From Odontesthes bonariensis (lineage: Eukaryota > Chordata > Actinopteri > Atheriniformes > Atherinopsidae), in assembly GCF_027942865.1 (NCBI RefSeq), contig NC_134514.1, forward strand, positions 17,097,965-17,161,964: a DNA stretch of 64,000 nucleotides, in the 5' to 3' direction. This document shows, piece after piece, positions 1 through 64,000 of the stretch. The position numbers and the translations under genes are program-made. Numbering within the stretch: the first letter of the stretch is position 1; each line of letters starts with the position of its first letter. The notes beneath the pieces were generated by a model that was not told the origin of the DNA, did not search any database, and worked only from the letters and a program-made list of their open reading frames with translations.

Positions 1-3000
1 GATCATGAATTTGAAGAGTTCAGACTATAGTCATTTTACAATATATGTACCTTTAAAGTGAAGGAGCATCATTTCTGGCTGTGGTTTAAAACAACAAGTT
101 TCAACAAAGGCAGCTCACCAAAAAGAAGTTAACAATGCATAAACTCCAGAGATAATGCTATGCTGATTGGTTAAACGTTTGCTTGAGCGAGCTAGAGCCA
201 GAGGGGGCCATCAACAAATGATTTCACAAAAAAGAGGTCAAAGCAACAAAAAACATAAACAGCAAAGAAGCACAGGTGAATGACAGACAACAGCTGCACT
301 GTTATCTTAACACTTAGTTTGCCTCCATTAAAGAGCAGATCTTTGTCCACTTTGACAACTGTCTTCTCCACAGAAAAGCAAAGTTGAAGAACCAGCAACA
401 GCACCAATATAACTAAGTACAGTCCACAGCTCAGATTGTTCCACATATTCATGAGACTAACCACAAGTGGCAGCAAAACACATCAATGTACTATGTTCAG
501 CTTTTTAGATGTCATGGAGTGACAGTTCAAGTCTAAGTTGGCAAATCGGTTGACCAATCTAAATAAAGCCAGTCTCACTAGAAAATATGTAATATGTTTG
601 AAAAAAATCAGTAACTGGGATGGCAACGCATCCTTATGCTTTTGCTTTTGTGAAGATGGGGGAGATGTCCTTCTTTTCTCCTTATAAGAGTTCTACAGTA
701 TCAAGCGTGTTGAAGGTATACATCGAGAAGTAACATCACAAGAGATGCAAAATAGGTGAAGGAGAAACACACTGGGAAGCACTTTGTGGAAGATTGCCAA
801 GATTAAAGAGGCTCCATATAAGTGTTTATCGCATACTGTTTACTATATGGAAAATGTCCTGAGGTATTGTGATCTGGCACTACATTGAACTGAATTGGAT
901 CCAAATGAACTGAACTCGGCAGTGAGGTTGTGTTGAAGCACAGAGGAAAGCAGGACCCAGCAGACTGGTGTAATCTGTGCATTGATTGACCTAAGCCTAA
1001 TGTAGGTCATTCATTTGATCCACACAGTGTTGCAAAGACCCACACATACAATATGATGAGGCATGCACATGAGCAGTGTAGTGTTGGGTAATGTTCCTCT
1101 TTGACAGTGGGGCAGAGGAAAGGTCTTGATCCCCTTGTGGGAGTATTTTCACCAGACTCGTTGAAACAGACAGCTTTGACCTCTATCAGGTAACTGACTC
1201 TGCCTATTACAGAGAGCATGCAGAGAGATCCAATTACAGAGCTGTAAAGAGGGGCAGAGGAAGGAAAATGATTTTCCATTTGCTGTGCTCTTTTATTTTC
1301 ATCAGTTAAATGGAAAGTGGATTGTCTGGAAATATTAATAAGTAATGTAATGAACAATAAAAGTATTTAGATCTCAGTGTTGACCAAAATCTATCAATTT
1401 AGAAAGACACCATTGACGAGCTAACTAAAACTTACAAGTCATCGGTAAGCTAGATCACCCATGAACACAGAACACATGCCAGCATTAGAAAGTACAGATA
1501 GTCTTTGAAACCAAGCCTTGGAGCAAAAATGAAAAGGACTAAGGGGAGGAACCTTTACAGATACCATATGTTGGGCACCAAAACAGCTTTCCAACACATG
1601 ACGCTGTTAAACAGGCTTCTCTTAAATGAATCCCTTATGTGGATGCACTGTGCCGGGTGGGTCGATAATTAGCTCATATCTGATTTTATGTGTGTAGGGG
1701 TAGAAGATGATAAAAAAGAAAAATGCACAGGTACACAAAACTGGTTTAACTGTTGTAATGATGTTCATTGTAAGTTGGTGTTTCAGGTTAGCGAAGATTA
1801 AATGACTTGTTAAAAGCCAAAGTCGTGCAAAATAATCTAGTTACAGGTTACAAATGTAGATGTTTGTGCTCAATGAGAGGCAAGCGCAGTTTGCAGGATT
1901 TCAAGATTTTACTCTAGATGCACATAACAATGTACTTAAGACACTTCAGATGTTTATGCCACTGTGGTTCATAAATCCTCCACACTATGCCGGCAGGGAT
2001 TGTCATGTGACTGTGTGTCACAGTGTCACAGAGACACAAAAGCCTTTCTTCTGCTGATAGTATTATAACCACAGAGCCCCGATCCAAGGATCCAATGAAG
2101 AAACCGACACGATTTCCTAGTGAACCGAGACGGCCTCAATTCATTGATGAATTGTGACCAGTTCTCTACCATGCTTCACTAACTCAACTGCAAATCATCA
2201 GAAAAAGCTGTGCAGGTTTAAAATGTGATCACATCAAATGTTAGTTTGAGTGTTTCTTTTTTTCCTGCCTACTGCATTTAGTGGGAATTTACCTGATTTA
2301 TTTTCCAAACAACCCTTACTTTAGGGTGACCCAGTGGCTTATAGGTTAAGGCACATACCACATGCTCGAAAATGCTCTTAGCAGCTTAGTTGTATATGTA
2401 ACACTAAATATTCAGCACTCTATTGCAACTGAGATATTCTAATACAAATGGAGGAAGATTAGTAATCAAAAACAGGCTGCAACAGACAGAGAGGATGGTT
2501 GTGGCAGGGCATGTGAGTCTGATTACACAGTGCAAATCCACAAATAACTACAGGAGGCCCCTCGTGATCATATAAAGCTCTAAGAGATCAGACGGGGTTT
2601 AGGGGCCATCCTGTCACCTCTTGCCGACAGGGATAGCTGTGATAGTGAAGCTAGATATGCTGTGAGAAAAACAAGAAAATAAAATGCATATATGCGAAAT
2701 ATTCACGTGCAAACTGGTATTTAGTCTAAGTCGGAATTAAACAGAAGTCAAACGTTCTCTCTTGGGGTCACTGTTTCTGTCTTGTGAAGCAGATGGAGGA
2801 AGTTTTCTTTTAATATGTGGTTATCGTTGTCAAAGGGTGTATTTTACCATAAACCATGATGGTTTTCTGAAACCTAGTACTTTTGATGCCTAAAACTAAC
2901 CGAACAGTGACTGAAGAAAAGCAAAACAAAAGTGTAAAAATAGGTTAAAAACACAACTCAAGCTTCAGTGTGTTGGATGGAAAAGTTTTTTTGTTCTGCC

Positions 3001-6000
3001 ACCAACCACTGTCAAATGCAGACTTTGTTGGTTTTGATACATCTTTGACCCTTAAAAAAACCCTGAGAGTGATCTGTACCCTACATGCTGAAAATGACAC
3101 AAAAGGGGTCTCTGATGTGTTCAAGTGTGGTGCCAAGAGCGTCTGACCAAACATCCCTATTTGACAAGCTGGAAGTGAGAATGTGTTGATTTTCTGGGTC
3201 AAATGTCTCTGGCTCAAATATTTTGATTAGAACTAAAATGCAACCCACAGAACTGTTAGTGAAGCATGACTCAGCACTATGTCAACTTGACAAAGTGCTG
3301 AGTCAACTTGAACAGCAGTACGATATATTCTTTATATACGTTCAAAACAAGTCAAATTAAGTTTTTCTGTGTGCTGTCTCCAAGCTGATACCACAAAAAC
3401 GCAACAGATTCTAAATTTTGTCTTCTCACTATTGCCTCTACTTTTATCTTTTTGTACTGTTATTTGCATCTGCATCATTCAAAAGCCTAATAATACAAAA
3501 ATCAAGTACATGATATTTTGAATTTGGTCCTCAGGATCTGAAAAATATATCAGTAGTTTTAAAGTCTCCCTTTCTTCTTTCCAACATTCCTCTCAGATTA
3601 ACATTCAGCACTGCATTTTCACCATGACTCTGCACTTTGCCGTGTTGGACAAACGTCCTTCTGATGTTATCCTCTGTTTCCTGGGTAGGTTCTTATAAAG
3701 TGCATCATCCATTGCAGGAGGAGAAAGTAGAAAAAGAAAAAAACATAAAGAGATAAGTGAAAGCCATTTGCTCGTGAACCTTGAACCTGCAACATGATAC
3801 AGCAGAACCAAAATAAAAGGTAAGGAGTTACTGCACTGGCCCATTCAAATTTGGGTTTTACGTTTCCTTGCTGTCTCCACCATTCTAATTTTTTCATTGT
3901 CAGTCTCTCACTTGTAGCTTGCACGATGCCTGAGATGGCTGCATTTTGTTATCCCACATGTCCCTTGTCCCCATTTTAATAGTCATGTGATGGACCTGCC
4001 AACATCCCTGCTTATGCCAGGGACTTTAGAAATATTTCACTGTAGATCAAGGCTGCAGGTGGTTTCTACTATGACTGATACATTGTTTGCTAATAATAAT
4101 AGCTCATAATAAATGCTGATGTTATTACTTTTGCATTTATTTACCTTTCTAATGACACATGAAACATAAGGGATCGTCAGATAGCTTTTAAGACATTCAG
4201 TAATGAGGAACATGTTGCTGTTGGAGGGACAAAAGTCCCTCATATATTTGACATGTTCTTATGTACAATTGCAGATCTATTTTGTGTGCACGGATGATAG
4301 AAGTAAAGAAAAACAGCTGTACGGTTAACTGTATGGTCCAGCTAAATCCCCATAATACCCTGCAATCTTTAAATTCAAACACAAGGGTTTCTGTTGTCAT
4401 GTCCAGTGCCATTCAAAAATGCAGTAAGGCAGTGAGTTAGGCAGTGAATGCGATAATATTTTGAGGTCACCTTTGAAATCTGAATATATCAAATGACAGC
4501 ACTAAAACTCATCTTCACAGCAGAGACTGTGTGCAGTGTGTGTTTTCATCGATGGGGCCTACTCAAGAAAAACTCTCAGCTCTCATGTGTCTGCGGGTTC
4601 AGCCACTGAAGTTGTCCTTTCTCACAGAGCAATGCACTATTTCACAGAATCCCGGCGATTCCTTCCAATCTTTCACACAGTGAGAGGGAACAAAGGACAA
4701 GCTTGATATAACAAACTGGGCACTGAGAGGACAGCTCCCTACCAGCCTGTGTCCTGGTCCTGTGGGCATTCTTTGGTGTTAAAGGTGCTTTTCCCACAAA
4801 TTTCTACCAGCAGGACCCTTTTTAAAAGGGACTTAGATTGTTGTTTGAGTGTAAGCTAACCCCAGCACGTCCTGGACCCCATGCACAAATCTTAAGGTAT
4901 CAGACTGTAGGGCTCTTTATCCCAGACAATGAGGGTCTGACTCTTGTTACAGTTTAACACTCACCTTGCTAAAGATTGCAGGTTGGTAGCCAGGAGCACA
5001 TTATCTCAAGGAAATTTGAAACCATTGTTATACTTGAGTATAACAATATAAGAATGAAACAATTATAAGAATTAAAGTTACAGATGTTCCCATTTCTAAC
5101 TTTCATTCTAATTTTGTTTCCCCCCTTTTTTGTTTGCCATCACATGTCCTGAAAGAATACCAGAAAAGAGATAGATGTGGCACAATGCCATACCTTACAT
5201 TCATGTACCAACTACAGCAATGACCGGTTAGGGAAAAAGCACAGTTGGCTCCTCTGCAATCTTAGCCTTTGTCATATAAACATACCAAATGTTAGATTTG
5301 TGTTATTGCTGCGCTTGTTGTTCCACGTGCACTACACTTTGGTGCCACGGCTGCAACAAAAATTCGTATTCTTTGCTGATTTGGCACTTGGGGGGAGAGC
5401 AAATAAGCACACAAAGGAGGGAGGTCACATCAAAGTCCAGTGGTTCTCTTCACAGCTGTATTGGCCAAAGCATCTTCGTTTGCTCCTTAGTGCACCAATA
5501 TGCCCTAGTTTTAAGTGCCACTGATAAAACTGAGGTTTCTGAAAGGAGATTAGTGTTCACCGACGTTGCAATGCAACTGCATCACTTTGAACGCAGAAAA
5601 CTCTTAACAATTGAATCATAATGAATTCCTTGGACGTGCTGGATAAAAGCCCACATTTCATTTAAAAAGTGTGGAAACTTGGAAAAGATCAGTTTTTAAA
5701 GAAATAAATGATCCAGAGTTTTAAAGACAGTTGACGGTACAAGTTAATATATGCAGTTTGAAAGTTTTCTAAAATGTCCCACGACTATTTAAACATTTGC
5801 TCTCGGCGGACTCGTCTTGTTATGACACATCGCTTTCACTGCAATGATGCAATAGATGTCACTTGTTTCAGGTTAATGTACATATTGAAAAAGGCACTGC
5901 TGACAAAAACATGCAGACTATGTATTCAAGACATACCTAATCTAACTTAAACATGCTAGTAACACACATACTGCATGGTGTAATAGTACTTGGTCTACTT

Positions 6001-6360
6001 AAAAAAAAAATTCCAAGTAGTCATAGAACAGATGAGGGATTTATTGTTTTATGTATTTGTTTTTTTTTTCATTTAAAAAAAGCCTGAATCTCTACGCATT
6101 TCACAATAGATCTTTACACGCTTTTCATGTTGTCAAGCTAAATGCTCATAAGCCACGCCTCTAATATTGTGGCAGCTTTCCAAGAACAGTATGCACACAG
6201 TGTTCCTCTCCATACATGGCCAGTGCAAGTTATTTTACGAGACAAAGCTGCATCAAACATCGACCTGAGGTGAATGGGACTAAAGAGACGACCTAAGAAC
6301 CATATCTTCATTAGCCATACATACAGTGGCTTATTGTTTTAATTAATGGAGTGCCTGAAA
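1..6360. other. Upstream intergenic DNA, no gene recognised
   Basis: I found no open frame here with recognisable protein similarity, no convincing chain of exons and no RNA gene. The short open frames are low-complexity or hydrophobic chance frames without domain motifs. The stretch is AT-rich with short A and T runs, for example near 6001 and 6061. It may hold distal regulatory DNA of slc1a5 or the untranslated end of an unseen neighbour, but nothing in the sequence decides this. Confidence 0.5.
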
Positions 6361-6371
6361 AGTTTGTAGCC

Positions 6372-6417
6372 CACGTGTTTCCTCTTTAAACCCGCCCTTT
6401 CTGCGTCACGGGGCGGG
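6372..6417 (+). promoter_or_regulatory. slc1a5: Probable slc1a5 core promoter elements
   Basis: About 150-200 bp upstream of the slc1a5 ATG lie a canonical E-box CACGTG (6372-6377), an inverted GC box CCCGCCC (6391-6397), a CRE/AP-1-like TGCGTCA (6402-6408) and a GC box GGGGCGGG (6410-6417). A TTTAAA sits at 6385-6390. Mammalian SLC1A5 is a known MYC and ATF4 target, so an E-box beside GC boxes fits that regulation. The motif matches are visible; use as a promoter is inferred from position. Confidence 0.5.
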
Positions 6418-6569
6418 TTGGATTTACCGGTAGATAAGCGAGTACCTTCGCAGCGAGAAGGAAGCGCACACCCGACACTAGTTCTGAGACATACTTGAGA
6501 GAAGTATTTGTACTTTTGAGGATAAGGGTAACTTTTTTTTAGGTTTCTGGGTAACTTTGAACGCACACA

Positions 6570-7246
6570 ATGGCAACGAAGATAAACATGGAGGAAACCA
6601 AGGCATCCAACGGTGATGCGCGTGCCGAGGAGCAGCTGGCCAACGGGCTGAGCGGCCACAAGAAGAGCAGCCAGGAGCCGCTCTCCGAGCGGGTGAAGAA
6701 AATCGTGTCGGCAAATTTACTTGTGATTCTCACCGTGGCCGGGGTCATCGTCGGCGTTTTTATTGGACTTGGCGTGCGCAACGTGGAGCTGACGAAAACG
6801 CAGATAATTTACGTGGGTTTCCCAGGTGAGCTGCTCATCCGGCTTCTGAAGATGATCATCATTCCTCTGGTTGTCTGCAGTCTGGTGTCCGGGGCGGCGA
6901 GCATCGACCCAAAAGCCCTGGGCAAACTCGGCGGCTGGGCTATGCTGTTCTTTCTGGTCACCACCCTGATAGCATCATCCATCGGGGTGGTGATGGCTTT
7001 CATCATTTCGCCGGGGTCAGTGGCCGTCAACAAACCCACAAATCTAGTTGAAGACATGCCGGCCCATAAAGAAGTTATAGACTCCTTCTTAGATTTGATA
7101 AGGTGAGTGATGTCCCCACCTAAACCTGTGTTGTGATGTGTAACCGTTCACTGCTTCTGAATATTTTCCACTCTGTCGAACATACAGGAGTCTGAGCAGT
7201 CTCACAGCCCATTATTAAAGACTCCGGAGGGATAAAATGCCCCCCC

Positions 7247-7286
<40 letters not shown>

Positions 7287-10200
7287 TGGCCGCAAGGAGC
7301 GCATTTATTTTTGCCGGCTGTGTAACTACAACAAGTAGTTGCATCAGCTGCTGTTCTCGCGTGGGTTCATTTCACTTACAAGAAAACCAGCTGTTACCAA
7401 GCCGTCCCTTTTTTTTTTTGTTTGTTTTTTTTGTTTTTTTTTTCTTCCCACTACTAATGACCGCATTTAAATTACATTTCGCATTCATCAACTCGTGGAG
7501 TCAAACGACACGTGGGTAAGACGTTTCCCTCACGAGTGGAAAGATGTGTAGAAAAGCTTCCTGTGAACAGCCCCCAGTCGTCACAACACCGGTTTCCGTC
7601 GCTCTTTACAACGTTTTCTGCGGATTTCCGTTTGCTGAACGGAAAGCAGGCGTCATACTTTTGTCCGAGGAAGTCTTTACGCCACGCGTAAAGAACAAAC
7701 GTGCTAATGATGTCACCGTTGAACGGATGAAACCTGCTCGCGCACATTGTCTAAGTATATTCTGGGTTTGTACACCAGTTGCCCCACATTCTTTTCTTTG
7801 CTCATTAAATGTGTCACATCCACGAGACATTTGTTAGAAGTCATTCACTATAGAGCGGAGGGGGAAATAACTGCGGTCAGAATTGGCAAAAAACTTTGTC
7901 AGATTGTTGTGAGATGTGCGACTCTGACTAATTGACGCGCAGTTCATTTCAGGATACATTTTCCACAACAGCTCCCACGTGTTACATGTTTGCCCCATAA
8001 ACATAATTTGTTTTTACCCACCACTGAGCAGAGGAGAGTTGACGTTGCATAAGCGGTGGTAACACATGGTGGAAAAGTGATTAAAAAAAATCCATAAATC
8101 TGACTGTTTCCTGACATCCTGCAGGGTAAACAAAAAGCCTTCCAGTGATTTTCTTACTTGAGTATCAAGATGAACCGAGAATTTCCTTGACATGGTTTCA
8201 ACTGTTTCACAATTCTTTCCTCCTAATGGACCAGTTGGTCTGGCGCTCAGTGCTGCCTTTCTCCCCATTTCAGAAATATTCTCCATAAAAGCCAGGATTT
8301 TCCACTCTTGTCTTCCAGCAGAGCGACCAGGCCTTGTCAACATCTGAGAATAGCCAGCATGTACAGAGGAAGACGAGACGAGTGTTGGGGCAAATTTAGT
8401 CTATTAATGAGATCTCGCACACAAACAGCCCTCCGGTCGAGGCACAGTTTGTGTGCCGTTCTTCTGTGTTTTAAGCTTTGCGTGTAGAATTTTATGGTGA
8501 AAAGAAAAAAAAGTGATGCACAAAACGAGTTAAAAAGTTCGGGGTAGAGGGTAATTCCTTGGAAGTGCATCACATAGAACGACACACGCACACAAAAAGC
8601 TTAAGTTGTGGTTAATTTGAATTGATGTGGATCCATACACTTACTTCTGTTCATAAAAGCCAGGCTGGTCTTCATAGATTAACAGTTTTACATAAGCAGA
8701 TCTGCAAGTTGCAACACTGTTGTCTGGTTTGCAGAACAAAAGTCTGCTGCATGGGAAAACAAAGATTGCGTATTCACTCACAAGTCTCCACAAGAGAACA
8801 ATTTTCTTCCCTTGAATCGGTCCCGGACAACATTTTTTTTTATTTTTTTTTTTTTTTCAACAACTGTCGGGTATTTAAAAGAAGAAAGGGGAGTAATGTT
8901 TATCTTGTGTTGGACTCATGCCACCGCTGCACATGTTTTCACATTATCCTAACTGAACAGCAGGCCTCTCATCAGCGGGAGTCCTCTCACTTGGTCCTGG
9001 TGGATTCATACCACAAAGGCTGAGTGGAACTTACTGGGTGGAACTGAACATTTCCCCAAAGCAAAAACAACGGCCCGGTCATCGTTCGCAGACACAGACT
9101 CTCGACCTAATGCTTAGCTGTCATTGTTTGGACACACACACTTGTGGAAAGTTGACCACACGGCTTTCCCAGCACACACAGTAAATGACAGTCACTCCTA
9201 CACATCCCTATTTACGTTTCTTATCTCCTGTTTGTTCTTTTCCCACAAGCCTTATGTCTACATACACTGATAATGGCTAGCAATGCTATGTCACCTGTTC
9301 ATTGATCTGGAATCGATCTTGGGCTGCAGAAAAGAGGCACTAGATGTGCACTTTTACCAGTCAATGTTTTTTTTTTTTTTTTTTTTTTAAATACCTGGTT
9401 AATTCTAGTGACAAAATATACAATTACAGTTTTCGCGTATAAAACTCCTTCCACGTTGACCTGCACCACGTGTTTTCTGCTCTGGGTGGTGTAACAACAC
9501 TCTGTGAAGACGTCAGAATAGTTTAACTCAAACAAAAGACGATACACCCATCTAATTGCATGTAGCCTCTGCGTCGAGTTTCATGCGTTCATTGTGTTTT
9601 AAAGAAATAATTCACACAGCTTAGTGTTGGTTTTACAGTGGTAGAATGTGACGCTTTCTGATACTGGCTGACTTTCTTTTGAAAAAGAAAAATTTCAGTT
9701 GGACTAACGTGTTTACATGCATTTTAAAAGTCTGGTTTTGGTCAGACTTGCACAGTGACTTTTCTCTTTTTTTTGTGGTGTCATTTAAACCTGCTTATTG
9801 TGTAGGGAAACCTTGCTTTAGGAAGTTTAATTGGAAAAATGATGTGTTCATTCGACATGAGTTTTCTGTGCCAGGAATAACTCAGCCAGATTAGGAAGTA
9901 GAAGTGTCACGGTAGCTCTATTCCATGGTAGTGGAACGGAAAATGCACAATGCAAAACATTAAAGCCCTCTTTAACGAAAGCGTCCTAAAATCTAAGCAT
10001 TCTATGAAAATGGCCTCAGAAAACTTGGAGGATTTCCTGAGAAACAGAACGGTCACTATCCACCGTCGTTAAGACTACTATTAAAACTGTCTCGAAAAGG
10101 ATGACGAGCCAAGTGGGAATGTGTCGAGTACAAGAATGCAAATGTTTCCTTGTGTCTGAACAGAATTCGGAAGGACGCTGAATCTAGTCTTGGTGGGTTT

Positions 10201-13200
10201 GAATATGTTGCTAACATATTCGTGGTTTGTGTATGCCCTGTATGGAAATTACAAAAGCAGCGTGTGTAAAATGTATTGTATCATGTGATACAATGCCAAA
10301 TTACTCTTTTTCTACAAAACTAAAGTGACCGATAAGTCAGTGGTTCGCCTTCTCTACTCACTGGAGTGAAGTCAAAGGACTTGGCTGATAGAATTACATA
10401 TTAAAGTCCATATAGTATACCATTAGATGATGGCTTGGCTGCAATTTATTTCTTTATTAATTTTTCACTTTTTCATACAACCAGAGTACAACCTGTGGTT
10501 CAGTTTCACCCTGCTCTTATCACATGATGCTGATGGACTCTTTCTAATGGTAGGAAATGAATGGCTGAAATGAGCTGATGAAGTTAATCCCTCTTTACTC
10601 AGAATCTATTACACACAGCTGAGTTCAGGGGTAACAAGGGCACAGGGTTTTCCGAGTTCTTTTGGATTTAATATGCGGTTGGACACAGTGGAAGAAGAAT
10701 TATTAATGTCATAACATGAAGTGGATGGAAAAATTGCACTAATGGTTCAGTTCCTTTAGCCGTTTTCACATGAACAAGCATGTGATATGGTCGTTTCACA
10801 GAAAATGGCTACAGTCTCGAAGCACTACTGGAGATGGTTCAGTTAAATATAAGGTAAAAGGTTCGATTTGGCCGTGACATAAACCGGCCCATTAGTTTAT
10901 TGAAACTCCTGTATGTTGAGCAGACCTCGTCAGAAACGGTTCAGAAGGGTCAGTTAATGGTTTTTGCCTTTTGTTAGACTGCACTGGGTGCCTGTTGTAA
11001 GGAGTTGGAGTTGTACGTGGTGAAGCAATGGAGGCCCAAAACATTTGTCTCAAGTTCTGCTCCCGGTTCCCAAATGTGCACGGATTTAAAGTTCTCTCTC
11101 TTTCTCTTTTCTTTTCCCTGTCTACAGAAACATATTTCCCTCCAACCTGGTGTCTGCTGCCTTTCGGTCGGTGAGTGTTCGATCCTAATTCCACGATTTC
11201 TGCACAATCGTAATGACGTTATATAATGGAGTGGCTGGATAATCAGATTTTGTACAGATTAGTATTCTGAACTAACAAACTGTTCCCTTTGAAATAGTAT
11301 GCGACCTCTTACAAGCCGGTTAGTAGGAATGGCACAGATGGCAACCCAAACATCACGGTAGAGAAGGTCAGCGAAGTGAATAGCCAAGTCAATTTGATCA
11401 TAATTGTGCTGCAAATTGTGCTTCTGAACTGGATGGTTTATGCATGTTTTCTCATGCATGTTGGGTTTTTAGGTGCCCTTTGGAGAAGACCAGGATGGGA
11501 TGAACATTCTCGGTCTGGTGGTGTTTGCCATTGTGTTTGGTGTGGCTCTGAGGAAGCTGGGCGAGGAAGGAGAGATCCTCATCAAGTTCTTCAACTCTTT
11601 CAACGAGGCCACCATGGTGCTGGTCTCCTGGATCATGTGGTAAGGAAAGCTGTATGTCGATTTTAAAAAAAAAAAGTGTGAAACACACCAACATTAAAAC
11701 CAGAAACGCAATCAAATTTCCAAAAAACGGAGAACACAAGAACTTTTTTTTTTTTTAACTGTGTTTTGTGTCTCTGTTCTTGTGTTTCTGGGTCATGAAA
11801 TTATGAAATAACTCTTCTAGCTTCTTTAGTAAGTCTTAATCCATAGGCAGCAGCTTTCCTGGGGCTTGCATTGCTCGTGTTGGCTTAATTTTGCTTAGGT
11901 TTCCTTAGAAATCGGGCTGAAAATGAAAAGACAGACTTTGTGCTAAGTTTGAAAGCTGGCTTTAGTTATTCTACTTATTGATTCGAGAACAGCACTGATG
12001 CAGTGTAATTCTTAAGAGTTCCTTGAGAGGCAGAGAAAGAAATGTTTGATTGGTAAGAAACTCTGTTCCTTTGTGCAGTAAACTTGATCTACATTATTGT
12101 CCCTCTCTTTTCCTTTCTGTAGGTACGCCCCTGTTGGTATCATGTTCCTCGTCGCTGGCAAGATTGTGGAGATGGAGGACGTTGGCAAACTGTTTGCCAG
12201 TCTTGGAAAATATATCGCCTGCTGCATGATTGGACATGCCATCCATGGCTTTCTTGTGCTGCCGGGCATCTACTTTATCATTACCAGGAAGAACCCGTAC
12301 ACTTTCCTCTGGGGGATATTCACGGCTCTGGCGACAGCCTTCGGAACGAGCTCCAGGTATTCGACTGACTGCTGCTTATTTCTGACTCTCACACGCGCGC
12401 ACTTCTTTGCTCTGTGAGGTAGTCGACTTCAAATACCGTGATTGTTCCGTTCTAAAATAAACACGCTGCTCTCGCCACTTTCGCCTACTTTCTGCTCTCA
12501 TACACTCACGCCCCTTATTTCCTGTTTTTCCAGCTCTGCCACTCTGCCCCTCATGATGAAGTGTGTGGAGGAAAATAACGGAGTATCCAAGCACATCAGC
12601 CGTTTCATCCTGCCCATCGGGGCAACGGTTAACATGGACGGTGCTGCTCTCTTCCAGTGTGTTGCCGCGGTTTTCATTGCTCAGCTGAACAACACGTCCC
12701 TGAACTTCATCCAAGTCATTACGATCCTGTAAGTGCGAAAGCCGCTGAAACATTTCTCCAGTTAAACAGAGTGTCGTGTCTTTATGTGTAACTGACATTG
12801 CCACTTTTATGTGTTAGTGTGACAGCTACAGCGTCCAGTGTTGGAGCAGCAGGTATACCCGCAGGTGGTGTGTTGACCCTCGCTATCATCCTGGAAGCAA
12901 TAGGACTTCCCACCACTGACATCTCTCTGATCCTGGCTGTCGACTGGCTTGTGTGAGTCTTCGACCTATTTTTTACGGGGTTTTAGGGCACGACGGCCAG
13001 CTTTCTACACCGATATATTAAACTGGCATGCTGTCCGTTGTCTCCTTCTGTAGTGATCGTACCTGCACAGTGCTGAACGTGGAAGGCGATGCGTTTGGAG
13101 CCGGGCTCTTGCAGTTCTTTGTGGACCGTTCGGCCAAACACGAAAGAGGAGCAGAGCTGAGCGAGATCAGGCTTGATGGAGATCTGTCAGCCGCTGCCCC

Positions 13201-13294
13201 CGAGCACTCGCCGCTCATTGAAAAACGAGGCAGGAGGGACAGTGCAGAGGGTGACAAGATTGTGCTTTCTAGTGAAAAAGAGTCTGCCATGTAA
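6570..13294 (+). CDS. slc1a5: Neutral amino acid transporter ASCT2-like, 8 coding exons
   Basis: Na+-dependent neutral amino acid exchanger of the plasma membrane (glutamine, serine, cysteine, alanine), SLC1 family. Coding exons by GT/AG sites: 6570-7102, 11128-11170, 11298-11366, 11473-11639, 12123-12356, 12534-12728, 12818-12952, 13054-13294. They total 1617 nt, 538 aa, against 541 in human. A TGA lies in frame four codons before the ATG. Visible features are hydrophobic helices from about residue 49, a short extracellular exon with N-glycosylation sites N203 (NGT) and N210 (NIT), the HP1 serine-rich motif (GTSSSATLP, exons 5/6), NMDGAALFQ in TM7, and HP2 GAAGIPAGG in exon 7. Exon 8 has DRTCTVLN with Cys463, matching the ASCT2-type cysteine (human C467). 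As I recall, SLC1A4 has Thr there. The C-terminus EKESAM resembles human EKESVM. Together with the fkrp-strn4-prkd2 synteny this favours slc1a5 over slc1a4. No defects seen. Confidence 0.95.
7248..7280. repeat. (AC)n microsatellite
   Basis: About 33 bp of uninterrupted AC dinucleotides 145 bp into slc1a5 intron 1, just after a C-run. Likely length-polymorphic. Confidence 0.95.
9701..9797. repeat. Short MITE-like repeat, copy 1
   Basis: A 97-bp segment that resembles 32257-32352. Both copies begin GGACTAACGTGTT and end GTCAT-TAAAC-TGCTTA, with ATGCATTT and AAAAGTCT shared inside. The two ends are imperfect inverted repeats: CGTGTTTACATG on the left here, and CATGTAAACGTG on the right in copy 2. 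This suggests an old, roughly 100-bp inverted-repeat transposon. The superfamily is not assigned and no target-site duplication was identified. Confidence 0.5.
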
Positions 13295-13890
13295 TGCCAC
13301 TGCTGACGGTATCAAGAACTTATTTGACACTTCTGCAAGCAGAGAACCTGAAGTTTAAGCCCCCTTTGCCTTTGTTTTTTGCCCCTCAAGAAAAGAGTGC
13401 AAGAAGAGAGGAAGGACATTGGACACTACAATGCAAACACTCCCTGACCTCAACACTTTTCTGGGGAGCAGCTAGTCAGATGGGATATTCAAAAACCAGG
13501 CTTTTGTTTTTCTTTTTTCTTTTGGGGGTGGTGTCCTTGTCAACTTTGAAGTGACACTATTGTCATATGACCATGTTGTGTTCATATCAGCCAGACCAGT
13601 GATCTTAAAGTGTCATCGTGCTATAAATACAAGGAATGCTACAATTATTTACGGTGGGTAAGTTACATTGGCGCTGGTCTGTTGCTAAAGCTTTGGCAAA
13701 TCTCAGTTTTTATCACTAACTGCTGCTGGTGAAGCTGTTTTAAAACGGATGTTTCTGATTTTAAAAGTTGACAAGGGCAACCACACAGTCTGGCATAATG
13801 TATAGTCTTTGTATGGAATCTGTTCAATTCCATTTTTTAATTTTTTTTTTTTTTTTTTTTAAATAAATTAGTTTTCTATTCAAGTCAGAA
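13295..13890 (+). other. slc1a5: slc1a5 3'UTR (minimum) with poly(A) signal
   Basis: The first canonical AATAAA after the stop is at 13862-13867, preceded by a T-run, which would give a 3'UTR of about 0.6 kb. A second AATAAA lies at 15429-15434, so a longer 3'UTR is possible. Sequence alone cannot choose between them. Confidence 0.45.
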
Positions 13891-16172
13891 TCCCAACTTC
13901 CCGATGAAAATGAAGCGATAATGCTTCTATATTTTGTGTCTCATCGGTTGCTTTAGATATCAACATGTGTGCATTTTATTCTACATGAATAATGGCCACT
14001 TTCATGCAGGTCTCATCCAGTGCTGTATTTAAACTATGTGTAGTGTATAGCATTTGTCCTATGGAGTTAATTCGGTAGGGAATAGTTTTCATTTGCATCG
14101 CCGCAAAGTGCGCAGAGGATCATTTTGGGTGAATTATACGTTTGGTTTTTGCATCGTCTTTTCTTATATAAAACCTGATTTTATTTATATGTTATCTGTA
14201 GAAACCTTATGCCTTTTTATTAATTTGAAAAGAGACCAATAATCGTGACCAATGATTTTAATTTATCTTCTTTAAATGTCCACTGCCATCTCTGGGCAAT
14301 GCTGGCATAAGCAATTGGCAAAGTGGGCCGTGCTGCTCTGAAGTACACAGGTGGGACGTCTGATTCGGCTCTGTTTAGCCCCAGCAGTGCCCCCCAACAA
14401 GAAGACTGTTGTATAGAGTATGAAAAGTTTCTTCTTTTTTTTTTTTTTTTTTTCATGTAGAGACAGAAATCAGCTTCACTGCTCATGAAAGTGGTTAAGG
14501 TTTGCACAATGCTCGACTGTTTATTCTGACAATACCAAAAGTTCTAATGTCAAATATGTGGGGTGATATGAAAGTGTAGCTAGGAAGTGAAAATGGGGAA
14601 AGAACTGGTTTTAAAATGAGGTCCAGGCCAGATTCTATATTTTTAAAAGTACAAATTGCACTTTCCCCCCCTCCTTTTGAGCAAATTAGGATTTGATCTC
14701 TGCATGAGAACCAAAGGTACAACAATTTCTCCAAGTATATCTCTGTACTACATTGAACTGCATTGCGTCGAATTGCAATAAGGTTGAGACGTTTTTGTCG
14801 CTTTCATATAAATCTTAAGCTTTACTGTTCCTCCATTGATGGAGATGCACACTTCTAATAGTGCAAGAAAGTTGTTCAACTGTATGCCTTACACCTGCAT
14901 GAAAATGGCTGTGATAATATTGATCAAAATGCACAATTAATAGTTAATGGGGGCGGGGTATGGGGATCATTGGAGTTCTGATTGTATAGGAAAGCACAAC
15001 AAGATGAATGAATAGCCTCACCATCGTCCCTTAGTTTAATGGCCTGTTCAGCTGAGGAGACACACTGAGGAGCCGGGGCACAACACAACCTCAGGTCTGA
15101 CTTTGGTCCAAAAACTGTTCCTTAAACTCTCCTTTAATAGCTCGGAGACCAAAAATCCTAAAGACTCAGCAAGCAGGAAGGAGGCCGCTACATCGAATAA
15201 CTTTTCTTTTTCTTTAGCCCCTATAGCCCCAATTTTACACATGCTGCTGCTTGTGTGTCGGGCCCCCAGCAATGAGGAATCTTTGCTGTTGTAAAATGTC
15301 TGAATCTGTAGATTAGGAACTACTTCTGCATGTTACTTGATCAGAATAGCAGCAGTAAATTTCTGGCAAATTTTTTTTTTTACTCCACCTAATGAAGCTT
15401 TAGCTAGTTTGGCCAATTAAAAAAAAAAAATAAAATTGGATTCTACGCCTGCTTTTACGCTTTTTATAATTATTTGTTTTAATTAGTATTTATTTCTAAT
15501 TGTATCCAAAGACTTATTTTGGCCACTATGGCAATCTGGTAAGTGAAAATGGGCCTTTCGCTGGCTTCAAGTCTTGTCATAACAACTGGACAGTGTTTTT
15601 ATTATTGTTCATGTTCCATTTCTCCATCTTGTTTTCAGTTTGTGGGCTGGGGATTTCTATTTTTCATGTGATGGAAAATTGTGAGACCGTGTGGAAAAAG
15701 CAGGAATAAGATGTAAAGCTGTAATAATACTATTATTTGCAACTAAGTTGCACTACTAACTGCTTCTATTCCATCCATATCTTCATGTGTCATAAGTGGA
15801 AATGAAGTCGGCGTAATCATTTTATGGAGACCTACCTTTTTCTGGTGCATTTTAAAAAAAAAGTTTCTTTCTACAGAGGTGAAGTTGCACCATTTCTCCT
15901 GTAAAAGTGTCATGAGAAAGTGCTGCAAGTGCTCGATAGTAAATATGTTATCATTCCTTTCTGAAATCTTGCACCACGAGGATGTCCGGTTCAATCATGT
16001 AACTCCTGTGTTTTGCTCATGATGGTTAAAATAAGTTGAATACAATGTGGGTATAAATTCCTGGTCACCATCTGAATGTCCAGTCATTAGCTTTCAAAGC
16101 ATTAAAAGCTTTTTTTATTATTATTATTTGGTTGGCTCTTACCTGCTTCTTTTTAAATGTTCCTTGTGTGTG

Positions 16173-16204
<32 letters not shown>

Positions 16205-16700
16205 AGCACTGAAGCCTGCAAGTCGTACAACTTTGCCGGCATAGATCTCCATAGATGTGTCATCCTTACACTTTAGGATCGCGCAAGTAGTTAGACATGG
16301 TTAAAGTGCTGTGTGCCTTAAGTCGTTACATCTAAAAATAACAGCAGATGGCCTCTCATTTGCTCGGTGTAACTGACAGGCCATTTATGAACACAGTTGG
16401 CGGTCCTGGGTCTGTATGCAGAAATGTAAACGTACCTCTAGGGATATATATCGTTTGGCAGTAATCTCTGCACATGTAGAATCAGGAAGTGTCCTAACGT
16501 TACTGGGCTGGTCCGCAATGTCTATTTGAGCAATGTTCCTGTTTGTTCAGCCTTATAATACTACCCCCCCCCCCCCCCCCTGGTACTGCAATATTAAGTG
16601 TGTGGTGCCATCTAGTGTTCAGTTAGAACAGCGGCGTGTGTTTGTGTGTGTGTTTCTGCATGGCTTTGGCAAAAGTCTTTAACCGAAGATGCAGTGAAAC
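13891..16700. other. Intergenic or extended 3'UTR between slc1a5 and fkrp
   Basis: No gene recognised. Contains homopolymer T runs (about 14430-14452 and 16170-16196), A/T-rich tracts near 15370 and 15420, and a 17-C homopolymer (16564-16580). Human SLC1A5 and FKRP also have convergent 3' ends, as here. Confidence 0.5.
16564..16580. repeat. Poly-C run of 17
   Basis: Seventeen consecutive cytosines between the convergent slc1a5 and fkrp genes. C runs of this length are rare in vertebrate DNA and are prone to sequencing length error. Confidence 0.9.
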
Positions 16701-16709
16701 AGCAACACT

Positions 16710-18102
16710 TTTATTTCACCAGCTCGTTTAAATGGAGTGAACCACACAATTACAGCATCATTTTTGTAACAAATCTTTTCTTCAAATAATCTTCTGAAAT
16801 GAAATTCCATTTCAGTAAATGGGTTTGTGGTCGTAATGGTAACACATGTAGGACTTCATATTCCGAGGCTTCACAGAGCTAGGTTTCTCCATAACAGGAT
16901 GATCGACTGTGTGCTTTTTTTTTTTAAATTTATTTCACGAGATGGATGTAAGCTCAGACAACTGAATTAGGCACAGGTCACCCCTGGACTTATCCCTGTA
17001 AATCAACAACCTATATAGAGACACAAAACAACCAAAATTTGATTGGGCGAAGGAACAGAGGTGTACATGAGATATCCACATAAAATGTAACCCCAAAAAG
17101 TGGCAACGGACAGGAAACGTGCTTCATAATTTCTCAGCATTGGTCTTTTAAATTAGTTCTTATAATGTGAGTTATATCACTAACACGACAGAATTATAAA
17201 AATTTCATGCACATTTTACTTTCATTTTTTTTACAAAACCCTCAAATATGACACTAAACGACACAGAAGAGCCGGGGAAACAACCTAACCCTGTAACCAA
17301 AATAACCAGGCAACAGCAAAGACAAAAAACGCCAAGAGACACAAAATGGCAAGAATTTGACCAAGTAAAATAAAAAAAAAATTTAAATTTAAATATTTTT
17401 GCTCACAAGATTTGTACCCCCGCTCCTAAAAACCTCACATACAATGATGAAAATAAAATGTGCAAGACGTTGTGCAATTAAATCACATCTGGGTGGTTTT
17501 TAGGTTGTTTTGTGTCTTTCATTCGGACTTCTCTCTGTGACAGTTGGGGAGCTTTTTGCACGTCTACACATTTATCCCCGGGGGCCAATTGTTTCCTAAT
17601 ATGTCCAATTTGGTACCAAACGGCTTCGAGATACACTAACAGTCATTCATAAACTGTGCAAAACTGGAATGAAAGAAGTCAGTTTAAAACGAGGCCGTCC
17701 ACAGATCGTAAAAAGACACTTACTCAAACACAACTCTGTACAGTACATTAAATCCTGCTTAAGACAATCTGAAATGAGACTTTTAACACAATACTTTATC
17801 TTAAATTAGTCCTACGATATTTACAGTAGTAATATTTACATTGTACAACACATTGAGTAAACTATGCAGCTCAATGTACCCTTGACTATTTAAAGAACCC
17901 CCCGTGTTGAAACAGGTCCATGACACGTGACCATGTGATGAGTCACTTGTCTGCTAAAACAGCAAATGCAGTCATTTTGGCACCATATATTCATTTTCTG
18001 GCAACATCTTTTAAAGAAAACCATATGAGGTATAGTTTTATGGGTAAAGAAATACCAGTACAGTGTAAAAAAAAAAAAAAAAAAAAAGCTTGTGAGTATC
18101 CC
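16710..18102 (-). other. fkrp: Probable fkrp 3'UTR
   Basis: Reading leftward from the fkrp stop, a minus-strand AATAAA (TTTATT on plus, 16710-16715) would end a 3'UTR of about 1.4 kb. An A-run on the plus strand at 18067-18086 means a U-run 17-36 nt after the stop. No other coding sequence is seen in the interval. The exact end is inferred. Confidence 0.4.
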
Positions 18103-19701
18103 TCACAGTTTGCCTCTGTCCAGCCTCTTTTTTGCAGGGTTGGGGTACTGTGGGTTCTCTATCACCCCCTCTCCAAACTTAAGCTCCAAGAAGGCTCTGT
18201 GGTTGTTGGGGCCGTAGGGGGTGATGCCGGCAAAAGGCATGGGCACCAGCGGCTGCAGGAAGTGTTCTGGGAACTCCACATCTTGTTTGTGCTCTGTCCA
18301 CGTGTCTTTGGTCATTACACCATTGCGTGAATAGAAAGGCCAAAGGTCGACATGCAGGTGGTTGGCCTCGCTGTACTGCACTCTGTAAAAGTCTCCTTCC
18401 ACTGCACGCTCCCACACGTACCCATTAGCATCGACCAGAGAGCCCGAGTCCAGGTTCTTTAAGTGGTCGCAGTTGGGTACGTCGTCCAGATAGATACCCA
18501 GGTCCACATCGTAATCCCATGGGATGATGTCTTGATGGCGAATGGCACCCAGCAGAGAGCCACCCTCCAGCCAGTAGCGAACACCGGAGCTCTCCAAGAT
18601 ATTGATAACATACTTGGTGGTTTCCCTTAGTGCTCGCAGACAGCAAGGAGGCGTCCAGCGGTCCAGATAAAGATAGTCTGGTGTGTCATCTTGCACAGTG
18701 CCAAAGCACCGAGGCGTCTCTTTGCTGCAGCCATACCACTGTTCCTTCCCTTCGGGCAGCAGGATGCGCTTCAGACCAAAGCTCCTCATGAGCTTTCCTG
18801 TAGCCTCCTTCAGTCCAGTGTCAGCCTTCCACTGGTTGTGCGCAGAGCTGAAGAGTGGCCGGTGGTTTGCAGAGAAGCAGGGGCTTTCCAGCAGTTTGAC
18901 CTTCCAACCTCTCAAGACAGTCTGGATGAACAGCGCTGAAAAGAGCGGCCGACCCAGAGGAACAGAGAGGTTGAAAAGATCCTCGGTGCGAATGAGCACG
19001 ACTGCATCTCCTTGCAATGCCGTACACACGCTCCCACTGCTCCCGGAGGCAGCCGGTGAATAGGTGGCTGTCCACTCTCTGAGGTTCACCCGCAAATGGA
19101 GACACTGCACAGCAGATCGCGCAAGCACAGGTGCAGCGACCAGCCTCACAGGCCCTCCGCCCTCACCTTCCAACTCTTTGATAAGCCTCTCAAAAACACG
19201 AGGTTGCTCCAGGTCCACTCCATCAGGCACCAGCAACACAAACTCCGTCTGCACGTGAAACTCCGGCCTGTGAGCTTGAGGTGGCTGGTCTGGGCTTGGG
19301 GAGAGCACCAGAAGCCGAGCGCCCTCAGGGAGCACCAGCGGAGGGTATGGAGACGAGTCAGCCACAGCAAGGAAGGGAAGCTCTGGTCGCTGATGAAGGA
19401 AGGAATTAGCCACATCCCCAACATAATTCTCAAAATTTTCAAACTCTCGAAGAAGAATGGTCACTCGTGGGCCGCGATTGCGTCCCTCTACTCCAACCCC
19501 TCCATCAGCTCCAGCCCCTCCAACTACCCCTAGACGACCTCCTCCGAGACCAGAGGCTGGCAGAACAACCCTTTTCGTGCCCCTGCCAAGCTCCTTCCTC
19601 TTCTCCATCATTTGCTGCTGGGCCCGAGATACATAATAGAGAATAAGGAGGTTGAGGATGATGGCACCAGTTAACAGACCCTGGCAGAAACTAATACGCA
19701 T
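18103..19701 (-). CDS. fkrp: Fukutin-related protein, ribitol-5-phosphate transferase
   Basis: A Golgi enzyme that transfers ribitol-5-phosphate from CDP-ribitol onto the alpha-dystroglycan core M3 glycan. The 532-codon frame lies in one exon, as in human FKRP (495 aa). Residues 6-25 form a single hydrophobic segment near the N-terminus, giving type II Golgi topology. The stem contains a Gly/Val-rich stretch (about residues 52-76) that probably explains some of the extra length. The catalytic LicD-like domain has [24 protein letters not shown], with the metal-binding D396-x-D398-x-D400 (human D360/D362/D364). The zinc-binding cysteines are at C325, C332, C353 and C354. The C-terminal region has [19 protein letters not shown] and [11 protein letters not shown]. 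An in-frame TAA lies four codons upstream of the ATG. The gene is divergent from strn4 and convergent with slc1a5, as in human. No break seen. Confidence 0.96.
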
Positions 19702-19722
19702 GGCAACTGATTACTTTCCAGC
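19702..19722 (-). other. fkrp: fkrp 5'UTR end and splice acceptor
   Basis: On the minus strand the 21 nt before the ATG follow a pyrimidine-rich acceptor ending CTCAAAACAG, so this coding exon probably begins at 19722. Upstream non-coding exon(s) would then lie further right. Human FKRP likewise has non-coding 5' exons spliced to one coding exon. The donor partner was not identified. Confidence 0.55.
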
Positions 19723-21480
19723 CTGTTTTGAGAAGAAGAATCTAATTTTCAATAAAGACATCCAGTGCCAGGTCTTGGGTCCCCGTGTATTTAAAAGTAG
19801 ACGATTGCGAGTTTGCGTTAAACTAAAAAAAAAAAAAAAGTGTTTTACTCATAGTTGCACAACCTCATCTCTGAACGTCGACTGTGTAAATTCCATTTGA
19901 ATGCATCATACAAATCTCATGGTACTTTGAAGTGACACAAAGGAAAGATTAAACTATCTACTCTTCATTTGAAATATTTAGCAGTCAAATTAAAATGATC
20001 CAAGCCACAAACAGGTTCTGCCGAATCAATCGATAAAAACAAGCTAGTCACAACTCACCTTCATTTTGAATATATATACATATATGTATATAATATTTAA
20101 ATATATATCAGACTAAATGCAAAACTTTTGCAGGACGCAGGGCCCTCATATCATGCAGTAATTATCAGACGCAGCGACGCAAGCTACATAGCAACCATTC
20201 GATTTCACTGCGTCTATTTCAGCCAGCTGTGGTAGAACAGGAGAAACCCGTCTGAATCCGTCGCAGCAAATACAGATATTAATGTGCATTATCTGCTGAA
20301 TATTTTGATAACTTTAAATTTTAATCGACTGTCCAACGTCAAAAATACAACACCACAACTTAGGGTATTTCATTCGCATGAAGCCTAAATATCCAGTCAT
20401 GAAGTCCTCCTGCAAGACTTTAGCAACATGCTAACATGTTTTTACTCTCCGTTAGCCATAGCAACAGAAAGACTTCCGGTTAATCTCCTTCAGAATAAAG
20501 GTGCACTCTTCAAACATGAGAATAACTAAAAAAAGAAAGAAAAAGAAAAAACAAAGAAAATTAATTGATATATTTCAAAGTCGCTCGAGTTCTTTTGCTT
20601 TAATGTTCAGACATCATGTTTCTGAATAATCTTAAAAATTGACATTTTTGCATAGAATTTATTGTACCAAATGTACCAAAGGTTCGTGTTTTGTGTAGAA
20701 CAAAAGTAACCACAAGCAGAGTAATTTGTTCAATTATCTTTTTTTCGGGCTAAAATTGTTGCATATCAAACTTGTTATATTGTTTTAAAAAAGCTTGAGA
20801 ATAATAATTTTTTATTCCATTTTTTTGTTTGTTTGTTTTGGCAAAAAAAAAAGTATATTTGCCGATGTAGCAGAAGTTAATACAAAATAGAAATTAGATT
20901 GAAACCGGAAGCAGATTGATAGATAATTTTGGATAACTTTTGTAGTCCCAGCGAAATGCTCACAAAATGGCAGGAAATTAACTCCCATGGTGACATGCTG
21001 GATTGTGTGTTAGGGAAAACACTGCTCTTTATTTGTCACCCCCATTGGGCTTTTCCAAGCGCAAACACGGGGAGGAGGAAACAGATCAGAGCAACGCAAA
21101 ATAAGAGTCCCAAACCAAACGTGAACAGTTGTTTTCAGCAAATGGCCAAACATTGATTTTACTTTCCTTCAATATAAGTTTCAAGTTTATGAGTAGGACT
21201 TATTTATACATGTTGTCAGTTGATCACGAAAACTGCCAAATAATTTAAAATCTGTGGCGAAATAATGTTTTATGTTGAAGGTCTGAAAGCGGAAGTGTTG
21301 TATTTTGCCAAGTGAATAGTAATTTTGCTCTGTACCGTATGAGAAAAGGAAGAATAGAGGGTAGCCTACAGCGAAGAACAGCTGGGTTGGAAAAGGGTAC
21401 GGGGTACTTTTTATTATTTTTTTCCCCTACATTCTGCCCGTGTCCACCTCATTATCGTGGCGAAAGGTTGAACGGTTAAA
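19723..21480. promoter_or_regulatory. Head-to-head fkrp/strn4 promoter interval
   Basis: 1.76 kb separates the fkrp coding exon from the strn4 ATG. Visible motifs are an ETS site CTTCCGG (20473-20479) beside an RFX X-box-like sequence (about 20451-20465; reverse strand GTTGCTATGGCTAAC), another TAGCAAC half-site near 20187, CCGGAAG near 20905, and a GABP-like GCGGAAGTG (about 21290-21298). ETS sites are typical of TATA-less housekeeping and divergent promoters. The motifs are seen; their use is inferred. The rest is AT-rich with an ATATAT tract around 20070-20108. Confidence 0.45.
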
Positions 21481-24400
21481 ATGGAGGCGGACAGATCCGG
21501 CGGAGGACCAAACCCGAACTCCGGAGGCGGCAGCAGTAGCGGAGCGGGGCGCAACCCAAACGGGCCCAAAACAGCACCGGGCCAGGCGACATCAGCTGCG
21601 GCTGCCGGGGCGATGGCAGCGGCGGCGGCAGCAGCAGCAGCAGCAGCAGCCGGGAACATCCCCGGGTCGTTGCAGAATCGGGAGATACAGGACGGGGACT
21701 CGGGTATGACACTTCCAGGAATCCTGCACTTCATCCAGTACGAGTGGGGACGCTTCCAGGCCGAAAAATACCGCTGGGAGGCAGAGAGAGACGAACTCAG
21801 GGTAAATTTCTTTATCATCAGGCGTGCGTTTGTAGCGGGACTAATAAGAAAGCAGAACGGAAATTGCCAGAGCTATTTTAGTTTTGCTTTGTGATGGTCC
21901 TATTTCCAACAATGCGTTTCAGGATGTCAACATGCTAATGGGCTAACATTCCCTTATTGTATCTAGCAGGATGCACTATTACCAAACAATAAATGATACT
22001 GTACTGTACGACCTTCAGTTGATGCCTGCCAATTAGAAGACAGCCAGCAGCAGTCTCTATTCAGCAAATAATCATAGCTTTCAGAGACTATTATTTACGC
22101 TTTTCGCGCTTCAAAAGCCAATATAACATCTCTCATAAAGATTTACAGCACAGGATGTGATGTAGCGTTATATCAGCCTGCCGAAGCTACCAAGTTACGC
22201 TACAAACAAAAAGAGATGAATAGTTTAGGTGTGGCTACTTTGCCTTTCCGTGTTATTTATACAGACATGGATCAAAGACATGTCTGGGCCACAGTCTATT
22301 TATCAAAGATTGTGTTTGGGCATTCATGTGCAAAACTAGCTTCTAAGCAGACAGTATTATGATTTTCATACCCCACAGGAACAAATCAAGTTGTCAGTGT
22401 CAGACAGCCTTGTATTGAACTCCCTGCTTTGCAGGTTAATAGTTGAGCATCCAGAAATTGCCCTCACCAAAGGAATAGAGAGTAACATGTGGAGGAGTTT
22501 GATTGTTGATCTGTTTTGTTCAGCAAAATAATTACCACAGGGAAACAAAGATGATCAGAGTAATCTTTGGACGGAGGCCTCTGTACTCCACATCCACACA
22601 GGACAGCTGGCAGTTTTAACTTGAAATCATACTCGGGCGAGATGCTTTGACTCATAACCCATCGTGTTCTGCAGTGTAGAGTATGCTTGTACGAGGTGGC
22701 ACTAAAAGCAAAATCAACCTTTTGAGCTGCCACACAGCTGAGTGAGTCAGTGGTGTGGGAGAGCTCCATGGCTGCCTGTGATACAGTTGTATTTTTCAGC
22801 ATCATCAATCCATCCTTGACTGTCTTAGATTATTGTCAAGCGCCGTTCTACCTACAGTCAGGCTTGTGGGTGGGTGGGGTTTATAAATGTTAAACTGTAT
22901 AAAATATATCAATACAGTTTTGCCTGCAAGTTAGACAAGTGGGCGAGCATCTTTTAAAGGTCATTGATTTGAAACTAGAATAGCCAGGATGGTCTATGAG
23001 AGTGTGTGATTAAGTGCCAACTAAATGCCCTTGAGCAAGGCATCGGTCCCCCTGATGGCCCCAGCTACTGAGATACAAGCCGCAGAAGCAAGAGGTTGCC
23101 CCGTGTCGCTCTCCTGCGCGGATGTAACTGTGAGGCGGAGCATTGCCGGAGTTATTTATCAACTTGTTCCGGGACTCAGGAAGGTTAGGAAAACATGGAC
23201 ACGTATAAATATGTTTATGCTTCTGCATTTGGAACAGTTCATCTTTTCAATCTTAGACCCACAAGTGGCCTTCCTCCTGTTACCACAGATCGCCTGTAAT
23301 TACTGTAGGCTGAACTATCCTCTGCAGTTCTCAAGCTTGATGAAACCCACAGAAAAAACACATCACTGGCTCCCTTCTTCTGCTCTGCTTCTCGCTTTGC
23401 CCCCGACTCAAATGTGTGAGGTTATAAATAGGAGTTTGATATAATATGGATGAAATATAACAAAGTGGCTGTGTTGCTGCTTTTATCAGCCGGGTAAAGA
23501 GTGGGAATGGAAATCAGACACAGGCCTTTGCCATGTCCAACATGCTATTGGAGCTTGTTATGGAACTGGGATTGTATGTGCGTATTTGCTGCACATGATC
23601 TGGTTTCACAAGTACAATTAGCACCACATCCTGTGATGAGAGAATGGGAGGATCACTGGAGTGTCGGGCTGAAGAATTGACCTAGCTTACATTTTAACAC
23701 CCACAGGCCACAGGCCTCTGGCTTTGTTGCCGGCATGCTCGCAGAGCTCTTAGCATGCCAGTTAGCATACCCGCCGGCTGAATCCTGCAGAGTTAACAAC
23801 ATACTGCACATGTGTGCATATCATAGTTAGCTCACATGTTGCTCACATGGCATTTTGTGCACCTCATTTGACAGAATGATGAAGGACACTGGAAAGTCTT
23901 AAATGTTGGGGAGCAAAACCCCCATCTGTCAACTATGTGACTTTTTGCGTGACCACGCAAAGTCCCTCCGCTAGACCATAACATGTGCGCCGTCTCTGTT
24001 AGTGTGTTGTTAGTCTGAGTAGCCACCTGTGGTGCCATGTCTCCATTGACAGGCAAGAAATTAAGTCCCTTCCTCCCCCTTCTCTGGACCAGGTGGGACT
24101 TCCCAGGTCAAACATAGGACAGCAGCACAGGAGACAGGTGGCTGTGGACTTGTGTCTCTCCTCTTCAGACACACAAAATAAGCTATTAAAAGAACTTGCT
24201 GTAGGAGCACCGCACCGCCTGTGAACAAGTTCTGATTAATCTATTTCCTGATCCTCAGTAATAGTCACTCTGTGTTGCCAGTTAAGAGCTAAGTCATGGC
24301 ACTTGTCCTTCAGGGGAAAGCACATATCTTTACCTGTCCCTCTTTGCCCCCCCCGACTATTTAATTGCATTAACCATCTCACTAGTGTGTAGAATAGATT

Positions 24401-27400
24401 ACTGGTGACCCAGATGACATCACTTCCTGCTTAGTGCGGGCTCGACGGCCCCTGGGTACAAATCTCTAATTAATAGGTCCACGCTCTCAGGCACGACACA
24501 TTTGTTCGCATGACATTTGTATGCATTGCATTATTACACCACGTGCCTCCCACTCAGACAGACTTGCAGCACTTCTGTTGGATATGAGATTCTTTTCAGT
24601 GTTTTGTTTGTATTTTTTTCAACATGCAACTCTCCTTATTTGGGAATTTTTCTTTTTTTTTTTTCTTTCTTTCTTTCCCTTTCATTACACAGGCTAGAGC
24701 TTTCTTTTTGTTTCCGAGTCAAGATCGTTGGCCAGGGAGTCCAAATTTTTTCGGATGTTGTTCTCCCGTGACTGCTGCTAGTGCCACATGCACTCTCTTC
24801 GAAGCACTCCCTCCAAGCACACTGTCCCAGAAAAGTTCATTGCTCTACTTGTTTGCTCATGGAGTCTCTCGTGGGAAAGAGGGGATAAAACGATGGAGGG
24901 TGGCCAGTGGAGGATGGAAGCTGCCCTTGACCCTGTTCTGTAGCCAGTAGGGAAGGACTGACAGAACAGGCTAAATGTGTGTCAGCTCTCCATGTGACAA
25001 AATAATTCTAGAAAGGTCAGCAGGAGTAGGCTCCATGGAAGAAAACCCAACCACAAGAAAGAGAGATCAGATGGCATGACAGGTTAGCTTGCAACAAGGT
25101 TCTTTTGTTCTCGTGGCTTTGTTGGTTTACCATTATGGTTTGGACAAAGTAACCGCGGCATCAGTTCGCAAGGCTAAATCAAATGGCAGCGTAGAGAGTC
25201 GCTTGGTGTGTTTTTACTAGATGGAAAATATATTAAATTGTGGCTTCCTTTATAAAGTTTTGGCGGGTATTTTGACCTGCTGCCCCACAGCATTTGATAA
25301 GAATCCCTTGAATAGCTGATGAATGGGCTGCCTTGTTTCGCATCTGCTGGCCCGGCTCCCGCACCCAAACATAACCTGCATGATCTCAGGCAGGTAAAAG
25401 GCAGGAATAAAAGCAAGCGAATTAAAGCCAAAAAGCAACAAGGTTCCATCTCTTTAATATACTGCCTGAGTCTGCTGCAACACGTGTCTAAATGGATATA
25501 TGAGGCTAGGTTATTCACGCACCCTTTGGAGCCTTTAGTTCTGGGGCTTCTTTTTTCTTTTTACACACAAGCTTACTGGAAACTGCATTTGTTTTTGGTC
25601 TTAAGGCAGTCAGTGGATGCTGTAGGACCAATCTGCTTGTTTAGCCTCAGATTTTGCTATCATACTTAACGCTATCGTCTCCATCTTAGCATAGAATGCT
25701 TGTGGAAAGGAAGAGCAAGAAAAACAATATCGGAGCCAAAGCGCTTCGGTAAGTTTTAGATGACAGACAACACAAAGCAGTGAACCGTTTGACTCTGTAA
25801 TCCCTGTGCTTTGGCCACCTTTATGTGTCAACAAAAGTCAGCTCTCTTACAGTGTATTTGGTTGTGTGTTTACACACACACTGTTGACTTAAGGGGCCAG
25901 CAGAGCCGTGTCAGTGATGTTCGTTGTCAGTGGGAACCGATGAGCACATAGTGACACTGACACACAGCGGTGTGATGCATATCACTAACTGAGGGCAGGC
26001 TGTGGCTCGCTTTTATGTGAGTAGGAGTAAAAAAAATGCACATCATGCCCCTGAAGGGTGAAGTGCACAGATCTTTGCTTTGAGTTAGGAATTATGAAAT
26101 ACATTGCTGATTGGAATCTTTTCTAGGGGGGGCTTCATTGTTTTCTATCTGCACCTACTTGTCTGGCTGAGCTGAAAATGGTATTTTTCACTCTCAAGAA
26201 AAGACACTTATTAGTCATTGACCGCAAGAAGTCAGCACACTGAGGACTTTGTGCTCACTATTTATTTGTTTGCTTTACAGAAAACCTCAAATTCCACTCT
26301 GCCCCTATCTTGTGTTTTGCTGTTTATACCCTTTTATTATATTATTATAGCCTCCATTTCAGCAGGAATATTGTAGATCGAGCTTGAATGCGACTTTCCT
26401 GCTTAAAAATAAACATTGAAGCGTTTGGATTCGTTAAGTTTCTCATGCCAGCTGAGATCCCCACCCCTTCTTAAGCCGTTTCCAGTGTTTAACCATTTCT
26501 AAACCCCAGCGTACTGACACGCTACCTTCTTATATCTGAGCCTCCCACAGCATGACTCTGCCCAGCTATCACAACAGCAAAGCTCTGTTTAGCTTGTACT
26601 TTACTGGTTATGTCACACTGGAACAAGTTTTCTTTAAGGGTAAAATGCAGAAACCTAGTATTTCATTTACTGTTACAAAACATATCATTTGAAATGCTCT
26701 TGTAGCCTATCTTGTGCCAGCTGCTTTTAGAATCCCCATAACTGCAGTAATACTAGTATAGTTTATGACATAGCTTTAAATGCATGGTCAATCAGTGTCT
26801 TCGTTTTTCACCGGGACAGGTAATTATTTAGTTATTGCACTTTACGTCATGGACTTTAGACAGTTTGCATGAACTGACCTGCTCCTCTTACATTTGGTCA
26901 AATATAACCTACACAAATGTCTCAATATTTGAGACCCTCTGGAGATCATACCTGCAGCTTAGACATGCTAACTGTGACAGTTATCTCCCAAACTCTCAGA
27001 TAAGCATATAAAATCACATGTCATTCATCAGGATTACTCAGCAGCAGCAGTAAGGTTTGCTCGGCAGATAATCCCATGTTCCGCTAGCCCTCCTTGCTGG
27101 TTACATGACTCTGTGCTTGTATATATTTATGTGTGTGTGTGTGTGTGTGCGCTTGTGCACTGTCCTCTTGGACTGACTACACTCTAAAGCAGACCAATAG
27201 TCTGCCCCATTAGAAGGCATTTTTAGACTGTTCTAGTTTTACAGAACGGCCTTAGAGTCTGGGAGCAGGCTCATGGACACAGATAGGGGTGAGCGGAGGA
27301 GAAATGGGTTGTAAAACGAGCTGAATTAATGCCACCACTTGGCACTGAGAGTGAAAGAGAGGAAGGGAGAGGAAATATGACAAAAGCTTTTGGACAATTA

Positions 27401-30400
27401 CCTGCTTTGAAATCCTTAAAGTAGAAACTAGGTTGGGCTTTTTTAACCTGCTTCTAATTGGGATCAGTCTCTCTCTCTCTCTTCTTTCTTCTCCAGCCAA
27501 CAGAATGAAAGTGTTTTGCTGTCTGATGTGAACTATCACCTGTGAGATAAATTTGCGTGTTTAACTTCAGCAGGCCTTCAACATTTTTGTCAAGTTTTGC
27601 TTGATGATGGTTTACTCAAAAGAAAAGCTTAACTTAAAATAGATTAAAAACAAAACAACAACAACAACTCAGTAGTATCACTTGTTTTATCTCTAAAACC
27701 ACCTCTGTTGACAAATGGCCTGGATGGGCAGAGAAAAATCCTGATTTAAGAATTTTATCTGCAGTGAGGAAGGAAATGAATTGGAAATGAGAGAGGAAGG
27801 ATGTGTTCTAAAAGAGGGTGTTTGAATTTGGCCGGTCTGTGTCTTGTTTTTACTCCTCTGCAGATGCGCACTGAGTTCTTGGTTCGGAAAAGCTAAAAAT
27901 AAGAGCCCTGCTCACCAACCCTCTACTTATTTCTCTTGGTTTCATGTTTACTGTGCTTATTGGGTCAAACTTTTTTCTTCAGTCTTTTTGTGCCATTTCT
28001 GTTTCGTTCTCGGGTTTGTTTATTCACCATTTTTTATGGCAAATAATTTATTCACCGATATGGTTCTCCTGGTTGCAAATGTCATCAACAGTTGATCAAC
28101 AAAAGAGAGAGTTGTATTTTGTGACAGAAAATAATGATACAATTTTTTAGTATTAAATTTAGTTTCTTTTTAAATTGTAGAATTGATCAAAAAGTTTTCT
28201 TTGTCATGGTTGGCTTTTGCAAGGTTAGGTGGGCTTTTGTTCCCCGTCGTGGACAAGGCAGGTTGGTGTCCATGGAGACCAGACGTGTCCAGCATAGTCC
28301 GCAGTGTCTGCAGCATTGCTCTGGTTAATCAAAATGACCACGGTGGTGATGCTTAGAACCTGGACAGTGTGTGCCAAAAGTGAGCACATTAAGATTTTAA
28401 TCGGTAGCCTGCAGGAAAAGGTTCTTGGGCAGCACTGGAACTTATTTCAAGATAGCGATATCTCTGATTGAATTGAACTCAGTTTTATTTGTAAGCACCA
28501 AATGTCATCTCAAAGCACTTGGAAGATACAGTTCAGTTCGAGCTAACTATAATCCAGTTCTTTGCAAATGCAAAAAAAATACAGTTGCCAAGCTAAGGAA
28601 GCCGACAGATGGCATCTAAACTTTTGTTCGATTCAGTCATTCATCCTGAGCGTGCACAAGGCGACAGCCGAGAGGAAAACTTCCTCAGCAGAACCAGACT
28701 TGGGAAGGGCGACAATCTGACCTCGACGGGTTGGGGGTTGAGAAAGCAAAACACAAGTTAATGACAAGAATCATCTCATATGTACATGAGAATAAAGAGA
28801 GAAGAGTCGGGAAAGGTGCCCAGCGCATTGTTGTTTAAACTGAATCAATAAGAAATAATAAACAAAATGCATTTTGAAATTATTTTGATTTATCATTAAC
28901 ATGTCTGATGTCTATCTCTTTGTTTGTGACATATCCTGTCAAAACTCATATTGGTCAAGATAGAAATTAATTCAAAGTCCAAATCTGGCATGGGTAGGAA
29001 TAATTCTGGGCTTTCCTGTATATGCTTATGATGGTGGTTGGTGGCTTGTGTGTGTGTCTTTAAGAATGTACTCTTTGTGTTCATTTCCATCCTGTGAATT
29101 TGTGTGTTTCAGGCCCAGGTGGCATTTCTACAGGGTGAGAGAAAAGGGCAGGAGAATATGAAACAGGACCTGGTGAGGCGGATCAAAATGCTGGAGTTCG
29201 CCCTCAAACAAGAAAGGTAGAACATATTCTTGGAAAGTCCCTCTTTTTGCCCTCATTTCCTAATGTCTGTCATCATAACGGTTTGCAGGCCCAAGGCAAA
29301 GTGATTTGGTAGTGACGGATTTACTTGTGTTTGCCTGTATGGTCATTTGTTGGGCTGCAGGTCTAAGCACCAGAAATTGAAGACAGGAAACGACCAGAGT
29401 CCTGGAGACAAGAAGCCAGAGACGGAGGCGGATCAACGTATGTTGAAATAATCTCCTATCCTCTTTGTTGTTTGGATACATTACAATTTCAACTGCCGTT
29501 GCAATTTTTTCTTTTATTTATTTTTTCTTTCTTCTTTTTATACTGCTTTGCTCTACTTCTGCTCATGCCCTCCTGTTGCATCACTACCGAATAATCTATT
29601 TTCTGTAGTTCCCAATGGGCCAGCTGAGTCAGACTCTGAGCCAGCCAATCAGATGTCCTGGAAGGAGGGTCGTCAACTGCTACGCAAGTAAGTTTTTTCC
29701 TGTCATGTTTGTGTGTGTGTGCGTGTCCAGAACTTTTTATTTAATTTTTTTTTTATCTAGTTGTTGTTTGTTGTTATTTGACGTGTATATGTTTTTGTGC
29801 TCTTTTTTTTTTTTCCCCTTTCAATTTAGATATCTTGAGGAAGTCGGATATTCAGACACCATCCTGGACATGCGCTCTAAACGCGTGCGCTCCCTGCTTG
29901 GAAGGAGCAGCCCAGAGGCTAATGGCCCCACATCCAGTGAAAGCCTCCCTGAGCCTGAGCCACGAGCAGGTGGAGAGTCCTTGCTGGTCAGACAAATAGA
30001 GGAACAAATTAAAAGGTGAGACTGTGGAAGCCAATACTCTATCTATGTTTTTTGCTCCACACACAAGTATACTGATGTGATTGGTGTGGCATAATTATGT
30101 CTCACAGTTTGCTGCACAAAGCAAAATCCCGACTCCTTTGTGTCACTGAACTAAAACATTTATGTCTTGAAAAGAATAAACTTTTACCAGAATGTTGGGG
30201 AGAAACATGGTCTTATCCTAAAGTATCCCAATATTTTGGAGGCAGTGGAATGGTGCTGGCAAGTATTGCCAGTCGAGCTGAGTCACTGGTGCTTACTGAT
30301 GATGTGATAGCTGACAAAAAGTAGCAGGATGAGCTCTGAAGTGTATAGAGCTCTACTTTCTGCTCAAATTCAGTCAAATGCTGCTAAACTAGACAGCACT

Positions 30401-33400
30401 TAACCGTACAAGAGCTCTTCAAATCAAAGCGATGTTATGTTCTCACTCACCTGATCCCAAACCCATTCAGCGTTCTTTCTGCTCATCGAGGACGGTGCAA
30501 AAACAAGCAGCAACCAAAGGCAGCTGCAGTAAAGGCATGGCAAAGCACCTCGAGGAAGGAAGCTGTGCATTTATTACTGGCTTCAAGACTTGGGGCAAAG
30601 GACTTTTACACTTTCAAGTGTTGAAAATAATCTTTTTGTTTAAAATGGTAGACTGTTGAGTAAATTACGAGTCTTTCATTTGAGGGGACACTTTAAAGCT
30701 CTTATATTCAAGCTGAGATTCTACACTTTGATCACATCGTAATTGCTTTTATTTGAAACGCAATGAAAAACTGAGGAAAGTAGAAAAGGAAAGTTCTCTG
30801 TTTAAAAGACTTAAGAGCCGCCGTCACCGCCAAAACCTCATTTAGATACCACAGCAGACCACTGACGGACACGACCACAACATATTACGGTGTACCGGAC
30901 CTTACACCTTCTAACAGGTGTTTTACACTCGGGACAGCAGGATTTGGTCGGGCCATCCTGATGATTGTTACATAATAATGAGGTTGATATTGTCTGACAG
31001 TTATTTATTAATGAAGTAGTGAATGATATTCTGTTACAAATGGTGTTCAAGAGATTAGAGCTAGACTTACCAGGCAGAAAGTGTGCATGTGACTCGTTAA
31101 GACATAGGTAGGTGTGCTTATTCCAAGTCAAGACGAGAATACGACTTCCACATCCTTATCTCAAAAGCCAGTAGAATATAGCCGCTTTCGGACTGTAGGA
31201 ACCTTTGGCAGTTCTAATAACCTTTTAATCCGCGGGGCCGTTTTCTCCCGTGTTCGGACATACAGGAACTCGGGGCTATCTCCCTCAGTTCCTATAACTA
31301 TTTAGCTCCTACTCCGAGGTCGGGTCTTTTCATAGTTCTATAGAACGATCTGACGGAGGTGTGTGGTGGTCGGTAGCTACGCCCCATGTCATGCTATCAC
31401 GGCTGAAATGTCTCCTCATACACGGACACAACCGGCGGGTTTTAATAAGTTAAACTTACACTGGTCTCATTTGTCTGCGGCGCTCTGCTCTCCTTTCTTC
31501 CTTCATGAAATAAAAAACTCTCTGTGAACTTTTCCAGCCTCGATATTAGACGCCTGATGTGATTGTCCATGATTAATATCACCATCATGCAGACCATAAA
31601 CACGGTGGCCTCCCCACTCTCCATATTAGCTTCTTGGTGGTGTTTTTCCTACTCTCATTACTTTTACCGTTTTGTTTTGTGTTTGAATGTAGCGCTAAAC
31701 GGCTAACGGCTAACACGTCACTGAAGCAGACGGCTGCACGCGGCGCATCAGTCCCTATCAGGTCCCGACTCATGTGCGAATGCAGACTGAAACAGTTCCG
31801 CTGGGGAAGGATAGTTATCAGAACGAAATTCGAGGAGGGTAGTTCTGATAACTACTTTCTTAGAACGGTCTGTCCGAAAGCGGCTATTGATCCACAAAAA
31901 GGGACTAAATAGGAGGGCATCCTCTGGCATGTGCCATGTCTCTTTTGCTTTTGACATTTATATCGTCACATTTTTTTTCCACAGCAGAACATTCATGCTT
32001 TAACGTGGTTCGTAGTCCGTGTAACGCGGTCGCCACAGTCACATGCACAGTTGAGTCGAGCTACTATTACAGCTCGACCACCATCCTAATCCTATTATAC
32101 ATGCACAGGGGCAGAATCAATTCATTTTTGACTGAAGTATGTTCGAAAATTGTAAGGAAATTCGCGGAACATTCTGCTACTTCTGATGTTCCCTGTGGGA
32201 GATCATCATACATGCAATAATGGCCGAATTCACTGCACAGATGTACGATTTTACCTGGACTAACGTGTTAATATGCATTTCAAAAGTCTTGCACCTGTCA
32301 GACCAACCCAATAATGACTTTTTTTTTTTCTAGTGTCATGTAAACGTGCTTAGTGTCTCAAAACTGACCCTGTCATGTGGATCCATTCCTTGAAACTATC
32401 CGATGCAAATGTGATGCATTGTAAAAATCCACAGAAAGGCACTTTTGCTCAAACCCCTATAAATAACATTTTTGAAGGTTCCGCATAGCTTTTAGTTTAG
32501 CTCACCTGTCAGAATTCCTCCTTGATTCTTCAAACTGAATGAGCTCCACACCTACTCATAGTTTGCATGTGAACCTTTATACTTATTTTCATGCTTGCAT
32601 GGTGTCATGTAGTGTGATTGAAGTCATGCTTCCATCCACTGTATGGTATTGTCCTAGACAACATTTGTATGAATTAAAAAAAAACAAAAAACATGTATCT
32701 GTTCATAGGAATGCGGGCAAGGAAAGCTCAAAGGTGCATGCGGGTGGTTCAGTGCTGGATAAGATCCCTTTCCTTCATGGCTGTGAGGACGATGATGAAG
32801 ATGACAGTGATGAGGAAGATGACTTCCAAGGCATGGCCACTGACTGCATCGATGGTCCACGAAAGAGCAAAAAGACTCGTGTAAAGGTCTGACCAGTGAT
32901 GAGAAATGAAATTGTCAAATTTCTCAGCTACGAACTGTACTGTTGACTAATCTGTGCTCTTTTCTGTCCAGGTGAGTTCGGAGCCTATGACCACAGATCT
33001 GGACCCCGAGGACGAGGAGGACGAAGACGACTCGGAAGACGCCCTCAGTGAATTTGACTTTCTTGGCTCAGGGGAGGATGGGGAGGGGGCGGGAGAGGCC
33101 CGGATCTCGGGGGATGGACGGGAGTTAGGTACGCTGTTGCCATAGCAACATCACCAGCACTGCCAGAATCACTGCCACCAGAGAACCTGTCTTTTTTTTT
33201 TTTTTTTTTTTTTTTGCCTCCCCTCGCTCACCTTTTTACCTTTTACTTCTCGTTGTGTCTTGGCATCTCTTCTTGTCAATAAAACCAACCTCTTTTCCCA
33301 ACCACCTGTCTCTGTCCTGTTTCACGAGCTGTCAGTCTGTGACTCTTTAGAGCTGTGTGGCTGTCAGCTTTGTCTGTAGATGTACTTTCTGTGGTCCAGG

Positions 33401-36400
33401 GGCCATTGCAAAGGTTATCACGCATGCTACCTCTTCTTGTTACATGTTCACATTTCATTCTTTCAGCCATATTTACACAATAGCTTTGTGATTATTTTTT
33501 TTTATTTTATTTTTTTTCCTTTAGATTTTAACCTCTCCTATAGAGACTGACTACAATTATTTAAGATTATTTTATTTTATAGAACATAGTGTATCTTTTT
33601 TCCTCTTTCTGCCTGCATTTGTGTCATCTGTCCATCTGTTGGCCTCTCCGTCCTTCCTCCGCCTCTCGGCATGACTGGATCTTTTGTTTCTCTCCTCTTG
33701 CCGGGTTCAGAGAACCGCAGGAACAAGTTACAAGGCATGATGTCGGATTTCCCCCCTAAACCTACCCCACCCCCCTCTGTATCAGGACAGGCTCGCCCCG
33801 GGGAAGGTAAGATTTCCTCAACTTAAATGCTTCAAAAGAAAAAAAAACGTGGATTGTCTCTCCCCAACTATTATTAGTCAGTTTACTCTATCCCACACTT
33901 CCTGCAATTGCAGCTTTTGATGATGAAACTCCGTTTTAAAATCTGTGTCGGGTTAAACTTGCAGAGCTACTCCCACACCTCTGAATATTTCCTTCCTACA
34001 TAGTGTGGGAGTAAGGAAACCGGATGAATGGACACAGCTTGCCACAAGTTTTTGCCTTGTAGAACATTTAGAGCCTCTGTGTTGCTCAAGACACGGAGAT
34101 AACTCTTGTGCTTTACCGCCTCCTACCTGCAGGTGGTGCCCTGGGTTTCTCCTCTGATGTCTTCATTATGGATGCAGTTGGAGGAGGGGACATGAACCTG
34201 GGCGAACTGGCGGATCTCACCGTCGCCAATGACAACGATCTCTCTATGGATGTAATTACAAATCTGATCTGGTCGAACCTCAGTATGTATCCAGTGTGTG
34301 CTCTTAAAAACTGTAAATATCCCCCTCTTGTGTGTCTGTGTGCCATTAGATGCAGGATAACAGAGAGGAGTTCAAGAAGACGTGGAACCCTCGTTTTACA
34401 CTACGCAGCCACTTTGACGCCATCCGGGCTTTGACCTTTCACCCCAGCCAAGCAGTGCTGCTCACAGCATCTGAGGATGGTACACTAAAACTGTGGAACC
34501 TCAACAAGGCCATGCACTCTAAAAAGTAAGAGCTTCCCTATTGTTGCACTTTTCTTTTTTTTCTTTTCACACGTAATGTTGCTACTCCTGCTGATATTGT
34601 CCAAACACAAACTCGCACAGAGCAGAGAAATACAATTCTGAAGCAAGTTTCAAAGATTGTTTCTGTCCACAGGAACGCAGCTCTGGATGTTGAACCCATT
34701 TACACATTTAGAGCGCACAGGTGAGTTCAGTCTCAGACATGTACGAACACTAATTTGTGTTTGGTGCACATCCTTGCCGCTCACATCCAACTCACCACTC
34801 CACTGACGGCTGTCTGGTTTTGTGTAGTGGAGCTGTTCTGTCACTGACAATGAGCGAGGAAGGAGAATCCTGCTTCAGCGGCGGTTTGGATGGAACAGTC
34901 AGGTGTTGGAAGATGCCCGACCTCAATGTAGATCCTTACGATAACTATGGTGAGTTTTAACAGTAGTCGGCAACATTTCTATAAAGCGTATATCTTGTGT
35001 TTGTGTTATATTAAAATGTGTTTCTCCCATCGTTTAGATCCTGGCATTGAGAGCAGCGTACTCGCAGGCCACGAGGACAGCGTTTGGGGTCTGACTTACT
35101 CATCAGCTCACCACCGCCTTGCTTCCTGCTCAGCTGACGGCACCATTCGCATCTGGGATCCTCAGAACTCGTCTCCCTGTTTGTCCGTCTTCAATAAGGA
35201 GAAAGGTACACCTCCGTGTTGTATGGAGGCCCTGAGGGGCAAAGCGGCAGCAAAGCAAGACACTCATTCCACCGAAAACAACAAACAAAACCAGGAAGCA
35301 CAATGACAAAGGAGGAAACCGTGAAAATTGTTTTTTTTAAAAAGCAGAAAAAATGCAGCATTTGTCTAATTCTATTTTTAGCGTGGGATTACCGTGTTGA
35401 CCCTTTTAGACAAAGCAGATACAGAAAGAACTTCCACATAATCTTGATTTATGGCTTTTTCAGCAGGCAAAAATAACAAGAACGTAGAGTTTTGTTTTTT
35501 TTTTTCTTTTTTTCACAGCTCTGTAGTGTTTATCAAACATTTTTATGTTTTGCACCTCAGGTCCAGTGTCATGTTGTGTATGTAGATTTATTGTGTCCAG
35601 GCCCCACAGATTCATTATTTCCCTCCTTTTTCCAGAGCATGGAACACCCACCTCAGTGGCCTTTGTGGCCACTGACCCCAACCAGGTGGTGGTGTCATTC
35701 GACGCTGGCGAGACATTGCTCTATGACCTCAACACAGAGCAGAGCGTCACTGCATTAGAGACGCAGACAAAAGACGGTATGTTCTGAACAGTTAATTCTC
35801 CTCTATGAGTAATGTTCCCATTTAGAAATGACCTGTGAACACATGGTGAGATAAATAAATTAAACAGATTGAATTGTTTGTTTCCTCTCGCAGGCAGTGA
35901 GCTGATCAACCGTGTTGTGAGTCACCCAAATGAGCCCGTCTCCATCACTGCACATGAGAACCGCACCATCCGATTCCTGGATAACAAGACAGGTGCTTTG
36001 TTCGAGCAGTTTCCTCCGGGATCGATAAAGTTTTCTGATTCTGAAAATCACAAACAAAAGTTTGCCATGGTGACGTTTTTATTGACATACCAGTATAGTT
36101 GCTAGTTTCTGAGGAGGGTGATGTGAGGGATGATGTGATAGCTGACAAAAAGTAGTTCTAGTTCTAAGCAGATCAAACTCCAAGTGGTAAGAAATTTAAG
36201 ATGTGAATATTATGAACAGATTTAATCTGATGGATGATGGCTGTGAGATGTCACCTTTGCCTGCCCGTCCTGAAGTTGTCCTCACAAATTGTCTTGTCTT
36301 GTATTTTCATACAGGTAAAGTTGTCCACTCAATGGTGGCCCACTTGGATGCGGTCACCTGTCTTACTACAGACCCTAAAGGCACTTACCTCATCTCTGGC

Positions 36401-36742
36401 AGTGAGTGTTACTGAGCTTATTGTCTTGTCTTGATTCTGACCCTGTCCCACTGACAGTGTGTGTTGTGGTATATTGCAGAAGAAGATGTGCAACATTGCA
36501 CTTAGGATTCCTTTACATGGTACTCCACAGTGACTTTTGCCCCTCACAACACCTGCTCTTTACTTCCTGCAGGCCACGACTGCTCGGTGCGCTTGTGGAT
36601 GCTGGACAACAGGACGTGCGTGCAGGAGATCACCGCCCACAGGAAGAAGCATGATGAGGCCATTCATGATGTGGCCTTCCACTCTTCCCAGCCCTTCATT
36701 GCCAGTGCTGGCGCAGATGCACTTGCCAAGATCTTCGTGTGA
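21481..36742 (+). CDS. strn4: Striatin-4 (zinedin), 17 coding exons
   Basis: B'''-type regulatory subunit of PP2A and scaffold of the STRIPAK complex. Coding exons: 21481-21801, 29113-29216, 29361-29437, 29609-29687, 29830-30015, 32709-32886, 32972-33128, 33711-33806, 34133-34251, 34350-34525, 34673-34720, 34828-34949, 35038-35205, 35636-35776, 35894-35992, 36315-36401, 36573-36742. They total 2328 nt and 775 aa (human STRN4 753). Domains: Gly/Ala-rich N-terminus with poly-Ala (about 47-57); caveolin-binding FIQYEWGRF (84-92); a coiled coil continuing through FLQGERKGQEN; a calmodulin-binding-like region around RSKRVRSLLGR; acidic stretches DDDEDDSDEEDD (exon 6) and EDEEDEDDSED (exon 7); then C-terminal WD40 repeats from exon 10, with GTLKLWN, GTVRCWK, GTIRIWD and the terminal AGADALAKIFV. 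Synteny with fkrp and prkd2 supports strn4 over strn or strn3. The exon 6 donor (AAG|GTCTGA) is weak. An in-frame TGA lies four codons upstream of the ATG. Confidence 0.95.
21608..21651 (+). repeat. strn4: GCN/CAG triplet tract encoding poly-alanine
   Basis: Inside strn4 exon 1 a run of GCA and GCG codons encodes about eleven consecutive alanines (residues 47-57) in a wider Ala-rich stretch. The last part is a pure GCA repeat of about seven units, so length variation is likely. Confidence 0.9.
27131..27149. repeat. (GT)n microsatellite
   Basis: About nine uninterrupted GT units in strn4 intron 1. Confidence 0.9.
28463..28750. repeat. Degraded teleost dispersed repeat
   Basis: The order of segments (TTTTATTTGTAAGCACCAAATGTCATCTCAA, then GGCGACAGCCGAGAGGAAAACTTCC, then GCAGAACCAGACT, then GACCTCGACGGGTTGGGGGTTGAG) matches a dispersed repeat I recall from many teleost genomes. 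No terminal repeats, target duplications or coding capacity can be seen. Classification is from memory only, and the element class is uncertain. Confidence 0.5.
30298..30324 (+). repeat. 27-bp exact repeat, copy 1
   Basis: Identical over 27 bp to 36129-36155 in strn4 intron 15. The core is GTGATAGCTGACAAAAAG. Here it closes a possible hairpin: AGCT...TCAC upstream can pair with GTGA.AGCT inside the repeat. A neighbouring perfect 7-bp stem, CTGGCAA/TTGCCAG with a GTA loop, lies at about 30255-30271. Confidence 0.7.
31460..31624 (-). pseudogene. First-exon remnant of a transposon gene
   Basis: Inside the inverted-repeat element, a minus-strand frame starts with ATG at 31624 and stays open to a consensus donor (ACCAGT|GTAAGT, exon end 31460). 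The encoded 55 residues (MESGEATVFMVCMM..., a hydrophobic N-terminus followed by basic residues) match nothing I recognise with certainty. No downstream exon is present in the element, so it cannot encode a full transposase. Confidence 0.4.
31812..31854. repeat. Subterminal hairpin in the DNA transposon
   Basis: TAGTTATCAGAAC at 31812-31824 and its exact reverse complement at 31842-31854 surround a 17-nt spacer, close to the right terminal repeat. Related GTTCTA/TAGAAC motifs recur near the left end (about 31215 and 31337), suggesting transposase-binding sites. Confidence 0.85.
32257..32352. repeat. Short MITE-like repeat, copy 2
   Basis: A 96-bp counterpart of 9701-9797 in the same orientation. 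It keeps the clearer right end CATGTAAACGTGCTTA, which is the inverted form of copy 1's left end. Copy 2 lacks the GGTTTT stretch seen inside copy 1. Confidence 0.5.
36129..36155 (+). repeat. 27-bp exact repeat, copy 2
   Basis: Exact match to 30298-30324, located in strn4 intron 15 between exons 15 and 16. The flanking sequence is different. The preceding GGTGATGTGAGG is a partial echo of the repeat's own GATGATGTGAT. Confidence 0.7.
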
Positions 36743-37604
36743 CAGCACCATTGTCATTCTGGTGAGACCGGGTGAAAAGAGAGAACAAGGACTGGGCGCA
36801 GGGGTGGGATAGTTTTTGGGGGTTTGCAGATTTGAACAAATCGCCGATAGATCACGTTAAGATCAGCCAAATTAGAGAGAATATGGTTTAGTGCTCATAT
36901 ATGTGCACATAGGTTATTACCCTGTCATTTAAAGTAAAGATAAAAATTTTACATGTAAATATTCAGTTTATTTGTATGGCTCAGTCTTTTTTCTTTTTAA
37001 GAAAAAATTATACGTTATCAGAAAAAAAAAAGCCCCCCTGTTATAGCTTTGAACCTTTTGTATTGTCTTCTTTTTGTGGTAAACTTGGATAATGATATGC
37101 ATTCTTCCTGGAGTGTTTCTCACCTGGCAGAACTTGTTTTTCTTTGGCAAGGAAATTATCGCAAAATCATTTTTATTTCCACCGAGAGCTCATTTGACCA
37201 GATCTCGCAGGTTCACAGGAGCAGCCTCTGGGTGCAACTGCCACACTTGGACTTTTTGAGTCACTTTGTTTGTGACGCCGGAGTTTCTGGAAAATAGTGT
37301 TCCACATATTAAACAGCTCTAGCTCCTAAAGAGCCCCTGGAATTATCGTTTTTAGGCCAAATTTATTCTGCAACAGAAAGTTGTTATGATTTGTTGACCG
37401 GTTGAAATAACAACTGTCAGTGTCCAAATACTTTTGGACCTAGATGCAGTCATAGTGACATTGGACTTTGTATTTGCTTTCTGTATTTGTGTTGTCGGCA
37501 GTTCCAAGCAGCTGTTGGTCTAACTTTGTTTTCCTGCTTTTAGAGTCCTCCAACAACAACTGGGCCAAAAGAGACTGAAGACTACAGTGGATACATTTCA
37601 CCTG

Positions 37605-37606
<2 letters not shown>

Positions 37607-37687
<81 letters not shown>
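37607..37687. repeat. Compound (CT)n(CA)n microsatellite
   Basis: About 40 bp of CT repeats, interrupted once by GT, running straight into about 40 bp of CA repeats. Confidence 0.95.
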
Positions 37688-37690
<3 letters not shown>

Positions 37691-38199
37691 TGTCCTGCAC
37701 CCCACTGGCTGGGTCGTCACCACAGGACGTCACCCTTCCCCTTCAACTCCACACTGTTCTCTGATGCCTCAGTGACTTCTTGTAATACTAATCACATCTT
37801 GTAATGCTTTTTTATAAAATCCTGGCTGCTCTGTTTTCAAGTAATCACTTTTCTACACTACATTATTCTATATTCTGTTCTGCTTTTTTTTTTTCCTTCT
37901 TTTTCAGTCAATGATTATTACAAAGCACCTTGTGTATATGTTTGCGGGCTTCAGCCGCTGACACACTACCCGCATTTTACAGAGAACCAACAAGGAAACA
38001 CTGCACACAATGCAAAAATGCACTACTGAATCGCATTTTTTTAGCTTCTTTTTGAATAGTTGAGAAAGTGCTTGTGGGCTAACATAACTTTTCAGCATGA
38101 CCTAAAACAGTAACGGTTCCCAATGTTGAGAGGAAACAGAAACACGCGACCCAATCTCTGCAATGGGAATCAATGTGTAACATTCCAAAGACTCCAGGT

Positions 38200-38202
<3 letters not shown>

Positions 38203-38233
<31 letters not shown>
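38203..38233. repeat. (GT)n microsatellite
   Basis: About 31 bp of uninterrupted GT repeats downstream of strn4. Confidence 0.95.
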
Positions 38234-38238
<5 letters not shown>

Positions 38239-39232
38239 ATGTTTTGGATCACAGATAGTTTAAATTAGGTGTGTGTGTGATGTGAGGAGACAGTTGCTAA
38301 CCAGTGTTGAACAAATAGCTTTAATTTCAAATTTGTCAGCAAGATATTTAGTCTCATCGCTTGTCTGAGTAGCGTCCCCTGTGATTCTGCCTCTGCTTAC
38401 GTGTGTGCGCGCGTTTGGGATTAAATGTCTCTTTGCTGTACATGATAAAAGACCACATTTCCAAGGTCATGGTTGATTTCAAACTCGACTGCACAGCCTG
38501 ATGCTCCCTCACTCTGAGAGCACAGCTGAGGTCAGCGGACTGCAGGGGCGCAAGGCTGGTCGGCACGCTCCCTACAAATGGCACAGATCATGTCATTTGG
38601 TGCTTTTTACTGTACAGAGGAACGCGTGTTTGCGTGTGTGTGTTGGTGTGTGTGTAAATGCACTAGTTAAACCACGGTGCTATGAGAGACCTCGTCAGTC
38701 TTGAGTCAGAATCAGGGACCTGTTTTGTGTGTAAATGAGAGAATGCGTTTCTCACTCATGGGGCTACAATGGTGTATGAATCACCTTTTTAAGCTGCATT
38801 TAATTGTTGAGTCATTTCATTAACTGTAGTCACATTTCAGAATCAACAGTCACAGGTAATGTTTTGATCAGAGGGATGTAAATGACGTGGACACTGATTG
38901 TTTCCGGCTCGATAAGCGTCCAGAGCCGGCGCCGGTTGAATCACAGTGAGGACCTGCTGGATCCGAGACGGTTTTCCTCAGATGCGAAGTGGTCATTTTC
39001 ACGTTGGTGCCAACTTGTGGCTGCTGGTTGTTTCTGGTTTGTTTCAGTTTATTCAGGCTTTCAGAAAAGCTCAACGGCACCTTCGCTCGTGTGTTGAGTT
39101 GAGGTTTTCTCAAGATGTGCATCAGTTGCACAAATGGAAGCCAGGGAGCTAATGAAGGTGGTCCCCTGTTTCTGAAGAGGCATGCTGGGAAAAACCGAAA
39201 TCCTGACACAAAAAGAAAGTATTGCTGTTAGA

Positions 39233-39238
<6 letters not shown>

Positions 39239-39263
<25 letters not shown>
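39239..39263. repeat. (TG)n microsatellite
   Basis: About 25 bp of TG repeats downstream of strn4, in the candidate long 3'UTR. Confidence 0.9.
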
Positions 39264-40790
39264 CCTGTGTATATTAGTGACACAATTTGGCACCTAATCT
39301 GTCGAGCTGATTTGTTATTTTGAGCATAACCCAGAGATCACTCGAGTTTTTCGTGGACCACATCTATCTGTTTGTGGTTGGCGTTTCTACCAATCTCTGC
39401 CATAACCCTCTGCATGTCAATCAGCAGAATCTGTGGGGAAAAGACCAATTGTTGGTATCAGAAGCTTGTTATGTGAGTGGTATCGACCAATCGCATTGAG
39501 GCAAGTGTTGGTTGCATGCACTAAAATATTGTATCGAGAGGAGAAGATGGGGTGGGGGGGGGGCATGTGGGCTAAAAGACCATTTGAAAAACATGACCTG
39601 ATGATTGACTGGCTGAGGAATGCTGCCCTTCAAAGGTGCAGTTATTAGACTACAGCTGATGGGTTCCCAGATTCCATTTATACAATAACAATAGGACACA
39701 TACTTATTTGCTTTTATTGAGTAGATAGATTTCTCTTTACCTGAGAAGACTGCTAGAATGTGGTGTTACTCAGCTGGTAAACTACAGGGTCACATATGGG
39801 ATCAAAGTGTTAAAAGTAGCTTAGAGGTTAAAACAAATCATTTGCTAATCGCGCAACACTAGCATTCATGGTTCATCTATATGTATTTTTCCAAACAGGG
39901 TGTTGGACTCATATGTGGGATTAGACGACATGTCAAACTACTCTTGCTTTGGCATTAATCTGTCAAAGGAAAAACAAAAAAAAAACACAGGTGCCACTAC
40001 ATTATTGTTCTGCGGCAGGTCATAACGTCACATTTATCTGCTATTTGGCTTCATATTGCACTACATCTAAAAGTAGTTTTAGGAGTTAACAGACAGGGTG
40101 AAGAAAAACAGTGAAGTGAATAACCACGAGGGTGGAACCTGCTGCTTTCTTTTCACCCTGTGCTACTGTGTGCCCTCTGAGGAAAAAAAGAAAAGACAAA
40201 TCAGTGTGACACGTCGAAAAAATAAATCGAAACGGACGTTGTAAATGATGACTAGAGTTGCCATAATGTGCTGTAAATGTCTATCATTTCTTTTTCTTTC
40301 TTGCATTTCTTTTCTTTGTATGATTATCAAGATGTAAGAATACTGTAGTATCATAAGTGAATCATTCTCCCTCGCTAGGCATAGAACTTGCTTGTGATTG
40401 ATAATGACAATGTAAAACTTGTAAAAAAAATAAAATAAAAAAAAAGATTAAAAAACTAGAAAAATTTTGAAAAAAGTTAAAGAAAAAAAAACAGATCTGT
40501 TACCAGTCAGAGGCCAAGGTAAAGGACTCTCGTTTTTTTGTGTTTTTATTTTTTTATTAGCAATTTATCACTGTGTGATATTTTGTACATCATATTAAGC
40601 TGTATTCAAACGATTTCCTCTAACTACAAGGGATAAGAGACCTGCTTTTTATTGATTTTGTTTTATTATATATTTTTGAACGGCATTCAAGCTTGTATCA
40701 AATGACTCTTTTTGTTTACGGGTCCCCTGTTGGATGTCATTAAGGAAGAAAACACAAAAAATTAAAATTTTGTACAGCGAAACGAGAGTT

Positions 40791-43049
40791 GTGTCTTTCT
40801 TGTTATGATATAGTGAGAAGTATTAATGCTGATGGGCATGAAAGTGCACTCGAAAAAAAGCACAAGGGTTTAAGGGATTTTTCTGCAACTTGCTGCACTT
40901 TAACGGGTAAGAGGATTTAAAGTCGTCACAATTTGTGTCTTTGGACGTAGGATTTCCAGCTTATTGTTCCAATGCTTGTCATGTTCCAATAACTCTTAAG
41001 TTCATAAATACAGCTCGGTGCTGACTATAATTGGGCCGTCTATGTCTGGCAAATGTCAACTCCTGACAGCCGTTAAAAACAATGAGCAATAGACACATTT
41101 AAGTGGCTCATTTTTTTTAATAGTTCCAGTTTCATTACTCCTTTCTGGGTCTTTCATGGCCATTTTCACAAGTCATCATGAGCAAACCAATCTTAATAGT
41201 CAGAATGAGGAAAAAAAACAAACTCATCTGCAGTCACATTTTCTAACTTAAACCACTCAATAAGAATAACAGTCAAGCTCAGTTTCTAGGTTCATCATAA
41301 GATGTTTGCAAATGTTGCATTTATCACCCCTGTGTAGATGCCATGTTTTAAACTTTGAAATATGAATCTGAATGTTGTTTTTATCTCTGACGTGAAACGT
41401 ATATATTTCACCTTTTCCAGTATTATGCAATGTTATGATGACCTTTGTAGCAAGATGCTTCATTTCATCCAATGAAAGCCTATTTTTTTATGTCATCACA
41501 CTGCACTTGACTTTTATGTTCACCTACCAGTATGAGACCAAATCACCATGTGAACAAATGAATCACATGGCTTTTGATAAGTCATTATTCAGTATCCACC
41601 CTTAGGAAACAGTGCCTTCTTGTGGTGGAAAGATAAACCCTATTTGACATTATTTGCCGCTGCTTGAGGATTCTGGTCACATGGCTAAACAGTTGTCTGT
41701 GGTTAGCTTATTTTAGTAAAAGTAGAAAAAAGAGATTGAATTAAAAAGATAAGATTACATCATGGCACTGGCAAGAAGACACGGAGCAGATAACAAACAA
41801 CATGAGGGGAGTTTTAGCATCTACAGAGGTTTGTAAACCAAATTAGAAAACCACTTCATATGCATACTTTCTGTGGCAGATGATTAGATTACCAAAAGGA
41901 GTCACAGTCATGCGGATGACAATGGTAACTGAGCCTTATTTGTAATTCACTGTCCTCATCAAATGCCCACCAATCCCAGCCCACGGGACTCTTATTTTAC
42001 GGAAACAGTCTGCGAAAGGTATGTGTTTAATGCGAAAAGAGAAAAGGTGCTACAGGAGACAAAGAAGCAATAGCTGTCACTTTACAAAGGAACAGAAAGT
42101 GGCTGATGAAGGATGAGGAAGTTATGGGAGGGTTTTTGAGGGTGGAGCTGCCCCCTCAGGCGGCTGCTGACCTTGCTGAGGGAGGGCGCAAACAAGCCAA
42201 ATGACCCTAAACCGGGGAAGGGAAGAAAGAGGAAAGGGAGGAGGGAGAAGCTTGGAAGAAGGGAGTCAGAAGGCAGAATTTACTGAAAGCCTATTGGCTT
42301 CAGGTTGTGTCAGTCATTTCACTTCCTCCTTGGTTGTGGCAAGAGCGCAGATGGGAGGGCAGAAGGGAGGGTGGAGGGAGGTACCCTCACGCAGCTCTAT
42401 CTCTCTGAGCTTTTTCACAAAAAAAAGATTGTACTGGGGTTGAAACTGAAACAGGGTTGACTTGTAAAAGGAGTGTACTCTCTTGCTCTCCCTCATTCTC
42501 ACGGTTTCCTGTTTAAGGAGGCCATTTTGTTACACAGCCCTGGAGCAGAGCACAACAAAGTTTGGCATTGTTTTTTTTTTTTCTCTCCTCTCACCCATAG
42601 TTGGGAGTTTCACAACCAAGTTTGGACTTTCTCCTTTGCAGAGCAACTTCTTTGGACAAAGGAGCTGAATGAGGGAAGAAAGTGGAGGTGGAACAGCAGC
42701 AGGAGGGCAGCTTTCTCCCACAGGGTATCTTTCTTTTCTGAGTTTCTCACAGACTACTCTCATGTTTGCCATGCCTGGACAATAAAACAAGTCTGACAAC
42801 GAGAAGTGTCAAGGAGGAGGTAAAAGCATTGCTTCCTGGATAAGGAGTTCTTCCTTGATCCACTGGAGGAGAGTAGGCAGAGGAGACTCAGACCGGGACT
42901 GCCTGCTCAGTTTGTGTTCACGCTTCCACTGGGACAGTTTGAATGACTGTGGCTTTTCTGAGAACTTTCAACTGCACCTGGGTGTGTGTTGATCATTGTG
43001 TATGCTGAGAGCTTCAGGCAGCCGGCAGATTAGAGCCCGTGGACTCTGA
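40791..43049 (+). other. strn4-prkd2 intergenic DNA and prkd2 5'UTR
   Basis: No protein gene seen. From about 42100 to 43049 the base composition turns purine- and GC-richer, which fits a promoter and 5'UTR for the prkd2 coding exon. No TATA box at a convincing position and no decisive start site can be read from sequence. Confidence 0.4.
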
Positions 43050-43376
43050 ATGGCTAATGCTAGCCCCTGTATGCCCTCAGGGGGAATGGCCCAGGTCTTC
43101 TTCCCCCCTGGGGGTCCCTCACCACCTGGCTCAGCTATGATGCAGCAGGGGACCCCTATATCCATACCTTCTATGCCCACTCAGGGTGGTTTTCCTGTGA
43201 TGGACCTGACACCAGTCCACTGTCCTGGTGCAGCTGTGATGCCTTCTCTGCCTCCCACCCCGGCTGGAGTGTCTTTCATCATCCAGATTGGTCTGACAAG
43301 AGAATCTGTCCTGTTGCCCCAGTCAGCTGATCTGGCTTACGTGAAACAAATTGCCTGCTCCATAGTGGACACCAAG
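43050..43376 (+). CDS. prkd2: Serine/threonine protein kinase D2, first coding exon only
   Basis: Diacylglycerol- and PKC-activated kinase working at the Golgi and plasma membrane. Only the first 109 codons are here, ending at AAG|GTAAGA (exon end 43376). A TGA immediately precedes the ATG in frame, fixing the start. Residues 1-72 are Pro/Gly/Met-rich, like the Pro-rich N-terminus of PRKD2. From residue 73, GVSFIIQIGLTRESVLLP and YVKQIACSIVD match the start of the conserved N-terminal ubiquitin-like domain of PKD kinases. Human PRKD2 has VSFHIQIGLTREFVLLP and VKQLACSIVD there, from memory. Position next to strn4 in the same orientation as human supports prkd2 over prkd1 or prkd3. C1, PH and kinase exons are absent from the window. 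Confidence 0.9.
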
Positions 43377-46067
43377 GTAAGAAATATGCATAGTGTGGAA
43401 GGTGACATGTCAGGTGAGAATGGGCGTATGTGTTCTGAAGATGGGGAAATTGTTCATGTGCATAAGCCCTCATACTGCATTTTCCTTTTGAGCTGCATGT
43501 GAGATGGATGGTTGAGGTTGTTGTTTTGCCTCCTTTCTTGACTCTGTTTATATCCCAGTAAAACCCCTGCTCGCACTCTATTATTCAGACAGACTCTGAG
43601 GAAACACACAAAACGGCCCTAATTACGGCAATTAGCTTTTTTTCTTCTACACGCAGTTGGAAGAGAACACTGTGTTCAATTAGACTTTGTCATGCCACGT
43701 CTAGCAAAGCAGAGTAGCAGAGGGGTGTGTGACAGGTTTAGATGAGTTTAAGAGTAAGTTTCATGCAGCTGGCCACCTTTGGGGCTATTGAAGCATTGCA
43801 AACGCACCTCACTTTGCATGTGTTCTTGCTAAATTTCACTTTATTAGTGTGCAGAGAAACAAAGAGAAAGCCAGAAACTTGTGGGGCACTTTTGCTTACA
43901 TTTAATTTTTGTTTAGTTAAATAGTCCTGGTTAAATGGGTGTGAAAACAAGTTCCTGAATATTCATGAGCGAATGCAGATTTGTTAGATCTGGTATGCTT
44001 CTGTTGCAGGTGAAGATTCTTAACTTCCTGTGATCTTTCCAGTCCTATGATGGTCAAAAGCCCCTTTCACTTCTCCTTAGTGCAATGTCAGACGTTTTGC
44101 ATTTCGTTCCATGAGAGCACATCAGGCCAGTTTTAGTCTCAATGTTGAACGCTTCATTGATTTCCTCTTCTTTTTTTTTTTTTTTTTTTTTGTTAATCTG
44201 TCACCACCAACTTTTAGAGTCCTACCATAACTTAATGACATCATGATAACCCAATATGTTTAACATTGCAATCTTGAGGGCTTACTGCCTCTAACTTTAT
44301 GTCAAATATGAAAAAAGCTCAGTCCCCCCGCCCCCAACACCCACCCACCTGCTTTTTCTCCAAAAGTGTTTATCATTTTCACTCAACTGAAAGAGAAAAC
44401 TTCACACATGCAGAAACAAGTGTTGGGAGGAGGGTGCGGTGGGGAGAGAAGTAGTAACATCCTCTCTGCAACAGGAAGCACTGTGCGTAATGGGAAATCT
44501 GGTGAGAATCGACACTATATACAGTTGAAAAACACTTGCAGGAGATAACATTAGTCCCGCATTCAGGCCTTGGTTTGTGCAGGCCATGTACTTTTATCCT
44601 ACAATTAGGCCGAGGAGTGATTATTAGCTGATTTCCACACCCTGGTCAGAGCAGCTTGGTAAAACTCCCCACAAATGTACATTTTCCAGGAAGCAGTGGT
44701 AGCTTTCTCCAGCCAGCTCACCCAATCTGCTAATCAGATAAATCTTTGCACAGCAGTCTTTGTTCTCTCCTGTACTCTGGGTGCTTCTCTGTCATGCACT
44801 TGTTTTGCACTGATTCCAGCTGGGTTTTTATTTGATGGGAGCGAACACGGCTGAATAAAAGTTAGAAGCGCCGCTTACCTTTGTAAGTTTTGTGCTCTTA
44901 TTGTTGTTGCCCTTGTTGTTGGGTATTTCCGTCTCTTATGCCATTCCATTTCCAAATCTGTAATAAAATCTGTTTCCCTCTTCTGTTTATCTTCTGGAAA
45001 AAAAAAAAGGTTCAGAAGATAAAGCAAAAAAACATTTTGCACCAGTGATTACCTTGGAGACATGAAAACCTTAGCAACTGCTTCATTATAGGGTTATCTA
45101 TAGTATTAAACATTTTCAACTGCAGTATTGGATTAATTAACTGCATATGTTTAATCACTTTGGACCAAAGCATTAATGGAATTCAATTAAAAAAAAAGCA
45201 AACTGGAATGCTTTCAGTCGGTCACCACGACAAGACGATAGCAATTTCCCTTAAGGGGTTCAAGGTTTTAAAACAATTTGTCCTTGGATGTCACTGCTGT
45301 GGCTATTTCCACAACATTTTTTTATCATTGGTGAGAAGTCCTGCTGAAACATCAATATTTTTCTTAGCGAGCACTGATTGTTAGCATCACTGAAGTCAAA
45401 GTAGTATTTGTTCTTTGACAGTACAACCAAGAATACAATCTCTGTTTTCAGGTCATTCTTGTGGACTTTCCCTTGTGTTTGTGTCAATGAACAATTTCAT
45501 TAGTTTCACACAGTGACCAACTGTTGGCAGAAATGAGTAAAATGCAAGGCAGGAAGTAGCTAGGTGGTGGTGAATAACACGGTTTACAGTACGTTGAGCG
45601 CCATCCTCACTGCAGTGAAAAGCCTCAACAGGGATTGGGGCTGGAAGTTAAATGTTGATCCGCACAGCCCTTGATGAATAAATTACCACGCAAGTGTTAC
45701 AGCTGAGTGTGAATACCTCAGTCACCTAGAGCTTCAAACAACGTTTACTTAGATGCAGGTGAATACATTTACTGCTGGTACTCAGGGAGGGGAGCTGGAA
45801 AGAGAGGACAACGACTACCTCAGGATGAGACCAAGCAAGGTAAGCGTGTGATGGATGAGGAAGAAAACATAAGCAAGAGGCAGTTTTGTTTGCTAACAAA
45901 CCTCAGAATGCAAAAAATTCTGGAAGTTGTATCTCAATAGATCAATGGTAAAGAAGGATCAACAGTAAGAAGCAGGTTGAAAATCTGGGATTCAATATTG
46001 CAGGGCTGATGGGGGCCAGGTGTGTTGGCTTATGATCATAAGGAGAGCACGAGGTGAAAAAGATTGA

Positions 46068-46068
<1 letters not shown>

Positions 46069-46103
<35 letters not shown>
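46069..46103. repeat. (AC)n microsatellite
   Basis: About 35 bp of AC repeats in the putative prkd2 intron 1. Confidence 0.95.
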
Positions 46104-46105
<2 letters not shown>

Positions 46106-49100
46106 TAAACAGCTTCAAAGAGAACAAGGAGACGCAGTCGAGTTCGTGGCAAGGAAAAGTTCAAATGTCTGTTCCACAGCAGAATCTTCAGTATACATAT
46201 GGGTACCAGTTTTTAGATTTTGGTACACGGCATTTGAGTTTAGAAAAGATAAAAAAAAAAAAAAATTGAATTGTCATCATCTTTCTTTGCCTCTACATCA
46301 CTATTTCCCTCAATACAACTGGCCCTGGTACAGTCGGCTGGTCAAAAACATTGCCTAAACTTTTAAATCCCAGGAACATCCAAAAATTCAAAGATTCCAA
46401 AAATGAGAATTCTTTGGAAATAAATGCAAAATGACCGTCATAACATATTCAGTGCTGAAGTTTAAGAATGATTGCAGCCTTATTTTTGAATATCTTTTTC
46501 CGTCCAAAGATTGTATTACTTTAATAAAAAGCTTTGAAAAAACTTTCCCAGCTTTGAAAAAAAAAAAAATTCCCTTTGTTGAAGTTTAGGCATTTAGAGT
46601 TTTGCCATCCCTTCCTGCCCTAACACAGCCAAGCTGTAACTCTACAGCTTGGCTTCATTTAATATGCGCAGACCTATCAATATGTAGTTTATCTCTACTT
46701 CTGTCTGCGCTGCTTCCCTGGCTGCAGCACCCTCAACTTGACACAGTCTCAGCTCTTCAGCTTGACAACATTAAGAGAAAGATGATAATGTGTTGCCAAT
46801 ACTAGATCTACATGAATTGCCTCTGAACAGCTCCATTTGATAGGACTGATTCCCTTGGTTTGTTACCTCTAATGTCTCCAAATGTCTGAATCAGTGGTTG
46901 TGACTCTCAGAGGAAATGCACATGGCACATGAAAATTTCACTTATTATTTGTCTTTCAGCATAAAAAACAAAAACAAATGCACATGTTAATAAGGTTGGA
47001 AACTTTTTAACATTTAAGGGAATAAAAGATTATAGTATTTACATGGATGTTTGATGGTTAAACCCACATTGAGCTTAAAATGGCTGAGGTAAGTGTTTGA
47101 CTTGTTTTGCATCTCCCTGCCTTTAGTAGGGATGGGTCAGAGTCTTGAAGCGTAACAGCACCACCCTCACAGACACTGAATCTGTCTGTGAGGGATTTCC
47201 CGGCTTTCCCTTTGTTTCCTCCGGGTGCCCTAGTTTGCAAACATTCCACAGTATATGAAAGTGGTGTTTTTTCAGGGCACTCCTGCCTCTCTTTTTAAAC
47301 GTGGCTCCAGCCTCGGCCAGCTTTGTCTGCTCTCTGCATGCAGATGGTAATGAACAAATGTGGCCCATGAAGTCATCAAATACAAGTTCTGTTCGAACTG
47401 AAAAAAGAAACAAAAAATCCCAGCCATGTTGTACAGTAAATGTCTGTGATTCAAAAACTTGAGATAAATAGTTCAGTGTTGTGTTTGTTGAGAGTGGTCC
47501 AGAGGGATTAGGTGGAGGAGCACATCGTTATTCATACTTGATGACTTTTACTGTTTATTTTCTTGAAAAATGAAACGAGGAGAAAAAAAACGTGAAAACA
47601 TAACTTTGTTCCCTCAAACAAAAACATGCGCAGAGCCTGATCCTTTTCCAATCTTGTTATTCCAATCACACATGTGCACTCAGCAATCCCCCAAATCCTC
47701 TAAATACAAAACTCCTGGCCTGCTTGAAGTTGCAGCTTTAGGTAGGAGAGTTGGACAATAGATAGCTTGTCCTGGCTTGGCCAACTGAGTGCGACGCATA
47801 AGTTAGACTGTGTGCGCACGCATGAATGCTTACATTGGTGTCTTTGGAGTCTTAGTGAAGTTAGTTTGGTACCCACACTCCCACCCACGGTAATCTCTCC
47901 CATCCAAGAAAGGGTGAGTCATCGATTCTGTTTATTCACAAAATTCCTCCTTGTGTTCCACTGACACGTTTTTCCATTCACTTCTCACTGGGATGGTGCC
48001 CCCCCCCTTCCTTGCATTGCTTCCAGCACCACCCCCTCAAATAAATGGCCTTCCATTACACTCCTCTGATTTTGAGTAACTTTCTTTACAGCTCCAATCT
48101 CTCTTCAATAAAAATAGCAATAAGGAAAAAACTTCCAACACCTTCATAAACCATAGATTTGCTCTGTAACATGCAACAGTGCACACTAAAATCCCATTCC
48201 GCTGTTCTACCTCCAGCTGCACCTCAGTCCCCACTCAGTCCTGATCTATTAAGAACTAATAGAGAAGCCTGGAAACTAAAGCAGTGAGCAGTGTCTCCAT
48301 TCAACCACGATGCCGCTCCAATGCCTCTGCTCTATTGCTTCACAGGCCTCACAGAGCCACATTTTTTATCACTCGCTTTCATTTTAGTTTTTCTCCCCAT
48401 TTGACCTCATTGCTCACCCCATCTACTTTTCTTTTTGTCCCCGTAGAAAATTTCCTTTCCTTTCCTTTTCTCACCCCTCTCCCTTGATAAAGTAAAATAG
48501 GTCAGTATCCTCAAACTTCCCTAAGAGTAGCAACCTCCTGCTCTTCCTCCTCCTATTATGCCTTTCCCTCTTAACCTTACGTTTGATCCCATACATCCTC
48601 GCCATATCCTTCCTTATCATCAGCTTCCTTTGACGCTGGGACTCCTCTTCCTCCTTCGATCCCACCCTATGTTTATTCACTTGAACTTTTTAGCATCTCC
48701 CTATTGCTTCATCTCTTCCGTAGGCTGTTTACTTTGCACACATTTCAAATGAGTAAAGAAATATGGAGAAATTCATGCTCTTGTCTGATTGTATTGTATG
48801 AATCAGAGGAATCAGGGTTGGAGGATGTGTACTTTTCGGGAAGTACAAAAAAAGAACACATCATCAGATAGTTACCTTGGTTAGAATGATTCAAACATTC
48901 AAAACACAAGTCGCTCTAAATCAGTACAGTTCTAAGGAGTCCCTGCCCTCCCTAGTTTGCCAATAAGTTTGGAAGCTTAACAGTTTCTCTCAATACCAAG
49001 AACTTGTTGTTGTCGTCATTAAGGTGATGCACAAACATCGGGGTTGATGTCACTAGGTGTGTAATGTGCGTGTAAGTACGTAAGCCTGTGAACACGAGTA

Positions 49101-51276
49101 AGAACCTGTTGAGCCCTGTCACTGGCGGCTGTGTCACCATATCGGATTGTGGAACGTGTCTGCAAACTCATCTGTGATGAGTTATGTAACACACTTAGTG
49201 TACAGTGAGCTTTGGAGAATCCCTCTGTGGTTGTGAGGGATTAGGCGGGTGTAGAAAATTATGAACATTTGATCTGTAGTACAAGGCAGTTTTGGGTTGC
49301 ACCTAAGGTCTAATTCATTTGGTTATGCTGTGACATGAAATCGCCTGAAATAAGAAATTGAGGACAAAAAAAATATGTGTAGCTCTAAACGCAGGCTCTC
49401 AATGCCTCACTCACAGAACCACATACACACACACAGCTGTGACTGAGAGCCCCTGCCCTGACCATTGTTTCCACCTCCGTTTTGGAAGTTTATCTCTCTC
49501 CCTGGAGAAGAAGTTTGGCCCTGGGAATGGGATCATACACACTACCTCCTGTTTACCTCACTTACTTGTTCATGTGTTCTCCACACATGTTCAGTAATGT
49601 GGCAGTTGACCCAGATTTTTGCCAAGTGTGGCAAAGTTATCATGTTTGTATGGAAAAACAACACAGTTCTATGTTCAGCACTGCTATTAGTGAGGCTACT
49701 GACTTGATTTTATCAGAATTACAACCAAAGGTTGACTTTCCCCCGCAGTACTGATGTTGTATTATGTCTTTAATTTTTTTTGTCTTACTTCTTGAAAGCC
49801 TCGTATGTATATTCTATTAGGTTTCTCTGGTTGCTTATCGAACCAAACCTTTGCCGGTCTGTAAGCAGCGTCAGTCAGTCAATATGCATGACACTGGCAG
49901 ATGGACATGCATGTTAAAATAAAACCTTTATCAGACCGTGATAAATGTGCTAAATGCAGCAGCTTTAGTCAAACCTTAAGTCAAACCTTCTGCTTAATAA
50001 TTACTTTGACAAAAAACATTCTGCTGTAAAGGAAATGCTATGTCTTTTCACTTACAGCAACATATCAATTCTGCCCAACCCGGTGTGTCACTGTGTGTGC
50101 GTGTGCGTGTGTGTGTGTGTTCTCTCTCTTGATTTGCATGGTAGCTGGACAGCTTTGCATGACTGACTGTGTCTGGTGTCTCCTAGCTGTTGGCAATGCA
50201 TTTCAGGGGGAAACTTGGTTGGCACACAAGGACATTTGATTATTCAAAGCACACAGTGCTGCCCAGAGAACAGTGACAGGGATGTTTATCACTAGGGGAA
50301 AAAAAATGGAGATGGGATGATAGAATGACATTTTTAAGTGTTTTTGGAATCACTGAGGTTGTGACTCTAAAATAACTATTATTGAGGTGTAATTGTCAGA
50401 CAGATTAAATCTGTAGGGATGAAATATCACTTTGTTAATGCTATATATTGCTGTTTTTCTCACTCACATTTTTTCTTGGGCATGCAAAGGCAATGAGTCA
50501 GTCAGAGAAACTCCAAAGTTCCAAGCAGACTTGCCACTGCTTCTTTGGGTGTATTCACTTTCAGCTTTGGTAGCAAAACCTGAAAACCATGGCTTACTTA
50601 CACCATTACAGTTACGTCTCCAAATACTTAGACTGCTACAATAGTTCTTGGTACAGTTTCATTTAGAAAAAATGATGTCCAAAACTTCTAAAATGAGACC
50701 CAGGTTATGGAACTGGAATTTTTTTTTTTTTCATTTATCCCTGCTTTATGCTTCATGTTTTCCAGTGGCCCATTCAGCCTCTCAGACCCCTGCATTCCTC
50801 CTCTTATTCTGAGAAAAGGAGACCGTATGGTACTAATCCACCGATTAGTAATGGTGAAAACGGTTTTCTACCATAATCCAATTGGAGCCTGCAGAGCTGA
50901 GCTGATCTGCATTTGGTGGCATTTAACAATGCGAGGAGTTTGTGTGAGCACGATAGAAGGCATTTTAGAGAGGACTGCACAATGGAAATCAAGGGGAGAT
51001 AAACACATTCGCATGCAAACACACTTAAACACAGAGAATGACGACTCCCCAGTTAATGACTACCCCTGCAATGCCCCAAAAGTGATTGACTTATAAGTAA
51101 TTTGTGTCATGCCTTTGGTTCTTTGACCTTGTTAACTAAAGTTAAATTTGATCTTAATTTAGATGATGGCTGAAATTGAAGTGCACTAACAGAACTCGTA
51201 CGATCTCGTAGAAATCACGGGGGGGACCTAAAGGGCATGAAACTATTTGCTGTTCTAATATTGTGTGTTTGAAATA

Positions 51277-51308
<32 letters not shown>
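51277..51308. repeat. Compound (TG)n(AG)n microsatellite
   Basis: About 15 bp of TG repeats followed directly by about 17 bp of AG repeats. Confidence 0.9.
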
Positions 51309-51784
51309 CGCTCTTTTGAAGGCGGCAGACAATGGGGTCAGTGTGAGAGTTGACAGGATGGGTTTGGCTGCTAGGGGGCATGTGTGGAGTGTGTGTTAAT
51401 GTAGCTCAGACACTTGAAATGCGTGTTTGTGTATGTCTGCATGCAGGGCACAGTTATGAGGGGAAATGGGAAAACCACAGTCTTACCTCAGTAGATAAAC
51501 ATATTACATCAATACAGACGACTGGTCATTGGAAAAACCACATGGGGAATAGCATGCAGTCAATAGGTCTATATGATGCTGCTCCCTTGTACCAGTCAAA
51601 TGCTACAAACTGTTTTGTGCTTCCTCATATTGAGGTATGCAGTCCATGTATCAGGTTATGTTTGATAGATCAAAGCCTAATGAGATATGACCCCACATCT
51701 GTGTCTAAAACCTAGAAATAACTCTGACGTTATGTCACAATTTAATAATGTTGATTTAAAAATCCTAGAGGAAACAGTTCGGTA

Positions 51785-52880
51785 ACTTGTATATGCTCCC
51801 TTTGGGTCAGATATTGCAGAATTTTAACATCAATTATCACAGTTATGCAGACGATACACAACTTTATGTGTCTCTGTCACCGGACGACTGCAGCCCAGCT
51901 GACGTTCTGTGTCAGTGTCTGGAGGAAGTAAACACCTGGATGAGAGAGAATTTTCTACAATTAAATGAAGACAAAACTGAGATCATTCTGTTTGGTAGCA
52001 AAGAGAAGAGGGTCAGCGTTGGTAAATATCTTGAGACTCGGGACCTTATAATCACTGACCAAGTTCGTAACCTCGGAGTGTTGATGGACTCAGATCTGAC
52101 TTTCAGCAGCCACATCAAAGCTGTCACCAAGGCAGCTTTTTACCACCTCAGAAATATCAACAGAATTAAAGGTTTCCTCTCCCAAAAAGACCAGGAGAAA
52201 CTCATCCATGCATTCATCTCCAGTAGACTCGATTACTGTAATGCTCTTTTAACTGGACTTCCCAAAAAGAGCATTAAACATCTGCAGCTCATCCAGAACG
52301 CTGCTGCTAGAGTTTTAACCCGGACTAAGAGATCTGAACACATCACACCAGTTTTAAAATCTTTACACTGGCTTCCAGTCAGTCATAGAATAGATTTTAA
52401 AAGCCTGCTGATGGTTTACAAATCCCAGAATGGTTTAGGCCCAAAATACATCTGTGATATGTTCAGACAATATAAACCCCGCAGAGCTCTTAGATCCAAG
52501 GACTCAGGTCAGCTGGTCCAGTCCAGAGTCCAGACTAAACATGGAGAAGCAGCATTTAGCTGTTATGCTGCAAATAAGTGGAACAAACTGCCAGTGGAGA
52601 TTAAACTTTCACCAAATGTAGACATTTTTAAATCCAGGTTAAAAACATTTCTTTTCTCATGTGTCTATGCATGAAATATCTTTTAACTTATCTAGACTGT
52701 TGCCTGATTTTAAATTCATTTAAATGATTTTATTTGTTTCTCTTTATATTATTTTATGTATTTTTAATGCTTCTTGCACTCCCTGCTGCAATGCTTTTAT
52801 TTTATGTAAAGCACTTTGAACTGTTTGTACATGAAATGTGCTATACAAATAAATTTGATTTTGATTTGATTTTTGATATT
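51785..52880 (+). mobile_element. 5'-truncated L2-type LINE retrotransposon
   Basis: The element starts abruptly inside the reverse transcriptase domain: an in-frame TAG lies upstream at 51766-51768 and element-like sequence begins at LYMLPLGQI. It runs through the ORF2 C-terminus to a 3' tail with TGTAAAGCACTTTGAACTG and CTATACAAATAAA, ending in imperfect TTTGATT repeats. This tail form is typical of fish L2/CR1-clade LINEs. No target-site duplication was seen. About 1.1 kb is kept of a full element of several kb. Confidence 0.88.
51787..52674 (+). pseudogene. L2 reverse transcriptase C-terminal fragment
   Basis: 295 codons remain open with no stop or frameshift, although the first codon shown is TTG and there is no native start. 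SYADDTQLY (about residues 16-24) is the catalytic YADD motif of the RT palm. Downstream are LNEDKTEIILFG, NLGVLMDSDLTFSSHI and LDYCNALLTGLP, then LHWLPVSHRIDFK, the usual thumb and C-terminal region of CR1/L2 ORF2. The endonuclease domain and N-terminal RT motifs are lost. The intact frame suggests fairly recent insertion. Confidence 0.9.
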
Positions 52881-53996
52881 GTTAGTAAGGTACATGACTT
52901 TTAACATTCATGTGCTGACTTCTGTTGGCTTTTGTCTGAGGATCATCTATGCAGAATTATTAAAGTTTCAATTGAATTCTCAAAGGTTGGAATTTCCATC
53001 ATAGGATGCTTTGAAGTTTGGGCTGCTGGAGTCAAACAGGACTTCAAATTGAGCACACGGCTCAGACGTCACTGTCATAGAAGCAACTCCAACCTCTTGT
53101 TGGGGCTTTCATGCTTCAGGCACAGACATGAAACTTGGTGAGATAAATTAGGCGGCTGTTCTCAAACTGTGAGCCAAATTTCAATATTTTTATCAAGTGC
53201 CAGTGGGTGCCACTAACTCCAATGGCAGAAGAAAAATAGATGATGTTTTAGAAATGTTAGAATAACTATTAGGCCACATACAGTGCCACTGCTTGTCTCC
53301 CGGATACTGAAATGAGGGTGGCCCTTTCCCATGTGTCTTTGTCAATTCAGTATGTGCATCTAGAATTTGGGCAGAGCTAACGTTGTGTGGAACGGTTTAG
53401 TGGATTCTTCATGTTGAAACATTTTCATCAGAAAAAGTGTTGGTTGATAGTCGAGGCTACAGCAACTCATCTCTGTAAAAGTAACCCCACAGTTGTTGTG
53501 TGACCAGAGTTTGGTGTGGAGCTTCTAGCAGCTTCTCTCTTCGCCATATCTCCTCCTTTTCCCTTCTCCTCTGGCACTTTCTGAAGGCAAGCAACACATA
53601 AGGAGAGGAAAGTAGGAAAAGAGAGAGCATGAGGAGCGGAGAGAGGGAAAGACATAAAAGAGGAGAAGATGACTCAGTGTGCACAAATGTGGCCCATTGT
53701 GGCCTGGAGCATGCAGCTTTTGTATATGTGTGTGTCCCTCTTGGCACATTGAGAACGTGCAAACACTCCTCACATTGTCGCTTATGTGTGTGTGTTTTTT
53801 CTTTACGGTCTTTTCACTCTGAATGAGTTTGTAAATAAATCCACAGCAGGGGTAACTGAAGATGATTTGGAACTTTATCGTAAATATGAAACGGGGAGCA
53901 GAAACAATAATCTGTCAGCTGCTCAGAGACAATAAAGCCATTAAATTACTGTATATGTAAACCAGCTATGCTTGTCAGTATTGTTAGCAGTAACCA
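52881..53996. other. prkd2 intron 1 between the L2 and the helicase-exon transposon
   Basis: No gene, repeat or RNA feature recognised apart from a short TG run near 53784. Confidence 0.5.
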
Positions 53997-54005
53997 GTAT
54001 ATAGT
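53997..54005. repeat. Target-site duplication, left
   Basis: GTATATAGT, repeated exactly at 54603-54611. The two copies flank an inverted-repeat element of 597 bp. Confidence 0.8.
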
Positions 54006-54602
54006 TAGCCTGGCGACGCCATCCTACGTACTTCCGCCCAAAGATTTTGGCTCCGCACATAGTCTGGCCAAATCCCCCTACCTCGGTTCGCTCAGTGTTT
54101 TGCCAATCAGCAAACAGTTGCGAGTGGTGACGCAGAACTCACGCGCAGAGTCCATTGTAGTCCATATAATTGTAGTTCAACCGCAGCGGAAATAAACATG
54201 GCGACGGAAGAAGAGACGCTAGAAGCTATCCATGAAGTTGTCTCAACTCTGGAGAGCATTACACAATTAAAACAAGAGCAAGAGGAATGCCTCGTCAATT
54301 TTGTTAGTGGCAAGGATGTCGTAGCTCTCCTTCCAACTGGCTTTGGGAAAAGTTTGATTTATCAAATGGTACCGGTATAATGAAAGCGGATGTGGGAAGC
54401 GTGATTCGCGAGCTAGAGCCTCGCGAGAGTAAGCATGAACCTCGGCGCATAACCTACGTCCTTTCTAAACATTACTGATTGGTTAAGGGAACTCCAATGA
54501 ATTTAAGTTGCTGAGTAAGGTCCCACCCTCCATGGAAACGGATTCCTCTTGGGTTTTTCCAGACTGTTTGACGGAGTCAACAGTCGGCTTTCGCCCTGGC
54601 TA
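54006..54602 (+). mobile_element. Inverted-repeat transposon carrying a RecQ-like helicase exon
   Basis: Bounded by 9-bp direct repeats GTATATAGT. The left end TAGCCTGGCGACGCC and the reverse complement of the right end TAGCCAGGGCGAAAGCC are imperfect inverted repeats. Further inside, AGTCTGG and CCAATCAG recur in mirrored order on both sides. The element is CpG-rich against its surroundings and holds one short coding exon (54198-54380). Helicase-bearing elements are known among eukaryotic DNA transposons (for example Academ), while 9-bp duplications are typical of Mutator-like elements. I cannot assign a superfamily. It appears to be an internally deleted, non-autonomous copy. Confidence 0.7.
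54198..54380 (+). pseudogene. RecQ-like helicase N-terminal exon fragment
   Basis: A 60-codon frame starts with ATG in good context (AAACATGG) and reads MATEEETLEAIHEVV, a helical segment, then LKQEQEECLVNFVSGKDVV and ALLPTGFGKSLIYQ. This is the RecQ-type motif 0 glutamine followed by motif I (Walker A, TGFGKS) of superfamily 2 helicases. It stops at 54378-54380, or splices at a possible ATG|GTACCG donor at about 54368. No motif Ia-VI (DEAH box and so on) follows, so no helicase activity is expected. Confidence 0.65.
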
Positions 54603-54611
54603 GTATATAGT
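54603..54611. repeat. Target-site duplication, right
   Basis: GTATATAGT, exact copy of 53997-54005. A preceding A shared by both sides makes a 10-bp duplication equally possible. Confidence 0.8.
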
Positions 54612-56147
54612 CCAATAACAGGAGGATCATGTATGCAACCCTTTACCAAAGATATTGCACCCCTAGCTGTTTAATTGGATTTGTTTTTTTTTTTATTTTG
54701 CACAATGAATCATTAATTAATTAAACAATTAATTCTAGTGGAAGGATATAGCCTCATAAGCTTTGCTATTGTTTTTAATTGTATTATTTTTGCCAATATG
54801 GCATTAGTGTTGGGGTTGTGTTGTGCTGGGAGCTCCTCGTTTGTTAGCATAAGCCCTCCATTTCTAAGATATTCTTGCCTGATTCTTGCCATGTATGCTG
54901 CGGCAGGGGAACAACTATGAAGCATTGATCATATCCTTTGGACTTTCCAGACACGTTTTTCTGGCGCGGTTTATTTTCAAATCAGTTCACAGTCTATTGC
55001 TTCCATCTGAGAAAGTCAGGAAAGCAATCATTCCATTGAAATAGCTTTACCTTCTAAGAAATAGTACACAGACAGTTTTATTTATTCCAGCGAATACATC
55101 ACCAGTATGTCCTTACTGGATTGTCAAGGATGTAAATTCAAAAAGTTAGGATTCCATATAAAAGTTTTTTCAGCAAAATGTGCCAGCCGACAAAAATAAC
55201 ATATGACTGAAACAGAAGATGGATCTTCATCTTCTTTCATATCATAACTTGTGAGCGCACTGTGTATTACTTTGTTACTTTATGAGGCACAAGTAAACGC
55301 GATAGACTAGATATGAAGAAATGAACAATAGCAGTAGCGTATAGTACTTGTGGTAGATGCAAATAGCTATTTTTTGAGTTCTCTGATTTACAAGAGAGTT
55401 ATGGTCACTGCTGCGTCTTCACTGTAAAGATGTATGTCAAATATATGTAATAGCTTTGTCTCCCGTCTATCCTCCTTGTCATGAATGAGTCATTTGTTCA
55501 TTACAAACAAAGTGGACTGAGACCAGTGTTAGCTTACCTGCCCAGAACCGAGCCAAGGGTAGACAGAGGTGGAGGATGGTGTGGGCTGATGGAGAGGGGA
55601 GCTGCAAGCAACAAAGGCTGCTTAAGAGCAAAAGCGGGCCCCTCTCTCATGCCTGGTTATGGCTCTCGTATTACCTTTCTCGTCCACCTTGATGCTGGGA
55701 GCAGAATGAGATGCATTGTCCTTGTGCCCCTGCTTAAGACTAAGCTTCTTCTGCTTACTTTATGCACTCTCACATAACTGTACAGTGCACTTTTTCCGTT
55801 TGTTTTTTCCATTTGTTTGAGCCTGATCTTCTCTCTGTACATGTAAACCTGATTTGTTTCTGTAGGTATAAACCAAATGTATCTGTTTATGTACGTACAT
55901 ACTCACACAGAGTAGTGGTGGAGTTGTTATTGAGGATTTTATGCATTCAGCCCGTTACCATTGTACGTCATGGATAATGTGCTAGATGTTTCTTTTGGTG
56001 TTTGTGTCTCTTTGTATGTGACACACAAGTACACACAAACACAAACACACGTACCATCAGGCTTTTACAATTATTTGTGGTATGAAGAAACTAGCAGGTC
56101 AGGAATGTGAACCTGATTATGTCTCTGTACTCCAGGATAACAAACAT

Positions 56148-56162
56148 ACACACACACACACA

Positions 56163-56259
<97 letters not shown>
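56148..56259. repeat. Long (CA)n microsatellite
   Basis: About 112 bp of CA repeats with a single CT interruption near 56164, the longest simple repeat in the window. Alternating purine-pyrimidine DNA of this length can adopt Z-DNA. Confidence 0.97.
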
Positions 56260-56261
<2 letters not shown>

Positions 56262-58387
56262 TGCTTACAAAATGCATGTAACCCCTAACCTTTCCCAGCA
56301 TCTTATTCTAACCTTAATCAATGTAACTAGTCACCTAACCCTTAGTCTACCCTTAACCTTTACCCCTAAACCAAGAATTGACTGAAAAAGTAATCTCTGC
56401 TTGTGAGGACCTCAAATTCTGTCGCCACAAGTCTCCCTGAGTTTGTTTGCTGTCACGTCCTCACTGGGCAAAACAAACAAAGATGAATCCACACAAAATA
56501 AGCCAGGAGAAAATATGACATGGCAACAGAGCAATATACAAGGCAGCAATTAGTGCTTTTGGAAAATTTGCAGAAAGCATGCAGCCTGTGGTGTTGCTGC
56601 TTTTGAATATATTACTGCTTTAAAACTGCATGTATTTAAGAATGTTAACTTTTATACATCACCCAGTAAATCTTAAGTGTTTGAATAGAAGGCAACAGGT
56701 TCCCGAGGACGTGTGAAGCTAAAAAAATAAAGTCCAGCTGCCCTCTGTTCAACCATGACCTGAATATCTAAATATCTATGAAAATAAAGCAACCGTATAC
56801 CCCCACCCCCTTCTTTACAGTTTACTAGTTTAACAGGAAATATGTCAAATCCAGGAAGAAGAAAGTTTTTGCATTTAGTCTTAAATGTGTGTACGATAAG
56901 ATTTCCATTATTTCCAGCTATATTCTACAGCTGAAGCGCTCGACTCACTTTCAACCTTTTGTGTCATTGCTTTTTGCATCGTGAGGAGGGTTGAAAGTGA
57001 TAATGGTATACTTTTGGCAGAGACAGGAAGTTTCAGAGCACTCATTTCAGACTACACATGTTTTAAGGAGATACAATGTTTGTGACATCATAGGAGCAAG
57101 GTTTACTTTACTGCATTATTCAACCTATCATTCACTCCTCCTTGACACGTCTTTGTTTTGTTTTCATTCTTTTTGTCTGCCAAGCCCTGGAGTGAGCTGA
57201 CGTCACGGGTATTAATTTATTCCTTGTCTTCCTGGAACAAAGCCTATACTCGTTCATGTGATTTAGCGCGTCATGTGAGTGTTTTGAAGACGAGATCTAA
57301 TTTTTGTCCTTTGTTTACTTAAGGACACTACGATTCGTCGGGCAGACTCAACAGGTAACTGATGGCACTGGGAGGGAAGGGATGGTTCTCCTTTTTATCC
57401 TCCGCTCCATATCTTCACCAGGCTGTGACCTCACAAGGGTTAAAAATAGAATACTGGGCCAGTATTACATCTGTTCCATCACTAACTCTGTCAGCACAAA
57501 AGGAAAAATTCCTGCGTTGTTCCAAGTTGTTGTCAGGAGCTAATGAGGTCAGAACATTGACGTCTTTACGTGCTTGTTGTCACGGCAATCCCTCATTAAA
57601 CACCTCATCGTTTTCAAAAAGGTGAGGCTCTTTCTGCGTCCCCTGCCTGATGCGTTAATAAGGTGAGTTCCAACAATTAGGACTGGTTCAATGGGAGAGG
57701 TGCGGATTTCAGGGCATAAATCCGCACAGGAGTGAAAACAGGTTTATCAAAGCCCGTCATAATCCATAAGAATGTGAGTGTGTGCACGCACACTTGCCGG
57801 GGGGTGATTTGTTACACTGTAAGAAGTGGATGTTTAAACAATGTCTGTTGTTTGAAGGGATGCAGTGTGTTTCCTCTTGACTATAAAATGGCTGGATAAG
57901 GTTCCTGTTGTGATAACCAGCTCCTGTTGCAGAAACACATCAGTGAGGAAGACCATGTAGGGCTATAGAGGTCACAATGTTTACAGAGCTCGGTGTTAAA
58001 TGTCATACACAGCACGCTGATTCCCACTTATTAGGCATGTGTTGTCATCGCTGAAGATTGGCCCAATTGATTCTGCCAAACTGTGTTGTTTTTCTCACGT
58101 ACAGAACTGTGTAAACACAAACCCAGCCTCTGTCATTCTGTAACATCTCACTTCTCCCGTCATTCGTCATTGGACCCATACAAAAAATAAAGTGACCGTA
58201 CTCAATTTTTGCTACTTGCTCTAGAGACTTAAAAGTAAATATTCAGTCAGTTCTGATGTCTGTTTTCAGTCTTGAATCTTGAAATGATCTGCCACGCAAC
58301 CAAAAAAAGATGATAAATTGAGTTCTTGTGATACACCAAACATAAAAATCTGTGTTGATCCTTTTATTCTTTTTACATTTATGTTTT

Positions 58388-58411
58388 TTTTTATTATTAT
58401 TATTATTATTT
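58388..58411. repeat. (TTA)n microsatellite
   Basis: A T-run followed by about six TTA units. Confidence 0.85.
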
Positions 58412-60416
58412 GTATCTGAGCATTCCTTTTAGACCATAAAGCACTATCTAGATTTAAATGTTGAAATAGCCTAAGCCTCAGTTTTTTATTTGCAGTGATA
58501 TTCACAGTTAATTGTGTGCATTCCTATTTTCTGTGACTATGGCGTAGTTTTAACGTCCTAATTCTTTCCTGAGGCGACCTGTTCATTACATATTTACATG
58601 CGGGCTTCTTCACTCCTTTGAGGAGCTATAAACTACATGCTCAAGTTTGCAGCTTCCTGTGTCATGGACAGAAAACTTACTTACAGCAACTTACTACTCA
58701 AATGTACCAAAATAATAGTTTAGGCATATGTGGCATAAAATGTTACCGATACAGTTCTGAAACAACTCGTGTGGATTAGAGATCCCCTGCCCTAAAGCTG
58801 CCATAAAAGTCAGTTTGTTGTTAGTTTTTGGACCATATGGAGTTTCCCTTTTTGCTTTTGTGTCACCCTAAGTATCATGTAGTTATTTCTTATGTGTAAT
58901 CATAATGTCTCAGTTTATTAAAGCTCATGTCACTCAGGCCATTTTGCATCTCTAAAATAATGTGAAACCAAGTTGGGCAAATGTTTCTCTCACTAGATTC
59001 AAAAAGATCCAATGAGCTGCATAAATGCAAGATCAGTTCAAAGGTTGATTTTTAACAGCAGTGTTGAGGCACAATTACTTAGATTTGCTGTCTATAAGCT
59101 GTAAAGCGATGGCTTGTTGGCACAGAAGTCAACTATATGTAATTTTGTGAGCGCTGGGGTGTGCATGTGTGTGTGTGTGCGGCTTGGTGGTCAAAGGTGG
59201 CTCTTGCTGAGCTGCCAGAAGGGAAGTGATGAGGAAGATGAAAAGCAGAAGCGACAAGCTTTCTCAGCAGGGCATAAAAGACTTCACACATGCTGCATCT
59301 TTTTATAAAGAGGGTCTATATTAAAAAGAGCGGCCCTATAGCATTTGACAGGCCCACAAGGTTGAAATAAACCCAACTCAAGATATTTCTGCTTGAGGTT
59401 GTGTGCAAGCAACAAGACCTTATTAAGGCGGTAACCTTAAATTGCTTGTTTTATTAAATCAAACCCGCAATTATTTGCTCAGAAAACTTCCCGATTACAT
59501 TAATCTGATGTATGTGTCTAAAAAGTAACAGCAAAAACCTAAAGTAGAAGAAGAATGAGGTATTAGTGGTATCACTGTTTCATATTATACATGCTCCAGT
59601 TTGTTTGTGCTTGTTGCTGTCAGAAACACTATCTCAGTCCTCACCTCAGGGCATGTAATCTTCCTTACAGGCTTAGGTGGTCAACAAAGAAATAAACAAA
59701 CCAACAGGATGGAAGCACATTATAGAGTAAATAACAAGCCATACGTTGTCTTAGAATGTATCTGTGTGCTTGAATGCAATGTTTTTGTGCTCTTATGTCT
59801 CTCACAAAAGCCACTCCTTGTGGCATCAAACTGGTATGACATGAGGATGTTTCAAGTAGATAAAAGTTCTTATTAATGACTTACAGATAATCTGGATAAA
59901 GTTGCTTGCCCCTAATGACTTTTTACAGTAGCAACAGCACTTACATCCACAGGAACACAAAGTAATAGTTTACAACATGGAGGTTGATGATCGTGGTGGC
60001 TGCATCAGCTGCAAATTGATCACTTTTGCAGTTCCAGTTTCCATTTGAATAACTTCCTCACTGCCACGGTTGAGTGAGGTTATATAAGGTACAAAGCTAA
60101 CTAAGCTGAAACAAGTTCATAGCATGTTTGACTCTAAAAGCAGATAATCAACGTAAGGGATGAGGTCATCCCTCTCTGTGAAAGATTGTAAGACAAAATA
60201 GTTTAAATTGAATTGCAGAATTCGGGAACGTTGTTGTGTACAGTTCATAATATGATGAAAAGATTCAGGAATCCAAATAAATCTCTCTTCAAGGCTTCCA
60301 TGTCACTTTCAAAAGTAATGCAATTGGTCCCTTTCCAAAATTTGTGTTCTAAAAGAAGAGATGGTGCGACGCAGACATGCCTCCTTTCAAGTTTTCTTTT
60401 TCTTTTTTCTAGATGG

Positions 60417-60433
60417 TTTGGCTGGTATCAAGC
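60417..60433. repeat. Penelope target-site duplication, left
   Basis: TTTGGCTGGTATCAAGC, a 17-bp perfect match to 62108-62124. The last four bases AAGC are also shared with the start of the inverted arm. Confidence 0.93.
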
Positions 60434-61045
60434 GCCTAGACGCGCTGGCATACTATTTAAAAGAAGACCAGTGATCACAGTCGATCATCAAAGAAAACAA
60501 AAAAACAAAAGGAACAATCAATCACAATAATCAGAACAATAATCGATAAAAGATATTTGGTATGGAAGACACATAAAATACAGAATATTCACAATAGGGG
60601 CCTCAAGTCAAATTCCATATTGAGACCTTTGGGGGACAAAGTGTTTAACATGTAAATATAGAATGCTTCCCTTCTAAGCAGAAGGTTATCAATGTCTCCT
60701 CCACGTCTGGGGGTGGAGACTTGCTCAATGCCAATGTATTTTAATGTTGACAGGTTATGTTTAAAAGTGTTAAAGTGCACAGCAACTGGATTTTTTTGGT
60801 CATTAGTGCGTATGCTACTTCTGTGCTCCGCAATGCGAGTTTTAATGCAGCGTGTAGTTTTGCCTATATAGGCGAGGCCACAAGGGCACTTGATCATGTA
60901 AATAACGTTCTTGGTGTTGCATGAAATAACCCCTTTTATTTTGAGCACCTTCCCGGTGTGTGGATGGGTGTAGGTATTACACTTGTAGGTAAAATTGCAT
61001 TGTGCACACTGTGCGCACCTGTAATTTCCTTGAGGGAGAGGTGAG
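60430..61045 (-). repeat. Inverted repeat, left arm (616 bp)
   Basis: Reverse complement of 61216-61831 with the same length on both sides and only scattered substitutions by eye. The inner boundary matches at CTCACCTCTCCCTCAAGG and the outer at GCGTCTAGGCGCTT. Its first four bases fall inside the target-site duplication. Confidence 0.92.
60589..61045 (-). pseudogene. GIY-YIG endonuclease fragment, inverted copy
   Basis: Minus-strand frame open from the arm boundary to TGA at 60589-60591. It encodes YRCAQCAQCNFTYKC, then NVIYMIKCPCGLAYIGKTTR, the GIY and YIG parts of the nuclease fold, with the downstream IKTRIAEHRSSIR arginine helix and NLLLRREAFYIYML containing the conserved glutamate. It has no stop inside the endonuclease, unlike the plus-strand copy, but lacks reverse transcriptase and any own start codon. 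Confidence 0.82.
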
Positions 61046-61672
61046 GGAGAGTTTGAGAATATCGTGCGTAAACATTGGCCAATTCTGTGTTCCGACCCTA
61101 CATTACAAGACGTGTCATTTAGACAGCCTCCGCGTTTCGCCTATAGGCGCTCGTCTAACATCTCTAATTTGGTCGTAAGAGCTGACCAACCCCCCATAAA
61201 ACCACCACCTTTTTTCTCACCTCTCCCTCAAGGAAATTACAGGTGCGCACAGTGTGCACAATGCAATTTTACCTACAAGTGTAATACCTACACCCATCCA
61301 CACACCGGGAAGGTGCTCAAAATAAAAGGGGTTATTTCATGCAACACCACGAACGTTATTTACATGATCAAGTGCCCTTGTGGCCTCGTCTATATAGGCA
61401 AAACTACACGCTGCATTAAAACTCGCATTGCGGAGCACAGAAGTAGCATACGCACTAATGACCAAAAAAATCCAGTTGCTGTGCACTTTAACACTTTTAA
61501 ACATAACCTGTCAACATTAAAATACATTGGCATTTAGCAAGTCTCCACCCCCAGACGTGGAGGAGACATTGATAACCTTCTGCTTAGAAGGGAAGCATTC
61601 TATATTTACATGTTAAACACTTTGTCCCCCAAAGGTCTCAATATGGAATTTGACTTGAGGCCCCTATTGTGA
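61046..61672 (+). pseudogene. Penelope RT C-terminus plus GIY-YIG endonuclease, broken
   Basis: Frame open from the truncation point at 61046 through the RT tail and into GIY-YIG (IYMIKCPCGLVYIGKTTR), then interrupted by TAG at 61535-61537, where the inverted copy has GAG. Beyond the stop the same frame continues to the native TGA near 61670-61672. Two residues also differ from the inverted copy before the stop (K/T and A/V). The element therefore cannot make an intact endonuclease from this strand. Confidence 0.82.
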
Positions 61673-61831
61673 ATATTCTGTATTTTATGTGTCTTCCATA
61701 CCAAATATCTTTTATCGATTATTGTTCTGATTATTGTGATTGATTGTTCCTTTTGTTTTTTTGTTTTCTTTGATGACCGACTGTGATCACTGGTCTTCTT
61801 TTAAATAGTATGCCAGTGCGTCTAGGCGCTT
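61216..61831 (+). repeat. Inverted repeat, right arm (616 bp)
   Basis: Partner of 60430-61045; the spacer between arms is 61046-61215 (170 bp). Together they form a near-perfect 1.4-kb palindrome with a central loop. Confidence 0.92.
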
Positions 61832-61932
61832 GTTATGCCACTTGTCACCTTAGGGTGCGCTCACCTGCTTTGCCAGGTAGCCTACCTGTAGGTCATGTGA
61901 TATAAGTCACCCCAGACTACTGCTCTCATTGC

Positions 61933-61972
61933 CTGAGGAAGATCCCACTGGTGGATCGAAACGTTGCCGTTT
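61933..61972 (+). ncRNA. Hammerhead ribozyme-like core in Penelope terminal region
   Basis: CTGAGGA (61933-61939) fits the CUGANGA box. GATCC...GGATC forms a 5-bp stem II, GAAA (61958-61961) is the second conserved box, and ACG-TTGC-CGT gives a 3-bp stem III with a 4-nt loop ending in a UU cleavage context. Penelope-like elements are known to carry hammerhead motifs in their terminal repeats. Sequence on either side does not give an obvious stem I, so this copy may be inactive or act only when another unit supplies the pairing strand. Confidence 0.5.
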
Positions 61973-62107
61973 ATGTATAAATGAAATAAAGTATATTTTT
62001 TGGAGCTTATACCCAGTGTGCGGACCATTTCATCACACTGTCTGACACTTTTGTCCGGCACCTGGATAATTGCTTTGTGGATGTGCGCACCCCAACCTCC
62101 AAACGCC

Positions 62108-62124
62108 TTTGGCTGGTATCAAGC
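62108..62124. repeat. Penelope target-site duplication, right
   Basis: Exact 17-bp copy of 60417-60433. Confidence 0.93.
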
Positions 62125-64000
62125 TCAAAATTAGCTCATATTTGTTCAAAAATACAAATAAATTCTTCACTTTTAGCTTTTGACATGTTGTCTCTTGACT
62201 TTATTCAATTTATTATGTGATTTAAAAGGTGAAGAAATCAATTCATTTTTTTCACTTCGAAAGTGTCTTAAACTGATTGTCAATAAATATGAATGTACTC
62301 TTAGAGTCTTACTGAATAACTTGAAGACACATATACTGCATATAGTTCTGTGGGACCAGAGTTTAACACTCAAGGGAAAATAAAAGTGATGGGAAACAAA
62401 GGCAGTTGACTAGGTACAGAAAGACTAGTTCATAATTCATTTAACTTGTAATGGGTTCATTGGTCCGAAGAGCTGCAGGAATAGTGCAGGGAAAACCGAG
62501 CAACCTGATCCCTGACAACCTAAAGAAAGCGGCCAGAGACCCACCCCACCTTCAGGCAAACCACACTACCTCCTACAATATAATGTATAGGATCATACCA
62601 GCCTTTTTGTTTGCAGACTGTACACACATGCAATCTCATGTTAACAATACCCCTAACCTTTACCCTCAACGCTCAATGTACAGTGTATCCACAAATATAC
62701 AGAGACGGTTACATAATTACAAGTCAAATAATGCGAATTCTCACTAGGCTGCTATACAGATGGAAGTAATAAGTGGTGTATATGCTCATTCTAGCCTGTA
62801 CTTTTACTGAAAACTTAAACAGGAAGGGGGGAAAAAGAAGAAAATGGTTATTTTCTCCGAGGGAACGGTGGTTTTGGGAAGTTTGGATATCATGCTCGTC
62901 AGTGAAGCTGTAAAGACTTGTGGTCTGTACAGACGTGGCAGCCGCAGTTGTGGTCAGCACATTGTGTATGTTTTGGAAAGTAGGTGCAGGATAATATGAC
63001 TCGCCTTGTTTCTTGAGTTGCTCAGCCAGAAAGCAATGAGCAGGAGCAGTAATAGTCTGGGGTTAATAGCAAACGGTCTGGCATTAAACAGTACATGCAG
63101 AAGTTGGTTGACAGTGGATTTGGGCAGTGCTGGAAGTTTCTTCTGATCTGGGCTTTGTGGGTGTTTACAATTACAAATGGCAGCAGTCTGTCTGCTTATT
63201 TGTGGCCATCCTAAGTACTGATGCATGTAGTTATTACATTAATCACTTCTCTCAGAGAGCTCATCGGCTTTCAAGTCTGTTGTTGGGAAAGTTAGGAGCC
63301 TTTTGTCTGTATCATCTCACTGACCTAAAGCCAGTGATATTGATGAACTGTCTTCCATTATGCGCTGCATAATCCATATGCCTAACAGCTCACTTTTCAC
63401 AGCAACTATGACCAATTTATACTGCTGCAGCATATTTTATGGAGATGAAGAAATGCTTTAATGATTTTTTTGAAAGCACGATGCAGCTGAATTTTCTTTG
63501 ACATTTTTGATCACCACTAATGAAGTGTAGCATGTTGCCACTACACTCGCATGGCATTATCTCACTGCAGCACATGTCCAACCTGCCCTTTTAATTATAG
63601 AGGGTTAGGTGTTTACTCTTTAACTGCATGCCTGAAAGCTCCATGGTCGCTTACTGCCTCTGGTATCTGGTGTTCATCCAACATAAGCAAGGCAAATCCC
63701 ATCTTCATCCTTGCATCGACCTCAGGCCTCTGAGTCTTCCTCACACCATACCTTGTGTTACTAAGCTTGGAGCTTCACTGCTATGATTGACTATGTCATG
63801 CCTGGATGCAAGGTATTAATCCTGTAGAAATTGTCACATTATTTTGTTTGGCTGAAAGGAAATTTGAGCAACTGTTTTGCTAAAATGTTCACCAAGCCAT
63901 GGCAAAATTTTACACTCAAAAGTTACAATGGCACTCCCCCCTGAGTTGATTTCGGGCAACACTCCTTACTTCGGTGAAATACTCTTGGCAAACATTACAT
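62125..64000. other. prkd2 intron 1, distal part in window
   Basis: No exon recognised to the window end. A plus-strand frame at about 62451-62560 (SLVRRAAGIVQ...ARDPPH) is faintly like the C-terminal end of fish LINE ORF2 proteins but is too short and diverged to call. Confidence 0.4.

Follow-up and report, generated by a model that had tools for sequence, protein, structure and literature searches.

Inverted ends and tails are already published as variable features of Penelope-like elements (PLEs). In Adineta vaga, Penelope insertions such as Pen2a_Av were described with an inverted pLTR, one target-site duplication (TSD) and an optional tail, and self-priming was the explanation favoured in the passages compared here (Arkhipova et al. 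2013, PMC3846280). For Poseidon PAc from Anolis carolinensis, the corresponding passages of Frangieh et al. (2024, PMC11167929) report that the purified PLE cuts and extends both strands in vitro, and that reverse transcription starts at two adjacent internal sites bounding the tail; the same paper describes PLE insertion as unresolved. The rule reported below, that an insert with paired ends carries one tail, was not found stated in the parts of the PLE literature consulted (PMC3846280, PMC11167929, PMC8969392, PMC7599744, PMC12910113, PMC7229834), and its priority is uncertain.

The locus studied here lies in the window, a stretch of 64,000 nucleotides from Odontesthes bonariensis in which all plain positions below are counted. 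An insert of 1674 bp (60434-62107) is flanked by perfect copies of the 17-bp TSD TTTGGCTGGTATCAAGC at 60417-60433 and 62108-62124, confirming what an earlier note on this DNA had claimed, and the 17-mer has no third occurrence on either strand of the whole window. A search for inverted repeats in the window gave arms at 60426-61045 and 61216-61835, 620 nt long and 99% complementary. The left arm derived from the element is 612 nt long (60434-61045, minus strand), and is the reverse complement of 61216-61827, comprising part of the GIY-YIG coding sequence and part of the 3' UTR. The inverted duplication of the earlier note is therefore real, although its arm length of 616 bp had counted the AAGC of the TSD. 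The right arm (61046-62107, plus strand) carries a tail at its 3' end and wholly contains the equivalent of the inverted arm; the 170-nt spacer between the arms (61046-61215, plus strand) is part of this copy only. Microhomology with the target had been proposed at the left junction as AAGC, and was found as CAAGC, the last 5 nt of the left TSD copy, with agreement at 7 of the final 8 nt. The inner junction holds one extra G and no clear common stretch, and no complementarity able to prime a fold-back was seen there by eye. The outer TSD abuts both arms exactly and no second TSD was seen inside the insert, in line with the earlier view of a single integration rather than a nested one.

From its sequence, the element is taken to be a 5'-truncated PLE. 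A Pfam search with 61046-61534 matched the GIY-YIG endonuclease, a partial domain at 61355-61465 (plus strand), with E = 4.1e-4 and 21 bits, slightly under the curated cut-off of 22.6, and the motif is recognisable in the translation; the shorter inverted arm had no GIY-YIG match at E <= 0.01. Reverse transcriptase (RT) is missing from this truncated copy, and in the sister copy L009 an upstream ORF matched RVT_1 (E = 7e-6, 26.3 bits, under the curated 29.6). Together the two domains support the earlier assignment to Penelope. A putative hammerhead-like core, CTGAGGA...GAAACGTT, is located at 61933-61965 (plus strand); it is what we take to be the consensus motif, and it was found in the window's family (A) and in two related families (B and C). 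Minimum-energy folds predicted the hammerhead stems in B and C and only stem II in A, and an Rfam search with the region returned nothing up to E = 1. A PDB sequence search gave nothing useful. Short single-ended copies (L059, L060, L061 and L064 in B, L062 and L063 in C, L019 in A) have near-identical start points just before this core (query 300-302 in B, 296-297 in C, el 886 in A, where el is the window position minus 61045), as if RT had run to the 5' end of an RNA or had met a fixed stop.

Other elements and genes were also noted. Divergent PLE-like RTs (about 31-36% identity) lie near contig ends or in same-strand clusters, at G000:C16:1710-2375 (+), C21:38311856-38312521 (-), C18:32938 and 40653 (+), and C16:37.42-37.49 Mb (+); the 5' ends of the first two face the contig end, and the group possibly represents telomere-type elements. 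Within the window, Pfam assigned pieces of host genes to an SDF symporter (6561-7103, +), a fukutin-related protein (18103-19707, -), striatin (21472-21891, +) and a WD40 exon (34932-35303, +).

A search of the O. bonariensis assembly (945 Mb, 187 contigs) with 61046-62107 returned 45 matches, many of them as near (-)(+) pairs. A census was made with the 3' ends of families A, B and C as queries, and neighbouring matches within 12 kb were treated as a pair. All candidates were scored in A and B, and the best 40 of 101 in C, a scope that applies to every count for C given here. There were 7 (-,+) pairs in A, 16 in B and 18 in C, in sum 41; after collapse of seven C17 and two C19 copies, judged to be duplicates from similar spacing and ends, 7, 15 and 12 remained, in sum 34. 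Both ends were present at 7 of 15 places in A, 16 of 26 in B and 18 of 31 in C, and one end only at 8, 10 and 12 of these places, respectively, plus one same-strand pair in C. Six single-ended copies have a TSD of their own. The sole (+,-) neighbours lie between two copies of the C17 block. In C, the same-strand pair just mentioned, at C4:9.82M, was left out of the pair counts, as were two nested T matches (see below). Family A, looked at for tandem copies of the kind that gives pLTRs, showed no same-strand neighbours among its 15 places, and the L023 family gave a single match in the genome search. A unique event was thus rejected, as the same anatomy recurs across the genome, and the earlier note is to be corrected in that this is not a rare template switch, head-to-head inserts with a single TSD being recurrent in three families and, as predicted, in a fourth. 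Head-to-head insertion looks like a usual landing mode of the Penelope retrotransposons in this genome.

The LINE control gave no (-,+) neighbour pair among the best 40 of 2637 candidates, a weak control that says little because just these 40 were scored; one 55-nt (+) piece was found next to a (-) match. The corresponding LINE-type RT fragment is open at 51769-52674 of the window (RVT_1, E = 1.2e-8), and its family, with 2637 first-look candidates, is 98-100% identical in the best 40, save one short piece. The C17 block (G000:C17:30.78-30.87 Mb) consists of seven similarly spaced places with the same family C head-to-head insert and the same inner geometry (L056 is one copy), and is probably one insert amplified together with its surroundings. 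Another repeat lies inside or beside several PLE inserts (L013:4300-5657, L028:1024-2536, L011, L015), the L015 copy carrying a satellite-like array of about 52 bp.

Each of 31 resolved inserts (6 in A including the window, 15 in B, 10 in C) has one outer TSD of 11-17 bp, with one mismatch in L016. The lengths were 16 nt in eleven inserts, 15 in nine, 14 in six, 17 in three, and 13 and 11 in one each. This set leaves out L010, whose TSD an indel has disrupted, L028, whose TSD could not be resolved, C14:37154k, where a TSD was looked for without success, the second of the C19 copies (32.89M), all but one of the seven C17 copies, and the single-ended copies. The outer ends fall mainly into two clusters, a short (S) end and a tail (T) end about 60-70 nt further 3', at el 992-1003 and 1055-1062 in A, 381-394 and 451-457 in B, and 397-406 (some at 376-390) and 458-463 in C. 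We accordingly refer to the inverted and the direct arm of the window insert as the S and the T arm. Its outer T end, 62107, belongs to the cluster at 62100-62107 (plus strand); the S-end site of most other family A inserts, 62037-62038 (plus strand), is unused by it. Ends of neither type, such as the left end in the window (el 782), face a T end in the resolved inserts.

Exactly one T end was present in 33 of the 34 collapsed pairs, and no pair had two. The Penelope features of an inverted end, a single TSD and a tail at one end were found in the resolved inserts. The tail end of L009 (about 1022-1026) is short of the T cluster, yet was counted as a tail. Without collapse, 35 of 41 pairs had exactly one tail, and the tailless remainder is C14:37154k and five of the seven C17 copies.

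Predictions for unused families were set down before these were searched. In family E, all 16 clusters from the best 40 of 42 candidates were head-to-head with one tail at the outer ends, where the query ends at 290, near the T end, and T ends were checked directly in five inserts; two of the 16 (C25:30.8M and C26:33.97M) possibly represent a single event. TSDs of 15-17 bp were seen in the five of 16 inserts read, and one end only was present at 9 of 25 places (best 40 of 42 candidates). Three E clusters contain an extra same-strand match, whose coordinates alone suggest a tandem unit boundary. In family F the one insert examined was read as ending in a single tail of about 83 nt, with a TSD of 14 bp and without TG. 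For A, B, C and E together, the 49 one-tail pairs among 50 have P = 4.5e-14 if end types are independent at one half and the pairs are treated as independent events.

The target sites show further regularities. At the 20 usual S ends 1.65 target bases were shared with the RNA against 0.71 in the null, and at the 11 other S ends 2.45 against 0.70; in both sets 0 of 5000 null samples were as high. The 14 readable T ends had a mean sharing of 1.57, a figure without a null, and since T ends share target bases too, the sharing is not special to S ends. Across A, B and C, 34 of 62 sides had inward TG at -4,-3 (P = 3.8e-26 against local base composition), with 3 of 12 sides in A, where it is weak, 17 of 30 in B and 14 of 20 in C. 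Of the 31 inserts, 23 had TG within the last six flank bases of either side, and distal control windows had it on 17 of 62 sides. In the window, ATGG (60413-60416, plus strand) adjoins the target with TG pointing inward, and TG recurs in the right flank when that is read inward, in both flanks at -3,-2. The symmetric TG predicted for a held-out family failed, because E had it at -4,-3 on 0 of 10 sides, and a universal TG target motif was rejected. Two dispersed repeats were each hit twice at the same base by independent PLE inserts (L048 in B and L017 in A; L061 and C19:36452k, both in B, L065/L066), once from two different families.

The window insert was probably produced by two-sided target-primed reverse transcription, with one cDNA per cut strand and two adjacent start sites on the RNA. 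The sequences themselves establish the single TSD, the extent of the two arms, the bases in common with the target and, across the families, the pairing of ends with one tail. From these we infer two separate priming events, an order of cuts, an RNA of one source and end joining in the centre, as follows. Both target strands would be cut 17 bp apart, and the bottom strand would prime a cDNA at the T start site, 62107, with copying ending at 61046. The end of the top strand, CAAGC, could pair with GCTTG (61828-61832, plus strand) inside the element RNA and prime a second cDNA, which would stop at 61216. The inner ends of the cDNAs would then be joined and the gaps filled; since both cDNAs are antisense, their joined inner ends would give a head-to-head insert within one TSD. 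The best reading of the window copy is thus a 5'-truncated example in which priming of the second cDNA took place at an internal 5-nt match. The case for two primings comes from the other inserts, as copying back also fits the anatomy of the window insert taken by itself.

In the latter explanation, proposed for Penelope inverted repeats as self-priming on an antisense template in the passages compared (Arkhipova et al. 2013, PMC3846280), the 3' end of the target-primed cDNA turns back, copies the second arm and joins the other side of the cut. Separate RT runs would yield both types of arm containment, and copying back only S arms inside T arms. By-eye reading of 25 inserts with readable inner ends placed the S arm inside the T arm in 13, including the window, whereas in 11 (L010, L012, L013, L014, L016, L024, L026, L028, L045, L049 and L050) the S arm is the longer one on the 5' side and the T arm on the 3' side, and therefore neither arm is a copy of the other; L047 was ambiguous. 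There is no overlap between the arms of L049. In favour of copying back, a near-perfect hairpin forms the centre of some inserts (L053, and L048 with an almost perfect one), and some of the 11, such as L013 with another element at its centre, could owe this shape to later deletions. On the other hand, the usual S ends form a narrow cluster, which fits a start site and not a random stop, and the inner junction in the window lacks visible fold-back complementarity. Copying back was therefore set aside as a general route on account of the 11 inserts, and we consider it unlikely for the window.

A shared source of both arms is suggested by other observations. In L009, L010 and L012 the partner arms have common variants that are absent from every other alignment row, and each of these pairs therefore had one source; the arms in the window are by raw distance not mutually closest. 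L010 has an 87-nt stretch in both arms (4281-4366 and 5279-5365) that is missing in the other copies compared and adjoins an apparent internal deletion; it supports one source for both arms.

Twin priming, the other mechanism named in the earlier note, is known from L1 as a variant product with the inverted part 5' of the direct part and little overlap. Two-sided priming resembles it in that the second target strand would prime internally on the RNA and one TSD results, and differs in the overlap of the arms and the recurrence of two start sites. An occasional accident of this kind on one RNA, apart from the usual route of the element, would account for the single TSD and for the left junction, where the internal start has a 5-nt match. 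It is nevertheless quite improbable because the anatomy recurs in four families, and the overlap is complete, with 61216-61827 lying inside 61046-62107. Two separate (nested) insertions, or a later inversion or duplication, could be invoked for the raw distance of the left arm, 0.5% from L014 against 0.8% from its own partner, but are very improbable given a single outer TSD that meets both arms, with none seen between them. Long inverted repeats are a known type of assembly artefact, but a palindrome made from chimeric reads is hardly credible here given the TSD at both outer sides, the unequal arm limits, the arm differences and the same anatomy at many places.

Alignment of the arms in the window gave five differences in 612 nt (0.8%), at 61350, 61389, 61535, 61777 and 61817. 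At the first three the left arm has the base of all remaining copies (12, 13 and 13); at 61535 the change creates a stop codon in the right arm (61535-61537, plus strand), private to it, with the inverted arm open there. At 61777 all 13 other copies side with the right arm, and 61817 varies among the rest (12 C, 3 T). In L024, L026, L028 and L012, whose arms are very similar, there are 8 differences in 4983 nt; these four inserts were picked as among the most similar, older inserts (L009, L010) differing more, and as they were chosen for high similarity their rate bounds RT error. At this rate at least five differences in 612 nt have P = 0.0034, so that those in the window are probably mostly later mutations. 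Gene conversion between the arms may also have acted. Of the two readings in the earlier note, that the differences date the event or reflect RT error, RT error was set aside as the main origin.

Extended to PLEs at large, two-sided priming would be a concerted two-ended integration, in which a dimeric enzyme would cleave the two target strands at points about 15 bp from each other and prime a cDNA from each. One strand would have to use the distal (tail) start on the RNA and the other the proximal start or one upstream, the RNA probably being of one source, and a complete insert would be head-to-head with exactly one tail. Our confidence in this broader proposal is evenly balanced. Against two-sided priming stand the many one-ended places, the tailless pairs, the target bases shared by T ends, the 13 inserts with the S arm inside the T arm, the hairpin centre of L048, the raw distance between the arms in the window, and the anole enzyme, which showed no strand difference in start site and therefore does not predict strict pairing.

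The structure in the window is one that a known kind of element usually produces, and its interest lies in the rule behind it. Inverted repeats of this type in similar assemblies are not necessarily artefacts or double hits; the two arms of such inserts are usable as a rough clock. In the passages compared, A. vaga Penelope resembles the present families in its GIY-YIG domain, in the inverted copy of the 3' end that completes the insert, in the one TSD and in the tail on one inverted end, and head-to-head is termed the most frequent arrangement (PMC3846280). The rotifer inserts differ in that a pLTR of about 200 bp forms their inverted part, the tail is called optional and the TSDs are 9 and 10 bp in the two inverted-pLTR inserts (PMC3846280); in the present families the arms are up to about 2 kb long, TSDs of 14-16 bp prevail, and the presence of one tail in each paired insert is nearly strict. 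PAc likewise has two adjacent internal start sites, with cutting and extension of both strands (PMC11167929), established in vitro there and proposed here from sequence, and a hammerhead motif near the ORF start, to which the hammerhead-like core of the present families may correspond. In contrast, PAc showed no strand difference in start site in vitro and preferred AT-rich (ATT) targets, and the passages compared do not link the tail to head-to-head inserts (PMC11167929); here one T end is paired with one S end, and A, B and C favour inward TG. The census suggests one rule, with one TSD, one tail end, one short end and separately made arms, which agrees with the in vitro findings of two start sites and of extension on both strands, and makes the question of PLE integration testable. 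If true, the broader proposal would amount to a concerted two-ended mode of retrotransposition, different both from the one-sided priming of LINEs and from the way LTR elements integrate.
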